Origin: Chloroflexota bacterium
GTDB taxonomy: Bacteria; Chloroflexota; Anaerolineae; Promineifilales; Promineifilaceae
Direction: 5' to 3'
Assembly (NCBI GenBank): GCA_018004935.1
Contig: JAGNBF010000062.1
Coordinates: 1 to 45,584, forward strand
Length of the DNA stretch: 45,584 bases
In this document: one piece after another, positions 1-45,584 of the stretch
Position numbering within the stretch: the first letter of the stretch is position 1
Layout: each line of letters opens with the position of its first letter
Program-made: the position numbers and the translations under genes
The notes under the pieces: generated by a model
Databases searched by the model: none
What the model saw: the letters and a program-made list of their open reading frames with translations, nothing else
What the model was told of the DNA's origin: nothing

Positions 1-29
1 GGGTGAGGGGTTTAGATTGTATGACCTTA

Positions 30-126
30 CACGGTATAAATTTTGCCCTCACCCCCAACCCCTCTCCCGGTGCGGGAGAGGGGGGCAAGTTCCCTCTCCC
101 TGGGGAGAGGGCCAGGGTGAGGGGTT
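30..126. repeat. G-family repeat (CCCTCACCCC / GGGTGAGGGG type)
   Basis: The window opens in a repeat with outer arms GGGTGAGGGG and CCCTCACCCC and two inner hairpins built from CCTCTCCC / GGGAGAGG. Repeats of this look are common between genes in Chloroflexota and some other phyla. No gene is visible before position 207. Confidence 0.7.
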
Positions 127-206
127 TGGGTTGTCTCTTGACGGGATCGGGTGGTCTGGTAACATTCGCACAAGTAAAACATCTGTGCGAATAACTGAGG
201 GTGTGT

Positions 207-1907
207 ATGAACGAAGCGATTGGCTACATCGTCGGGGGTGGGTTAAAGGAAGGGTTCCGTATCCGGTTGACGGTTCCGGCGGAGACGGTGCAGGAAGGTA
301 GTTTTATGGTATGTGACAGCGGCCGCAACCGTTACTACGGCCTTGTCACCGATTTGCAATTGGGGGCTACCGATCCCCGCTTCGCCGATGAGCAACCCAC
401 TCGCCTGCAACCGGCCATCAGCCAGGCCCTGCTAGGCAAAACCCTGTACACCACCCTCAACGTCTACCCCACCCTGATGCTGGACACCGGCCCGGCGTTG
501 GGCACAACCGAGCGGCTGGAGTGGGAGCAACGGATCGATCAAGGTATCGAAAACCCTGGCCCCAAGCCGGTGAAAACCGTACCCGCCCATCATGCCCCGG
601 TACGCACCGCCGATGCCGGAGATGTGGCCGAGATTTTTGGGCAGGCAGGCAAGGGGATGTTCGTCGTCGGGCACACCATCGAACAGGGTCATCCCATCCG
701 CCTGGATTTGAACAAATTTGTGAAGCGTTCCAGTGGCATTTTTGGGGCTACAGGCACGGGGAAGAGTTTCCTGACCCGGATGGTGCTGGCGGGGCTGATG
801 CAGGAAGATGTCGCGGCCGCGTTGGTCTTTGACATGCACAACGAATATGGCCTGGACGACCTGGACACCGACAAAGGGCAGTCGGTACGAGGGTTGCGCT
901 CCCTCTTCCCGCGCAAGGTGCAAATCGCCGCTCTGGGTAAAGGAGCGATGGTGCGCGGCAAATCCCCCGATTTCACCCTGGAACTGGCCCTCAGCGACTT
1001 CACCACCAACGACATCAACCTGCTGGGCGAGTCGCTTAACCTGACCGATACTGCCGCTGTCACCCTCAACGCCCTGGAACGGGCTTTTGGCCTACACTGG
1101 TTTGCTGAGTTCATGAATTTGGAGCCGGGAGCTATGGAGTTTGACCCGGAAACGGGCAAATCGCGCCCGGCTCCTGGCTCGGTAGCTTACTGGGCACGGG
1201 ATAACAACATCAACGACAAAGCCGCCGAAGCCCTGCACCGCAAACTCAAACTGATCTACGACCGCCCCTATGTGGTGGAGAAACCGGTTATTGACGCCGT
1301 TACCGACATTGTGGACAAGTTAGAGAACGGCAAACACGTCATTCTCAGCTTTGGCGAGTATGAAAGCGACCTGGATTACCTGCTGGTGACGAACATCCTG
1401 ACCCGGCGCATCCGCCAGCATTGGGTGCATAAAACGGAGCGGCACAAGAGCCACGGCGCGGCCGCGCCCCGTCCCCTCGTCATCGCCATCGAAGAAGCCC
1501 ACAAACTGCTCAACCCCCAAATCGCCAGCCAGACCGCCTTCGGCACGATTGCCCGTGAGTTACGCAAATATTTTGTCACCCTGCTGGTGGTAGACCAACG
1601 TCCATCGGGCATTGACGACGAAATTTTGTCCCAGATTGGCACGCGCATTACCGGATGGCTGGGGGATGAAGACGACATCCGCGCCGTATTGACCGGATTG
1701 GCGGGACGGGAGCAGTTGCGCGGCATGTTGGCCCGGTTGCAGGAGAAAGAAGAGGTGCTTCTGCTAGGTTGGGGCGTCAAAATGCCCATTCCCATCCGTT
1801 CCCGCCGCTACGACGAGAAGTTCTACGCTGAGATCAACCTACGACCCGGCGGCCGCGGTCTCAGCGATCTCTCCATTGAAGAACTCAACAACGACCTTTT
1901 TGGCTAA
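207..1907 (+). CDS. herA: HerA-type ATP-dependent DNA translocase (DUF87)
   Basis: A 566-residue P-loop ATPase of the HerA/FtsK superfamily. HerA proteins form hexameric rings that translocate DNA and usually work with the NurA nuclease in double-strand-break end resection. Visible motifs are an N-terminal beta-barrel-like part (about residues 1-160), Walker A GATGTGKS near 180-187, FDMHNEYG just after it, Walker B ending IAIEEAH near 424-432, and a sensor-like VVDQRPSGID near 460. I chose ATG 207 because GAGG lies 6 bases upstream; a GTG at 201 is in frame but has no room for a ribosome-binding site. NurA is not in the window and could lie before it. The stop codon falls within the target duplication of the MITE that follows. 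Four GCGGCCGC octamers lie inside the gene. Confidence 0.88.
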   Translation: MNEAIGYIVGGGLKEGFRIRLTVPAETVQEGSFMVCDSGRNRYYGLVTDLQLGATDPRFADEQPTRLQPAISQALLGKTLYTTLNVYPTLMLDTGPALGTTERLEWEQRIDQGIENPGPKPVKTVPAHHAPVRTADAGDVAEIFGQAGKGMFVVGHTIEQGHPIRLDLNKFVKRSSGIFGATGTGKSFLTRMVLAGLMQEDVAAALVFDMHNEYGLDDLDTDKGQSVRGLRSLFPRKVQIAALGKGAMVRGKSPDFTLELALSDFTTNDINLLGESLNLTDTAAVTLNALERAFGLHWFAEFMNLEPGAMEFDPETGKSRPAPGSVAYWARDNNINDKAAEALHRKLKLIYDRPYVVEKPVIDAVTDIVDKLENGKHVILSFGEYESDLDYLLVTNILTRRIRQHWVHKTERHKSHGAAAPRPLVIAIEEAHKLLNPQIASQTAFGTIARELRKYFVTLLVVDQRPSGIDDEILSQIGTRITGWLGDEDDIRAVLTGLAGREQLRGMLARLQEKEEVLLLGWGVKMPIPIRSRRYDEKFYAEINLRPGGRGLSDLSIEELNNDLFG

Positions 1908-1943
1908 GGGTGTGTTTCATTTTGGTTGAGAGGAAGAAAATAA

Positions 1944-2045
1944 TGAGTCTACTGCAAAAAGCCCGGTTTCTGACTAATCTAACCGTCGCTTCCAGAGAGA
2001 AAGAAACCGGGCTTCTAACTGCTTTGACCTTTTTTCAGTGGTGTC
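1944..2045. repeat. Element B (copy 1)
   Basis: About 102 bp beginning TGAGTCTACTG, with internal arms AAGCCCGGTTTCT and AGAAACCGGGCTT and an end CAGTGGTGTC. A second copy in opposite orientation lies at 30449-30549, so this is a dispersed small repeat, here nested in MITE A. Confidence 0.8.
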
Positions 2046-2070
2046 AATAATTAATTCGTTGAATTCGTGA

Positions 2071-2164
2071 GTAAGCGTTCAGTTCCCTGAGAGAATGAAC
2101 CTTCCGAAGGTTTCCGAAAAGGTATTTACCAGTGGTACAGACCTTCGGAAGGCTGAACGCTTAC
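2071..2164. repeat. Element C (copy 1), 12-bp perfect terminal inverted repeats
   Basis: Terminal repeats GTAAGCGTTCAG (2071-2082) and CTGAACGCTTAC (2153-2164) are exact complements. The interior carries CCTTCCGAAGG and CCTTCGGAAGG. The related copy at 30312-30403 is flanked by an 8-bp direct repeat. Confidence 0.85.
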
Positions 2165-2325
2165 CAGTTCAACAGTTCAATAATTAATTATTCAACTCAT
2201 TTGAAACACACTTTTGGGCTAATTATGAATAACGATACACGTCCTTGAAGGCAGAACTTGTCGAAGCCCGGCTCCCCCTTCGACAAACTCAGGCAAAGCC
2301 GTACACCACCTGTCTGGATACAATT

Positions 2326-3138
2326 ATGAAACCTTTTCTCAAATGGGCAGGTGGTAAATACCGACTTGTTGAACGCATTAAAGCCGCCTTGCCCTCTGGC
2401 AAACGGTGGATTGAGCCATTTATTGGCTCCGGAGCTGTATTTCTTAATGCTGATTACCCGGTGTATCTCCTGGCCGACAGTAACCCCGATTTAATCAACC
2501 TTTATCGTTATCTCCAGGCCGAGGGGCCAGATTTCATTGCCTATTGCCGCACCTTTTTTCAGCCGGAACAGAACGAAAAATCAGCCTTTTACGCCTGGCG
2601 TGAGCAGTTCAACCAGACCGAAAATTGCCGTGAAAAGGCGGCGTTGTTTCTTTACCTAAACAAACACGGGTACAATGGTTTGTGCCGTTATAACAGCCGG
2701 GGGAAATTTAATGTCCCCTTTGGTCGTTATAAACAGGCGCATTTTCCCGAAGCAGAGATGATTTTTTTCTGGCAGAAAGCCCAACGGGCGGAGTTTTGCC
2801 AGGGAACGTTTCCGGGAACGCTCGCGGCCGCGACCCCCGGCGATGTCGTCTACTGTGATCCCCCTTACCACGCCCTCTCCAAAACTGCTAACTTCACCAG
2901 CTACAGTGACACCCCTTTTGGCTGGGCACAACAAGAACAATTAGCTGATATGGCGCGAGAACTGGCTAACCGAGGCATTCCCGTCCTCATCTCTAACCAC
3001 AACACAGACGAAATTCGCGAGTTATACGCTGGCGCACAAATCACCGAGTTTTTTGTCCAGCGGTTCATCAGTTGCGATGGTGCGAATCGTCAAAAAGCGC
3101 CTGAACTCCTGGCCTATTTTGCGCCCACAAAAAAATAG
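2326..3138 (+). CDS. dam: DNA adenine methylase, Dam / D12 class
   Basis: A 270-residue N6-adenine methyltransferase of the alpha (D12) class; Dam relatives methylate GATC. The AdoMet motif is seen in FLKWAGGK (residues 4-11) and the catalytic motif in DPPY (about 177-180); length is normal. The frame is open upstream to 2245, but those 27 residues are encoded by a dispersed repeat with arms like CTTGTCGAAG, so ATG 2326, directly before the conserved KPFLKWAGGK, is the likely start. No restriction endonuclease gene is adjacent, so it is a solitary methylase. It is bracketed by two inverted MITE A copies, which raises the possibility that it moved or could move with them. The target sequence cannot be read from the protein. 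Confidence 0.93.
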   Translation: MKPFLKWAGGKYRLVERIKAALPSGKRWIEPFIGSGAVFLNADYPVYLLADSNPDLINLYRYLQAEGPDFIAYCRTFFQPEQNEKSAFYAWREQFNQTENCREKAALFLYLNKHGYNGLCRYNSRGKFNVPFGRYKQAHFPEAEMIFFWQKAQRAEFCQGTFPGTLAAATPGDVVYCDPPYHALSKTANFTSYSDTPFGWAQQEQLADMARELANRGIPVLISNHNTDEIRELYAGAQITEFFVQRFISCDGANRQKAPELLAYFAPTKK

Positions 3139-3186
3139 CTGGCAGAACAACGTGTTTGAGATTGACGATTCAATAACTTAAACAGG

Positions 3187-3233
3187 TGCTGTGGACAATC
3201 CTCTGACCGTGCCACCCAGGTTATTTTTGGACG
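3187..3233. repeat. Family I repeat, degenerate copy
   Basis: GCTGTGGACAATCCTCTGACC followed by GTGCCACCCAGG and TTATTTTTGGACG matches the core and right arm of family I (see 27967-28040). The left arm is not recognisable. Confidence 0.6.
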
Positions 3234-3330
3234 CTTCCTTAGGGCCTGTAAACTTGAGTTTAGAGTTCAGAGCCAGAGGATTTTCCAGATTAGTTTCCTC
3301 TCGCTCTCTCCTCTCGCTCTAAACTCCAGT

Positions 3331-3400
3331 AAAAGATTAAGTTCCGTCAAGACCTGACAGATTTCCGAAAACCTGTCAGGTCTAAACCGGGAAGTTAAAT
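3331..3400. repeat. Element F (GACCTGACAG palindrome), copy 1
   Basis: GACCTGACAGATTTCCGAAA followed by ACCTGTCAGGTC forms a long hairpin. The same sequence, including flanks reading AAGATTAAG and CCGGGAAGTT, occurs in inverse orientation near 28065-28130; a short version lies at 35372-35405. Confidence 0.75.
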
Positions 3401-3406
3401 TAGAGT

Positions 3407-3495
3407 TTATCGGTAATAACCTGCCGAAGGTTTATGTCAACTGACTACGCAAAGGTACAAACCTTCGGCAGGTTTCCAAATGCTATTACCGATAA
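3407..3495. repeat. Element C2 (TATCGGTAATA termini), copy 1
   Basis: Terminal inverted repeats TATCGGTAATA (3408-3418) and TATTACCGATA (3484-3494) enclose CCTGCCGAAGG and CCTTCGGCAGG. A second copy with the same ends lies at 36587-36673. Confidence 0.85.
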
Positions 3496-3528
3496 TGTCT
3501 ATTTTTACGAACCCTCAGTACAGTTTGT

Positions 3529-3775
3529 TCCTACGAAAATGTAGGGCGGTTTGGTAAAGTGTGTGTTTCAAAGGAGTTGAATAATTAATCGTTGAACTGT
3601 TGAACTGTTCCTGAAACGGTAGACGTTCCCCTCGTTAATCATTCAACAATGCACAAATTCACCGATTAATTATTTTCTTCCTCTTAACCGAAATGAAACA
3701 CACCCTTTGGTAAATCGCCCAGTGGACGATTTAAAAAATCGTCTCACAAATTTTCATTCCGTTTGGTGAGTACCT
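3529..3775. repeat. Element D copy 1, split by MITE A
   Basis: The left part TCCTACGAAAATGTAGGGCG (3529-3548) and the right part ending in TTTTCATTCCGTTTGGTGAG match the intact element D at 8715-8797. MITE A (3559-3705) sits inside it, so the insertion is younger than D. Confidence 0.75.
3559..3705. mobile_element. MITE A copy 2, intact, 9-bp target duplication
   Basis: 147 bp with ends GTGTGTTTCA and TGAAACACACC. It is flanked by a perfect 9-bp direct repeat TTTGGTAAA (3550-3558 and 3706-3714). It lies in inverse orientation to copy 1 (1908-2213) across the dam gene. Confidence 0.85.
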
Positions 3776-3911
3776 GCCCTTCTACAAAATTGGGGCGGGC
3801 GTCTTTGCCCAAATCGAAAAAAACCTGGCGGAACGGGAGCCAGTGGAGCCAGAAGCTGGTTTGACGCCCGAAGTAGTAGCCCCGTGGCGCGAACGGAGGG
3901 CGCGAAAGTAG
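3735..3911 (+). pseudogene. Possible C-terminal gene fragment
   Basis: An open frame running out of element D encodes about 45 residues of ordinary protein-like sequence (YLPFYKIGAGVFAQIEKNLA, then a charged tail ending RERRARK) and stops at 3909-3911. There is no sensible start, and the first codons lie in repeat DNA, so it looks like the tail of a gene whose front was lost when element D inserted. I do not recognise the family. It could be chance. Confidence 0.35.
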
Positions 3912-3970
3912 GTCTGGTTAACGCGGCCGCATCCCTCGACAATCCCCATCGCAACGAGTACGATCTCCAG

Positions 3971-4651
3971 ATGGCTGGCAATATCATTCTCTTCCTCGGC
4001 GCGTCCTTTTTTTTGTGGCTGGTGCAACGTTTTGGGCCAAACCCGGAGCGGCCGCGACAACATCGGCTCTACCTGACGATCTTTGCCCTGTTTTGCTCCG
4101 TACTATTGCTATTTAACGCCCTGCTGGCCTACTTGATTTACGATAGCCTGTACATTACCGCCAACCTTCCCCCCACTACATCCCCTACCCAACTCGATGA
4201 GTTGCCACAAGGTGATCCCGTTAATGTTGTGGGAACCATCAGCCCCAATAATCCCATCCTGGTCGAGAATTACGTAGCTTACTATGATTGCATTGACACC
4301 ACTTGTTACCCCGATTTACCCCCTCAACTTCTTATCCATGTAGAAGATGGGGAAATTGTAATCAGCAACAATAGTTATGAAGACCATTCCTGGCCTGAAG
4401 AAGCGAATGTTTATTACCTGGCCCCTGAGCAACCCGTGGTTGTGGCCGGAACGGTTGTGCATTCGGCAGATGAGGTCACAGTCGAGGGAGCAATTGTATT
4501 TGCCGGATCGTATGATCTGTTTGTCCGTCTGGCGCAAAACCAACAAATTGTGCCGCTCATCTTGATGGGGGCTAACCTGTTCGCGGCCGCGGCCGGTCTC
4601 TTCATCACCTTCTCCCTCTTCCGCTTTATGACCAGGCCAATCAACGGATGA
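3971..4651 (+). CDS. Two-helix membrane protein with extracytoplasmic domain
   Basis: About 226 residues and not a family I recognise. The layout is clear: an N-terminal pair of membrane segments (about residues 2-19 and 30-56), a soluble domain of about 110 residues (60-180) probably outside the membrane, and a C-terminal membrane segment (about 200-220) ending FRFMTRPING. The middle domain reads like a small OB-like fold of the type seen in membrane proteins with a VxGTI strand, but this is a guess. ATG 3971 opens directly into the first membrane segment; an upstream GTG at 3884 would add 29 residues partly read through GCGGCCGC (3923) and overlap the preceding fragment, so I prefer 3971. 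No strong ribosome-binding site is seen at either start. Confidence 0.65.
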   Translation: MAGNIILFLGASFFLWLVQRFGPNPERPRQHRLYLTIFALFCSVLLLFNALLAYLIYDSLYITANLPPTTSPTQLDELPQGDPVNVVGTISPNNPILVENYVAYYDCIDTTCYPDLPPQLLIHVEDGEIVISNNSYEDHSWPEEANVYYLAPEQPVVVAGTVVHSADEVTVEGAIVFAGSYDLFVRLAQNQQIVPLILMGANLFAAAAGLFITFSLFRFMTRPING

Positions 4652-4832
4652 GCAATTCAGCCTTTCAGAGTCACTATTCAGGTGTCAGAACTTATTCCCA
4701 CGCCGAACATGGAATACAGTGGCAACAGGCATAATCTGCGGTTTTTTGCCCTGTTGCGTCGGGTATATCTGAGGCCACCCCTAACCCTGCACTCAGGGGC
4801 GGGGGAATTATTTGTATATAGCTATCCCCAAC

Positions 4833-5492
4833 ATGACCAAACGGTATCCCATCCCCGCCCAGGAAACACGCGCCGAGATTGAGGTGCTAAAGAGCCGGTT
4901 TGTGGCCGCGGCCGCACCTGCATTCACTGTCGAAGAAGCCAAACTATTCATCCAGCGCATCAAAACCGAATTTAGCGATGCCAGCCACAATGTGCCCGCT
5001 TTTCTTGTAGGTTTTGGCTCTTCTGTTGTGGCACATTGCCACGATGACGGCGAACCCTCAGGCACAGCCGGGCGTCCCATGCTGGCCGTACTCCAGGGGA
5101 GTGGGTTGGGGGATATTTGTGTGGTCGTAACGCGCTACTTTGGGGGGATTAAGCTGGGAACCGGGGGATTAGTGCGGGCCTATGGGGATGCGGTGAAGGC
5201 GGTATTGGCGATTTTGCCCCGGGCGGAAAAGGTGCCTACTCATACAGTAATGCTCGTTTATCCTTACACGTATATTGAGCGCATCCGCCTGTTAGTGGCA
5301 GAACATCACGGCCAGATTCTGGAGGAAGATTTTGCCGGGGATGTCACACTTACGGCCCAATTTATCACCGAAGATTACCCGCCGTTTCAAGAAACCCTGC
5401 GTGAAATGTCCCATGGTTCACTCACCGCCGAGATTGTCGTTACCGATGAGGCCACCATCATGCCATTGGCGTCAAACAGCCCGACCGGGTAA
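4833..5492 (+). CDS. yigZ: YigZ / IMPACT family protein
   Basis: 219 residues, full length for the YigZ/UPF0029 family, which has been implicated in translation-related nucleic acid binding but whose bacterial role is not settled. The family signatures are DGEPSGTAGRPML (about residues 68-80) and TRYFGGIKLGTGGL (about 95-108), followed by a C-terminal ferredoxin-like (DUF1949-type) half. ATG 4833 gives the usual N-terminus; an in-frame TTG at 4812 has GGGGG at a good distance and cannot be ruled out. A GCGGCCGC octamer at 4908 encodes an Ala run between helix 1 and the core domain. The 180 bases before it contain nothing I can name. Confidence 0.92.
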   Translation: MTKRYPIPAQETRAEIEVLKSRFVAAAAPAFTVEEAKLFIQRIKTEFSDASHNVPAFLVGFGSSVVAHCHDDGEPSGTAGRPMLAVLQGSGLGDICVVVTRYFGGIKLGTGGLVRAYGDAVKAVLAILPRAEKVPTHTVMLVYPYTYIERIRLLVAEHHGQILEEDFAGDVTLTAQFITEDYPPFQETLREMSHGSLTAEIVVTDEATIMPLASNSPTG

Positions 5493-5508
5493 GAGGAATT
5501 TTGAGTCT

Positions 5509-5630
5509 TGGGGATTTCAGGGGGTTGACACCATCTGTAGGGCAACCTTTGTGGTTGCCTTCGGCGGGGCAGGCACAAGGCCAGCCCCACCATTTAGCCA
5601 CACCCCGCGAATTCCGAAAGAAGCAAATTT
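5509..5630. repeat. Element E copy 1
   Basis: Starts GGGGATTTCAGGGGGTTGAC and ends CCACACCCCGCGAATTCC. Further copies are at 41045-41165 and 41323-41450. The arms are partly complementary, so the unit can fold into a long imperfect hairpin. Confidence 0.75.
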
Positions 5631-5754
5631 TTTTGCAGGACGATTCGGCAAAGGGGTGTTTTAAACGAGTTGAACAATTAATTGTCGAACTGTTGAATGG
5701 TGGTGACTCTACACGTCCTCGAGGGCTGAGCTTGCGAAGCCTGGCCCCCCTGAT

Positions 5755-5803
5755 GCTATGGCCGGTCTCCTGACCGCGCCACCAATATGTGACTGTAATG
5801 GGT
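5755..5803. repeat. Family I core plus CACCAATATGTGACTGT tail
   Basis: GCTATGGCCGGTCTCCTGAC with CGCGCCACC is the family I core. It continues into CACCAATATGTGACTGTAAT, which also follows a repeat at 28267-28290 and is present inverted near 23258-23272. Confidence 0.65.
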
Positions 5804-5811
5804 ATCACTTC

Positions 5812-5864
5812 GTAACTACTAAGTCATTGCCTTCGACAAGCTCAGGCAATGGCTTAGTAGTTAC
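5812..5864. repeat. Element H copy 1, long hairpin
   Basis: GTAACTACTAAGTCATTGCC pairs with GGCAATGGCTTAGTAGTTAC around a loop containing TTCGACAAGCTCA, giving about 20 base pairs. It lies just beyond the stop of the minus-strand stress-protein gene and could act as its terminator. Related units are at 9754-9837 and 36789-36871. Confidence 0.8.
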
Positions 5865-5884
5865 CATAGTATCTTTTCAACTTT

Positions 5885-6793
5885 TTAAGCGGGATTAGCC
5901 TGCGGCCGCACCACCAACAGTGCACAAGGGGCTGTGTGCAATACCTTCTCCGTCACACTGCCATGCACCCAGCGCTGGAAACCGGTACGCCCATGTGTCG
6001 CCATAACAATCAAGTTAATGTGTCGGGCATCAACAAAATCTACAATGGTTTGCGCTGGCTCCCCGCCCCACACCTCGGTTGTCAGTTCCGGCACACGCTC
6101 TTTACAGCGTATGGCTACCTGGCTGAGGTATTCTGTCGTGTGGGTATAATTATCTTCACGTAAACGATCCCCAAACCCATGCTCTAGTTTATCGAGTGAA
6201 GCGATGAGATGGGGATCAATGTCCAGAGGTTGTACCACGCTGAACAACGTCACATGGCATCCCAGGCTTTGGGCAACGGCCATGCCGGGGGCTACCGCCT
6301 GTGCCGCCAGCTCCGAACGATCCAGGGCTATCACCATCCGGCTGAGTGGCTCGTTTTTGCGTAGCACCAGCACCGGGCAGTGGGCTTCCCGTAGCACTTT
6401 TTCGGTGATACTGCCTAACATCCAACGGGTGAAGCCCGTGCGGCCATGTGTAGACATAACAATCAGGTCAACCCCCTCCGCGGCCGCGGTCTCCACAATA
6501 ACCGTAGCTTCATCCCCCTCTTCGATAAGCGAATGGATAACTACTCCCGGATACGCCAGTTTTTCAACCAACCCATGCAGATACATCAACAAATCATGGC
6601 GAGATTGTTCCACCGATTGTTCTGGTAGTAAGAACCCATAGGGCACCGGATCCATCACCACCATATGTTGCAGAATCGGCACACTCAATAAATAGACCTC
6701 ACCCTGACCCTGTTGGGCCAACACCATGGCTGGTTCCAAAGCCCGTTCGGCCAGTTCTGAGCCATCTAAGGGGACAAGAATTTTCTTAAACAT
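5885..6793 (-). CDS. Tandem universal stress protein (two UspA domains)
   Basis: 302 residues made of two UspA domains (about 1-146 and 150-300). Each carries the ATP-binding pattern near its end: MSTHGRTGFTRW with GSITEKVL, and MATHGRTGFQRW with GSVTEKVL. Proteins with this arrangement bind ATP and support survival under stress; the partner is unknown. A strong site AGGAAGG precedes ATG 6793. The gene follows the oxidoreductase gamma subunit by 10 bases, so it is probably the last gene of that operon, linking the stress protein to ferredoxin-dependent 2-oxoacid metabolism. Two GCGGCCGC octamers (5902, 6480) lie inside. Confidence 0.93.
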   Translation of the reverse strand: MFKKILVPLDGSELAERALEPAMVLAQQGQGEVYLLSVPILQHMVVMDPVPYGFLLPEQSVEQSRHDLLMYLHGLVEKLAYPGVVIHSLIEEGDEATVIVETAAAEGVDLIVMSTHGRTGFTRWMLGSITEKVLREAHCPVLVLRKNEPLSRMVIALDRSELAAQAVAPGMAVAQSLGCHVTLFSVVQPLDIDPHLIASLDKLEHGFGDRLREDNYTHTTEYLSQVAIRCKERVPELTTEVWGGEPAQTIVDFVDARHINLIVMATHGRTGFQRWVHGSVTEKVLHTAPCALLVVRPQANPA

Positions 6794-6803
6794 AATAACC
6801 TTC

Positions 6804-7337
6804 CTATTGGCAGGCGTAACCCTGCCGCAAAACCTGCATGTTGGTGTCCATCAGGTGGGCCTTGCCTTTGGAGACATGGGTCATGAGCGCCCCTTCTAAT
6901 TGCTCCAGGGTGAGGATGGGCCGTTTGGCGAGCAGTGCCCCCAGGACGGCCATATTCATGAGTTTGGCATTACCGGCGGCGGCGGCAATGGCGTTGGCGG
7001 TTATATAGATGACGGTGATGTCATCGCGGCCGCAAACGGAATTTACCAGTGAACTATTGATAACCAATAATCCCCCCGGCTTTACAATCGCTTCATACTT
7101 CTCAAAAGATGGCTGATTCAGGGCAATAACCACATCCGGTTGGGCCACAATCGGGGCCCCAATCACCTCATCACTGATGATAACCGTACAGTTGGCGGTG
7201 CCACCACGCATCTCCGGGCCATACGAAGGGATCCAGGTCACATTTTTCCCGGCGTCCATACCGGCATAAGCCAACAACTGTCCGGCAAACAGTACGCCCT
7301 GTCCGCCGAAACCTGCGATTACAATGGATGTCTCCAT
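6804..7337 (-). CDS. 2-oxoacid:ferredoxin oxidoreductase, gamma subunit
   Basis: 177 residues, the size of the separate gamma subunit of VOR/KOR-type enzymes that oxidatively decarboxylate 2-oxoacids to acyl-CoA and reduce ferredoxin. The signature GFGGQGVLFAG follows the start, and PSYGPEMRGGTANC is typical of the CoA-side domain. The frame is open to 7406, but ATG 7337 opens into the conserved ETSIVIAGFGGQG, with AAGGA upstream, so I use it. It is separated from the alpha, beta and delta genes by an aminotransferase gene. At the octamer (7026) the coding reads Val-Cys-Gly-Arg. Substrate class cannot be fixed from this subunit. Confidence 0.9.
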   Translation of the reverse strand: METSIVIAGFGGQGVLFAGQLLAYAGMDAGKNVTWIPSYGPEMRGGTANCTVIISDEVIGAPIVAQPDVVIALNQPSFEKYEAIVKPGGLLVINSSLVNSVCGRDDITVIYITANAIAAAAGNAKLMNMAVLGALLAKRPILTLEQLEGALMTHVSKGKAHLMDTNMQVLRQGYACQ

Positions 7338-7447
7338 GATTTTGAAAATTCCTTTGCGGTGAAAATTGGTTTCACCAGCGGTAATAACCAATTCACCCAT
7401 AATCAACTAACCGTTTCCACAACCATACATGTCTGATTCTGGCCTGT

Positions 7448-8707
7448 TCAGGCCAGGGCATACTCGGCTGAGGTTAGATGAGCTAAAGCAGTTTTGAACA
7501 GTTCTCCCAGGCGACGAATGCCAATTTCAATATTGGCTGGTTGGGCATTGGAGAAATTAAAGCGCATGGTATTGCGGCCGCGGCCATCAGGATAAAACAC
7601 ATGACCCGGTACATAAGCCACCTTATTCGCTAATGCCTGCGGCATAAGTTTCTCACTGTCCAACGCTTCCGGTAAGGTTACCCACAGGAATAGCCCCCCA
7701 TGTGGCTCTGTCCAGTGCACCTCATCCGGGAAATACTGCTCCATCGCCTCAATCATCACATCCCGCCGTTCCCGGTATACCTGGCGGATCCGGCGTACAT
7801 GATTTTTTAGAAAATCACCCTGGGCGATCACTTCATAAGCAACCATTTGATTTAGCGTGCTGGTATGTAAATCCATCCCTTGTTTGGCAATGACACAATG
7901 TTGAATAACATCCACTGGGGCAACCATCCAGCCCAGGCGTAAACCAGGGGCCAGGGTTTTGGAGAAAGTGCTCAGGTAAATCACATTGCCCTGGTAAAAA
8001 CCATGCCCGTTGTTCCCGTTCAGGCGGCGGGCATCTTGTACCAGCAGGGGCGGTAGATGATCACCTTCAAAGCGTAACTCCCCATATGGGTCATCTTCAA
8101 TGATGGGCACACCATACCGATCCGCAATACGCACCAATTCTTGTCGCCGTTTTAGTGATAGCGTAACACCGCCAGGGTTTTGGAAATTGGGCAAAACGTA
8201 CATAAACTTCGGCCCCCCAGAGAGGGCGTTCTCGAGCAAGTCGGTACGTAAGCCTTCTTGATCAATCGGGACGGTATCAAACTCCGCCTGGTAAGCATTC
8301 CAGGCTTGTAAGGCCCCTAGATAAGTAGGTGCTTCTGTTAAAACCAGGTCGCCAGGGTTGAGGAGCAATTTGCCTATCATATCCAGGGCCTGCTGGGAAC
8401 CACTGGTAATCAGGACATTTTCGGCCCGAACAATGATGCCATATTGGGCCATTTTGCTAACCAAGAACTCGCGTAAGGGCAGATAACCTTCTGTTGTACT
8501 GTATTGCATCGCTTTCGGGCCAACCTGGGATAGAACACGCTCTGTTGCCGCCGCAAATTCAGCGACGGGGAACAGTTCTGGGGCCGGTAGGCCTCCCGCA
8601 AACGAGATAATATCTGGTTGTTCGGCCAGCTTGAGCAACTCCCGAATGGCCGAACTATGCATCCAATGCATTCGTTGAGCATAACGATGGTTCCAGGGGG
8701 TAGTCAT
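7448..8707 (-). CDS. PLP-dependent aminotransferase (LysN / aminoadipate-aminotransferase type)
   Basis: 419 residues, fold-type I class I/II aminotransferase. The N-terminus (ISFAGGLPAPELFP) and the pyridoxal-lysine region STFSKTLAPGLRLGW match the subgroup containing 2-aminoadipate, aromatic and branched-chain aminotransferases. NFQNPGG and EDDPYGELR are further cofactor-pocket signatures. AGGAG stands 5 bases before ATG 8707. Its place between the beta and gamma subunit genes of a 2-oxoacid:ferredoxin oxidoreductase suggests that it supplies 2-oxoacids by transaminating amino acids, or removes them in reverse. That is inference from context; the true amino acid cannot be read here. Confidence 0.92.
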   Translation of the reverse strand: MTTPWNHRYAQRMHWMHSSAIRELLKLAEQPDIISFAGGLPAPELFPVAEFAAATERVLSQVGPKAMQYSTTEGYLPLREFLVSKMAQYGIIVRAENVLITSGSQQALDMIGKLLLNPGDLVLTEAPTYLGALQAWNAYQAEFDTVPIDQEGLRTDLLENALSGGPKFMYVLPNFQNPGGVTLSLKRRQELVRIADRYGVPIIEDDPYGELRFEGDHLPPLLVQDARRLNGNNGHGFYQGNVIYLSTFSKTLAPGLRLGWMVAPVDVIQHCVIAKQGMDLHTSTLNQMVAYEVIAQGDFLKNHVRRIRQVYRERRDVMIEAMEQYFPDEVHWTEPHGGLFLWVTLPEALDSEKLMPQALANKVAYVPGHVFYPDGRGRNTMRFNFSNAQPANIEIGIRRLGELFKTALAHLTSAEYALA

Positions 8708-8714
8708 TTTTAGC

Positions 8715-8797
8715 TCCTACGAAAATGTAGGGCGATTTGGTAAATCGTTCGGGCGATTTACCAAATCGCCCTACAAATTTTCATTCCATTTGGTGAG
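8715..8797. repeat. Element D copy 2, perfect 21-bp hairpin
   Basis: The arms 8727-8747 and 8754-8774 are perfect complements (GTAGGGCGATTTGGTAAATC and onward) around a 6-base loop TTCGGG. The unit starts at the aminotransferase ribosome-binding region and could form in its 5' leader. The rest of 8798-8958 holds a short direct repeat of ACTCGCAAACTCGC and no gene. Confidence 0.85.
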
Positions 8798-8958
8798 CGC
8801 CCGCTCATGGGGAACTCCTGCGAAAATGAGGAATGAGTTGGCGCGTCTGCAAGTGGCGGGTGCACGCCTATCGTCCCACTCGCAACTCGCAAACTCGCTA
8901 CTCACTACTCGCAAACTCGCTTTGCTTCTGCCGCGCACTAGATTTCATTACCCGACGA

Positions 8959-9726
8959 CTAATTGCTCACTTTAAAGTCACCCGGCGGAAAAACCGGAAC
9001 CATTTGATCCTTGATCCAGGTAAGCGACTCTTCGGGTGTCATGCCCCAATTGGTGGGGCAGGAAGAGAGTAATTCCACGATACTGAAGCCTCGCCCTTCT
9101 ACTTGCATCTCAAAGGCGGTGCGAATGGCTTTTTTGGCCTGGATGATGTGGCGGGTGTCATGCAAACTACGCCGCACGCTATAAACCGTACCGGCTAATC
9201 CGGCCAGGAGTTCGGCCACGTGGATGGGTGAACCGGTCATCTGTATGTCACGGCCTTTGGGGGATGAGGTGGTTTTCTGGCCGGGTAGGCTGGTGGGGGC
9301 CATCTGGCCGCCAGTCATGCCGTAGTTGGCATTGTTGACGAAGATGGTGGTGATTTTTTCTCCCCGTGCGGCCGCGTGGATGATTTCACCCATACCAATA
9401 GAGGCCAGGTCGCCATCTCCCTGGTAGGTAAAAACGATGTTGTCTGGATTGACCCGTTTGACACCAGTAGCCATTGCCGGGGCACGGCCATGCGGTGCTT
9501 CACAGGCATCTATATCGAAATAGTTGTAGGCAAAAACGGAGCACCCAACGGAGGCTACCAGAATGGCACGTTCGCGTAGGCCCATTTCATCAAGCACTTC
9601 GGCAATCAGGCGGTGGGCGACGCCATGGGTACAGCCGGGGCAGTAATGGGTGTAACATTCGGCCAGAGATTGCGGCCGCGCATACACCAATGTTTCATTA
9701 GGGGCGATCATGGGAGTAGGATTCAT
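8959..9726 (-). CDS. 2-oxoacid:ferredoxin oxidoreductase, beta (TPP) subunit
   Basis: 255 residues. The thiamine-diphosphate-binding half of the enzyme: YCPGCTHG near residue 28 provides a cysteine pair for an iron-sulfur cluster, GDGDLASIG near 105 begins the TPP/Mg motif, and [11 protein letters not shown] near 135 completes it. GAGGAG lies 7 bases before ATG 9726. It lies downstream of the alpha gene in the same direction with an element H copy between them. The length fits VOR/KOR beta subunits rather than the longer PorB. The octamers at 9368 and 9672 encode Ala-rich and Arg-Pro segments. Confidence 0.93.
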
Positions 9727-9753
9727 AACAGGCTCCTCTGTTCACGGAAGTAA

Positions 9754-9837
9754 CGTAACTACTAAGCCTGTTGCCTGAGCTTGTTGAAGGCAAACGGGCT
9801 GAGACAAGTTCAGCCCTCGAGAGGGTTAGTCGTTACG
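9754..9837. repeat. Element H copy 2, between alpha and beta subunit genes
   Basis: The ends CGTAACTACTAAGCC and GGTTAGTCGTTACG are imperfect complements. Inside are CTGAGCTTGTTGAAGG and a CTCGAG-centred hairpin. Lying within the operon, it may form a processing or attenuating structure in the message. Confidence 0.7.
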
Positions 9838-9882
9838 AAGTAACAATCAGTGAACAGTAAACAGCAAATCGTAATAGTAAGG

Positions 9883-11007
9883 TCAGTATAGACGTAGAGA
9901 CTCACGCGGATTTAGGGCAAACTGCCCATCTGCTAACATATGCCCATTGACGGATGGGTGTAATATTTTCCGTACCTGTGTCTCCACCTCATCTGGCATG
10001 GGGATGACGCCCCCCATTCGTCCATAGAAGTGAACGGGAATGCGGTCATGAATGGCGGCCCGCACATCATAGACCATTTGCCCGGCATTCATTTCCACCA
10101 CCAGGAAGGTGGTGGACAGATAGGTCAATTGGGTAAGCCGTTGGTTGGGGAAGGGCCACAAAGTAATCGGTCGGAACAAACCTACCTTCAATCCTGCTTG
10201 ACGTAGCCGTTGGACAGCGGTTTGGGCTACCCGTGCGGCCGTGCCAAAGGCCACCAGGATGAGGTCGGCATCTTCAACCATGAACTCTTCATAACGGGCT
10301 TCCTGGTTTGCCTGGATAAATGCCAGTTTGGTCTGGAGTTCCTGGTTCAGCATCTCTAGTTCTGTGGCACCCATATAAAGCGAGGAGATAACGTTTTTTG
10401 CCCGCCCTTGGGCACCGGTGAGCGCCCAGGCAGGCCGTTCTTTACTGAGTTCACGCATGGGGGGCAGTTCGGCTGGTTCCATCATCTGACCAATGGCCCC
10501 ATCGGCAACCACAAAAACCAGGGTGCGGTATTTCTCCGCCAGGTCAAAGGCCAGCATGGTCAGGTCAATGGCTTCCTGTACGGAGGCGGGAGCCAGGACA
10601 ATGGGGTGAAAATCGCCATGACCGGCAGATTTGGTGATTTGATTGTAATCACTCTGGCTGGGTTGAATGTTGCCCAGACCGGGACCGCCACGCATCACGT
10701 CTACAATTACGGCGGGCACATCAGACCCGGCGATGTAGCTGAACCCTTCTTGCATGAGACTGACACCGGGACTGCTTGATGAGGTCATGACCCGGACACC
10801 GGATGCGGCCGCGCCATATACCATATTAATGGCCGCCACTTCACTCTCTGCCTGTAAAAAAACACGTCCCAGTTCAATCATACGCTGGGACATGTACTCC
10901 AATAATTCGGTTTGGGGGGTAATGGGGTAGCCAAAATAGGCTTCACACCCGGCTCTTACCGCCGCCTCGGCAATAGCGATATTGCCTTTCATCAGTTTTT
11001 TGCTCAT
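9883..11007 (-). CDS. vorB: 2-oxoacid:ferredoxin oxidoreductase, alpha subunit (VorB-like)
   Basis: 374 residues, the pyrimidine-binding alpha subunit. Signatures are [15 protein letters not shown] near residue 23, [13 protein letters not shown] near 74 and [15 protein letters not shown] near 125, the last favouring the VorB (branched-chain 2-oxoacid) group over KorA. The frame is open to 11319, but ATG 11007 ([15 protein letters not shown]) has GAGGAG upstream and gives the normal N-terminus. The 208 bases between it and the ferredoxin gene are probably non-coding and contain two hairpins (around 11100-11130 and 11158-11185). Octamer 10805 encodes Ala-Ala-Ala inside a loop. Substrate specificity remains an inference. 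Confidence 0.9.
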
Positions 11008-11215
11008 GGGAACGACTCCTCGAAAAGTAGGATTAACGGCTGAGCGTTTAGGGTTGGCAACTGTTGATCTGGAGAGTGCTGATGGGGAGAGGGCGATCAG
11101 GGGTCGGTTCTCCCCGGGGAGCCGATTTCCAGAGTGGCAGTAGAAACTCAAAAAACGCTCTGACCCGGTACGTAGCTGGGTCAGGGGGAAGTTACCGTTA
11201 GGGTTGGTGTGTGGA

Positions 11216-11479
11216 TTAAATCGCGGCCGCAGGCTGATGGGTAACTTTAATGGCTTTAACCGGAACCTCCCGGTACACCGTGATACAACCATCCGGGCAG
11301 ACGGTCGCACAGAGGGCACAACCCGTGCAGTCGTGGTCAGGGTCTAGCAAAATAACTGGCCTATACCCTTTATGATTTAGATGGTCAGCCAATGCCAACA
11401 CATCCTGTGGGCAGGCTGGGCGACATAACTCGCACCCTTTGCACCGCTCCACGTCAATGACAACTCTTCCTTTGGCCAT
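11216..11479 (-). CDS. 2-oxoacid:ferredoxin oxidoreductase, delta subunit (2x[4Fe-4S] ferredoxin)
   Basis: 87 residues with two cluster motifs, [12 protein letters not shown] near residue 13 and [12 protein letters not shown] near 51, the bacterial dicluster ferredoxin pattern. It passes electrons from the TPP-bound intermediate to an external ferredoxin. It is the first gene of the operon (delta, alpha, beta, aminotransferase, gamma, stress protein). AAGGAAAGAG lies just before ATG 11479. The C-terminus (QPAAAI) is encoded by the octamer at 11223, so the last residues may be there because of the octamer rather than for function. Confidence 0.93.
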
Positions 11480-11535
11480 GTTCTCTTTCCTTCACGGCTT
11501 ACAGCCGACTCAATGGGATGAATAAAACTTCTGTT

Positions 11536-11710
11536 CAGAGGGTGACAGTCACTAATGCTCTATTTGTGGGATTAGGATTTTGGGAAAAGTGACAGCCACA
11601 CAGTCACCAGGTGGTTTTGTGACGATTATTGACATTGATAATCGTACTGGTCACAAGCAACCATCTCTAGTGACAGATTTCCACATCCATCCTGACAAAA
11701 GTCACGAGTG
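11536..11710. promoter_or_regulatory. Cluster of GTGAC / GTCAC half-sites upstream of the oxidoreductase operon
   Basis: The gene-free gap 11480-11770 is the only upstream region of the minus-strand operon. It contains GTGACAGTCAC (11538-11548), GTGACAGCCACACAGTCAC (from 11589) and a larger inverted structure in which TTGTGAC (11617-11623) pairs with GTCACAA (11650-11656) and CGATTAT with ATAATCG. Further single GTGAC and GTCAC copies lie at 11670-11705. This density suggests binding sites for a regulator of CRP/Rex-like half-site type. No clear -10/-35 pair was found. Confidence 0.5.
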
Positions 11711-11770
11711 AAAAGGAAGAGGAACATCTCTTCTCTCAGGGAGTATGCGGTTATTAGGGGCGAGAATGGA

Positions 11771-12352
11771 TTAGCCGCGGTCGAGGTATTGCAACGCTTG
11801 TTGCACTCGTTCATCCACAGATTTGAGTTCGCGAGGGAGTTTTTGTAGGGCCGATTGGGCTTCTACAATGCTGAAGCCTAGTGTGGTGAGGACTTCCATC
11901 ACTTCACCATCTACATCATTGAGGAGAGGAATAGGTGACGCGGCCGCGGTCAGGTCCAACTTGTCCCGCAAATGAAACATAATCCGCTCGGCCGTCTTCT
12001 TGCCAATACCCGGCACACGCTGGAGTATTGCCGCTTCTTCACGCAAAATAGCGTTCTTCAGCAAGTCAGGGCTAAGGGTGGAGAGGATCGCCAGCGCTAC
12101 CTTTGGCCCCACCCCATTGACATCTAACAAAACCAGAAACAAGGCTAAATCTTCGTCGCTGAGGAAACCAAACAGAGCCAATTCATTTTCCCGCACTAGC
12201 AAATGGGTGTGCAAAAAAATGGCCCGCCCAACGCCCCCCAGGTTTTCCAGCACCGTTTTGGGCACAGCTACCCGTATGCCCACCCCACCAACCTCTACTA
12301 CCAGGTCGGCTTTGCCAATATGAGCTACAGTGCCACGAAGAGATGCAATCAT
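11771..12352 (-). CDS. ruvA: Holliday junction branch migration subunit RuvA
   Basis: About 193 residues, normal for RuvA, which clamps Holliday junctions and loads RuvB. The OB-fold domain opens MIASLRGTV; the helix-hairpin-helix pair shows as LLDVNGVGPKVALAIL and LQRVPGIGKKTAERI; the C-terminal RuvB-binding three-helix domain follows (LTTLGFSIVEAQSAL). ATG 12352 matches the family start; an in-frame ATG at 12373 also lacks a good ribosome-binding site. It follows ruvC; ruvB is not in the window. The octamer at 11940 encodes Ala residues in the flexible linker before domain III. Confidence 0.96.
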   Translation of the reverse strand: MIASLRGTVAHIGKADLVVEVGGVGIRVAVPKTVLENLGGVGRAIFLHTHLLVRENELALFGFLSDEDLALFLVLLDVNGVGPKVALAILSTLSPDLLKNAILREEAAILQRVPGIGKKTAERIMFHLRDKLDLTAAASPIPLLNDVDGEVMEVLTTLGFSIVEAQSALQKLPRELKSVDERVQQALQYLDRG

Positions 12353-12420
12353 AGAGAGTAAACGGTGAACCATAAATTGTGCCCATTGGTCAATGGGTTA
12401 CGATTCATGGATTTAACGAT

Positions 12421-12909
12421 TCATTCAAAAAGCTGTTGATAACGGGTGTACTGAAAATGGGTAATCGCGACGGCCAGGCTATCGGCGGCATGATCAGGGC
12501 GGGGTGTTTCTTCCAGGTTGAGCAGGTTACGCACCATCAGTTGTACCTGGGCTTTGTCGGCTTTGCCATACCCGGTAACGGCATCTTTGATTTTAGCGGG
12601 GGAATATTCGGCGGCCATGAGGCCCGCATGGGCACAAGCCAGGGAGATGACGCCTACTGATTTGCCCACCTGAATGGCTGAGGTGATATTTTTACCAAAG
12701 AAGAGTTCCTCGATTGCGGCCGCGGTCGGTTCATACTGGGCAATCAAATCCATCACCGTCTGGTAAATGATCTGGAGCCGAGCCGGAATCGGATCTGCCG
12801 CCTCCGTGTGAATTACCCCATATGTCACCAAATGTAATTCACCCGCTTCAGCATCCACCAATCCATAACCCGTTTGGGCCAACCCGGGATCAATACCTAA
12901 AATCCGCAT
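12421..12909 (-). CDS. ruvC: Holliday junction resolvase RuvC
   Basis: 162 residues, full length. RuvC cuts Holliday junctions symmetrically. The acidic residues are in GIDPG (Asp near residue 6), the EELFFGKN segment (Glu near 67) and DHAADSLAVA (near 139-144). ATG 12909 opens the usual MRILGIDPG; the frame upstream to 12963 runs through a terminator hairpin and is not used. It lies 68 bases from ruvA. The octamer at 12716 encodes Ala-Ala just before the catalytic Glu-Glu. Confidence 0.97.
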   Translation of the reverse strand: MRILGIDPGLAQTGYGLVDAEAGELHLVTYGVIHTEAADPIPARLQIIYQTVMDLIAQYEPTAAAIEELFFGKNITSAIQVGKSVGVISLACAHAGLMAAEYSPAKIKDAVTGYGKADKAQVQLMVRNLLNLEETPRPDHAADSLAVAITHFQYTRYQQLFE

Positions 12910-12932
12910 AAGCTCAGAACTGTCCCTACCAT

Positions 12933-12971
12933 AAAAAGGCGTGAGAAGGAGATCCCTTCCCACGCCTTTTT
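12933..12971 (-). terminator. Strong hairpin terminator after yebC
   Basis: AAAAAGGCGTGAGAAGG pairs with CCTTCCCACGCCTTTTT (one mismatch) around a short loop and is flanked by A and T runs, so it could work on either strand. It begins 7 bases past the yebC stop and overlaps the ruvC leader, which implies that ruvC-ruvA are read partly by read-through or from their own promoter. Confidence 0.85.
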
Positions 12972-12977
12972 ACTTTT

Positions 12978-13721
12978 TCAGGCTTCCATGAGAGCCATTA
13001 CCTCTTCCGTCACTTCCAGAGAAGAGTAAACATTCTGCACATCATCCAGATCTTCCAGCTTCTCAATAAAATTTAACACCTGGGTAGCTTCTGTTGGCCC
13101 AAGCTCAATCGGATTATCGGCGGCATAAATAACGCTGGCCTCTTCCATTTCATAACCAGCTTCTTCCAGAGCCATACGTACCGGGTGGAAATTCTCCAGG
13201 GTGACATAAATTTCCACCGTTTCCCCAAACTGAATATCATCAGCTCCGGCATCGGCGGCCACCATGAAAAGTTCATCCTGATCCACTTCCTGAGTAATGT
13301 TGATATAGCCTTTACGGGTAAACTGCCAGGAAACGGCTCCTGCCTCTGCCATGTTTCCGCCGTATTTGTTTAAAGTGTGGCGCAGGTCTGCAACGGCCCG
13401 GTTACGATTATCCGTTACAACTTCAATCAACAAACCGATACCATGAGGTGCGTACCCTTCGTACACCGCCTCAATCAGCTCTAGCCCTTCGATTTCGCCG
13501 GTTCCCCGCTTAACAGCCCGTTCCACATTGTCTTTAGGCATATTGGCGGCCCGTGCCTTATCCATCGCCAGGCGCAGGCGTGTGTTACTCATTGGATCCC
13601 CACCCCCTTCACGGGCGGCAATCGTGATTTCTTTTGCAACTTGAGTGAAAACTTTACCGCGTTTTGCGTCCGCGGCCGCTTTCTTATGTTTAATGGTTGA
13701 CCATTTTGAATGTCCAGACAT
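12978..13721 (-). CDS. yebC: YebC/PmpR family protein
   Basis: 247 residues, full length. It opens MSGHSKWSTIKHKKAA with RGKVFTQVAKEI, the canonical N-terminus. YebC-type proteins were annotated as transcription regulators; some members have since been linked to relief of ribosome stalling at proline-rich stretches. GGAG stands 8 bases before ATG 13721. It is upstream of ruvC and ruvA, a very common bacterial order. The octamer at 13672 encodes Ala-Ala within the conserved KHKKAAADAKRG segment. Confidence 0.97.
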   Translation of the reverse strand: MSGHSKWSTIKHKKAAADAKRGKVFTQVAKEITIAAREGGGDPMSNTRLRLAMDKARAANMPKDNVERAVKRGTGEIEGLELIEAVYEGYAPHGIGLLIEVVTDNRNRAVADLRHTLNKYGGNMAEAGAVSWQFTRKGYINITQEVDQDELFMVAADAGADDIQFGETVEIYVTLENFHPVRMALEEAGYEMEEASVIYAADNPIELGPTEATQVLNFIEKLEDLDDVQNVYSSLEVTEEVMALMEA

Positions 13722-14217
13722 AACTTTTTCTCCAAACCCATTAATCCTCAGTAATCAGCCATCAAAAACCTGGTGGGCACGGCAGACAATCCGGCCACAA
13801 CAATACAAATCATTCAATTAGACTGAGGATCACAACTCATCAACAGGTCATTGATCGAAGGAAAATTTTATCACGCTTCCTAAAGACTGTCGCTAACTTT
13901 GCGCCCCTGATTCAAAACTTTTCCCAGCCCCCAATTTCTTCACCCCATCAATGGCTGAAAACAGCTAAGAATTCATTCGCAAATAGCTTTTAAATTTGCT
14001 GTGGTCAGTCTCCTGATCGAGCCACCCAACTTAATTTTGAGCGAACCCATCCCCCTAACGATTCCCCCTGGGAAGGGGGAAAAATCAATAGGACCGTTTT
14101 TCGCAGGCGTCCGCCTGCGAAAAACGACGCATAAAAAGGTTCTCCGCTCCTGGGGGCGAGGTTAGGAGTGGGTAAAACCTAAGTAGGCACTCGCCCCAAC
14201 TTTCTTGTACAACTTCG
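13722..14217. other. Gene-free interval with family I and G repeats
   Basis: No open frame here looks like a gene. It contains a family I repeat (about 13971-14046; core GTCAGTCTCCTGATC) and a G-family three-hairpin repeat (14048-14180), whose central palindrome CGTTTTTCGCAGGCG / CGCCTGCGAAAAACG lies at 14095-14126. The part nearest yebC is A/T-rich and probably holds its promoter. Confidence 0.7.
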
Positions 14218-14246
14218 TTACATACCCTGACTAAATTCGGTATAAT
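14218..14246 (+). promoter_or_regulatory. Sigma-70 type promoter of the kinase-PQQ gene
   Basis: TTACAT (14218-14223), a 17-base spacer and a perfect TATAAT (14241-14246). A start near 14253 would give a leader of about 58 bases before ATG 14311. Confidence 0.7.
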
Positions 14247-14310
14247 ACATCATCATTTACTATTTATCCTGATAATGTCCTCGTCTTTCATGCCCTAAGG
14301 CTTGCCCAAC

Positions 14311-16278
14311 ATGAGCGGATTAACAACCAGACAGTTGACCGGTAAACGTGAACGGGTCATCAATCTCAATCAAAAAGCCCAATTACAGCCTGGAGATATT
14401 CTCCAGGGACGTTACCGCGTCATGGGTACACTCGGGGTAGGGGGATTTAGTGCTGTGTATCAGGCGCGTGATTTGCGTTTTGCCAATGTCACCAAACTTT
14501 GCGCCATCAAAGAAATGACTAACCTCGCCCCCGATCCCCATCTGCGCGAGTTAACCATTAAATCCTTCGAACGCGAAGCCAGCATCCTGGCTACTTTGGA
14601 TCACCCTGCCATCGTAGATGTGTATGACTATTTCTCCGAAGGGGATAGAAGTTATTTGGTTCAGGAATTCATTCGGGGGAAGGACCTGGATGCCTATCTG
14701 GAATCTAATGAGGGCCATACCATCCCGCAAGAAACCGTAATAGATTGGGCGTTGCAGCTGTGCGACGTCTTGATCTATTTGCACAGCCAAAAACCACAAC
14801 CCATTATCTTCCGGGACCTTAAACCCTCCAACATCATGTTGGATCCTTATGGTCGCATCACCCTCATTGACTTTGGTATTGCCAAAATATTTGAAGGGGG
14901 AGAAAAAGGCACCATGGTAGGCACCGAAGGTTATTCTCCCCCTGAGCAATACCGGGGTGAAGCCACAACCGCTGGTGACATTTATGCCTTGGGGGCCACC
15001 TTACATCATCTGCTCACCTTACAGGATCCTCGCCTGGAGCCACCATTTTCCTTTACTGAGCGACCTATCCGCGTCATCAATTCCACCGTTTCTCCCCCTC
15101 TTGAAGCATTGATCATGCGTTGTTTGTCTTATCAGGCCAAAGATCGTTGCCAGAATGGGATGGAATTTAAAGATGCATTGTTGGCTATCGTCCAATCCTC
15201 AACGTCTGCTTCGCCTACGGTAAAAATCGGAACTGCCGTTTTAATGCCAGCCAAGCCAGAACCCAAAGACGGCGTTATCACCCCCAAAAAAGAAGAGAAA
15301 GCCACGACAACAGGCTCTTTAGGCATTGTTCCCTTGTGGACCTTTAAGTGTGAGGATGAAATCCGTTCAAAACCGGCAGTAGATAGTGGGTTGGTTTTTG
15401 TGGGGGCATTCGATAATAACTTGTATGCCATCAAAGCAAACAATGGCGAGTTTTTTTGGAAATATCCGGCGACCGATGAAATCGCTTCTTCGCCCTTTGT
15501 CTATAATCATCATGTTTATATTGGTTCAGCCGATAACTATTTATACTCTGTCAAACAACATAATGGTCGCCTTAGTTGGCGTGTAGAGACTCAGGGGCCG
15601 GTTTATTCTTCGCCTCGGGCGGAATTTGATCATGTATTCTTTGGCTCGGATGATGCTCATCTTTATGCTGTTCATGCCAGTACCGGTAAAATGGCCTGGA
15701 AAACCCAGGTTCATGGCGCGGTACGTTCTTCGCCTTGTATTCATGATGAGCTAATTATCATTGGAACTGAGGGGGGGTATGTTTTTGCCGTTGATTTGAG
15801 TGGCAAAATTAAGTGGCAGTACCAGGCCCGTCGTGCTATTGTTTCTACCCCTATTGTCGCTGAAGATATGGTCATCTTTGGCTCATATGATGCCACGATT
15901 TATGCGCTGGATGTAACATCGGGGTGGGCTGTATGGCAAGTTCGCACCAAACGGCCCATTGTTTCTTCCCCGGTGATTAGTGGCGATACGCTGTTTATTG
16001 GCTCATCTGATGGGAGCCTGTATGCAGTGGATATCAAACGGGGGCAAAAGTTATGGAGCTTTGATACGACCGGACAGGTGGCTTCGTCACCGGCTGTTTG
16101 GGATAAATCGGTCTATTTTGGCTCTACAGATGGCTTTGTGTATAGTGTGGATATGAAGCGTGGTCATCAACGCTGGAAATTTGAGACGGGCGGTATGGTG
16201 ATTAGTTCACCTACGATTGTGGAAGGCATTTTGTATATTGGTTCTACGGACAAGATGCTTTACGCTTTACCCGTTTAG
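14311..16278 (+). CDS. Ser/Thr protein kinase with C-terminal PQQ-type beta-propeller
   Basis: 655 residues. The kinase domain (about 34-300) has glycine loop LGVGGFSAVY (41-50), catalytic Lys in AIKEM (67), the catalytic loop IIFRDLKPSN (Asp 169, Lys 171, Asn 174) with Phe in place of the usual His of HRD, and IDFGIAK (DFG 187-189). After a Pro/Lys-rich linker (about 305-340) come seven or eight blade repeats of about 40 residues marked SSP and ALDxxSG-like strands (SSPVISGDTLFIGSSDG is one). No membrane segment is seen, so both halves are probably cytoplasmic; the propeller may bind a partner or sense a ligand. ATG 14311 has AAGG upstream. It heads the PP2C, VWA, FHA cluster. No GCGGCCGC occurs in the gene. 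Confidence 0.93.
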   Translation: MSGLTTRQLTGKRERVINLNQKAQLQPGDILQGRYRVMGTLGVGGFSAVYQARDLRFANVTKLCAIKEMTNLAPDPHLRELTIKSFEREASILATLDHPAIVDVYDYFSEGDRSYLVQEFIRGKDLDAYLESNEGHTIPQETVIDWALQLCDVLIYLHSQKPQPIIFRDLKPSNIMLDPYGRITLIDFGIAKIFEGGEKGTMVGTEGYSPPEQYRGEATTAGDIYALGATLHHLLTLQDPRLEPPFSFTERPIRVINSTVSPPLEALIMRCLSYQAKDRCQNGMEFKDALLAIVQSSTSASPTVKIGTAVLMPAKPEPKDGVITPKKEEKATTTGSLGIVPLWTFKCEDEIRSKPAVDSGLVFVGAFDNNLYAIKANNGEFFWKYPATDEIASSPFVYNHHVYIGSADNYLYSVKQHNGRLSWRVETQGPVYSSPRAEFDHVFFGSDDAHLYAVHASTGKMAWKTQVHGAVRSSPCIHDELIIIGTEGGYVFAVDLSGKIKWQYQARRAIVSTPIVAEDMVIFGSYDATIYALDVTSGWAVWQVRTKRPIVSSPVISGDTLFIGSSDGSLYAVDIKRGQKLWSFDTTGQVASSPAVWDKSVYFGSTDGFVYSVDMKRGHQRWKFETGGMVISSPTIVEGILYIGSTDKMLYALPV

Positions 16279-16340
16279 AGCATCGTTCCTGGTTTCATTT
16301 AGATAAAGAGGTTGGTAATTGTTGTCCAGGTTTTCTAAGT

Positions 16341-16417
16341 AATCGTTCGGAAATAAGATAGGTGGCGCGGGCAGGAGACCAGTCCACAGCAAATCGCCAA
16401 GTTAATTGCGAACGGTT
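16341..16417. repeat. Family I repeat, copy with AATCGTTCGG / GAACGGTT ends
   Basis: The core GGCAGGAGACC with CCACAGCAAAT is the complement of the family I core; the ends are complementary. It fills most of the 238-base gap between the kinase and phosphatase genes. Confidence 0.8.
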
Positions 16418-16517
16418 ACTAAGTGATGTCCTGGTAGTTGAAACATCTTAACCGATTGAAACCTTATTTTGTGTTTACCCTCTCTGATGGGGTAAAGTCA
16501 GAAAAGAGAAAAGATCC

Positions 16518-17513
16518 TTGTCAACACCCCATAACTCCACTCCTTTTACCGCTGATGCCGAAAAAGAGGCTAAGGAAAAGATCGCATTGATGGAAACGAA
16601 GCCGTTGTTTCCTCCGGTGATTATGCCGGAAGATGAACAAAGGTTGGCCGATACGGCTCCTTTGCCTCAGCAACAAAGAGATGCGGCTCTTATGGAGACG
16701 ATAATTAGTAAATCGCCGATTGAAGCGATGTTTACGCCGGGAGTCCAGATGGTACAACGATGCCATGTGGGCGCGGTACGTCGTCGTAATGAGGATTCTT
16801 GTTGTGTTTTTATGACGGAGAATGGGGGGCAGGAAACATTACCGGGTATTGCATTGTTTGTGGTGGCGGATGGGATGGGGGGACATTATGCGGGGCATGA
16901 AGCGAGTCGTAAAGCGACACGGCTGTTTATGCATCATGTATTAGAAAAGGTATATTTGCCGTTGTTGCACCGGGATGGAGCGGCGGGGTATCAAGAGCCG
17001 ATTCAAGATGTGATGTTGCGTGGGGTACAGATTGCCCATCAGGCGTTGCAGAATCCAGATCCGGAGAAAGATAGTGGTACGACGCTAACGGCTGCATTGA
17101 TGGTCGGTAGAAGACTGCATGTGGCGCATGTAGGGGATACGCGAACCTATTTGTTGGCTGATGGGGTCCTGGAACAGGTGACGACTGATCATTCGGTTGT
17201 GCAACGGTTGGTTGATGCGGGACAGTTGACGGCGGATGAAGCCGTTTTGTATCCGCAGAAGAATTTGCTTTACCGGGCTTTGGGTCAACAAGGGCCGTTG
17301 GATGTGGATACGTATACCCGATCTTTGCCGAAGAAGGGAACGTTGTTTTTGTGTAGTGATGGTTTATGGGGTCTGGTGCCGGATGGTACGATTCGGGAGT
17401 TGTTGTTGCGGGATATTTCGCTTGATGAGAAAGCGGATGCTCTGGTGGAGTTGGCCATACAGGCAGGTGGACATGATAATATTACGGTGGTGATTGTGGA
17501 TTTTGTGGTGTGA
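16518..17513 (+). CDS. PP2C-type Ser/Thr protein phosphatase
   Basis: 331 residues. The PP2C domain (about 78-330) shows RRRNEDSC, the metal-binding VADGMGGHYAG (about 117), a conserved GTTL segment, HVGDTRTYLL and GGHDNITVV at the end. It reverses phosphorylation by kinases such as the neighbour upstream. The first ~75 residues are polar and probably disordered. The start is uncertain: TTG 16518 keeps the full frame, ATG 16590 would drop 24 residues. The DNA is strongly G+T-rich on the coding strand up to the octamer at 17525, just after the stop, where composition switches. Confidence 0.93.
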   Translation: MSTPHNSTPFTADAEKEAKEKIALMETKPLFPPVIMPEDEQRLADTAPLPQQQRDAALMETIISKSPIEAMFTPGVQMVQRCHVGAVRRRNEDSCCVFMTENGGQETLPGIALFVVADGMGGHYAGHEASRKATRLFMHHVLEKVYLPLLHRDGAAGYQEPIQDVMLRGVQIAHQALQNPDPEKDSGTTLTAALMVGRRLHVAHVGDTRTYLLADGVLEQVTTDHSVVQRLVDAGQLTADEAVLYPQKNLLYRALGQQGPLDVDTYTRSLPKKGTLFLCSDGLWGLVPDGTIRELLLRDISLDEKADALVELAIQAGGHDNITVVIVDFVV

Positions 17514-17622
17514 GGACAAGGCCCGCGGCCGCATTGTTCCCGCACTGTTCTCAGCAAATCTCCGAAAACAAATTCTCTCCCATGCCAGGTTATTTTCGGA
17601 TAAACGCTAAGTAGTAGAGACC

Positions 17623-18870
17623 ATGGAAAAAGCCCTGAATATTACAGTCCAGGCCACAACCAATAAGCTAGGAGCCTTGAATGTCTCTCAGCTTCTTTAT
17701 CTATTGGTTAATGTCCAGCCACCCCCTGAATATCAGAAAGCTCGTACCACACTTAATATCTGCCTTGTTATTGACCGTAGTACTTCCATGCGGGGCGAAC
17801 GGTTAGATCAGGTCAAGGCCGCGGCCGCGCTCATTCTGGAAAAACTCACCGCCGAAGATACGCTTTCCGTCATTACTTTCAGTGACCGGGCCGAAGTGGT
17901 TGTTCCCAATGGCCCCGTTACCAACCGTACCATGCTCATGGCACGGGTTCAGGGCATACAGGCTTCTGGTGGCACTGAAATTTACCAGGGGCTGGCCATG
18001 GGGATGCAAGAGTTGGCCAAATACCTGGGACGGCAAGGGTTAAGTCACCTTGTCCTTCTTACCGATGGCCATACTTATGGCGATGCTGGCCAATGTATTG
18101 AACTTTCCCAGCGGGCCGCCAGTCGCAATATTGGTATCAGCGCCTTAGGCATAGGAACCGAATGGAACGACCAATTTCTAGATGCACTCGTTGCCCCTTC
18201 AGGCGGTCAGTCTGCCTACATTGAAGACCCCAATCGTATTTTGGAATTGCTTCAAGAACGGGTAAAAGGTTTGGGTGCGGCCTATGCCCACAATGTTCGG
18301 TTGATACCCCGTTTTCCCGAAGGGGTACAAGTGGTCTCAGCTTTTAAAACAGCCCCCTATGCCCAACCCCTCTCCGCCAATAGCAAAGGTATTAGCCTGG
18401 GAGCGCTGGAAGGTGGTTACACGTTGTCTATTCTCCTGGAATTGAATGTACCGCCATTCCCTGTCGGCACAACCGTGCAACTCCCTTTAGGTATCATTGC
18501 GGACATTCCGCAATACCAGCTCCAAAACCATGAAATATCTTCTGTGTATACGTTACACGTTGTCCAGGGTCAGCCGCTGGTTGATCCACCTGTTGCCCTG
18601 GTAGAAGCAGTACAAGTTTTGAACCTTTACCGTATGAGTGAAAAAGCCTGGCAGGAAATTGAAACAGGCCATTTGGATAAAGCTACCAAACGTATGGAAC
18701 GTCTGACGACACGCCTGTTTGAAGCGGGTTATGCTCAGTTAGCCCAAAATGCCCGCACTGAAACAGATTTATTACAAAAACAAGGTAAACTCTCGGTAGA
18801 AGGTCGTAAAAAATTGAAATATGGAACTCGCGCCCTTATGACGCAAAAAAGTACGCGGACGGAAGAATAA
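17623..18870 (+). CDS. VWA-domain protein with inter-alpha-trypsin-like layout
   Basis: 415 residues. A von Willebrand A domain (about 45-220) carries the metal-dependent adhesion site DRSTSMRG (51-58, pattern DxSxS), with T in GGTEIYQG near 111 and D in LTDGHT near 145. The remainder (about 225-415) is a beta-rich domain then a helical tail. There is no signal peptide or membrane segment, so it is likely cytoplasmic and probably scaffolds the signalling proteins around it. It follows the PP2C gene by 109 bases and precedes the FHA gene by 3 bases, so the latter two are one operon. Octamer 17821 encodes Ala-Ala-Ala in a helix. Confidence 0.9.
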   Translation: MEKALNITVQATTNKLGALNVSQLLYLLVNVQPPPEYQKARTTLNICLVIDRSTSMRGERLDQVKAAAALILEKLTAEDTLSVITFSDRAEVVVPNGPVTNRTMLMARVQGIQASGGTEIYQGLAMGMQELAKYLGRQGLSHLVLLTDGHTYGDAGQCIELSQRAASRNIGISALGIGTEWNDQFLDALVAPSGGQSAYIEDPNRILELLQERVKGLGAAYAHNVRLIPRFPEGVQVVSAFKTAPYAQPLSANSKGISLGALEGGYTLSILLELNVPPFPVGTTVQLPLGIIADIPQYQLQNHEISSVYTLHVVQGQPLVDPPVALVEAVQVLNLYRMSEKAWQEIETGHLDKATKRMERLTTRLFEAGYAQLAQNARTETDLLQKQGKLSVEGRKKLKYGTRALMTQKSTRTEE

Positions 18871-18873
18871 ACT

Positions 18874-19470
18874 ATGATAACTTGCCCTGAATGTGGAAAT
18901 CAGGAAAAAGCTGGTGCGCTTTTTTGTGGCGAATGTGGTAATTTCCTGCTTGATGAACGACTGATGCCCCAGCCGAAATCGGCGACTGGTCCATCTTCTA
19001 GTCGAGAAGGTGCAACAAAAATCACAACTGGTAAACAATCGGTTCTTCATACCAAAGAATTCAAATATCGCCCTCCATTTGCTGAAAACCTGCAACCCCC
19101 TCCGCCAAACCTGGTGGGTTTGGAATTGGGGCCAGAAGTCGAAATACAACCCCTCATTTTTATCATTCCCAACAGCGGCCGCAGAGTACGCCTGGAATTA
19201 CGTGATGAAGTCCTCATCGGTCGGAGCGATCCTACAAGCTCTACCCTGCCCGCCCTTGACCTGGCCCGTGATAATGGGGCACAACTCGGCGTTTCCCGTA
19301 TCCATGCAATGATTCAAAAAGTGGATCGCGGCGTCACTATCATGGATCTGGGTAGTACCAACGGCACCTATCTCAATAACTACCGCCTTCCCCCAGACCT
19401 ACCCTATGCACTACGGAGTGGGGATGAGGTACGATTTAGTCACCTGTTGGTCCACATTTTCTTTGGTTGA
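18874..19470 (+). CDS. Zinc-ribbon + FHA domain protein
   Basis: 198 residues. The N-terminus is a zinc ribbon (Cys 4, 7, 18, 21: CPECGN and CGECGN). A Ser/Thr/Pro-rich linker follows, with a possible phosphorylation region (TKITTGKQS). The C-terminal FHA domain (about 105-198) has IGRSDP, SRIHAMI and LGSTNGTYLNN, the residues that recognise phosphothreonine. It starts 3 bases after the VWA stop, so they are probably co-translated. In context it is likely the reader of phosphorylation by the kinase at 14311. Confidence 0.93.
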   Translation: MITCPECGNQEKAGALFCGECGNFLLDERLMPQPKSATGPSSSREGATKITTGKQSVLHTKEFKYRPPFAENLQPPPPNLVGLELGPEVEIQPLIFIIPNSGRRVRLELRDEVLIGRSDPTSSTLPALDLARDNGAQLGVSRIHAMIQKVDRGVTIMDLGSTNGTYLNNYRLPPDLPYALRSGDEVRFSHLLVHIFFG

Positions 19471-19566
19471 GTTTGTTCTCTCAGTTTTTCGGCGCAAAGA
19501 GAGCCTGTTTAGCCAGGATAATTGGCTTTAACGGATTCAACTCACCTTTCCTACTTTTTGCGCAGA

Positions 19567-19572
19567 TATAAT
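19567..19572 (+). promoter_or_regulatory. -10 element before the small protein / response regulator operon
   Basis: A perfect TATAAT in GATATAATTG. Upstream at the right distance only a weak ACCTTT is seen. The start would be near 19579, 28 bases before ATG 19607. Confidence 0.5.
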
Positions 19573-19606
19573 TGAGACGCTGTATCCGTTCTTTCGAGGT
19601 TTAAGC

Positions 19607-19849
19607 ATGAGTATCTCTGTCATTGTACATATCAACAACGAAGATGCGGTGGTAGGCGAAATTGACAAAATGCCTAACCCCAGCGACAACATCGTCATCG
19701 TTATAAACCCACGTCGCCGTGATGGTAAAGATGTACATTATCTGGAAGATGATGTATCTACCATGATTGTCCCCTGGCATCGCATTAACTTTATTCAAGT
19801 CCTGCCCACCGGTGGTGTTGAAGAAGTCATTGGTTTTGTACGAGAGTGA
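19607..19849 (+). CDS. Small conserved-looking protein, 80 residues
   Basis: 80 residues, unrecognised. It is soluble, rich in Ile and Val, with alternating hydrophobic strands ([32 protein letters not shown]) and an acidic centre, suggesting a small beta fold. GAGG lies 9 bases before ATG 19607. The stop TGA at 19847 is separated from the response-regulator ATG by one base (TGATATG), so the two are almost certainly translated together, and the small protein may modulate or accompany the regulator. No homologue is named here with confidence. Confidence 0.75.
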
Positions 19850-19850
19850 T

Positions 19851-20594
19851 ATGACCAATAAACTTCCTAATACAATAGAACAAAGTGCTCCCCGCCTTAT
19901 CCTTGTGGTAGATGATGAACCTCGCATGATCCGGTTCATTCGGATGAATTTGGAGCTGGAAGGGTACCAGGTTGTAGAAGCCCGAAATGGCTTACTGGCT
20001 TTAGAACAAGTCCGCCAATATCTGCCCGATCTCATCATCATGGATGTTATGATGCCCGAGATGGACGGTTTTGAAACCCTACGCCTTTTGCGGGAAATCT
20101 CTACCGTGCCGGTCATCTTATTAACCGTCAAAAGTGATGAAGAAGACCGCATTCACGGCCTGGAACTGGGGGCGGATGATTATGTGACCAAGCCATTTAG
20201 CCCCCGCGAACTCAACAGCCGGGTCAATGCGGTTTTACGTCGGGCGGAATGGCCATCCATCCAACCACGTACCGTTTTACGCATAGATGATCGCCTTTCC
20301 GTAGATTTTAACCGCCACCAGGTTATCGTAAATGGCGAACGCATTGACCTGCGCCCCACAGAATACCGCTTGCTTAGCCACCTGATCCAAAATGCCGGTT
20401 GGGTGGTTCCTCACGACACACTCCTGGCAAAGGTGTGGGGTTATGAATACCGCGATGAAACCCATTACCTGCGCCTTTACATCAACTACCTGCGCAAAAA
20501 AATCGAAGAAGACCCCGCTGACCCCAAATATATTCTGACCGAACGGGGAGTAGGTTACCGGTTTAAGGATTTTCAGAATCGAATTGAGGCTTAG
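19851..20594 (+). CDS. OmpR/PhoB-family response regulator (orphan)
   Basis: 247 residues. The receiver domain (about 15-130) has VVDDEPRM with the acidic pair, phosphoacceptor Asp in [13 protein letters not shown] near 65, Thr in ILLTVKSD near 93 and Lys in VTKPFSP near 115. The DNA-binding winged helix (about 145-240) has the typical [13 protein letters not shown] and [12 protein letters not shown] 19851 removes the upstream part that overlaps the preceding gene in another frame. No histidine kinase gene is beside it, so the sensor must be elsewhere. Its operon is preceded by a TATAAT box at 19567. Confidence 0.95.
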
Positions 20595-20910
20595 GGTTCG
20601 CTCACAGATAACTTTTGAATTTGCTGTGGCCGGTTTCCTGACCGTGCTACCCAACTTAAGCTTGAGCGAATCGTTAGGTTTTGTGGCGGTTCAAATTTTT
20701 ACCCGTTTCAAGCTCCATGAGTTTGCCGGGTCCCTACCCCGAATTCCACTCCCAGGGGCAGGGAGTTTCTCTGGTGGGCCAAAAGGGGTGCAACGCACCC
20801 CTTTTGGCCCATATTGGGTTTTATACCTGCTTAGTGAACATCTAAAAATAATTTGGGTGGCATGGTCAGGAGACTCGCCACAGCAAAAAGGGAAGTTATT
20901 CTTAGACAGT
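20595..20910. repeat. Two family I repeats around a G-family hairpin
   Basis: Family I copies lie at about 20595-20673 (ends GGTTCGCTCA / TTGAGCGAATC) and 20835-20907 (inverse; ends with CTAAAAATAATTT / TTATTCTTAGA). Between them, at 20775-20811, is a perfect 17-bp hairpin TGGGCCAAAAGGGGTGC / GCACCCCTTTTGGCCCA with loop AAC, flanked by CCAGGGGCAGGG. The gap 20595-21013 holds no gene; the last 100 bases must contain the zwf promoter, which I could not pick out. Confidence 0.8.
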
Positions 20911-21013
20911 TACTTGGTCGTAGGTGGTAGGGCCTGGTCCCCGCCCAAACCGTTTTCAAAACTTCAGTGCGAGAGGTGGTCTGGTCCGAGACCGATCACA
21001 GCCAGGGTGAGCG

Positions 21014-22468
21014 ATGACTACACTAACAACGATTGTCATTTTTGGAGCATCGGGCGATTTGACACACCGTAAACTTATACCGGCTCTTTTTCATAATTAC
21101 TTGAAGAAGCGCCTGCCACAGCCATTCCTCATTGTAGGGTTTGCGCGGCGACCCTGGAATGATGAGGAATTCCGCACAAATTTGCAGGATGGGTTTAAGG
21201 AGCTGGCTCCGGCTGATTATCGCGCTGAACATTGGCCCGATTTTGCCCGCAATATATCTTATGTGCGAGGGGATTTAGATAACCCGGCTGATTTTGGGCG
21301 TCTGGGGGAGCGCCTGACGGCATTGGAGCAAGGTGCAACAGCAAACCGATTATATTATCTGGCGATTGGCCCGGAATATTTTGTGCCGGTAGCGGAGCAT
21401 CTGGCAGGGGCTGATTTGCACCTGGAGAATGGCGGTTGGCGCCGACTGGTGGTTGAGAAGCCTTTTGGCACAGACCTGGCTTCGGCTCATGGGTTGAATG
21501 AGGCGTTGCACCGTTTTTTTGGGGAGGCGCAGATTTACCGTATTGATCATTATCTGGGTAAAGAGACGGCGCAGAATATGCTTTTTTTGCGCTTTGCCAA
21601 TGCGATTTTTGAACCTGTGTGGAACCGCAACTATATCGCCAATGTGCAGATTACAGCGACGGAAACGGTAGATGTGGGGTATCGGGCGGGTTATTATGAT
21701 AAGGCTGGTGTGTTGCGGGATATGTTTCAGAATCACCTTTTCCAATTGTTGTCTCTGGTGGCGATGGAACCCCCGGCCTCGTTTGATGCGGATATGGTGC
21801 GGAATGAAAAAGCTAAGTTGTTTGCGGCGATTCGTCCGATTGCTCTGGAGAATGTGGTGTTGGCCCAGTATGAGGCATACCGGCAGGCTGAGGGAGTTGC
21901 TCCAGATTCGCGCACGCCCACATTTGCGGCTTTGCAGGTGAATATTGATAATTGGCGGTGGAAAGGGGTGCCCTTTTATTTGCGTTCAGGGAAGGCACTG
22001 GCGCGTAAGAATACGGAGATTGTGGTGCAGTTTCAGCGGCCGCCCCATTTGATGTTTAATCTGGCAGATGATGCTGATTTTACGGCTAATAAGCTTTCTA
22101 TTTGTATTCAGCCAGATGAGGGCATTCATTTGCAGTTTGAGGCTAAGGTGCCAGATTCGGATCAGGAAACGTGCCCGGTGACTATGGAGTTTCATTATCA
22201 GTCTTCGTTTAAGGGACAGTCTCTTCCTGATGCGTATGAACGGTTGTTGCTGGATGCGCTGGAGGGGGATGCCTCACTTTTTACTCGTAGTGATAGTATT
22301 GAGCAGGCGTGGCGGTTGATTGACCCGGTGATAGCAGGATTCGCGGCCGCGGACGCCCCTCCTATCCATACTTATGCACGCCAAAGCTGGGGTCCCGCGG
22401 CCGCAGATGAATTATTAAACCAACACCATTTCCGCTGGGAAATAGGTTGTTCCCATGATGAGACTTAG
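21014..22468 (+). CDS. zwf: Glucose-6-phosphate 1-dehydrogenase
   Basis: 484 residues, full length. It catalyses the NAD(P)-dependent first step of the oxidative pentose phosphate pathway. The dinucleotide motif GASGDLTHRKL opens the protein (near 11-21) and the active-site RIDHYLGKE lies near 176-184. A weak GGTGAGCG precedes ATG 21014. rpiA follows after 5 bases, so the two form an operon. Codon use is unusual: the first 1,330 bases are strongly G+T-rich (GTG, TTG, GCG), then at the octamers 22343 and 22397 the last 65 bases become C+A-rich, an abrupt change within one gene. Confidence 0.97.
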   Translation: MTTLTTIVIFGASGDLTHRKLIPALFHNYLKKRLPQPFLIVGFARRPWNDEEFRTNLQDGFKELAPADYRAEHWPDFARNISYVRGDLDNPADFGRLGERLTALEQGATANRLYYLAIGPEYFVPVAEHLAGADLHLENGGWRRLVVEKPFGTDLASAHGLNEALHRFFGEAQIYRIDHYLGKETAQNMLFLRFANAIFEPVWNRNYIANVQITATETVDVGYRAGYYDKAGVLRDMFQNHLFQLLSLVAMEPPASFDADMVRNEKAKLFAAIRPIALENVVLAQYEAYRQAEGVAPDSRTPTFAALQVNIDNWRWKGVPFYLRSGKALARKNTEIVVQFQRPPHLMFNLADDADFTANKLSICIQPDEGIHLQFEAKVPDSDQETCPVTMEFHYQSSFKGQSLPDAYERLLLDALEGDASLFTRSDSIEQAWRLIDPVIAGFAAADAPPIHTYARQSWGPAAADELLNQHHFRWEIGCSHDET

Positions 22469-22473
22469 ACCTT

Positions 22474-23172
22474 ATGCCCATCAATAACGATTTATTAAAA
22501 CAAAAAGCCGCCGCACGCGCGGTGCAAGAAATTATCTCCGGCATGATTGTTGGTTTGGGAACGGGGAGCACCGCCAGTCATGCCATCCGTTTGATAGCGC
22601 AACGCCTGCGCAATGGCGACCTGAGCGACATTGTCGGCATTCCTACCTCTGAGGCAACCGCCCGACTGGCTTTGGCAGAAGGTATTCCCCTGGGCACGTT
22701 ACAGGAGTATCCGGAAATAGATGTGACGATTGACGGCGCCGATGAGGTTGACCCCCAGTTAAATCTTATCAAAGGGTTAGGGGGTGCTTTACTGCGCGAA
22801 AAAATCATCGCCACTTTTTCCCGGCGCGTGATTATCATTGGGGATACCCATAAACAGGTGGAACGGTTGGGAACCCATGCCCCTGTGCCCGTAGAGGTGA
22901 TTGTTATGGCTGAATGGCCCATCACCTTATACCTGCAAAACCTGGGGGCGACCGTTGCTAAACGGCTTTTGCCCAATGGGGAAATGCCCTTTATTACCGA
23001 TGAGGGAAACATTATCCTCGATTGTTACTTTGTGAACGGTATTATCAATGCACCTGGGTTAGAATTGGCCTTGCGTTCGCGACCAGGCATTGTCGAAAAT
23101 GGCCTTTTTCTGGGGTTGGCTTCTGATGTGATGCTGGCTGATGGAGCAGGGGTAGAGCATCGGCAACGTTAG
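22474..23172 (+). CDS. rpiA: Ribose-5-phosphate isomerase A
   Basis: 232 residues, full length. It interconverts ribose 5-phosphate and ribulose 5-phosphate. Signatures are GLGTGSTASHAI near 26-37 and the active-site DGADEVD near 88-94, followed by KGLGGALLREKI. It follows zwf by 5 bases; together they supply NADPH and pentose phosphates, though the intermediate steps (6-phosphogluconolactonase, gnd) are not in the window. Composition differs clearly from zwf, being nearly balanced. Confidence 0.97.
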   Translation: MPINNDLLKQKAAARAVQEIISGMIVGLGTGSTASHAIRLIAQRLRNGDLSDIVGIPTSEATARLALAEGIPLGTLQEYPEIDVTIDGADEVDPQLNLIKGLGGALLREKIIATFSRRVIIIGDTHKQVERLGTHAPVPVEVIVMAEWPITLYLQNLGATVAKRLLPNGEMPFITDEGNIILDCYFVNGIINAPGLELALRSRPGIVENGLFLGLASDVMLADGAGVEHRQR

Positions 23173-23203
23173 ACATTCTATGGTCTGAGGGCCGTATTAT
23201 TGT

Positions 23204-23300
23204 CTTTCAGGGTGGTTTGGTTAGAGACGGGCTATGCTTGTATGCCCATCATGGTCACATATTGGTGGCTCCGTCAAGAGACGGGCCACAGCATAAAAGC
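23204..23300. repeat. Degenerate family I repeat
   Basis: TGGTGGCTCCGTCAAGAGACG followed by GGCCACAGC matches the inverse family I core. CACATATTGGTGG before it matches the tail found at 5779 and 28267. The gap before the second kinase gene otherwise shows nothing. Confidence 0.5.
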
Positions 23301-23396
23301 GCAATAACTGACCGCGAACAGTATAGATTGTGGGTGAGATCCGTGGTGCGGGGAGCATCATGTTGGGGTTGAACCCCAGATGGGAATGATAAATCT

Positions 23397-25082
23397 ATGA
23401 CAACAAAACCAAGTTGGATTGGTTATACCCTAAATAACCGGTACAAAATTGAGGGAGAGCTAGGGCAAGGCGGAATGTCGGCGGTGTATCGGGCGACGGA
23501 TCCTAATTTACGTCGCACGGTAGCCGTGAAGCTCATTCATAGCCATCTGGCCAATGATCTGGAATTTGTGCGCCGGTTTGAAGAGGAAGCGGCCGCGGTC
23601 GCACGTTTACGGCATCCCAACATTATTCAGGTTTTTGATTTTAGCCATGACGGCGAAACCTATTATATGGTGTTGGAATTTTTGCCCGGCCATACCTTGT
23701 TAGATCGCCTGGAGCAGGCCAACCGGCAAGGCCAACTCTTATCCGTGGCCGAAATATTGAACATTATGGTGCCCCTATGTGAGGCGGTCGCTTATGCCCA
23801 TCAACAAGGAATGGTGCATCGTGACTTGAAGCCTGCCAATGTGATGATTAACCCGCAAGGTCAGCCTATCCTGATGGATTTTGGTATTGCCAAAATTGTG
23901 GGCGGGGGGTCTATGACAGCCACAGGGGGGGTCATTGGCACAGTGGCGTATATGTCGCCAGAGCAAATTCGGGGCCAGAAACCTGATCATCGGGCGGATA
24001 TTTATGCGCTAGGCATTATTTTGTACCAGATTGTGAGTGGCCGTTTGCCGTTTCAGGGAGACAACACGGCGGCGACGATGATGCAACATTTGAATAACCC
24101 TGTGCCTGATGTGCGTCAGTTTAACCGCTCTGTTTCCCCGGCTTTGGTGGCGATTATTCAGAAGGCGTTGGCGAAGGAGCCGGGCCAACGATATCAATCG
24201 GCTGAGGAGATGGGGTCTGCTTTGCGCCAGATGGCCCCAGAGGGAACGGGTTTTCGCCAGGGAATGATGGCTTCGCCCCCGATGCCTTCAGCTATGGCAA
24301 CCCAGGCGATAACAGGAAGCACGCGGCCGCAAATCCCCGCTACAGAGACATCTGCCCCTACCCGGCGTCCGGCCTGGCTTATTCCCGCAACTATCGGGGT
24401 CAGTATCCTTATTTTGTTTGTATGCCTGGTGGTGGCGGTGGTGGGGGGGCAAAAACTCCTCGCGGCTAAAGACCCCACGATTACACCTACAACCTTCTTT
24501 GTTGCCGCTGTTCCTACGATAACGTCTACCGAAAACTCTGCCAGTGAGATAGGGGAAGAACCTCCTGAGGCAGAGGATACAGCGGTTTTGCCACAAACTA
24601 CCAGCAATGCCACTACTGCTACTACTATCACTACCGCCACACCAACCCCTACCACAGTTATCGAGCCAACGATTGCCTTAATTCCCACCAGTACCGCTTT
24701 GCCTACCAACCCGCCTGTAGCCACATCCGCCCCCACGCTTGTGGCTACCTCTCCACCTGTGGCTACACCTACTACTGGTTTACGGGCCGAAATCACCTCC
24801 ATCACTCTGGCTGATGATCATTATGTGGTAGCTTTTGCCGTATATGGGTACTTTTCCGATACATCCAGCACCCATGTGCATTTTTTCTGGAATACGATTG
24901 CCCCCGATCAGGCTGGTGTACCCGCCAACCCCGGTAACTGGAAATTGTATGGCAGTCCTAGCCCCTTTACCGGCTATACGGTGGCTGAACGTCCGGGCGG
25001 TGCGACCCAACTGTGTATTTTGGTCGCTAACCCTGATCATTCCGTGCGTCTGGGGACGGGGAATTGTGTGGATTTGCCATAA
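23397..25082 (+). CDS. Membrane Ser/Thr protein kinase (PknB-like) with external domain
   Basis: 561 residues. The kinase domain (about 10-275) is complete: GELGQGGMSAVY-type loop (about 20-31), Lys 45 in VAVKLI, HRDLKPAN (141-148), DFG 161-163, and GTVAYMSPEQ in the activation segment. One membrane segment lies at about 327-350. Outside follow a Thr/Pro-rich stretch (about 360-460) and a C-terminal domain of about 100 residues with Trp and paired Cys, unrecognised and perhaps ligand-binding. GGGAA stands before ATG 23397. Its opening helix carries Ala-Ala-Ala from octamer 23589. It lies 225 bases after rpiA. Confidence 0.95.
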   Translation: MTTKPSWIGYTLNNRYKIEGELGQGGMSAVYRATDPNLRRTVAVKLIHSHLANDLEFVRRFEEEAAAVARLRHPNIIQVFDFSHDGETYYMVLEFLPGHTLLDRLEQANRQGQLLSVAEILNIMVPLCEAVAYAHQQGMVHRDLKPANVMINPQGQPILMDFGIAKIVGGGSMTATGGVIGTVAYMSPEQIRGQKPDHRADIYALGIILYQIVSGRLPFQGDNTAATMMQHLNNPVPDVRQFNRSVSPALVAIIQKALAKEPGQRYQSAEEMGSALRQMAPEGTGFRQGMMASPPMPSAMATQAITGSTRPQIPATETSAPTRRPAWLIPATIGVSILILFVCLVVAVVGGQKLLAAKDPTITPTTFFVAAVPTITSTENSASEIGEEPPEAEDTAVLPQTTSNATTATTITTATPTPTTVIEPTIALIPTSTALPTNPPVATSAPTLVATSPPVATPTTGLRAEITSITLADDHYVVAFAVYGYFSDTSSTHVHFFWNTIAPDQAGVPANPGNWKLYGSPSPFTGYTVAERPGGATQLCILVANPDHSVRLGTGNCVDLP

Positions 25083-25139
25083 CTACCAGCAATTCTCAAC
25101 TTGGGCTGTGCCTCTAAGGATCAAGGATGAAATAACGGC

Positions 25140-25243
25140 AGGGGGAACCCGAGGGCGCGATTTTTCAGGGCAAAGGCCCCGAAAAACCGCGCCGAGAAAA
25201 GTTCCCCGCCCCTGGGGGCAGGGTTAGGGGTGGGGATGGTCTC
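25140..25243. repeat. G-family repeat with degenerate central hairpin
   Basis: GGCGCGATTTTTCAGGGC faces GGCCCCGAAAAACCGCGCC (25154-25193), followed by TTCCCCGCCCCTGGGGGCAG and the tail GTTAGGGGTGGGG. The central stem has acquired mismatches. The gap 25083-25354 holds no gene. Confidence 0.75.
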
Positions 25244-25354
25244 GGATAAACCCGGCGCGGCAATAAAGGAACACGGCGACGCTGACCTGAACCATGCCCA
25301 AAATCCAAAGTCTACCAGGTCTGAAAAGGGCAAAGGTAGTGAACAGGTAACTGT

Positions 25355-25864
25355 ATGAATAATGAACTAATAACACGACAACGATTGGTGACGTGGGAAG
25401 ACCCATTTATTGGTGCGGCGCAGGTGCCTTATTTGTCTGGACTGGCTTATTTGCAGGCCATTCACCGGGGTGAAATTCCACCCCCACCGATTGCGGAATT
25501 GTTGGGAATGTTTATTGCTGAGGTAACGCAGGGACGGGTAGTCTTTGGTTTGACGCCGGGGGAGCATCATTATAATCCGATTGGGGTGGTGCATGGCAGT
25601 ATCGCGGCCGCGCTCTGTGATTCTGCCATGGGGTGTGCAGTCCAAAGCCGCTTGCCAATGGGCATGGTTTATACAACTGCCGAATTACATGTCAATTATT
25701 TGCGGCCGCTAACTAAAGAAACTGGCCCGGTGCGTTGTATTGGAGAGATTATTCACCAGGGAAAACGAATGGCTACGGCGCAGGCTCGCCTGGTGGATGC
25801 CCAAGACCGTTTGTATAGTCATGGGACAACCACCTGTCTTATTTTTCCAGCCAAAGGGGAGTAA
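25355..25864 (+). CDS. PaaI-family hotdog thioesterase
   Basis: 169 residues with a single hotdog fold. The region GEHHYNPIGVVHGSIAAALC (about 69-88), with D and SAMGCAV after it, matches the PaaI/DUF4442-like thioesterases acting on acyl-CoAs; HGG in the family is HGS here. Octamers at 25604 and 25702 fall in the conserved helix (Ala-Ala-Ala) and in LRPL. No clear ribosome-binding site is seen before ATG 25355 apart from GGTAA. The substrate is unknown. It is followed at 49 bases by a membrane protein gene. Confidence 0.88.
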   Translation: MNNELITRQRLVTWEDPFIGAAQVPYLSGLAYLQAIHRGEIPPPPIAELLGMFIAEVTQGRVVFGLTPGEHHYNPIGVVHGSIAAALCDSAMGCAVQSRLPMGMVYTTAELHVNYLRPLTKETGPVRCIGEIIHQGKRMATAQARLVDAQDRLYSHGTTTCLIFPAKGE

Positions 25865-25913
25865 CGGAACTCAACCTTTTTACGGAGGGTTTTTTATACC
25901 TGATACACGTATT

Positions 25914-26531
25914 ATGATAACTAGACGCGCGGCCGCGATTGCGGCCATCATCGCATTTGTAGCTATTCTTATCATGGGGTTTGGCGTTACCGTGCCCGAG
26001 GCAACGGTGCGGCTCCAACCTGGTCCTGGCCCAGTAGAGCAATTTGCTCAGGCCAGTAATGAATACCCGGATCAGGCGTTAGCCTTTTTTGCCGCAGATT
26101 CCCTTTTTGTTTTGAGCTATTTGCTAGTGTTTGTGGGTTTATATGAGATGACAAAGGAACGCGGCCGCGGTCTCGCAACCATAGCCCTTGGTGCTGGTTT
26201 ACTCACTGGTTTATTCGACGCCGCCGAAAACGCTCACTTCATTACCTATGCCCTATTCGTCAAAAATGGTGTTCCTCTCACTGACCCCGCCATTACCACC
26301 ATCGCCATTCTAGGCAACCTCAAATGGATGGCCAGTTTTGCCACCCTTTACGCTTTTGGCCTGCTCTTCCCCACCACCGGTTGGTTAAACCGTCTCACCC
26401 TCGGTCTAATGCTTTTATTCCCCCTCATCGGTGTACTAGGGGTCGCCTTTCCTGCCCTGATAGAACTACGCGGCCTCTTTTTCTTATCAGGCATGCCCCT
26501 CTTTGCCTTAACCTTCTGGCGCAACCCCTAA
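25914..26531 (+). CDS. Six-helix membrane protein (DUF4386-like)
   Basis: 205 residues, hydrophobic, with about six membrane segments (starts near residues 5, 60, 85, 125, 145 and 170) and an outside loop after the first. The arrangement, with AENAHF in the middle and WMASFATLYAFGLL later, resembles DUF4386-type integral membrane proteins of unknown function; I am not certain. ATG 25914 lacks a good ribosome-binding site; GGAGG lies 26 bases upstream, so an ATT or ATA start further up is possible. Base composition changes sharply at octamer 26161 from mixed to C-rich. Confidence 0.7.
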   Translation: MITRRAAAIAAIIAFVAILIMGFGVTVPEATVRLQPGPGPVEQFAQASNEYPDQALAFFAADSLFVLSYLLVFVGLYEMTKERGRGLATIALGAGLLTGLFDAAENAHFITYALFVKNGVPLTDPAITTIAILGNLKWMASFATLYAFGLLFPTTGWLNRLTLGLMLLFPLIGVLGVAFPALIELRGLFFLSGMPLFALTFWRNP

Positions 26532-26653
26532 ACCATCCCGTATCTCATCCATAAAGCGCGGTAATGTTGGTTGAGCCTGTCAAAACCAACAGCCTTCGAC
26601 AGGCTCAGGCTACGTTTTCCCCCAAATATTGAGAAGATACACCCTCCCCAACA

Positions 26654-26682
26654 AAAACGGAGAGGTCATGCCTCTCCGTTTT
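26654..26682. terminator. Bidirectional terminator between convergent genes
   Basis: AAAACGGAGAGG (26654-26665), loop TCATG, CCTCTCCGTTTT (26671-26682), with A and T runs on both sides. It lies 122 bases after the plus-strand membrane gene and 28 bases after the end of the small minus-strand frame at 26711. Confidence 0.85.
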
Positions 26683-26710
26683 GTCACTCTGCCGTTTTTG
26701 TCGGGAAATA

Positions 26711-26911
26711 TTACCCGAAATCAAGACTTTCCTCGGTCCAGATTACCGGAACGAAACGATCCCTGGAATCGCGCTCCACATAGCTGTGTGGCCCTGCCTC
26801 GGAAATATCGCGCCCATCCTTACCGATTACTTTAACCGCCGCACTTTGGGTGGCATAGACGTTACCCGGCTGATCCAGACATAATAAATGACGATAGACA
26901 GGGAAACCCAC
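26711..26911 (-). CDS. Possible small protein overlapping the 3' end of pcs
   Basis: 66 residues from GTG 26911, overlapping the last 85 bases of the phosphatidylcholine synthase gene in another frame. The part beyond the overlap is charged and protein-like (KVIGKDGRDISEAGPH, RFVPVIWTEESLDFG). It ends 28 bases before a strong terminator, whereas pcs itself stops 145 bases short of it, so this frame neatly fills the gap. The start is weak, with no good ribosome-binding site; it could also be an eroded gene end. Unrecognised. Confidence 0.4.
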   Translation of the reverse strand: MGFPVYRHLLCLDQPGNVYATQSAAVKVIGKDGRDISEAGPHSYVERDSRDRFVPVIWTEESLDFG

Positions 26912-27576
26912 ACTAACCAGGCTGGATACGTCGGGTACATCAACAACACCGCCACCATCATAATGCCCCATAATCCTATCATAGACATCGTAAGCCGTTT
27001 GTAGCGGGTCATACGCGAAGGGTAAGCATATTTGGTGGGCACAAAAACCAGGATGCCACAAATCACAATAATGATCAGATTCATCCACGATTCCAGCCCC
27101 AACAGGAACAGGTAGATCACTACGGCATTCCACATCGAGGGGAAACCCTTAAAGAAATGATCTTCAGTTTTGGCATCAGCCTGGCAAAACTGATAGGCTG
27201 AGGTTAGAACAATGACAATAGCCCCAAAGACATGTAAGTCCGGGGGCATCAAGCCAGCTTCAACAATAAAGTAAGCTGGCACAACGACATAAGTAAGGTA
27301 ATCCACAATATTGTCAAGTAACGCCCCATCAAACTGGGGGAGCATCCCCTTAACACCCAACAAACGAGCCAATGTGCCATCAAAACCATCTACAAATAAG
27401 GCAACACCCATCCAGAGAAAAGCGGAAGCCCAATCATGTTTTTGAATAGCAAGGAGAGCGAGAAACCCCCACACAGCCCCGGTAGCAGTGAATAAATGCA
27501 CTCCCCAGGCCCAGACCCGACGCCGAGAAATAGGTTGATCTTCCAATAATGCGGCTAAATCACGTTTGACAATCAC
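26827..27576 (-). CDS. pcs: Phosphatidylcholine synthase (CDP-alcohol phosphatidyltransferase)
   Basis: 249 residues with about seven membrane segments. The CDP-alcohol motif is present as DGTLAR (66-71) and G84, D88, D92, with the longer spacing typical of Pcs. DNIVDYLTYVVVPAY and FFKGFPSMWN are further Pcs signatures. Pcs joins choline directly to CDP-diacylglycerol to make phosphatidylcholine, so the organism would take up choline and have PC in its membrane. Related phosphatidylserine synthases are an alternative but fit less well. ATG 27576 is the start of the frame; the site before it is weak. Confidence 0.85.
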   Translation of the reverse strand: MIVKRDLAALLEDQPISRRRVWAWGVHLFTATGAVWGFLALLAIQKHDWASAFLWMGVALFVDGFDGTLARLLGVKGMLPQFDGALLDNIVDYLTYVVVPAYFIVEAGLMPPDLHVFGAIVIVLTSAYQFCQADAKTEDHFFKGFPSMWNAVVIYLFLLGLESWMNLIIIVICGILVFVPTKYAYPSRMTRYKRLTMSMIGLWGIMMVAVLLMYPTYPAWLVWVSLSIVIYYVWISRVTSMPPKVRRLK

Positions 27577-27960
27577 TTTTACAGCCCCTTGTATGGTTTT
27601 GAGTTTAAAGTGAGGAATGAAAGCTGGAGAAAAAACGATCCATTCTTTCCCGACCCATTCTTGTGCTTTTCACTCTAATTATTAACTCTGCGCTTCATAT
27701 AGGTGTTCCGATAATATGTTGGGTCAGATGTTGTACAGCCGGGTGAGTATGGTGGGGGATAAGCATTTCGCTTAACCATGATCTTGACCCATCTGTCATG
27801 CCCCTATATTCACCCTAAATGATTTTCTGAACAACTATAGTTACATGTAACAGATGGTAGGGAATGGTGCTTACTATTTATCTGACTGTAACGAGCCGAC
27901 ACGTATTATAAACAAGGTTTTTTTTTCTGAATACCCCACATAAGAATAATTTCCTGGTAC
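27577..27960. other. A/T-rich gene-free interval upstream of pcs
   Basis: I see no open frame, repeat family or hairpin that I can name in these 384 bases. It should include the pcs promoter (minus strand), which I could not define. Confidence 0.5.
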
Positions 27961-27966
27961 TTAGTA

Positions 27967-28040
27967 ATCGTTCGCCATTAACTTAGCGATTTGCTGTGGC
28001 CAGTCTCCTGACCGAACCCCCCACATTATTTCTGAACGAT
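27967..28040. repeat. Family I repeat, type copy
   Basis: The ends ATCGTTCGCC and CTGAACGAT are complementary. The core reads GATTTGCTGTGGCCAGTCTC then CTGACCGAACCCCCCAC. Core GGTCTCCTGACC can itself form a 4-bp stem, so the unit folds end to end. Confidence 0.85.
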
Positions 28041-28064
28041 GCTTTGGGTTCATAAAAATATAAC

Positions 28065-28290
28065 TTCCCGGTTTAGACCTGACAGGTTTTCGGAAATCTG
28101 TCAGGTCTTGACGGCACTTAATCTTTTACAGGCCCTTAGCCGGGTTAGTTTGAAGCTCCATCAATCCCTGCCCCTTGCCACCGGGAAGGGGAAACTTAAC
28201 GGCGTGGTTTTTCGGGGCCTTCGCCCCGAAAAACCACGCTCAAACAATTCCCCGCCCTGGGGCGGCCACCAATATGTGACTGTGATGGGT
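28065..28290. repeat. Element F copy 2, G-family repeat and CACCAATATG tail
   Basis: Element F (GACCTGACAGGTTTTCGGAA and onward, 28065-28130) is the inverse of that at 3331. The G-family unit follows (28160-28262): CCTTGCCACCGGGAAGGGG, central perfect 17-bp hairpin GCGTGGTTTTTCGGGGC / GCCCCGAAAAACCACGC (28202-28239, loop CTTC) and CCCCGCCCTGGGGCGG. It ends with CACCAATATGTGACTGTGAT. There is no gene from 27577 to 28344. Confidence 0.85.
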
Positions 28291-28344
28291 GTATTTTTCC
28301 AGAAACACCAGGTTTCCGGGAAAGTGAATCGCCGATTATGGGAC

Positions 28345-30066
28345 TTATTCTGCCTCAGACAACATTAGGGGGAAGAAATAAGAGATAGGTGCGCCCGAGC
28401 AGAAATCAAACTTGAATGTAGCAATACGTGTATTCCACGCACTGGTCGAATTGTATTCTCCGGTAAACCAGAAAGTGCAATCATCGGCTGGGTCTACGGA
28501 CATAGACGCATAGTCGCCATAGCGGTTGCTACTGTTAGATGCGGTCCCGTTAACCATTACCCCTTCACCCTGAGGCATAGTGCCTATGGGATCTGTGGCC
28601 AGACGACCGGTATACCAGAGGGATGGGTATTGGGTGGTACTGGATGCATTGTAACCGAGCGCAATATTACCCGCTCCATCCATAGCGATAGCCCCCATCC
28701 AACGGCTGTGACTGTCGCTATTGGGAGCGAACGTACCTTCCTGGTATAAGCTCCAACCCCCTGCTCCTGATTTCCGTAGTTCAAACCAGCGAACCCCAGA
28801 CCGGTCGGCTCCATTAACATCCGTGGCAAAGTTACCTACCAGTACTTCGTGGGTGCCGAAGTTGCGATATTGCAGGCGGTACATCATTACTTCGCGCAAG
28901 GGGTCAAGCCGGATGTTTGTCCCTGGTTGTTGGATGCAGGAGAATGAGACCAGACCGCAGAGGCTGGAGTCAAATTCAGCTACGGCAATGGTGGTAATGA
29001 GGGTGAAGGTGGAGCTGGCGGGAGTTGCCCAATTGACATCGTAAGCCCAGATTTCGATATAGTCCTGGGTGGGGTTGTTGGAACTGCTATTGTGAACTTC
29101 ATCGTCACGGTGGCGCATGAAGTAACCGGGAGCCTCTGCCGGGGGGGTGGTGTCGCCATCGTGGTCGGCAGGTGTAAGGGCCTGGAAGCCAAAACCATTG
29201 AGGATAGAGGCGGTTCGGCGGATGGGAGCTGTGGCGGGAGAACCGGTTAGCATATTGGCTCGGTCCATCGCATAGACGGCGGGGCTGTTTTCATTGGATG
29301 AAACATAATAGGCATCTGCCCAGACCGCATATTTGGGATAATCAGGGAATTCGGGTGTGGTGAAGAGATAGCGGTACCATGTGCTGGTGACGGGGTTTGG
29401 TCCTGAGGAAATGTAGACGCAAAGATTGTTGCTGGGGTAGGTGAATTCGCTGAGCAACCAGCGATCGGCCATTTCATCATAGACGACTACCGGATCCCCA
29501 GATGCCTCAGTAACGCAGATACCTCCGCTACCCAGGCTGGAGAGTATGGTGGGGCCAGCAACAAGGCTACCGGATTTGTTGTAAATACGAATGTAGGAGC
29601 TGATGTTATTATTGACCATCTGAACAAAGTGATCTGGCCCGACATCACCGACGGTGTCAGGTGGGTTCACGCCTGTGTAACCCTGACCATTAAAACTGAG
29701 GATGGGTGTTGTGAAACTGCCCAAAGGGTTAAGCGTGACACTATCTTGAACGGCTAACAGGGGGTCTATACCACCGAGGATGCCCCCGGCGAAAGCAGGG
29801 TTGGCTGGCCCGTTTAGGGCGAAACGGGGATTAATTTCTCTGTCTAGGGTAAGGTCACCTGGGGTGGCGATGGGGGCCTGGCTGATGGAGATGGTCAGAT
29901 CAGGGGTGACGAGTTCACTGGACTGAGTGGGGGGTTCGGCTGACTGCGTATTGGCGGAAACGCGGCCGCGACGGTTCGTATTCATATTGTTTGGAAGGGC
30001 TACCAACAGGAGTATCAGGGTACTCAACATGGCGACACCAACGGCTATTTTTCTAATGGATTTCAT
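28345..30066 (-). CDS. Secreted protein, probable beta-propeller, with FFPLML tail
   Basis: 573 residues. A signal peptide is clear (MKSIRK, then a hydrophobic run to about residue 25). The mature protein is rich in Gly, Asn, Ser and Thr, with Tyr/Trp-containing strands and DPxx-like turns consistent with a secreted beta-propeller or lectin-like fold; I do not recognise the family. It ends SYFFPLML with a short acidic tail; a terminal Y/F-L-P-L motif is common on secreted Chloroflexota proteins. AAAGGAG stands 7 bases before ATG 30066, so I dropped the longer frame to 30093. The coding region is unusually G+T-rich on the plus strand and has only one octamer, near its signal peptide (29962). 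Confidence 0.85.
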   Translation of the reverse strand: MKSIRKIAVGVAMLSTLILLLVALPNNMNTNRRGRVSANTQSAEPPTQSSELVTPDLTISISQAPIATPGDLTLDREINPRFALNGPANPAFAGGILGGIDPLLAVQDSVTLNPLGSFTTPILSFNGQGYTGVNPPDTVGDVGPDHFVQMVNNNISSYIRIYNKSGSLVAGPTILSSLGSGGICVTEASGDPVVVYDEMADRWLLSEFTYPSNNLCVYISSGPNPVTSTWYRYLFTTPEFPDYPKYAVWADAYYVSSNENSPAVYAMDRANMLTGSPATAPIRRTASILNGFGFQALTPADHDGDTTPPAEAPGYFMRHRDDEVHNSSSNNPTQDYIEIWAYDVNWATPASSTFTLITTIAVAEFDSSLCGLVSFSCIQQPGTNIRLDPLREVMMYRLQYRNFGTHEVLVGNFATDVNGADRSGVRWFELRKSGAGGWSLYQEGTFAPNSDSHSRWMGAIAMDGAGNIALGYNASSTTQYPSLWYTGRLATDPIGTMPQGEGVMVNGTASNSSNRYGDYASMSVDPADDCTFWFTGEYNSTSAWNTRIATFKFDFCSGAPISYFFPLMLSEAE

Positions 30067-30139
30067 GGTTTGTCTCCTTTCAGAGTAGGGCAAGATGGGT
30101 AGATGGTTTGTTAACCAGATGCATGGATGATACTGATGG

Positions 30140-30556
30140 GTCTACTGAAAAAAGGAACCGCCAAGACGCTGAGAATGCTAAGTCATCGTTCAGAAATAAC
30201 GTGGGTGGCGCGGTCAGGAGACCGGTCACAGCAAACCCCTAAGTTAAAAACGAACGATTATTAAGAACGGAAGAAATCCAGAGAAAATCTTTGTGATCTT
30301 GGCATCTTAGCGTAAGTGTTCAGTTCCCTGAGAAAAAGAGCCTTCTGAAGGTTTCCGCAAAGGTGTTGACCAGTGGTACAAACCTTCGGAAGGCTGAACT
30401 TACGTCTTAGCGATGAAAAATCTCATTCTTTCAGTGAAGTCACTAATGACTCCACTGAAAAAAGGTCAAAGCAGTTAAAAGCCCGGTTTCTTTCTCTCTG
30501 GAAGCGACGGTTAGATGAGTCAGAAACCGGGCTTTTTGCAGTAGACTCACTAATTA
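30140..30556. repeat. Nest of repeats: AACCGCCAAGACGC repeat split by families I and C, then B
   Basis: The fragments AACCGCCAAGACGC (30157) and TTGTGATCTTGGCATCTTAG (30290) are the two halves of a hairpin repeat. Family I (30185-30258) and element C (30312-30403, flanked by TCTTAGCG direct repeats at 30305 and 30405) have inserted. Element B (30449-30549) follows in inverse orientation to copy 1. No gene from 30067 to 30556. Confidence 0.8.
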
Positions 30557-31840
30557 TCATGGATTGTGAGCTTCGTCGAAGTAGGGCTGGGTGAGTTGAG
30601 CCGCGGCCGCAATCGCTTCATCTATCGTGGCTTCCCCATAAAAGGCTCGTTCCACTTCCTGTCCGGCTGTTTCCTCAATACCAATCCAGGTGCTCATGAT
30701 AGGTACTGCTTTCAGCATGGGGATGGTATCCAGAAAAACCTGGCTATTGGTCGGGGGCTGGCCGTCCAGGAAGGCGGGTGATTTAGCGACCTCAATCAGT
30801 GAAGGTACGGTGCGGCCGCTGGCGGCAATCAGCGTTTGCCCGGCAACGGAGTTGGCATATTCGATAAACGTCCAGGCGGCTTCTTTGTTTTCTGTTGCGG
30901 CCGCCATACAGTAACCATCACTATGTAGAATACCAGCAGGTATTGTAGCGCTGGGCAAGGGGGCAATGTTCCAGGTAAAGCTGGTGATAGTGCGGTAGGT
31001 GGGCACGCCCCGGCGACTGTTAAAAAACATAGCCAGACGCCCATTGAGAAAACGGCTTTCACTTTCTTCCGCCGATTCGGCGGTGCGATCTGGGACAACA
31101 TGGTGCAATAGTTGCAGGTCTACCAACCATTGGAAGGCGGCTTTGGCGGCGGGGGAGTCCAGGGTCAGGTGGGTGGGCTGAGCCGGATCATCTACGATGT
31201 CACCGCCATTTTGCCAGACAAAGGGGGCCAGACGGAAGAGGCTGGCCTCTAAACCTACGCCATACTGATCAATCACGCCATCACCATCCTGGTCTTGGGT
31301 AAGTGCCAGCGCGGCCGCGAGAAAATCATCCCGTGTCCAGGTGTTAGTCGGCAAGGGAACACCAGCGGCAGTGAAAAGATCCTCATTGTAATACACCACC
31401 AGACTGGAAACGTTCTGAGGAATGCACCATAACTCATCTTGCCATTTGAACGTGGTGATACTGTTTGGATAAAAGTCGGTTTCCTGAATGATCTCACTAT
31501 CTGCCAGATACGCCGTGAGGGGTTCCAGGCCACCATCAGCCGCGAAGGGGGCCAGGCGGCGATAATTGAGTAAAAATACATTCGGTGGCGCGCCCGCAGT
31601 AAACTGGGTGGCCAACCGTTGACGATAATCACTTTGGCCAGCGGTATGTTGTAGCTCTATATCAATTTCCGGGTGTTCCGTTTCAAATGCCGCGACTAAC
31701 CCTTCATAAGCGGCCAACTCGGCCGGATCGCCAAAAATGGCGAAGGTGACAGGCCTATTTTCTATACTCCCACAAGCAACCAGGAGCAGAGTCAGACTGA
31801 TTAATAGGAAGAAGAGGGTAAAGCGGAGCAAACGTCTCAT
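30557..31840 (-). CDS. Sugar ABC transporter substrate-binding lipoprotein
   Basis: 427 residues. The N-terminus has a hydrophobic stretch and lipobox LLVACGS (Cys 23), so the mature protein is anchored outside the cell. The body is family-1 (carbohydrate) binding protein: VTFAIFGDPAELAAYEGLVA, LNYRRLAPFAADGGLEPL, WTRDDFLAAALALTQD and SGRTVPS near the end. It captures a sugar for the two permeases upstream. Four octamers (30603 to 31311) lie inside. It is the last gene of the efp-permease operon, 188 bases after the second permease; a start site GCAAGGAA lies 12 bases before ATG 31840. The ATPase (MalK/MsmX type) is not here. Confidence 0.93.
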   Translation of the reverse strand: MRRLLRFTLFFLLISLTLLLVACGSIENRPVTFAIFGDPAELAAYEGLVAAFETEHPEIDIELQHTAGQSDYRQRLATQFTAGAPPNVFLLNYRRLAPFAADGGLEPLTAYLADSEIIQETDFYPNSITTFKWQDELWCIPQNVSSLVVYYNEDLFTAAGVPLPTNTWTRDDFLAAALALTQDQDGDGVIDQYGVGLEASLFRLAPFVWQNGGDIVDDPAQPTHLTLDSPAAKAAFQWLVDLQLLHHVVPDRTAESAEESESRFLNGRLAMFFNSRRGVPTYRTITSFTWNIAPLPSATIPAGILHSDGYCMAAATENKEAAWTFIEYANSVAGQTLIAASGRTVPSLIEVAKSPAFLDGQPPTNSQVFLDTIPMLKAVPIMSTWIGIEETAGQEVERAFYGEATIDEAIAAAAQLTQPYFDEAHNP

Positions 31841-32028
31841 GAGCTTAGATGAATTCCTTGCATTTATTGAGGTTCGGGGATTGCTTGCACCATAGGTCGG
31901 GAAATATTTTAACCGATTAAGAAATAAACGGATTTTCCAGAGGCCGCTCTTAATCCGTTCCTTTCAAAATCCGCTGTTGTCACCCCAAATGGCACAATAT
32001 AGTCTCTGGACTGAACGATTACCTATGT

Positions 32029-32865
32029 TTAGCCGCGATCAAATAGATTGCCTAGCGAAAGGTTACTGAGGAAGGTGCGTTGTAAAATGGCAAAGAGGAG
32101 AATGACAGGGGCAGACATGATCGCGGCCGCGGCCAGGAGTAATGGCCAGTTAGTTGCATCTAGTTGCTTCACCAGTTGCAACCCAATGGGCAAGGTATAC
32201 CAACGAGCCTGATAAATGTATAGCACCGGACTAATAAAATCACTCCAGTAAAGGACAAACGTCAGCACGGCTACGGCGACGGTGGTAGGCCGCACCAGGG
32301 GCAGACCTACCAGCCACCACACCAGCCCGGCCTCCGCCCCATCCAGCCGGGCCGCCTCGATCAGTTCCCCAGGCACACGGCGAAAGGACCAAAAATAGAG
32401 GAGCACGAACAAGGGACTGCTGGCGGCAAAGGCGGGAATGATGAGTGCCCACAAACTATCTATCAACCCCAACCAGCGCAAAATCTGGAACCGAAAGAGC
32501 CAGATGGCCGAAGCCGGGATGAGCAGAAAAGCGACACTCCAGTTGAGTACCTGGCGACGTGGTTTTTCTGGTAGTTGGCTCAGGCTAAAACCAGCCAGGG
32601 AGGCGGTGAGTAGGGTGAGAGGAACCGCGGCCGCAACCACCAATAGGGAGTTGCGTAAATAGCGGGCCATGGGCAACAGGTCAAATAGTTCAAGGTAGTT
32701 GCGCCATTGAGGATCAGGGGGCCACCATTCAATAGTACGAGGTGGAGGTAAACCCGGCTCACGCAAGGATGAAACCAGCATCCAGTAGAGCGGTAACAAA
32801 AAGAGAAAGGAGATGCCCGCCGCCAACAGGTGACGCCAGAGGCGCGGCCGCAGTGGGTTCATCAT
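32029..32865 (-). CDS. Sugar ABC transporter permease, MalG-like
   Basis: 278 residues, about six membrane segments. The EAA loop reads IEAARLDGAEAGLVWWLVGL, which contacts the ATPase. It is the partner of the permease just upstream. The frame is open to 32898 (GTG), overlapping the previous gene; ATG 32865 (or 32862, tandem ATGATG) starts 4 bases after that gene's stop and gives a normal N-terminus, so I prefer it. Four octamers fall in or near its membrane segments. Confidence 0.92.
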   Translation of the reverse strand: MMNPLRPRLWRHLLAAGISFLFLLPLYWMLVSSLREPGLPPPRTIEWWPPDPQWRNYLELFDLLPMARYLRNSLLVVAAAVPLTLLTASLAGFSLSQLPEKPRRQVLNWSVAFLLIPASAIWLFRFQILRWLGLIDSLWALIIPAFAASSPLFVLLYFWSFRRVPGELIEAARLDGAEAGLVWWLVGLPLVRPTTVAVAVLTFVLYWSDFISPVLYIYQARWYTLPIGLQLVKQLDATNWPLLLAAAAIMSAPVILLFAILQRTFLSNLSLGNLFDRG

Positions 32866-32869
32866 ATAT

Positions 32870-33769
32870 CTAATTCGCGTCGTCGCGTCGCCAGCCACCT
32901 ACGGCATTCACCAGCCCCATAATGAGCCAGCCCAGGATGAGATAGCTAATGACCATAAGCGCGGCCGCGAGACCAAAATCAAACAGGTCAAAGGCAATTT
33001 CATACACCAACAACGGCACAAACGTTGTCGCATAATAAGGCCCCCCATAGGTCAGGATATAGGTAGGGGCAAAAGTATTTTGCAAACTCATCACGATATC
33101 CCGCACCGTGAGTAAAAGCATCCAGGGAAAGATAAGGGGAAGCGTAATCCGCCAAAACGCCTGCCAGTTACTGGCACCATCTACGGTGGCCGCTTCATAG
33201 AGGGCCAGGGGAATATTTTGTAGCCCAGCAATCAAAACCACAAACCCTTCCCCAATCTGAAAGCCAGACATAAGAACAATAGCCAACACAGCGGTAGTGG
33301 GATTGCCCAACCAATCAGGGGTGGGTAAACCTAGCCACCCCAGAAGCATATTGAGTGGTCCATAAAACGGGTTGAAAATCCATAACCAAAGCAAAGCATA
33401 GGCCGCTTCGGGGATGACGGTAGGTAGATAAATGGCGGCGCGGTAAAAGCCAAAGAGCCGGTCCCGCCGTTGTAACAGCAGGGCCAGCCCTAACGCCGCC
33501 AGTAAGCGGAGCGGCACAGCCATAAATAGGAAGATGAGGGAGTTACGCAGGGAAAGTCGGACAACCGGGGATTCCCACAGTCTTATGAAGTTATCCAGAC
33601 CATTCCACTGCGGCCGCGCTACGCCGTTAAACTCCGTAAAAGCCATGCCCACGGTAAAAAGAGCAGGCAAACCAACCAAAAGAAATGTCCCTAACAAGTA
33701 GGGCCACAAAAAAAGGCGGAGTTGCGCTTGATAGCGGGGAGCGCGGCCGCGAGAAAACAAATAACGCAC
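32870..33769 (-). CDS. Sugar ABC transporter permease, MalF-like
   Basis: 299 residues, about six membrane segments plus an N-terminal one. The EAA motif is LYEAATVDGASNWQAFWRIT with LPL after it. With the MalG-like partner it forms the transmembrane channel. The start is GTG 33769, 2 bases beyond the efp stop at 33772, so translation is probably coupled to efp. The N-terminal Arg-rich segment (SRGRAPRY) is coded through octamer 33743. Confidence 0.92.
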   Translation of the reverse strand: MRYLFSRGRAPRYQAQLRLFLWPYLLGTFLLVGLPALFTVGMAFTEFNGVARPQWNGLDNFIRLWESPVVRLSLRNSLIFLFMAVPLRLLAALGLALLLQRRDRLFGFYRAAIYLPTVIPEAAYALLWLWIFNPFYGPLNMLLGWLGLPTPDWLGNPTTAVLAIVLMSGFQIGEGFVVLIAGLQNIPLALYEAATVDGASNWQAFWRITLPLIFPWMLLLTVRDIVMSLQNTFAPTYILTYGGPYYATTFVPLLVYEIAFDLFDFGLAAALMVISYLILGWLIMGLVNAVGGWRRDDAN

Positions 33770-33771
33770 AA

Positions 33772-34329
33772 TTAGACTCGTGTGAGGTATTCACCTGACC
33801 GCGTATCCACCCGAATCCGGTCCCCAGTATTAACAAATAAAGGCGTTTTTACCTTCAAACCAGTCTGGGTAATAATTTCCTTACGCGCACCTGTTGCCGT
33901 ATCTCCGGCTACCGCGTTTTCGGCTTGCACCACTTCCATTTCCATCGTCAGCGGCAACTCATAATCCAGGATTTCATTTTCATAAAAGAGCAACTCCAAT
34001 TCCATGTTATCCACCAGATATTTAGCATCCGCACTAAACATATCATGGGCCACAGGACGTTGTTCAAATGTTTCTACATCCATAAAAGTGTAAAACTGCC
34101 CATCATCAAACAGATATTGCATCGTCCGTTTATCCAGACGAATATCCTGCACCCGTTCGCCAGAGTTGAAGGTCAGTTGCACATTAGAGCCTGTGCGTAG
34201 ATCCCGTACCGTCACCCGAATTGTCGCCTTGCCCCGGCCCGGTTTATTGTGTTCGTACTCCGTTACCTTATAGAGGTTGTTGCCAAACTCAAACGAAGTA
34301 CCACGCCGTAATTGGTTTACATCAATCAT
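33772..34329 (-). CDS. efp: Elongation factor P
   Basis: 185 residues with the three beta-barrel domains. It helps ribosomes make proline-proline bonds. The loop that reaches the peptidyl-transferase centre reads HNKPGRGKATIRV: the tip residue, usually Lys in the PGKG loop, is Arg 32 here, with Lys at 34. GAGGAG stands 7 bases before ATG 34329. The downstream MalF-like gene begins 2 bases after its stop. No modification enzyme (EpmA, YmfI, EarP) is in the window, so whether Arg 32 is modified is unknown. Confidence 0.96.
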   Translation of the reverse strand: MIDVNQLRRGTSFEFGNNLYKVTEYEHNKPGRGKATIRVTVRDLRTGSNVQLTFNSGERVQDIRLDKRTMQYLFDDGQFYTFMDVETFEQRPVAHDMFSADAKYLVDNMELELLFYENEILDYELPLTMEMEVVQAENAVAGDTATGARKEIITQTGLKVKTPLFVNTGDRIRVDTRSGEYLTRV

Positions 34330-34435
34330 TGCTATCTCCTCAAATCATTATACGCCTGTTGGCGCTTAGTCTCTTTTATCGTAACCGTTCAGTTGTGTCA
34401 ATTCATCCGCCAGTCCGTCTAGGGCGATTGCATAC

Positions 34436-34555
34436 TCAGAGTTCCCCCAACCCCGCCCGCCGAGGAGGGAAGGGGGAAACCCAACGGCTCGGTTTGGTGG
34501 GCGTCCGCCCGCCAAACCGAGCCGAAAATCGTTCCCCGCCCTTGGGGGCGGCTAC
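34436..34555. repeat. G-family repeat, central stem with one G:T pair
   Basis: CCCCAACCCCGCCC, CCGAGGAGGGAAGGGGG, then the central CGGCTCGGTTTGGTGGGCG / CGCCCGCCAAACCGAGCCG (34485-34524) with loop TC and one G:T pair, then CCCCGCCCTTGGGGGCGG. Confidence 0.85.
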
Positions 34556-34739
34556 GGACAACCTGATCCAGAGACGGGGCATAAAAACATGGTTTCATTC
34601 CCCCTTGATGCTCAAGCGTGTAGCGATTATTGAACGACCTAAAGCCGCACGCTCTGGAAAAATGTCAGATTATGTCCTGTGGCAGTATATAAACAACAAA
34701 AGACGAAGGAACACAGAATGTATCCCTTCGTTCGTTCAT

Positions 34740-34771
34740 AAGAAATCAGTGGGTCTTAAGGGCTGATTTCT
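34740..34771 (-). terminator. Hairpin after the 57-residue gene
   Basis: AGAAATCAG and CTGATTTCT form a 9-bp stem with a 13-base loop. It lies 16 bases beyond the stop of the small minus-strand gene and is followed on that strand by T-containing sequence. Confidence 0.45.
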
Positions 34772-34786
34772 CAATAATAGGTCTTG

Positions 34787-34960
34787 CTAAACAAACGGAT
34801 CAGGGCGAGTGCGACGGTTCCAACGTAAAAGAATAGCCGTCAGACCAGTCAAGAGCAACAATCCTGCCGTAAAAATCAGGACCTCACCCAGCGTACTGGC
34901 GCTGATGACGCGCATTCCACCTAACTCAATCGTCAAGAAAAACTGTACACTCGCCATCAT
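34787..34960 (-). CDS. 57-residue single-pass membrane protein
   Basis: A frame below the usual 60-residue cut-off. It begins MMASVQFFLTIELGGMRVIS, has one membrane segment (about residues 27-45, VLIFTAGLLLLTGLTAILL) followed by the positive cluster RWNRRTR, so its C-terminus is probably inside. The layout is that of a real small membrane protein, and its downstream hairpin supports a transcription unit. Tandem ATGs at 34960 and 34957; there is no strong ribosome-binding site. Unrecognised; it lies alone between efp and the PP2C gene. Confidence 0.6.
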   Translation of the reverse strand: MMASVQFFLTIELGGMRVISASTLGEVLIFTAGLLLLTGLTAILLRWNRRTRPDPFV

Positions 34961-35640
34961 TTATTCAAGTGTAGCACAAACCGCCTGAGTTGTCAGGATA
35001 GGGTAGACATGCGGCAATTCTCAATTTAACCAATGGTTATTGAGATTTAACAAATGAATACTGGTATGGAGTTTCCCCCACCCCTAACCCCGCCCCCAGG
35101 GGCGGGGAACTTTTTCTGGGGTCATTTTTCGCGGGCGGCCGCCCGCGAAAAATGACACGAATGGGGTTTCCCCCTTCCCGCTGGGAAGGGGCCGCCAAAA
35201 GCACACCCGAAAAATGGCCCAAGCCGTAGAACAGCCTTTCAGGCTGTTCACCCTCTCGAGAAAACGGCAAATGCCAGGAGCAAACCAAATTGAGAATAGC
35301 TGGTAGACATGGGAGTATATCCACGTTTTGTGGGAGACCTTGTAAAAAGGCGGATTATGTAAAGTCAACTAAAAATCTGACAGGTTTCTAAAACCTGTCA
35401 GGTCTGTGCCCCACGATTTATGGGTATACTCTAGACATGGTTCAGGGCGATTGCATACTCACCAAAATGAACCCGTCCTCCTGACGATTCCTGATTTCGG
35501 GAAGGGGGAACCCACTCGGCGGAAATCGCCGGGGGATGGGCGAATCAACATATTACCCGATTAATCATTTAATCAACAAAGGGGCGGGGTTAGGGTGGGG
35601 GAAATTCGAGTGTGCACTCCCCCTTTATATCAGGGCAGGA
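34961..35640. other. Gene-free interval with two G-family repeats
   Basis: It contains a G unit at 35070-35200 whose central stem at 35121-35156 is a perfect, loop-free 36-base palindrome GTCATTTTTCGCGGGCGG / CCGCCCGCGAAAAATGAC containing the octamer at 35135. A short element F lies at 35372-35405. A degraded G unit lies at about 35465-35620. A CTCGAG-centred AACAGCCTTTCAGGCTGTTC hairpin lies near 35230. No gene is seen. Confidence 0.75.
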
Positions 35641-35666
35641 TAACTGTGTGAAATAATAACATCTTG

Positions 35667-35672
35667 TATAAT
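35667..35672 (+). promoter_or_regulatory. Extended -10 of a probably leaderless gene
   Basis: TGTATAAT with the -10 hexamer 7 bases before ATG 35679. A normal start point would fall on the ATG, and no ribosome-binding site is seen. The -35 (CTGTGT) is weak, as is common with extended -10 promoters. Confidence 0.6.
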
Positions 35673-35678
35673 TAACCC

Positions 35679-36575
35679 ATGATTCCCAATCCGCCGGTTA
35701 CGGCAATCCTAAAGACTGATGTGGGCCGGGTGCGTGATCACAACGAAGATTATTTTGCTTCTTGTGAACCTACCCAAATGCAAGAAGCTGTTCAGAACAG
35801 TTGGTGTTATATCTTGGCCGATGGGGCCGGGGGGATGGATGCTGGAGAAGTCGCCAGCCAACATTCTACCGAACGAATGCACCACCATTACCTGGCGCAA
35901 ACAGGGGAAAAGGATTGGAGTAAACGATTGGTAAGGGCGATGGAAGCGGCTAACACCGATTTGCGCCGTCTTATGCTAGAACAAGATGAGGGCAAATCTC
36001 GGATGGCGACCACGATGGTGGCTGTGGTAATTGCCGGGGATCGGGCTATTTTTGCCAATGTCGGTGATAGTCGTGGTTACCATTTCCGTGATGGTGCTAT
36101 CAAGCAGATTACCAAAGACCAAAGTTTGGTGGCAAAGTTACTTGAAGAAGGGGCTATCACCCCTGAGGAAGCGGAAAATCACCCTCGACGCAATGTGATT
36201 CTTGGTAGTCTGGGATCTGAAGATGAAATTGGTGTAGATCTGTTTACCATTATGGTAGAACCAGGAGATCATCTGCTCTTGTGTTCTGACGGACTAACCA
36301 ATTATGTACGGGATAAAGAACTGGCGGAAATCATTCGCGGGAACACATTGGAAGAAGCACCCCAATTGATGATTTCTCTGGCCAACGCTCGAGGGGGTGG
36401 GGACAATATTTCGGTAGTCCTCATTCGTATAAATCATACTAATCTGCCAACGGAAGGGGCAACGAATGTTGCGCTCCCGCCTGCGGTAACTTCTACACTG
36501 TGGCCTTTTACCTTTTTCTTGTGCACTCTGTTGATCTTTATCATTACTGTCATTTGGGCGTTGATGAATGGTTAG
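35679..36575 (+). CDS. PP2C-type protein phosphatase, C-terminal membrane anchor
   Basis: 298 residues. PP2C domain 1-250: DVGRVRDHNEDYF, ADGAGGMDAGEVAS (about 48), FANVGDSRGYHF (about 126), LLCSDGLTNYV (about 204) and GGGDNISVVLI (about 245). A final membrane segment (about 273-295) anchors it with the domain inside. It is therefore a candidate for reversing membrane kinases such as the one at 23397. The ATG sits directly at the expected transcription start (see 35667), suggesting a leaderless message. There is no octamer within 1.5 kb on either side apart from the one in a repeat. Confidence 0.94.
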   Translation: MIPNPPVTAILKTDVGRVRDHNEDYFASCEPTQMQEAVQNSWCYILADGAGGMDAGEVASQHSTERMHHHYLAQTGEKDWSKRLVRAMEAANTDLRRLMLEQDEGKSRMATTMVAVVIAGDRAIFANVGDSRGYHFRDGAIKQITKDQSLVAKLLEEGAITPEEAENHPRRNVILGSLGSEDEIGVDLFTIMVEPGDHLLLCSDGLTNYVRDKELAEIIRGNTLEEAPQLMISLANARGGGDNISVVLIRINHTNLPTEGATNVALPPAVTSTLWPFTFFLCTLLIFIITVIWALMNG

Positions 36576-36586
36576 ATAATAGCGTT

Positions 36587-36673
36587 TATCGGTAATAACC
36601 TTCCGAAGGTTTATGTCAACTGATTGTTCGGATTTATAAGTCTTCGCAAGGTTTCCAAATACTATTACCGATA
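36587..36673. repeat. Element C2 copy 2
   Basis: Perfect 11-bp ends TATCGGTAATA and TATTACCGATA around CCTTCCGAAGG; this copy's inner right arm (CTTCGCAAGG) has decayed. Confidence 0.85.
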
Positions 36674-36788
36674 ATGTCTAATGATTTGGGTATAGATGCT
36701 TTGGTAAGCCAGTGCTGACGGGCTGAAGCTTCGACCCTTGTTTGCCTCGTTTGATCTGGTATAGCGGACGAGATGAGTCTGTTTGAGG

Positions 36789-36871
36789 GTAACTCCTAAC
36801 GTCTTTTGAGGGCTGAGCTTGTCGAAGCCTTGTGTGCCTTCGACAAGTTCAGGCAACAGGCTTAGTCGTTA
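36789..36871. repeat. Element H copy 3
   Basis: GTAACTCCTAACGTC and CTTAGTCGTTAC ends with GAGCTTGTCGAAG and CTTCGACAAGTTC inside. Confidence 0.75.
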
Positions 36872-36891
36872 CGTTTAAGGTCATAATGTTC

Positions 36892-36926
36892 AAGAAATCC
36901 GATTTCAGGTGAGATCGGATTTCTTT
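36892..36926 (+). terminator. Hairpin terminator before rnj
   Basis: AAGAAATCCGAT pairs with ATCGGATTTCTT around a 10-base loop, followed by a short T-rich run. It would end transcripts coming from the PP2C gene. Confidence 0.75.
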
Positions 36927-37045
36927 GTATTGGTGTGAATGGTTAGTCTTAACCACAGGTGGCTAATCTTTTTGTATAACCGTATTCTTGTATGTGGTCC
37001 AAGAATCTAACTGGTAAGGCAGTGAAGACCTGATATGGAGTCTGT

Positions 37046-38689
37046 ATGAGTAAGTCATTACGAATTATTCCCTTGGGTGGACTGGGAGAGATTGGCAAGA
37101 ATATGACGGTCATTGAGTATGATGACCAGATTTTGGTTATTGATGCTGGTCTTATGTTTCCAGAAAATGATATGTTAGGGATTGATCTGATCATCCCTGA
37201 TTATCAGTATTTACTAGATAAGCGGGATAAAGTGAAGGCGGTGTTGATAACTCATGCCCATGAGGATCATGTGGGAGCATTGGAACACTTGATGAAGGAG
37301 ATTGATGCTCCGATTTATGCTACCCCTTTAACAATGGGGTTGATTGAGATTAAATTGAAGGAGGCGAACCTGTTGGGCAAGGTGACAATGAAGACGATCC
37401 AGGCAGGGGATGCTTTTGCGATTGGCTCGTTTTTGGTGGAACCGTTTCATGTGGCCCATAGCATTCCTGATTGTGTGGGTTTTGGTATTACTACTCCGGT
37501 GGGGTTGGTGGTGCATACGGGGGATTATAAGTTTGATCATACACCCGTAGATGGCTGGCCGCCGGATTTTGCCAAACTGGCGGAGTTTTCGGCGCGGGGA
37601 GTGTTGTGTTTGCTGGCGGACAGTACGAATGCGGAGAAACCCGGGTGGACAGCTTCAGAGGCGGTTATTACGTCGGCTTTTGATGATGTGTTTAAGCAGG
37701 CACAGGGCCGGGTGATTGTGGCATCTTTTGCTTCATTGATTTCGCGCATTCAGCAGGTGGCAAACGCGGCCGCGAAGTATGGCCGTAAATTAGCTGTCAC
37801 AGGGCGTTCAATGCGCGAAAACACCAAAATGGCTCGTAAACTGGGCTATCTAGATATCCCCGATGGCATGGTAATTGACATTGATCAGGTTAATAAATAT
37901 CCCCCTCATCAAGTGACGATTATGGCTACCGGCTCACAAGGGGAACCCACCTCAGTGATGGGACGGCTGGCGCATGGGCGACATCGTAATGTAACGATTC
38001 AGCCGGGGGATACCGTCGTGCTTTCGGCGCATACTATTCCCGGAAATGAAGAGTTTGTCAGCCGGGTGATTAACCGCCTGATGAAACAAGGGGCGGAAGT
38101 ATTATATGAACACGTGGCCCAGGTACATGTATCGGGTCATGCCAGCCGGGAAGAGATGAAATTGATGATTAACCTGGTGCGGCCGCGCTTTTTTGTGCCC
38201 ATTCATGGCGAAATCAGACACCTGGTTCAACACGGCAAAATTGCTGAGGAAATGGGCATCCCTAAACAAAACATTGCCGTGGTTGAAAATGGGACTGTTC
38301 TGGAACTGACTGAAGACAAAATGACCGTGAAGGAACGTCTACCTGGCGGTTATGTCTTTGTTGCCGGACAAAGTGTGGGCGAGGTAGATATCCCCGTAAT
38401 GCGTGACCGGGAGAAATTGGCCGAAAACGGCTTCTTTTTGGTGGCGGTCGGCCTGGATGATCAGGGGAAAGTACGTCGGCAACCACGTATCATCACCCGA
38501 GGGTTTGCTAACCTGGAAAAGGAGCAGGCCGAAGGGTTGTTAGAAGGGGCTGAAGAGGTCGTAACACGCACGATAGGTATTTATAAACCTGGTGCGGCTG
38601 ACCTGGAAGCCCGTGTGGAAGAAGCCCTGAGCCGTTATCTTTATACAGAAACAGGGCGGCGACCATTGATTTATGTGGTATTACAATGA
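37046..38689 (+). CDS. rnj: Ribonuclease J
   Basis: 547 residues, full length for RNase J, a metallo-beta-lactamase/beta-CASP RNase with 5'-3' exo and endo activity. Metal ligands are in THAHEDHVGAL (His 70, 72, Asp 74, His 75) and GDYKFDHTP; the beta-CASP part has ATGSQGEP and the later SGHAS and PIHGE. GGAG stands 6 bases before ATG 37046. Octamers at 37766 and 38179. Composition changes at 37766: the first 720 bases are G+T-rich, the rest balanced or A-rich. Confidence 0.96.
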   Translation: MSKSLRIIPLGGLGEIGKNMTVIEYDDQILVIDAGLMFPENDMLGIDLIIPDYQYLLDKRDKVKAVLITHAHEDHVGALEHLMKEIDAPIYATPLTMGLIEIKLKEANLLGKVTMKTIQAGDAFAIGSFLVEPFHVAHSIPDCVGFGITTPVGLVVHTGDYKFDHTPVDGWPPDFAKLAEFSARGVLCLLADSTNAEKPGWTASEAVITSAFDDVFKQAQGRVIVASFASLISRIQQVANAAAKYGRKLAVTGRSMRENTKMARKLGYLDIPDGMVIDIDQVNKYPPHQVTIMATGSQGEPTSVMGRLAHGRHRNVTIQPGDTVVLSAHTIPGNEEFVSRVINRLMKQGAEVLYEHVAQVHVSGHASREEMKLMINLVRPRFFVPIHGEIRHLVQHGKIAEEMGIPKQNIAVVENGTVLELTEDKMTVKERLPGGYVFVAGQSVGEVDIPVMRDREKLAENGFFLVAVGLDDQGKVRRQPRIITRGFANLEKEQAEGLLEGAEEVVTRTIGIYKPGAADLEARVEEALSRYLYTETGRRPLIYVVLQ

Positions 38690-39150
38690 GCGCTGATAAT
38701 CTACAACAATTCTCATTTTGAACGATAAACGTATCTTCTCAAAATTTCGGGGATAACAAGGCCTGAGCTTGTCGAAACCCACGGCTACCCTGAATGATGG
38801 AGAAGATACTGATAAACGCTCTTCCGTTCATCCGCCCGGCGGTCAAACTGCCGGGCTATATGGATAAAACCCTACGGGCTAAAACAGCCGACCAATGGCC
38901 TTCTCAACCATAGCCCGGCCAATTTTATGGTCGGGCGGCTCCTCCTGATCGTGCTACTCAACTATATTACACGAGCAAAGCACTGTATTTTACAGTGTGC
39001 AAGCACTCGGAAACATCGTCAAAAGAGAGAACATCAGTTATTGTTATGCTAATCCGTCTCTGCTCTGATGAAGAAGGTATATCCCCTGCACGCCGTTTTT
39101 GGTGATCTCATCTTAGCGTAGATGGTATATCACACAAAAAGTTTTTGGTT
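38690..39150. other. Gene-free interval with short inverted repeats
   Basis: No gene seen. It contains GCCTGAGCTTGTCGAAAC (38761), the hairpin GCCCGGC / GCCGGGC (about 38832-38856), a second pair CATAGCCCGGCC / GGTCGGGCGG near 38910-38938, a family I fragment (CTCCTGATCGTGCTAC) and CACTGTA / TACAGTG (38981-38997). The last 60 bases probably hold the protease promoter. Confidence 0.6.
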
Positions 39151-39167
39151 TACTAGGAGGACAGATA

Positions 39168-40844
39168 ATGAAATTCAAACGACATCTATGGCTTTTGTTG
39201 TTGGCGCTGTTCTTGTTACCCGCCCTGGCGTGTGGTAATGGGGATGGTGCAGAGAATTCTGGTAATAGTGGAAATACAACCAATACAACTGATACGGCTG
39301 AGGCCGCTACACCTGTTCCGCCCCCAGCTACAGCCACGACGGCCCCAGAACCCACTCCCACAGAAGTAAGCCTGGCCGTCAATAATCTGCAAGGCGTCGA
39401 AAATGCCGTCATCCAGATTATTGCCGAGGGCACGTTCCGGGATCCGGCTGAAGGGTTCCAATATAATGCGGCGGGTGCGGGGTCTGGTTTTATTATTGAC
39501 CCCTCAGGTATTGCTGTAACCAATAACCATGTTGTGACCGGATCGGCTTTCTTGCAGGTATACATTGCGGGTGAATCTCAGCCACGTAATGCCCGTGTAT
39601 TGGGAGCCTCAGAATGTTCTGACCTGGCCGTTATTGATATTGATGGTGAAGGGTTTCCTTACCTGGAATGGTATGCTGGGGCCATTGACGTTGGGTTAGA
39701 TGTATATACGGCCGGTTTCCCGCTGGGCGATCCTGAATATACCCTAACGCGTGGTATCGTCTCTAAAGCACAGGCTGATGGCGAAACATCCTGGGCTTCT
39801 GTAGACTTTGTGCTTGAACATGATGCGACGATTAACCCCGGTAACTCTGGTGGCCCGCTGGTGGATGCGAATGGTAAAGTGTTGGGGGTGAATTATGCGG
39901 GGGCTTCTAGTGTGAATCAATATTTTGCCATTGCTCGTGATGAAGCGATTCGCGTGATTGATCAGTTACGCCAGGGGCAAGATGTGACTTCGATTGGTGT
40001 TAATGGTTCGGCTGTCAATGACGGCGAAGGGCTTACTGGTATTTGGGTAGCTTCCGTGAAATCTGGTTCACCGGCAGATAATGCAGGGATTGAAGCGGGT
40101 GACATCATTATGTCTCTGGAAGGGTTGATTTTGGCTACAGATGGCACGATGGCGGATTATTGTGACATTTTACGCGGGCACAGCGCCGCCGATGTGATGA
40201 GTATTGAAGTGTTACGCTTTGACACGGAAGAGGTGCTGGAAGGGCAGTTGAATGGTCAGGTGTTAGAGCAATCGTTCTCGTTTGCGGCCGCGGTAGGGGA
40301 TGAAGTTGAAACTGACACCAGTGGCACCGGTGGCTCAGCGACAGTATATGAATATACCTTCGTAACCGATGATTCTGGTTTGTTATCCGTAGAAATCCCC
40401 ACAGCCTGGGGTGATATTGATGGCAGTATGTGGGGTGATGCCAATGATCCTCTGGGGGTGGCTGTACGGGCCGCACCCGATCTGCAATTGTGGAGCGATA
40501 CCTGGACGACACCCGGTATGTTCTTCGGGGCCTCCGTGAGTTTGTTAGAGGGATTGAGTGATGCCGAACGTCTCAGTATGCCTGATGATGTGCTGGATCT
40601 GGATTCCTTTGACTATTCTGCTTCTTGCACCTACGATAGCCGCAATGAGTACAGCGATCCGGTGTACGCAGGCAAATATGATCTGTGGACAGATTGTGAT
40701 GGGTCTGGCTCTATTTATCTCGTGCTGGCCGTTCTGCCTGAAGATTTGAGCTACTTTGTGCTGGTGGATGTACTGGTTGTGACAGATTCCGATCTGGAAG
40801 CGCTGGATCATATCCTGAACAGCTTTATTGTGACCGAGGAGTAA
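39168..40844 (+). CDS. DegP/HtrA-like serine protease lipoprotein
   Basis: 558 residues. The N-terminus is a signal peptide with lipobox LPALAC (Cys 22), then a Thr/Pro-rich linker. The trypsin-like domain has His 121 (TNNHVVTG), Asp 152 (CSDLAVIDI) and Ser 227 in NPGNSGGPL. One PDZ domain (about 265-350) has GIWVASVKSGSPADNAGI. A further 180 residues (about 380-558) are rich in Asp, Trp and Tyr and unrecognised, perhaps a substrate-binding domain. AGGAGG stands 6 bases before ATG 39168. It would act outside the membrane in protein quality control. Octamer 40284 lies in the linker before the last domain. Confidence 0.94.
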   Translation: MKFKRHLWLLLLALFLLPALACGNGDGAENSGNSGNTTNTTDTAEAATPVPPPATATTAPEPTPTEVSLAVNNLQGVENAVIQIIAEGTFRDPAEGFQYNAAGAGSGFIIDPSGIAVTNNHVVTGSAFLQVYIAGESQPRNARVLGASECSDLAVIDIDGEGFPYLEWYAGAIDVGLDVYTAGFPLGDPEYTLTRGIVSKAQADGETSWASVDFVLEHDATINPGNSGGPLVDANGKVLGVNYAGASSVNQYFAIARDEAIRVIDQLRQGQDVTSIGVNGSAVNDGEGLTGIWVASVKSGSPADNAGIEAGDIIMSLEGLILATDGTMADYCDILRGHSAADVMSIEVLRFDTEEVLEGQLNGQVLEQSFSFAAAVGDEVETDTSGTGGSATVYEYTFVTDDSGLLSVEIPTAWGDIDGSMWGDANDPLGVAVRAAPDLQLWSDTWTTPGMFFGASVSLLEGLSDAERLSMPDDVLDLDSFDYSASCTYDSRNEYSDPVYAGKYDLWTDCDGSGSIYLVLAVLPEDLSYFVLVDVLVVTDSDLEALDHILNSFIVTEE

Positions 40845-41261
40845 AACCTGGCTTATTTACTTACCCCGGTCATAAAATGACATTTTGTTGGTGGCAACAG
40901 ATTGGGTAAGCCCAGGCTGAAGCCCCATCCCCCTTCCCCTTCCTAGAGGGAAGGGGGAAACCCCAACATTTGCTGTGGCCGGTCTCCTGACCGCGCCACT
41001 CTTGAGAACAAGTTATTTAATGCGTCTATTGTGACTTCTCCCTATTTCGGGTCTTTGGGAATCCAGGGGGTTGACACAAGATGTACGGGTTGGCCTTGTG
41101 CCTGCCCAGTGTGGGGCAACCACAAGGGTTGCCCGTACCCCACGAAATCCTGAAGACCCAATATTTCGAGGGAAACGTAGCCTGAGCCTGTCGAAGGCGG
41201 TTGGTTGCGACAAGCTTAACCAACGTCACTACACTTTATTGAGAAGATACCGCCCATTTAT
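40845..41261. repeat. G fragment, family I fragment and element E copy 2
   Basis: CCCCATCCCCCTTCCCCTTC and GAGGGAAGGGGGAAAC (about 40921-40963), a family I core (40972-41005), then an inverted element E (about 41045-41165). CTGAGCCTGTCGAAGG lies at 41182. No gene. Confidence 0.75.
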
Positions 41262-41298
41262 AAAAAGAGGGATGAACAGTTGTTCATCCCTCTTTTTT
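41262..41298. terminator. Strong bidirectional terminator
   Basis: AAAAAGAGGGATGAACA and TGTTCATCCCTCTTTTT are perfect 17-base arms around GT. It lies between the convergent protease and BY-kinase genes, but repeats separate it by 417 bases from the first and 187 from the second. Confidence 0.88.
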
Positions 41299-41322
41299 GT
41301 TGGCAAAGCGCAAGGAATGGGG

Positions 41323-41450
41323 GGTCTTTGGGAATTCAGGGGGTTGACCCCATCTGTAGGGGCACCCTTGTAGTTGCCCTCGACGGGGCAGGCACAAGGC
41401 CAGCCCCTACATATAGCCACACCCCGCAAATTCCGAAAGAACCCCTTATT
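41323..41450. repeat. Element E copy 3
   Basis: GGGTCTTTGGGAATTCAGGG then GGTTGACCCCATCTGTAGGG, ending CCACACCCCGCAAATTCC. It is closest to copy 1 (5509). Confidence 0.8.
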
Positions 41451-41485
41451 CTTTTACAGACCCTAAGACCATGAGCCATATCGCA

Positions 41486-43096
41486 TTATTGCGAGTTGTT
41501 CTCTTGCCAGCGGCGATAAAGCGTGACAGATGCCTGTTGGAAACGGGTTTGCAGTTGTGCCAGTTTTTGTTCTAGCTCGTAGATGCGTTCGCGGGCATTT
41601 TTCTCTAGCAGAAAAAGGTCTTCGTTGTGTTGGTGATTTAACGCCTGTAATTGTTGGTTTTCTTGTCGTTGTGTTGTTAGTTCTTGCCGCAGACGATCAA
41701 AGAGGTCGTTTTGTAGGACCTGGGCCTGGAAAATTTGCTCAATTTCACTTTCCTTCTGCGCCAACAAAGTTTCTTTGTTCTGAAGCTCTTTTTCTAATTG
41801 GTTGAGCCGTTCTTGTATCGCGGCCGCATTCTCCTGTGTCTCTTCTTTCTCGGCTACCAGCAAAGACGCGGCCGCGTGCCCATTCCCATTGGCCTTATAC
41901 ATCGGTGTGATTGGGGGAGTGACAGGTTTGTGTTTCCCATTGTGGGGTTTTGGGACTGGTAATTTCTCCGCAAGGGGGAGTATCTGGGGCTGAGGGGTGA
42001 GTGGGGATGGTGATGCTTCTGCGGGGGAAACCGGGCGCATAACCGGGGTAGGGGGCAGGCTGGGGAGAACAGATGGTTTGTGGAGGAGGGTAATGGCCTG
42101 AGGATAAGTGGCATTTGCCTGGGGATGATTGAGGACGACGCCGATGGGGCTGATGGGATGGAGACGCAACGTTTCTAGAACGGTGTATAGTTCCTGATGC
42201 CGGGTATGGTACGCGGCCGCGACCAAAAGCACTTCCCCCAGTACCGCCAATGAGCGCCAACTCCCGTTTTTACTCAACATGGGGGGGCCGTCACAGATAA
42301 CCATATCAAATTGGGCCAGGGCCGCTTCCATAATGCCCCGGAATAAGACCGGCTGACGTAATTCCAGGGGTATCGGCTCCACTCCATTGGTCAGTACAAA
42401 CAGATTGGGCTGAGTCGTACTTTTTTGCAGACTACGGTTGAGCCATTCTACCAGTTGCGGCCGCGCTTCCGTCAGCCTGGCTAATGCCCGTGCTTCCGAA
42501 CGCAAATCCACCATTTCTGATACCTGTTTGAGCAAGTTTCCCAGGTTGCCACGGCCAGGCAGATCAAAATAATGGTGTAACGCCGGGGCATCCCAATGCC
42601 CTTCCACTAATAAAACCCGCCGCCCTACTTCGGCACAACTCTGGCCCAAGTTGATGGCAACCACACTTTTGCCTTCGTGCCGATCTGCGCTGGTTACAAA
42701 CAGATATTGCTGATTACTAAATGTAAAAGCGAGCCGTACGCTGGCGTACAAGGTCTGGAAGGCTTCTACTGCCCGGAAATCATCTTCGTTGGTGAGAAGT
42801 AGGGGCTTAGCAGTGGGGCTATACAGGGGCGGAATTTCAGCCAGACAAACCAGGTGGGAAAAGGCCCGTTGCACATCACGGGAGCGTGTGAGGAACCGCT
42901 TTTCATGCCAGCTTTGCCAGAAAAATGCCAGAACGGCAATACCTGGTAGTAGTGGGAAACTCAGCCACACGAAAAAAGGGCGTACCTGCTCAAACCACTC
43001 CTGGCGGAAGAGATAGAGACCACTTGCCAGGAGAACCAGGGGTAAAAATAGTAGTAAACACCTTAAACTGTAATGTACCAGTCGAGAATTAAACAT
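41486..43096 (-). CDS. BY-kinase/CpsD-like membrane ATPase with coiled-coil tail
   Basis: 536 residues. Two membrane segments (about 12-30 and 43-60) precede a ParA/BY-kinase-type domain (about 100-310). The P-loop is ADRHEGKS (137-144). The Walker A' region, normally DADLRRP in active BY-kinases, reads VEGHWDAP here, and Walker B is FDMVICDGPP. The C-terminus (about 430-530) is a long coiled coil (QLEKELQNKETLL, QLQALNHQHNEDL) instead of the Tyr cluster. It may therefore be a regulatory relative in polysaccharide export. The middle (310-420) is Pro-rich. ATG 43096 is preferred to GTG 43102. It is divergent from the 43321 gene, with one repeat between them. Confidence 0.8.
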   Translation of the reverse strand: MFNSRLVHYSLRCLLLFLPLVLLASGLYLFRQEWFEQVRPFFVWLSFPLLPGIAVLAFFWQSWHEKRFLTRSRDVQRAFSHLVCLAEIPPLYSPTAKPLLLTNEDDFRAVEAFQTLYASVRLAFTFSNQQYLFVTSADRHEGKSVVAINLGQSCAEVGRRVLLVEGHWDAPALHHYFDLPGRGNLGNLLKQVSEMVDLRSEARALARLTEARPQLVEWLNRSLQKSTTQPNLFVLTNGVEPIPLELRQPVLFRGIMEAALAQFDMVICDGPPMLSKNGSWRSLAVLGEVLLVAAAYHTRHQELYTVLETLRLHPISPIGVVLNHPQANATYPQAITLLHKPSVLPSLPPTPVMRPVSPAEASPSPLTPQPQILPLAEKLPVPKPHNGKHKPVTPPITPMYKANGNGHAAASLLVAEKEETQENAAAIQERLNQLEKELQNKETLLAQKESEIEQIFQAQVLQNDLFDRLRQELTTQRQENQQLQALNHQHNEDLFLLEKNARERIYELEQKLAQLQTRFQQASVTLYRRWQENNSQ

Positions 43097-43147
43097 AGTC
43101 ACCGTCGGTTCCGTTGCTGGATATACTTTACCGGGAAGCTAAATAAC

Positions 43148-43219
43148 CGTCTAAGAATAATTTCCCTTTTTGCTGTAGCCGGTCTCCTGACCGCGCCACC
43201 CAACTTATTTTTAGACGTT
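43148..43219. repeat. Family I repeat, CGTCTAAGAATAA variant ends
   Basis: The ends CGTCTAAGAATAA and TTATTTTTAGACG are complementary; the core is GTAGCCGGTCTCCTGACC. Compared with 27967-28040 the ends are different but still pair, so the element has kept pairing while its sequence changed. Confidence 0.85.
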
Positions 43220-43320
43220 CACTTAAAGATCAATATGTTCTAAGCGCTACCCTCAGGTAAAGGGTAGCATAAACTCTGGGGAAAAAGGTGAAAGAGACGC
43301 GGGGACAGGGTGAAAATCGC

Positions 43321-45201
43321 ATGAAATTTGAATGGAAGTTTGACGAAGAGGTAGAGAGTCAAGGGAGTGGCCCGCGGCCGCGTCGGCTCGGGCACAGGTG
43401 GTTTTATGGGGCTGGGGTGTTAGGCTTGCTGGTGATATTTGCGGTAGGGGGCTGGAAACTGGCGCAAAACTGGGCTGATCGCGCCCTGGAACAGGAAATA
43501 ACACTTCAACTTATTGCGGAGCAGACGGCGCTGAGCCGGGGGGATGTAGACCTTTTACGCACGTTGTACCAGCAAGATATGGTGTTGTTCGCGGCCGCGT
43601 TTCATCCCCAATATCGCGCCGGTTATCAACAAAACCTTATTCCCCACACCATTATCAACCAGGGAGACGAAATATGGGTAACAGTCGCCTGGTCTGAGGA
43701 GGGAGAAACATGGCAACGGCGCCTCTTTTTCCGGCGCCAAGACGCTCAACTCCTACGCCAATCTCTGGCTCCAGCTTTTTGGGGCGACTGGCAGGAACCC
43801 GCCCTCTATACCTGGGGAACCCTACACCTGCTCCAGGCCGATCACCCCTGGCAGACGATGGTGGCCCAATTTGTGAGCCAATGGCTGGCCGAACAATGTG
43901 ATCTCTGCCTTACAGAGCGTTTGCCCATCCACCTGACCCTGGCTCCAGACTGGCAATTGACGACCACCCCCGGTGAGATTCGGGTACCTTCTCCTCACCT
44001 GATAGCGTTGGACACCCAGGGACAACCGGGTGAACCGTTTTGGCAATTGTTAGCCAACCAACTGACCGATTATCTCACTCCGGCACGCCTGCGTTTTGCT
44101 ATACCGCCTGCGGAACCGGGGATCATCTGGGCGGATGTGTATGAACAGGTGGCCCGCCAGTTTACGGCCAGCCAACCGCACATCCAGATTGAACTGGTGG
44201 CAACAGAGGCGTCGGTGGATATGGCCCGGCTGTTACCTACGGTAGATGGAGCGGCTCTACCCGTGGACGCGGCCGCGATCCGAATTGGCCTGGTACAAGA
44301 TTTAACCGACCTGGCCGCTACCGACCCCACCTTTGTAGCAGGGGATTTTTATGAACAGATATGGCAAGGAGCCTTGTGGCAAGAGCGACTGTGGCTAATG
44401 CCCCAATCCGCCCGCCTGCACCTGTTATTTTATGACCGCTCTTTTTATGAGGGGGCGGGTTTGGCGACCCCAAACCTGGACTGGACCTGGGGGGAATGGC
44501 AGACGCAAATGACCATCTTGCGCCAGATATGGCCGCCAGAAACGTTGCTCTGGCCTTATCTAGATGTTTCGGGAGATGGATTGCGAGCCTATGCTTACAA
44601 CTGGGATAACCCCTGTGATCAGCCCCATACCATTCAATGTCCCCTGGACCTGAAAACGGCCCAAATTGCGGCCGCGTTGTCCTGGTATGCCTCTCTTACC
44701 CCCACCTACCAGCCTGACCTGACTCTGCTGACACCTGCTGAACAGGCCTTTCTGGCCTTAAATATAGTCTCTATTCCGCGCCAGGTGGCGGTTTGGGTAA
44801 GTGAACCGGGACGATATGAACTAGAGATGAGTCTGGAGCCACTCGGGGTGACGATATTTCCGGGAACGACGACACATCCCGGTATTACACCATTGCAGGT
44901 ACAGGGGAGTGTGATCAGTGGGACAAGTACGCGGCCGCGGGCAATGTGGGAGTGGCTAAAGTATCTCAGTTATCAGGGGTTGGCCCGGGGGCGGCGGGTA
45001 GTGCCAGCCCGTCCTTCGGTAGCCCAAAGTCAGAGTTATTGGTCAACATTACTGCCCCCCCTGCGCCAGCCGATGATGACTGCTTTTGCCCATGGGCGGC
45101 CTATTTTGTTGGATGAACAGGCTGTTTTTACGCAGGTGCAATTACGGGCAGTGCTAACGGGTGAGATGAATGCGTTTGCGGCCGCGGCCGCGTTTCCTTA
45201 A
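43321..45201 (+). CDS. Membrane-anchored protein with solute-binding-like C-terminal half
   Basis: 626 residues. A short inside tail, a single membrane segment (about 29-46), a domain of about 200 residues of unknown kind (perhaps NTF2-like at its start, then a Trp-rich part with paired Cys near 196-199), then from about 265 on a half resembling family-1 sugar-binding proteins (YEQVARQFTASQPHIQIEL; LLFYDRSFYEGAGLATPNLD; DWTWGEWQTQM). It is a fusion rather than a standard lipoprotein. ATG 43321 has AGGGTGA upstream; a GTG at 43288 is in frame. The C-terminus (NAFAAAAAF) is written by two overlapping octamers (45178, 45184). Seven octamers lie in the gene. It is divergent from the BY-kinase-like gene. 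Confidence 0.75.
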   Translation: MKFEWKFDEEVESQGSGPRPRRLGHRWFYGAGVLGLLVIFAVGGWKLAQNWADRALEQEITLQLIAEQTALSRGDVDLLRTLYQQDMVLFAAAFHPQYRAGYQQNLIPHTIINQGDEIWVTVAWSEEGETWQRRLFFRRQDAQLLRQSLAPAFWGDWQEPALYTWGTLHLLQADHPWQTMVAQFVSQWLAEQCDLCLTERLPIHLTLAPDWQLTTTPGEIRVPSPHLIALDTQGQPGEPFWQLLANQLTDYLTPARLRFAIPPAEPGIIWADVYEQVARQFTASQPHIQIELVATEASVDMARLLPTVDGAALPVDAAAIRIGLVQDLTDLAATDPTFVAGDFYEQIWQGALWQERLWLMPQSARLHLLFYDRSFYEGAGLATPNLDWTWGEWQTQMTILRQIWPPETLLWPYLDVSGDGLRAYAYNWDNPCDQPHTIQCPLDLKTAQIAAALSWYASLTPTYQPDLTLLTPAEQAFLALNIVSIPRQVAVWVSEPGRYELEMSLEPLGVTIFPGTTTHPGITPLQVQGSVISGTSTRPRAMWEWLKYLSYQGLARGRRVVPARPSVAQSQSYWSTLLPPLRQPMMTAFAHGRPILLDEQAVFTQVQLRAVLTGEMNAFAAAAAFP

Positions 45202-45204
45202 TGG

Positions 45205-45584
45205 GGTTAGGGGTGGGGGGTGTCACGGCCAAACCGCCAAGGGAAAGGCCCGGGCCAGGCTGAAGACCCATCCCCCTGCCCCCTTCCCGCCGGGAAGGGG
45301 GAAATACCAGAAGTGCCGGTTTTCGAGCACGTCCGCGTGCTCGAAAACCGGCACATTAGAAAATTCCCGCCCCTGGGGGCGGGGTTAGGGGTGGGGGGTC
45401 TTCACGGCCAAACCGCTAAGGGAAAGGCCTGGGCCAGGCTGAAGACCCATCCCCCTGCCCCCTTCCCGCCGGGAAGGGGGAAATACCAGAAGTGCCGGTT
45501 TTCGAGCACGTCCGCGTGCTCGAAAACCGGCACATTAGAAAATTCCCCGCCCCTGGGGGCGGGGTTAGGGGTGGGGGGTCTTCA
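45205..45584. repeat. Tandem 180-bp G-family repeat running off the window
   Basis: Units begin TCACGGCCAAACCGC at 45223 and 45402 and a third begins TCA at 45582, a period of 179-180 bases. Each unit holds the CCCTTCCCGCCGGGAAGGGG hairpin, a perfect 19-bp central hairpin GTGCCGGTTTTCGAGCACG / CGTGCTCGAAAACCGGCAC (45313-45354 and 45492-45533; loop TCCG) and CCCGCCCCTGGGGGCGGGG. No gene here. Confidence 0.93.

Follow-up and report, generated by a model that had tools for sequence, protein, structure and literature searches.

Bacterial MITEs are short, gene-less elements with terminal inverted repeats and target duplications, and they occur in many copies. The insertion sequences (ISs) that bear most closely on the elements described below belong to the ISKra4 group (p-MULT 4), which, in the portions of Guerillot et al. 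(2014, PMC3942029) drawn on here, has inverted repeats of 18–39 bp and duplications of 8 or 9 bp, is known from Chloroflexi among other phyla, and includes 13 ISs inserted upstream of sigmaA promoters. Insertion of ISs into REPs with target duplication has also been described, ISRm22 entering at the symmetry axis; the REP-targeting ISs named in the corresponding portions of Tobes and Pareja (2006, PMC1525189) come from the IS3, IS110, IS4, IS256 and IS5 families, not ISKra4. GTAG-tagged REPs, a class for which Chloroflexi are listed, are characterised in the excerpted text of PMC3733652 by a one-sided GTAG, a short loop, dimers and tandem clusters. An ISKra4 MITE that targets REPs was not found in the literature searched.

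Here we analyse a stretch of 45,584 bp from a Chloroflexota bacterium (the window), in which two copies of an element, MITE A, lie on either side of a dam gene. We consider it probable, at roughly 87%, that MITE A is a non-autonomous ISKra4 derivative with a TTTnnnAAA target and a preference for REP centres, that its copies inserted independently, and that dam is not its cargo.

Two MITE A copies at the herA-dam locus

The features of the locus are as follows.

201–1907, + strand: herA-like ATPase gene (Pfam DUF87, E = 7.8e-25; stop codon TAA at 1905–1907)
1899–1907, no strand: left 9-bp target duplication of copy 1, TTTGGCTAA
1908–2213, + strand: MITE A copy 1, 306 bp with two nested inserts counted in
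1939–1944, no strand: left 6-bp duplication of MITE B, AATAAT
1945–2045, + strand: nested MITE B, ends GAGTCTACTG / GACACCACTG
2046–2051, no strand: right 6-bp duplication of MITE B, AATAAT
2071–2164, no strand: nested palindromic repeat C, with a 12-bp perfect terminal inverted repeat GTAAGCGTTCAG
2214–2222, no strand: right target duplication of copy 1, TTGGGCTAA (8/9 match to the left one)
2326–3138, + strand: Dam-family adenine methyltransferase gene (TIGR00571, E = 3.3e-86; Pfam MethyltransfD12)
3540–3558, + strand: GTAG-tagged REP, left half, TGTAGGGCGGTTTGGTAAA; its last bases are the left target duplication of copy 2 (3550–3558)
3559–3705, – strand: MITE A copy 2, 147 bp, in the REP centre
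3706–3719, + strand: right target duplication TTTGGTAAA (3706–3714), then TCGCC, the remaining REP half on the right
3725–3743, + strand: the other REP of the pair, uninterrupted, GACGATTTAAAAAATCGTC

A sequence-only reading of this DNA had proposed two inverted copies of one element at 1908–2213 and 3559–3705, the second between perfect and the first between imperfect 9-bp duplications. Sequence comparison and a repeat search agreed on all three points: the arms at 1899–1949 and 3664–3714 are 86% complementary and those at 2165–2211 and 3561–3607 94%, copy 2 has TTTGGTAAA on both sides (3550–3558 and 3706–3714), and the flanks of copy 1 match at 8 of 9 positions. The left duplication of copy 1 does supply the herA stop codon, as had been claimed, TAA falling inside 1899–1907; the same 9-mer closes herA in L102 and L132, two of the 80 relatives. 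The two copies share their ends, but the terminal inverted repeat extends over about 22 bp rather than the 10 bp first given; the right terminal bases of copy 1 are TT where the consensus has CC. Copy 1 is the longer of the two because of the two later inserts inside it (1945–2045 and 2071–2164). Matches to MITE B occur at 39 or more other places in the genome (40 of 458 candidates scored), and DNA similar to repeat C at several further places. No Rfam family reached its gathering threshold within the window.

An internal anchor pattern of MITE A had 57 exact matches in the 8.0-Mb genome and none in the reversed control, so the element is not a product of chance. Its consensus is 155 bp, with a median identity of 96% in an alignment of 27 rows representing 26 distinct copies (L031 and W2 are both copy 2 of the window). 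Duplications with at most one mismatch were present at 22 of the 57 anchors. By the same limit, 44 distinct insertions with these ends were collected from the own-genome DNA examined, a catalogue that takes in all same-end elements beyond MITE A and comes from mixed sampling, including a query with REP flanks; the genome regions read later were picked from 100 of 169 matching places. Within the fetched DNA, 28 of the 57 anchors had no right-end motif candidate; among the 29 with the motif as best candidate, 7 had unmatched flanks (2–7 mismatches). One of these seven, L252, probably has a false end. The alignment, the matched flanks and the catalogue support the original identification of a MITE with 9-bp duplications: MITE A is short and gene-less, with inverted ends, duplications and many dispersed copies.

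A second family with the same ends measures 238–243 bp and has CGATTT on the left in 7/7 cases. Two further same-end elements stand outside that count: L335 (179 bp) had entered a different palindrome, and the flanks of L336 (466 bp) are unmatched. L065 and L070, near contig ends, were considered as an autonomous element and rejected, no recognisable transposase being present among their listed frames. In both, pieces of MITE A adjoin another repeat.

dam as cargo or bystander

The arrangement might be read as a composite unit in which the two copies bound and carried dam here, as an IS pair does its cargo. The copies are inverted around dam, and their outer flanks, TTTGGCTAA and TTTGGTAAA, agree by eye at 7 of 9 positions. 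Furthermore, among the 80 herA loci, chosen as the best of 302 related stretches and with at least 1.5 kb of downstream DNA in 67, a single one has a dam-like gene after herA (34% identity); dam may therefore be a later arrival. However, a composite unit would have one duplication around the whole, whereas each copy here has its own matched pair, and agreement of the outer flanks is what the shared target rule (see below) predicts. Copy 2 also sits in one half of a REP with the other half directly after it. Copies are dispersed over the genome (57 anchors), and by their density a pair within 1.76 kb is expected about 0.7 times (1.6 for 85 elements); at two other places MITE A copies lie within 3.1 kb of each other. 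The composite transposon with dam was rejected on the separate duplications and the copy density, and we regard it as very improbable. The suggestion that dam is cargo thus found no support, while that of two independent insertions is supported by the matched duplication at each copy; dam looks like a bystander between them.

Whether dam is present where MITE A is absent, as the sequence-only reading had proposed to ask, could be examined in part. No exact MITE A end was detected near the five nearest dam relatives (59–64% identity) within up to 1.5 kb on each side, less upstream in L207, but none of the five lies beside herA. The next two genes of the window (3884–4651 and 4812–5492) were in none of the 80 herA loci, some flanks of which are incomplete, and the 52 family genomes contained no second genome of the genus.

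Target sequence and REP preference

The target had been given as TTTGGnnAA. The commonest one is instead TTTnnnAAA, which 36 of the 57 left flanks fit exactly. For target counts the 57 pattern matches alone were used, because the query that gave L031–L060 contained REP flanks. A REP half stood on the scored flank of 30/57 copies, and the left 8-mer GRCGATTT was exact in 28/57, with one mismatch in 9 more. The palindrome concerned has the consensus GRCGATTTnnnAAATCGYC and is GTAG-tagged, with about 980 occurrences in the genome (core 983 times). In the own-genome DNA examined, GTAG was on exactly one side of 57 of 63 distinct palindromes, on neither side of 6 and on both sides of 0. Inverted dimers made up 19 distinct pairs, spaced by 2 or 5 nt, and every pair combined a GGC with a GAC palindrome. 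The target palindrome, with its one-sided tag and inverted dimers, is a GTAG-tagged REP. One uninterrupted pair in the window gives the empty form of the target:

8726–8775, + strand: uninterrupted REP pair, one palindrome with one mismatch

Movement of the REPs by a RAYT was considered as well; a search of the genome returned a single partial PF01797 match (31.4 bits, cut-off 23; positions 17–105 of 121, in a 389-aa frame) and no clear RAYT gene.

CGA precedes 28 of the 36 TTTnnnAAA targets, while REP cores account for 983 of the 4187 TTTnnnAAA sites of the genome. The strength of this bias varies with the background, as it depends on the share of other TTTnnnAAA sites that is usable: P = 9e-12 raw, 0.02 when 20% of non-REP sites are usable and 0.46 at 10%. 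Alternatively, MITE A might have no taste for REPs at all and need only a non-genic TTTnnnAAA, REPs being the commonest such sites. The disappearance of the own-genome excess at 10% would fit this, as would the 16 non-REP insertions, which keep the inner symmetry of the target (2.69 of 4 pairs against a background of 0.96) and have no clear outer symmetry (1.38 vs 1.00, P = 0.064). Against it, in four relatives (G016–G019) REP cores supplied 9 of 13 TTTnnnAAA targets vs 248 of 9165 sites (2.7%), with P = 3e-4 even at 10% usable; one element contributes both of its ends to the 9, and counting it once (8/12) gives P = 1e-3. Indifference to REPs is therefore unlikely. REP landing looks like a preference, and the association is partial. 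Recognition of palindromes regardless of sequence was also considered, since the non-REP targets AATGACATT and CCTGTCAGG both lie within other palindromes, and was rejected because the 16 targets of this kind showed no significant symmetry in their outer positions.

REP halves extend the inverted repeat beyond the element, and the 9-bp repeats could then belong to an extended terminal inverted repeat that includes them, rather than being duplications. This was rejected as hardly credible: the central triplets are direct and variable (GGT/GGT, GGC/GGC, ACC/ACC, GTT/GTT), copies at non-REP sites have unrelated flanks (AATGACATT, CCTGTCAGG), the REP core is present 983 times, and uninterrupted REPs occur. 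The element would insert into a two-fold symmetric 9-bp TTTnnnAAA, which is duplicated, with a preference for sites in the middle of GTAG-tagged REP palindromes. Copy 2 split a REP. Copy 1 entered a sequence that fits the target less well, at the end of herA, and its duplication restored the stop codon. Copy 2 with its flanks is predicted to fold as a single stem with the REP halves at the base (z = –4.94), and landing at a hairpin centre may be tolerated because the hairpin is kept.

Link to ISKra4 transposases

The sequence-only reading had looked to a transposase with matching ends elsewhere in the genome. Such transposases were found in sister genera; a search of the own genome with the G016 protein (E 0.001) gave 0 matches in an assembly that is 96.6% complete in 229 contigs, the same query having matches in 13 of 52 family genomes. 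The enzyme is for this reason inferred from the sister genera. The 22-bp ends of MITE A, GGGTGTGTTTCAWWTSRGTTGA, match those of ISKra4-family ISs there. Over 22 bases, the left end has 1 mismatch to IS L193 and to L181 and 0 to L182, and the right end has 0 to all three; the left/right asymmetry (ATTTC, AAATG) is retained between MITE A and these three ISs. A further IS, L183, has one identical end and 5 mismatches at the other. Four of the five IS transposases scored 271–293 bits against the ISKra4 model NF033572 (cut-off 205), and that of L193 scored 174 bits, below the cut-off. IS L183 is bounded by perfect 9-bp duplications ATTAAATTG, whereas L193 has unmatched flanks. The 9-bp duplications of copy 2, of other copies and of IS L183 fit the 8 or 9 bp of ISKra4.

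MITE A thus probably relies on a transposase from an already known transposon family. It would descend, as a non-autonomous form, from an insertion sequence of the ISKra4 family, which belongs to the prokaryotic Mutator-like elements (p-MULT 4), with a trans-acting transposase recognising the 22-bp ends. Mobilisation in trans by an ISKra4 transposase that is now absent from the genome, or unassembled in it, would account for the pattern.

MITE E and REP hairpins as possible shared landing sites

Another element, MITE E, is 119 bp long with ends GGCATGGTTCA; of the 7 copies examined, 6 carry 8-bp duplications. The core of MITE E is a REP pair, and 3 of the 7 copies themselves landed in a REP. 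Each MITE E insertion would therefore supply fresh targets for both MITE E and MITE A. That REP hairpins are a shared landing pad, the pad itself being spread by this mini-transposon, is a tentative idea that we hold to be rather doubtful. If it were true, repeats would grow like Russian dolls in hairpin centres, the hairpin being lengthened but kept, and REP pairs would spread without a RAYT transposase.

Comparison with known systems

Through its ends, a hitherto orphan family of MITEs is here tied to one family of transposases. The results also correct the record of the locus, where these repeats do not appear to have carried dam as a mobile passenger. Entry at hairpin centres or at a stop codon, with the split feature restored, suggests how many nested repeats can be carried at little cost. 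Set against bacterial MITEs generally, MITE A is ordinary except for its REP landing sites and its nesting with other repeats.

The palindromes it enters resemble GTAG-tagged REPs as outlined in the excerpted text of PMC3733652 (one-sided GTAG, short loop, dimers and tandem clusters), a likeness drawn by description. Like the ISKra4-group ISs covered in the portions used of PMC3942029, MITE A is linked to this transposase family and has inverted repeats within 18–39 bp and duplications within the 8 or 9 bp reported; unlike them it has no transposase gene, and in contrast to the sigmaA-promoter targets reported there its target is the symmetric TTTnnnAAA, often inside a REP. Like the REP-targeting ISs in the portions used of PMC1525189, MITE A enters a REP with target duplication; unlike those, it is itself a MITE, and its association with REPs is partial. 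MITE A would extend the short list of REP-aiming transposons with a Mutator-like (ISKra4) system, and would do so for a lineage in which the close relatives considered are, by record titles, nearly all metagenome assemblies.

MITE A copies and the family to which they belong

The window carries an inverted pair of MITE A, a gene-less mini-transposon, whose coordinates, as placed by the sequence-only reading, were confirmed for both copies against the window sequence and by repeat search.

Features of the left part of the window
201-1907 (+): herA-like gene
1908-2213: MITE A copy 1
1945-2045: MITE B, first insert in copy 1; 6-bp duplications AATAAT
2071-2164: repeat C, second insert in copy 1; 12-bp perfect inverted ends
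2326-3138 (+): dam, Dam-family methyltransferase (TIGR00571)
3559-3705: MITE A copy 2

Copy 2 is 92% identical to the MITE A consensus, and its 9-bp duplication, TTTGGTAAA, is perfect; copy 1 is flanked by TTTGGCTAA and TTGGGCTAA, alike at 8 of 9 bases, and is longer because two later elements entered it. The first, MITE B, was matched at at least 39 further places in the genome (40 of 458 candidates scored), and its 6-bp duplications were also seen by eye at two loci (L008, L009). The ends of MITE B read GAGTCYACTG. Another MITE B copy in the window (30430-30555) adjoins repeat-C-like DNA at 30312-30399. DNA resembling repeat C is present elsewhere in the genome; no duplication was seen flanking repeat C in copy 1, where ~45 bp found in other MITE A copies are apparently absent (by eye). 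A hairpin within repeat C (2098-2152) is related to one at 3418-3474 (71% alike over 55 nt).

Across the window's own genome (7.98 Mb, 229 contigs, the window being contig C20), the internal pattern GTGTGTTTCATTTN(10-30)GAAAATAA had 57 matches, hereafter anchors, and none for a backwards-read control, and an 11-base end pattern had 169 matches vs 2 for its control. The MITE A consensus is 155 bp, derived from 27 aligned rows that represent 26 distinct copies, with a median identity to consensus of 96%. At 22 of the 57 anchors, the 9-bp flank of the right end differs from the left flank at no more than one base. At a further seven anchors (L232, L233, L236, L241, L252, L263, L272) the best candidate is a right-end motif, but the flanks differ at 2-7 bases, which could reflect recombination between copies; the candidate at L252 is probably no genuine end. 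No such candidate was found within the sequence around the remaining 28 (e.g. L234, L235, L239, among L232-L286), some of which run into a contig end or another repeat. MITE A ends also bound the elements of a sister family, 238-243 bp long, with duplications perfect in 6/7 examined elements and carrying one mismatch in the other. In two loci (L065, L070), the neighbourhood of MITE A holds a palindromic repeat of another kind, with GGGGCATTTTTC as its stem.

A transposase with matching ends

As a check, the sequence-only reading had proposed finding a transposase with matching ends elsewhere in the genome; one was found in sister genera, though not in the own genome, as ISKra4-family genes bounded by MITE A ends.

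ISKra4-family elements compared with MITE A (first three: mismatches to the first 22 bases of the consensus)
L193 (genome G016, 1626 bp): left 1, right 0
L181 (G021): left 1, right 0
L182 (G013): left 0, right 0
L183 (G007, 1575 bp): one end identical to MITE A, the other with 5 mismatches

The left-right end asymmetry of MITE A is also kept in L193, L181 and L182. Scores against NCBIfam NF033572 (cut-off 205 bits) were 289 for a further locus, L099, and 271, 286 and 293 for L183, L181 and L182; the L193 protein reached only 174. Perfect 9-bp duplications surround L183, the flanks of L193 do not match each other, and L181 and L182 offer the left flank only, since their sequence stops at the element end. 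Transposase matches at E 0.001 or better occur in 13 of 52 family genomes, with none in the window's own genome at E 0.001, which leaves MITE A an orphan in this genome unless an assembly gap hides its driver.

REP palindromes as target

The 9-mer to the left of MITE A is an exact TTTnnnAAA at 36/57 anchors, and CGATTT stands there at 30/57. TTTnnnAAA is also the centre of the core of REPs, short GTAG-tagged palindromes. For the REP motif GNCGATTTNNNAAATCGNC the genome has 965 matches (reversed, 0), and for the core CGATTTNNNAAATCG it has 983, compared with a range of 0-276 across the 51 remaining family genomes (0-4 for the reversed control), where the highest counts are those of G023 (276) and G024 (257), both of genus g12. 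In a subset of own-genome DNA, GTAG stands on exactly one side of 57/63 REP palindromes and on both sides of none, and all 19 REP pairs combine one GGC and one GAC palindrome. A tandem array (L287:280-1203) consists of 9.1 units of 102 bp with one REP pair per unit, and the pair at 8726-8775 of the window folds as RNA with z -10.9. A partial PF01797 match lies within a 389-aa frame of the own genome (G000:C65:3416-3664); similar ones occur in frames of ~380-455 aa in a number of other family genomes.

CGA precedes 28 of the 36 TTTnnnAAA targets in the own genome, whereas REP cores make up 983 of 4187 such sites genome-wide (raw P 9e-12). This P depends on the background, as many non-REP sites may be genic: it becomes 0.02 if 20% of non-REP sites are usable and 0.46 if 10% are. 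Whether REPs are preferred is better decided from four relatives (G016-G019), in which TTTnnnAAA was present at 13/25 anchors, CGA preceded 9 of those 13, and REP cores accounted for 248 of 9165 TTTnnnAAA sites; here P was 3e-4 even with 10% usable, and 1e-3 when an element seen from both ends was counted once. Among 44 same-end insertions with duplications, 28 lie in REPs under a strict rule and 16 do not, one of the latter (L281) being a plain REP variant. The 16 non-REP targets are symmetric in their inner four pairs (2.69 vs 0.96); their outer symmetry was not clear (P 0.064). A 179-bp same-end element (L335:193-371) sits centrally in a different palindrome, AAACCTGTCAGGTTT, and a hairpin related to that palindrome lies at 3350-3383 of the window.

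Effect of insertion on hairpin and gene end

Because the target is palindromic and the element ends are inverted, the halves of a split REP remain base-paired and form the foot of an extended hairpin. Consistently, in the DNA fold of copy 2 with its flanks the REP halves are paired at the base (z -4.94; 0/200 shuffles as good). Copy 1 inserted at the herA end. Its 9-mer TTTGGCTAA is also at the herA end in 2 of 80 relatives (L102, L132; best 80 of 302), and the LFG C-terminus of the window herA recurs in 9/12 relatives read; from these shared ends, the duplication seems to have restored the original herA end. We infer that such landings are tolerated because the hairpin is kept or the gene end restored.

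The dam gene between the copies

That dam is cargo of the pair was not borne out: each copy has its own 9-bp duplication, and from copy density, 0.7 (57 copies) to 1.6 (85 copies) pairs this close are expected, and two other places have MITE A copies at most 3.1 kb apart. Among 80 herA loci (the best of 302), 67 of which extend at least 1.5 kb downstream, a dam-like match follows herA in one (L109, 34%) and a weak one precedes it in another (L153, 26%). G026-G029 and G042 carry the nearest relatives of dam (59-64%), and neither an exact MITE A end nor a REP core was found in the sequence around them, which reaches up to 1.5 kb either side. The gene is best seen as a bystander.

REP pairs as the core of MITE E

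MITE E is a 119-bp element (117 in L360) with ends GGCRTGGTTCA and a REP pair as its core.

Distinct MITE E copies
L288:271-389
L289:330-448
L340:565-683
L360:540-656
L037:2793-2911
L051:1373-1491
L022:1279-1397

By eye, 8-bp duplications flank 6/7 copies (strict end pattern), and three (L288, L340, L051) themselves lie in a REP; in the core of L360, an intact REP adjoins a REP half that carries a MITE A remnant. Of 21 distinct REP pairs with 70-bp flank, 16 are in the array unit, several of them from a single array on contig C11, and three in MITE E under a script rule; the remaining two have E-like flanks by eye. Since a REP pair forms a MITE core and insertions fall in REPs, REPs may have spread by MITEs and then become landing pads, a reading with few copies behind it.

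Relation to known elements

The ISKra4 group has been described before, with 13 of its elements reported to insert upstream of promoters (PMC3942029). No description of an ISKra4 MITE in REPs was found in titles or abstract openings among the literature matches listed, which cover few subscription papers. IS elements that target REPs are known, with IS3, IS110, IS4, IS256 and IS5 named in PMC1525189. GTAG-tagged REPs in dimers and arrays have likewise been described, with Chloroflexi listed, in PMC3733652, and the own-genome palindromes fit that description.
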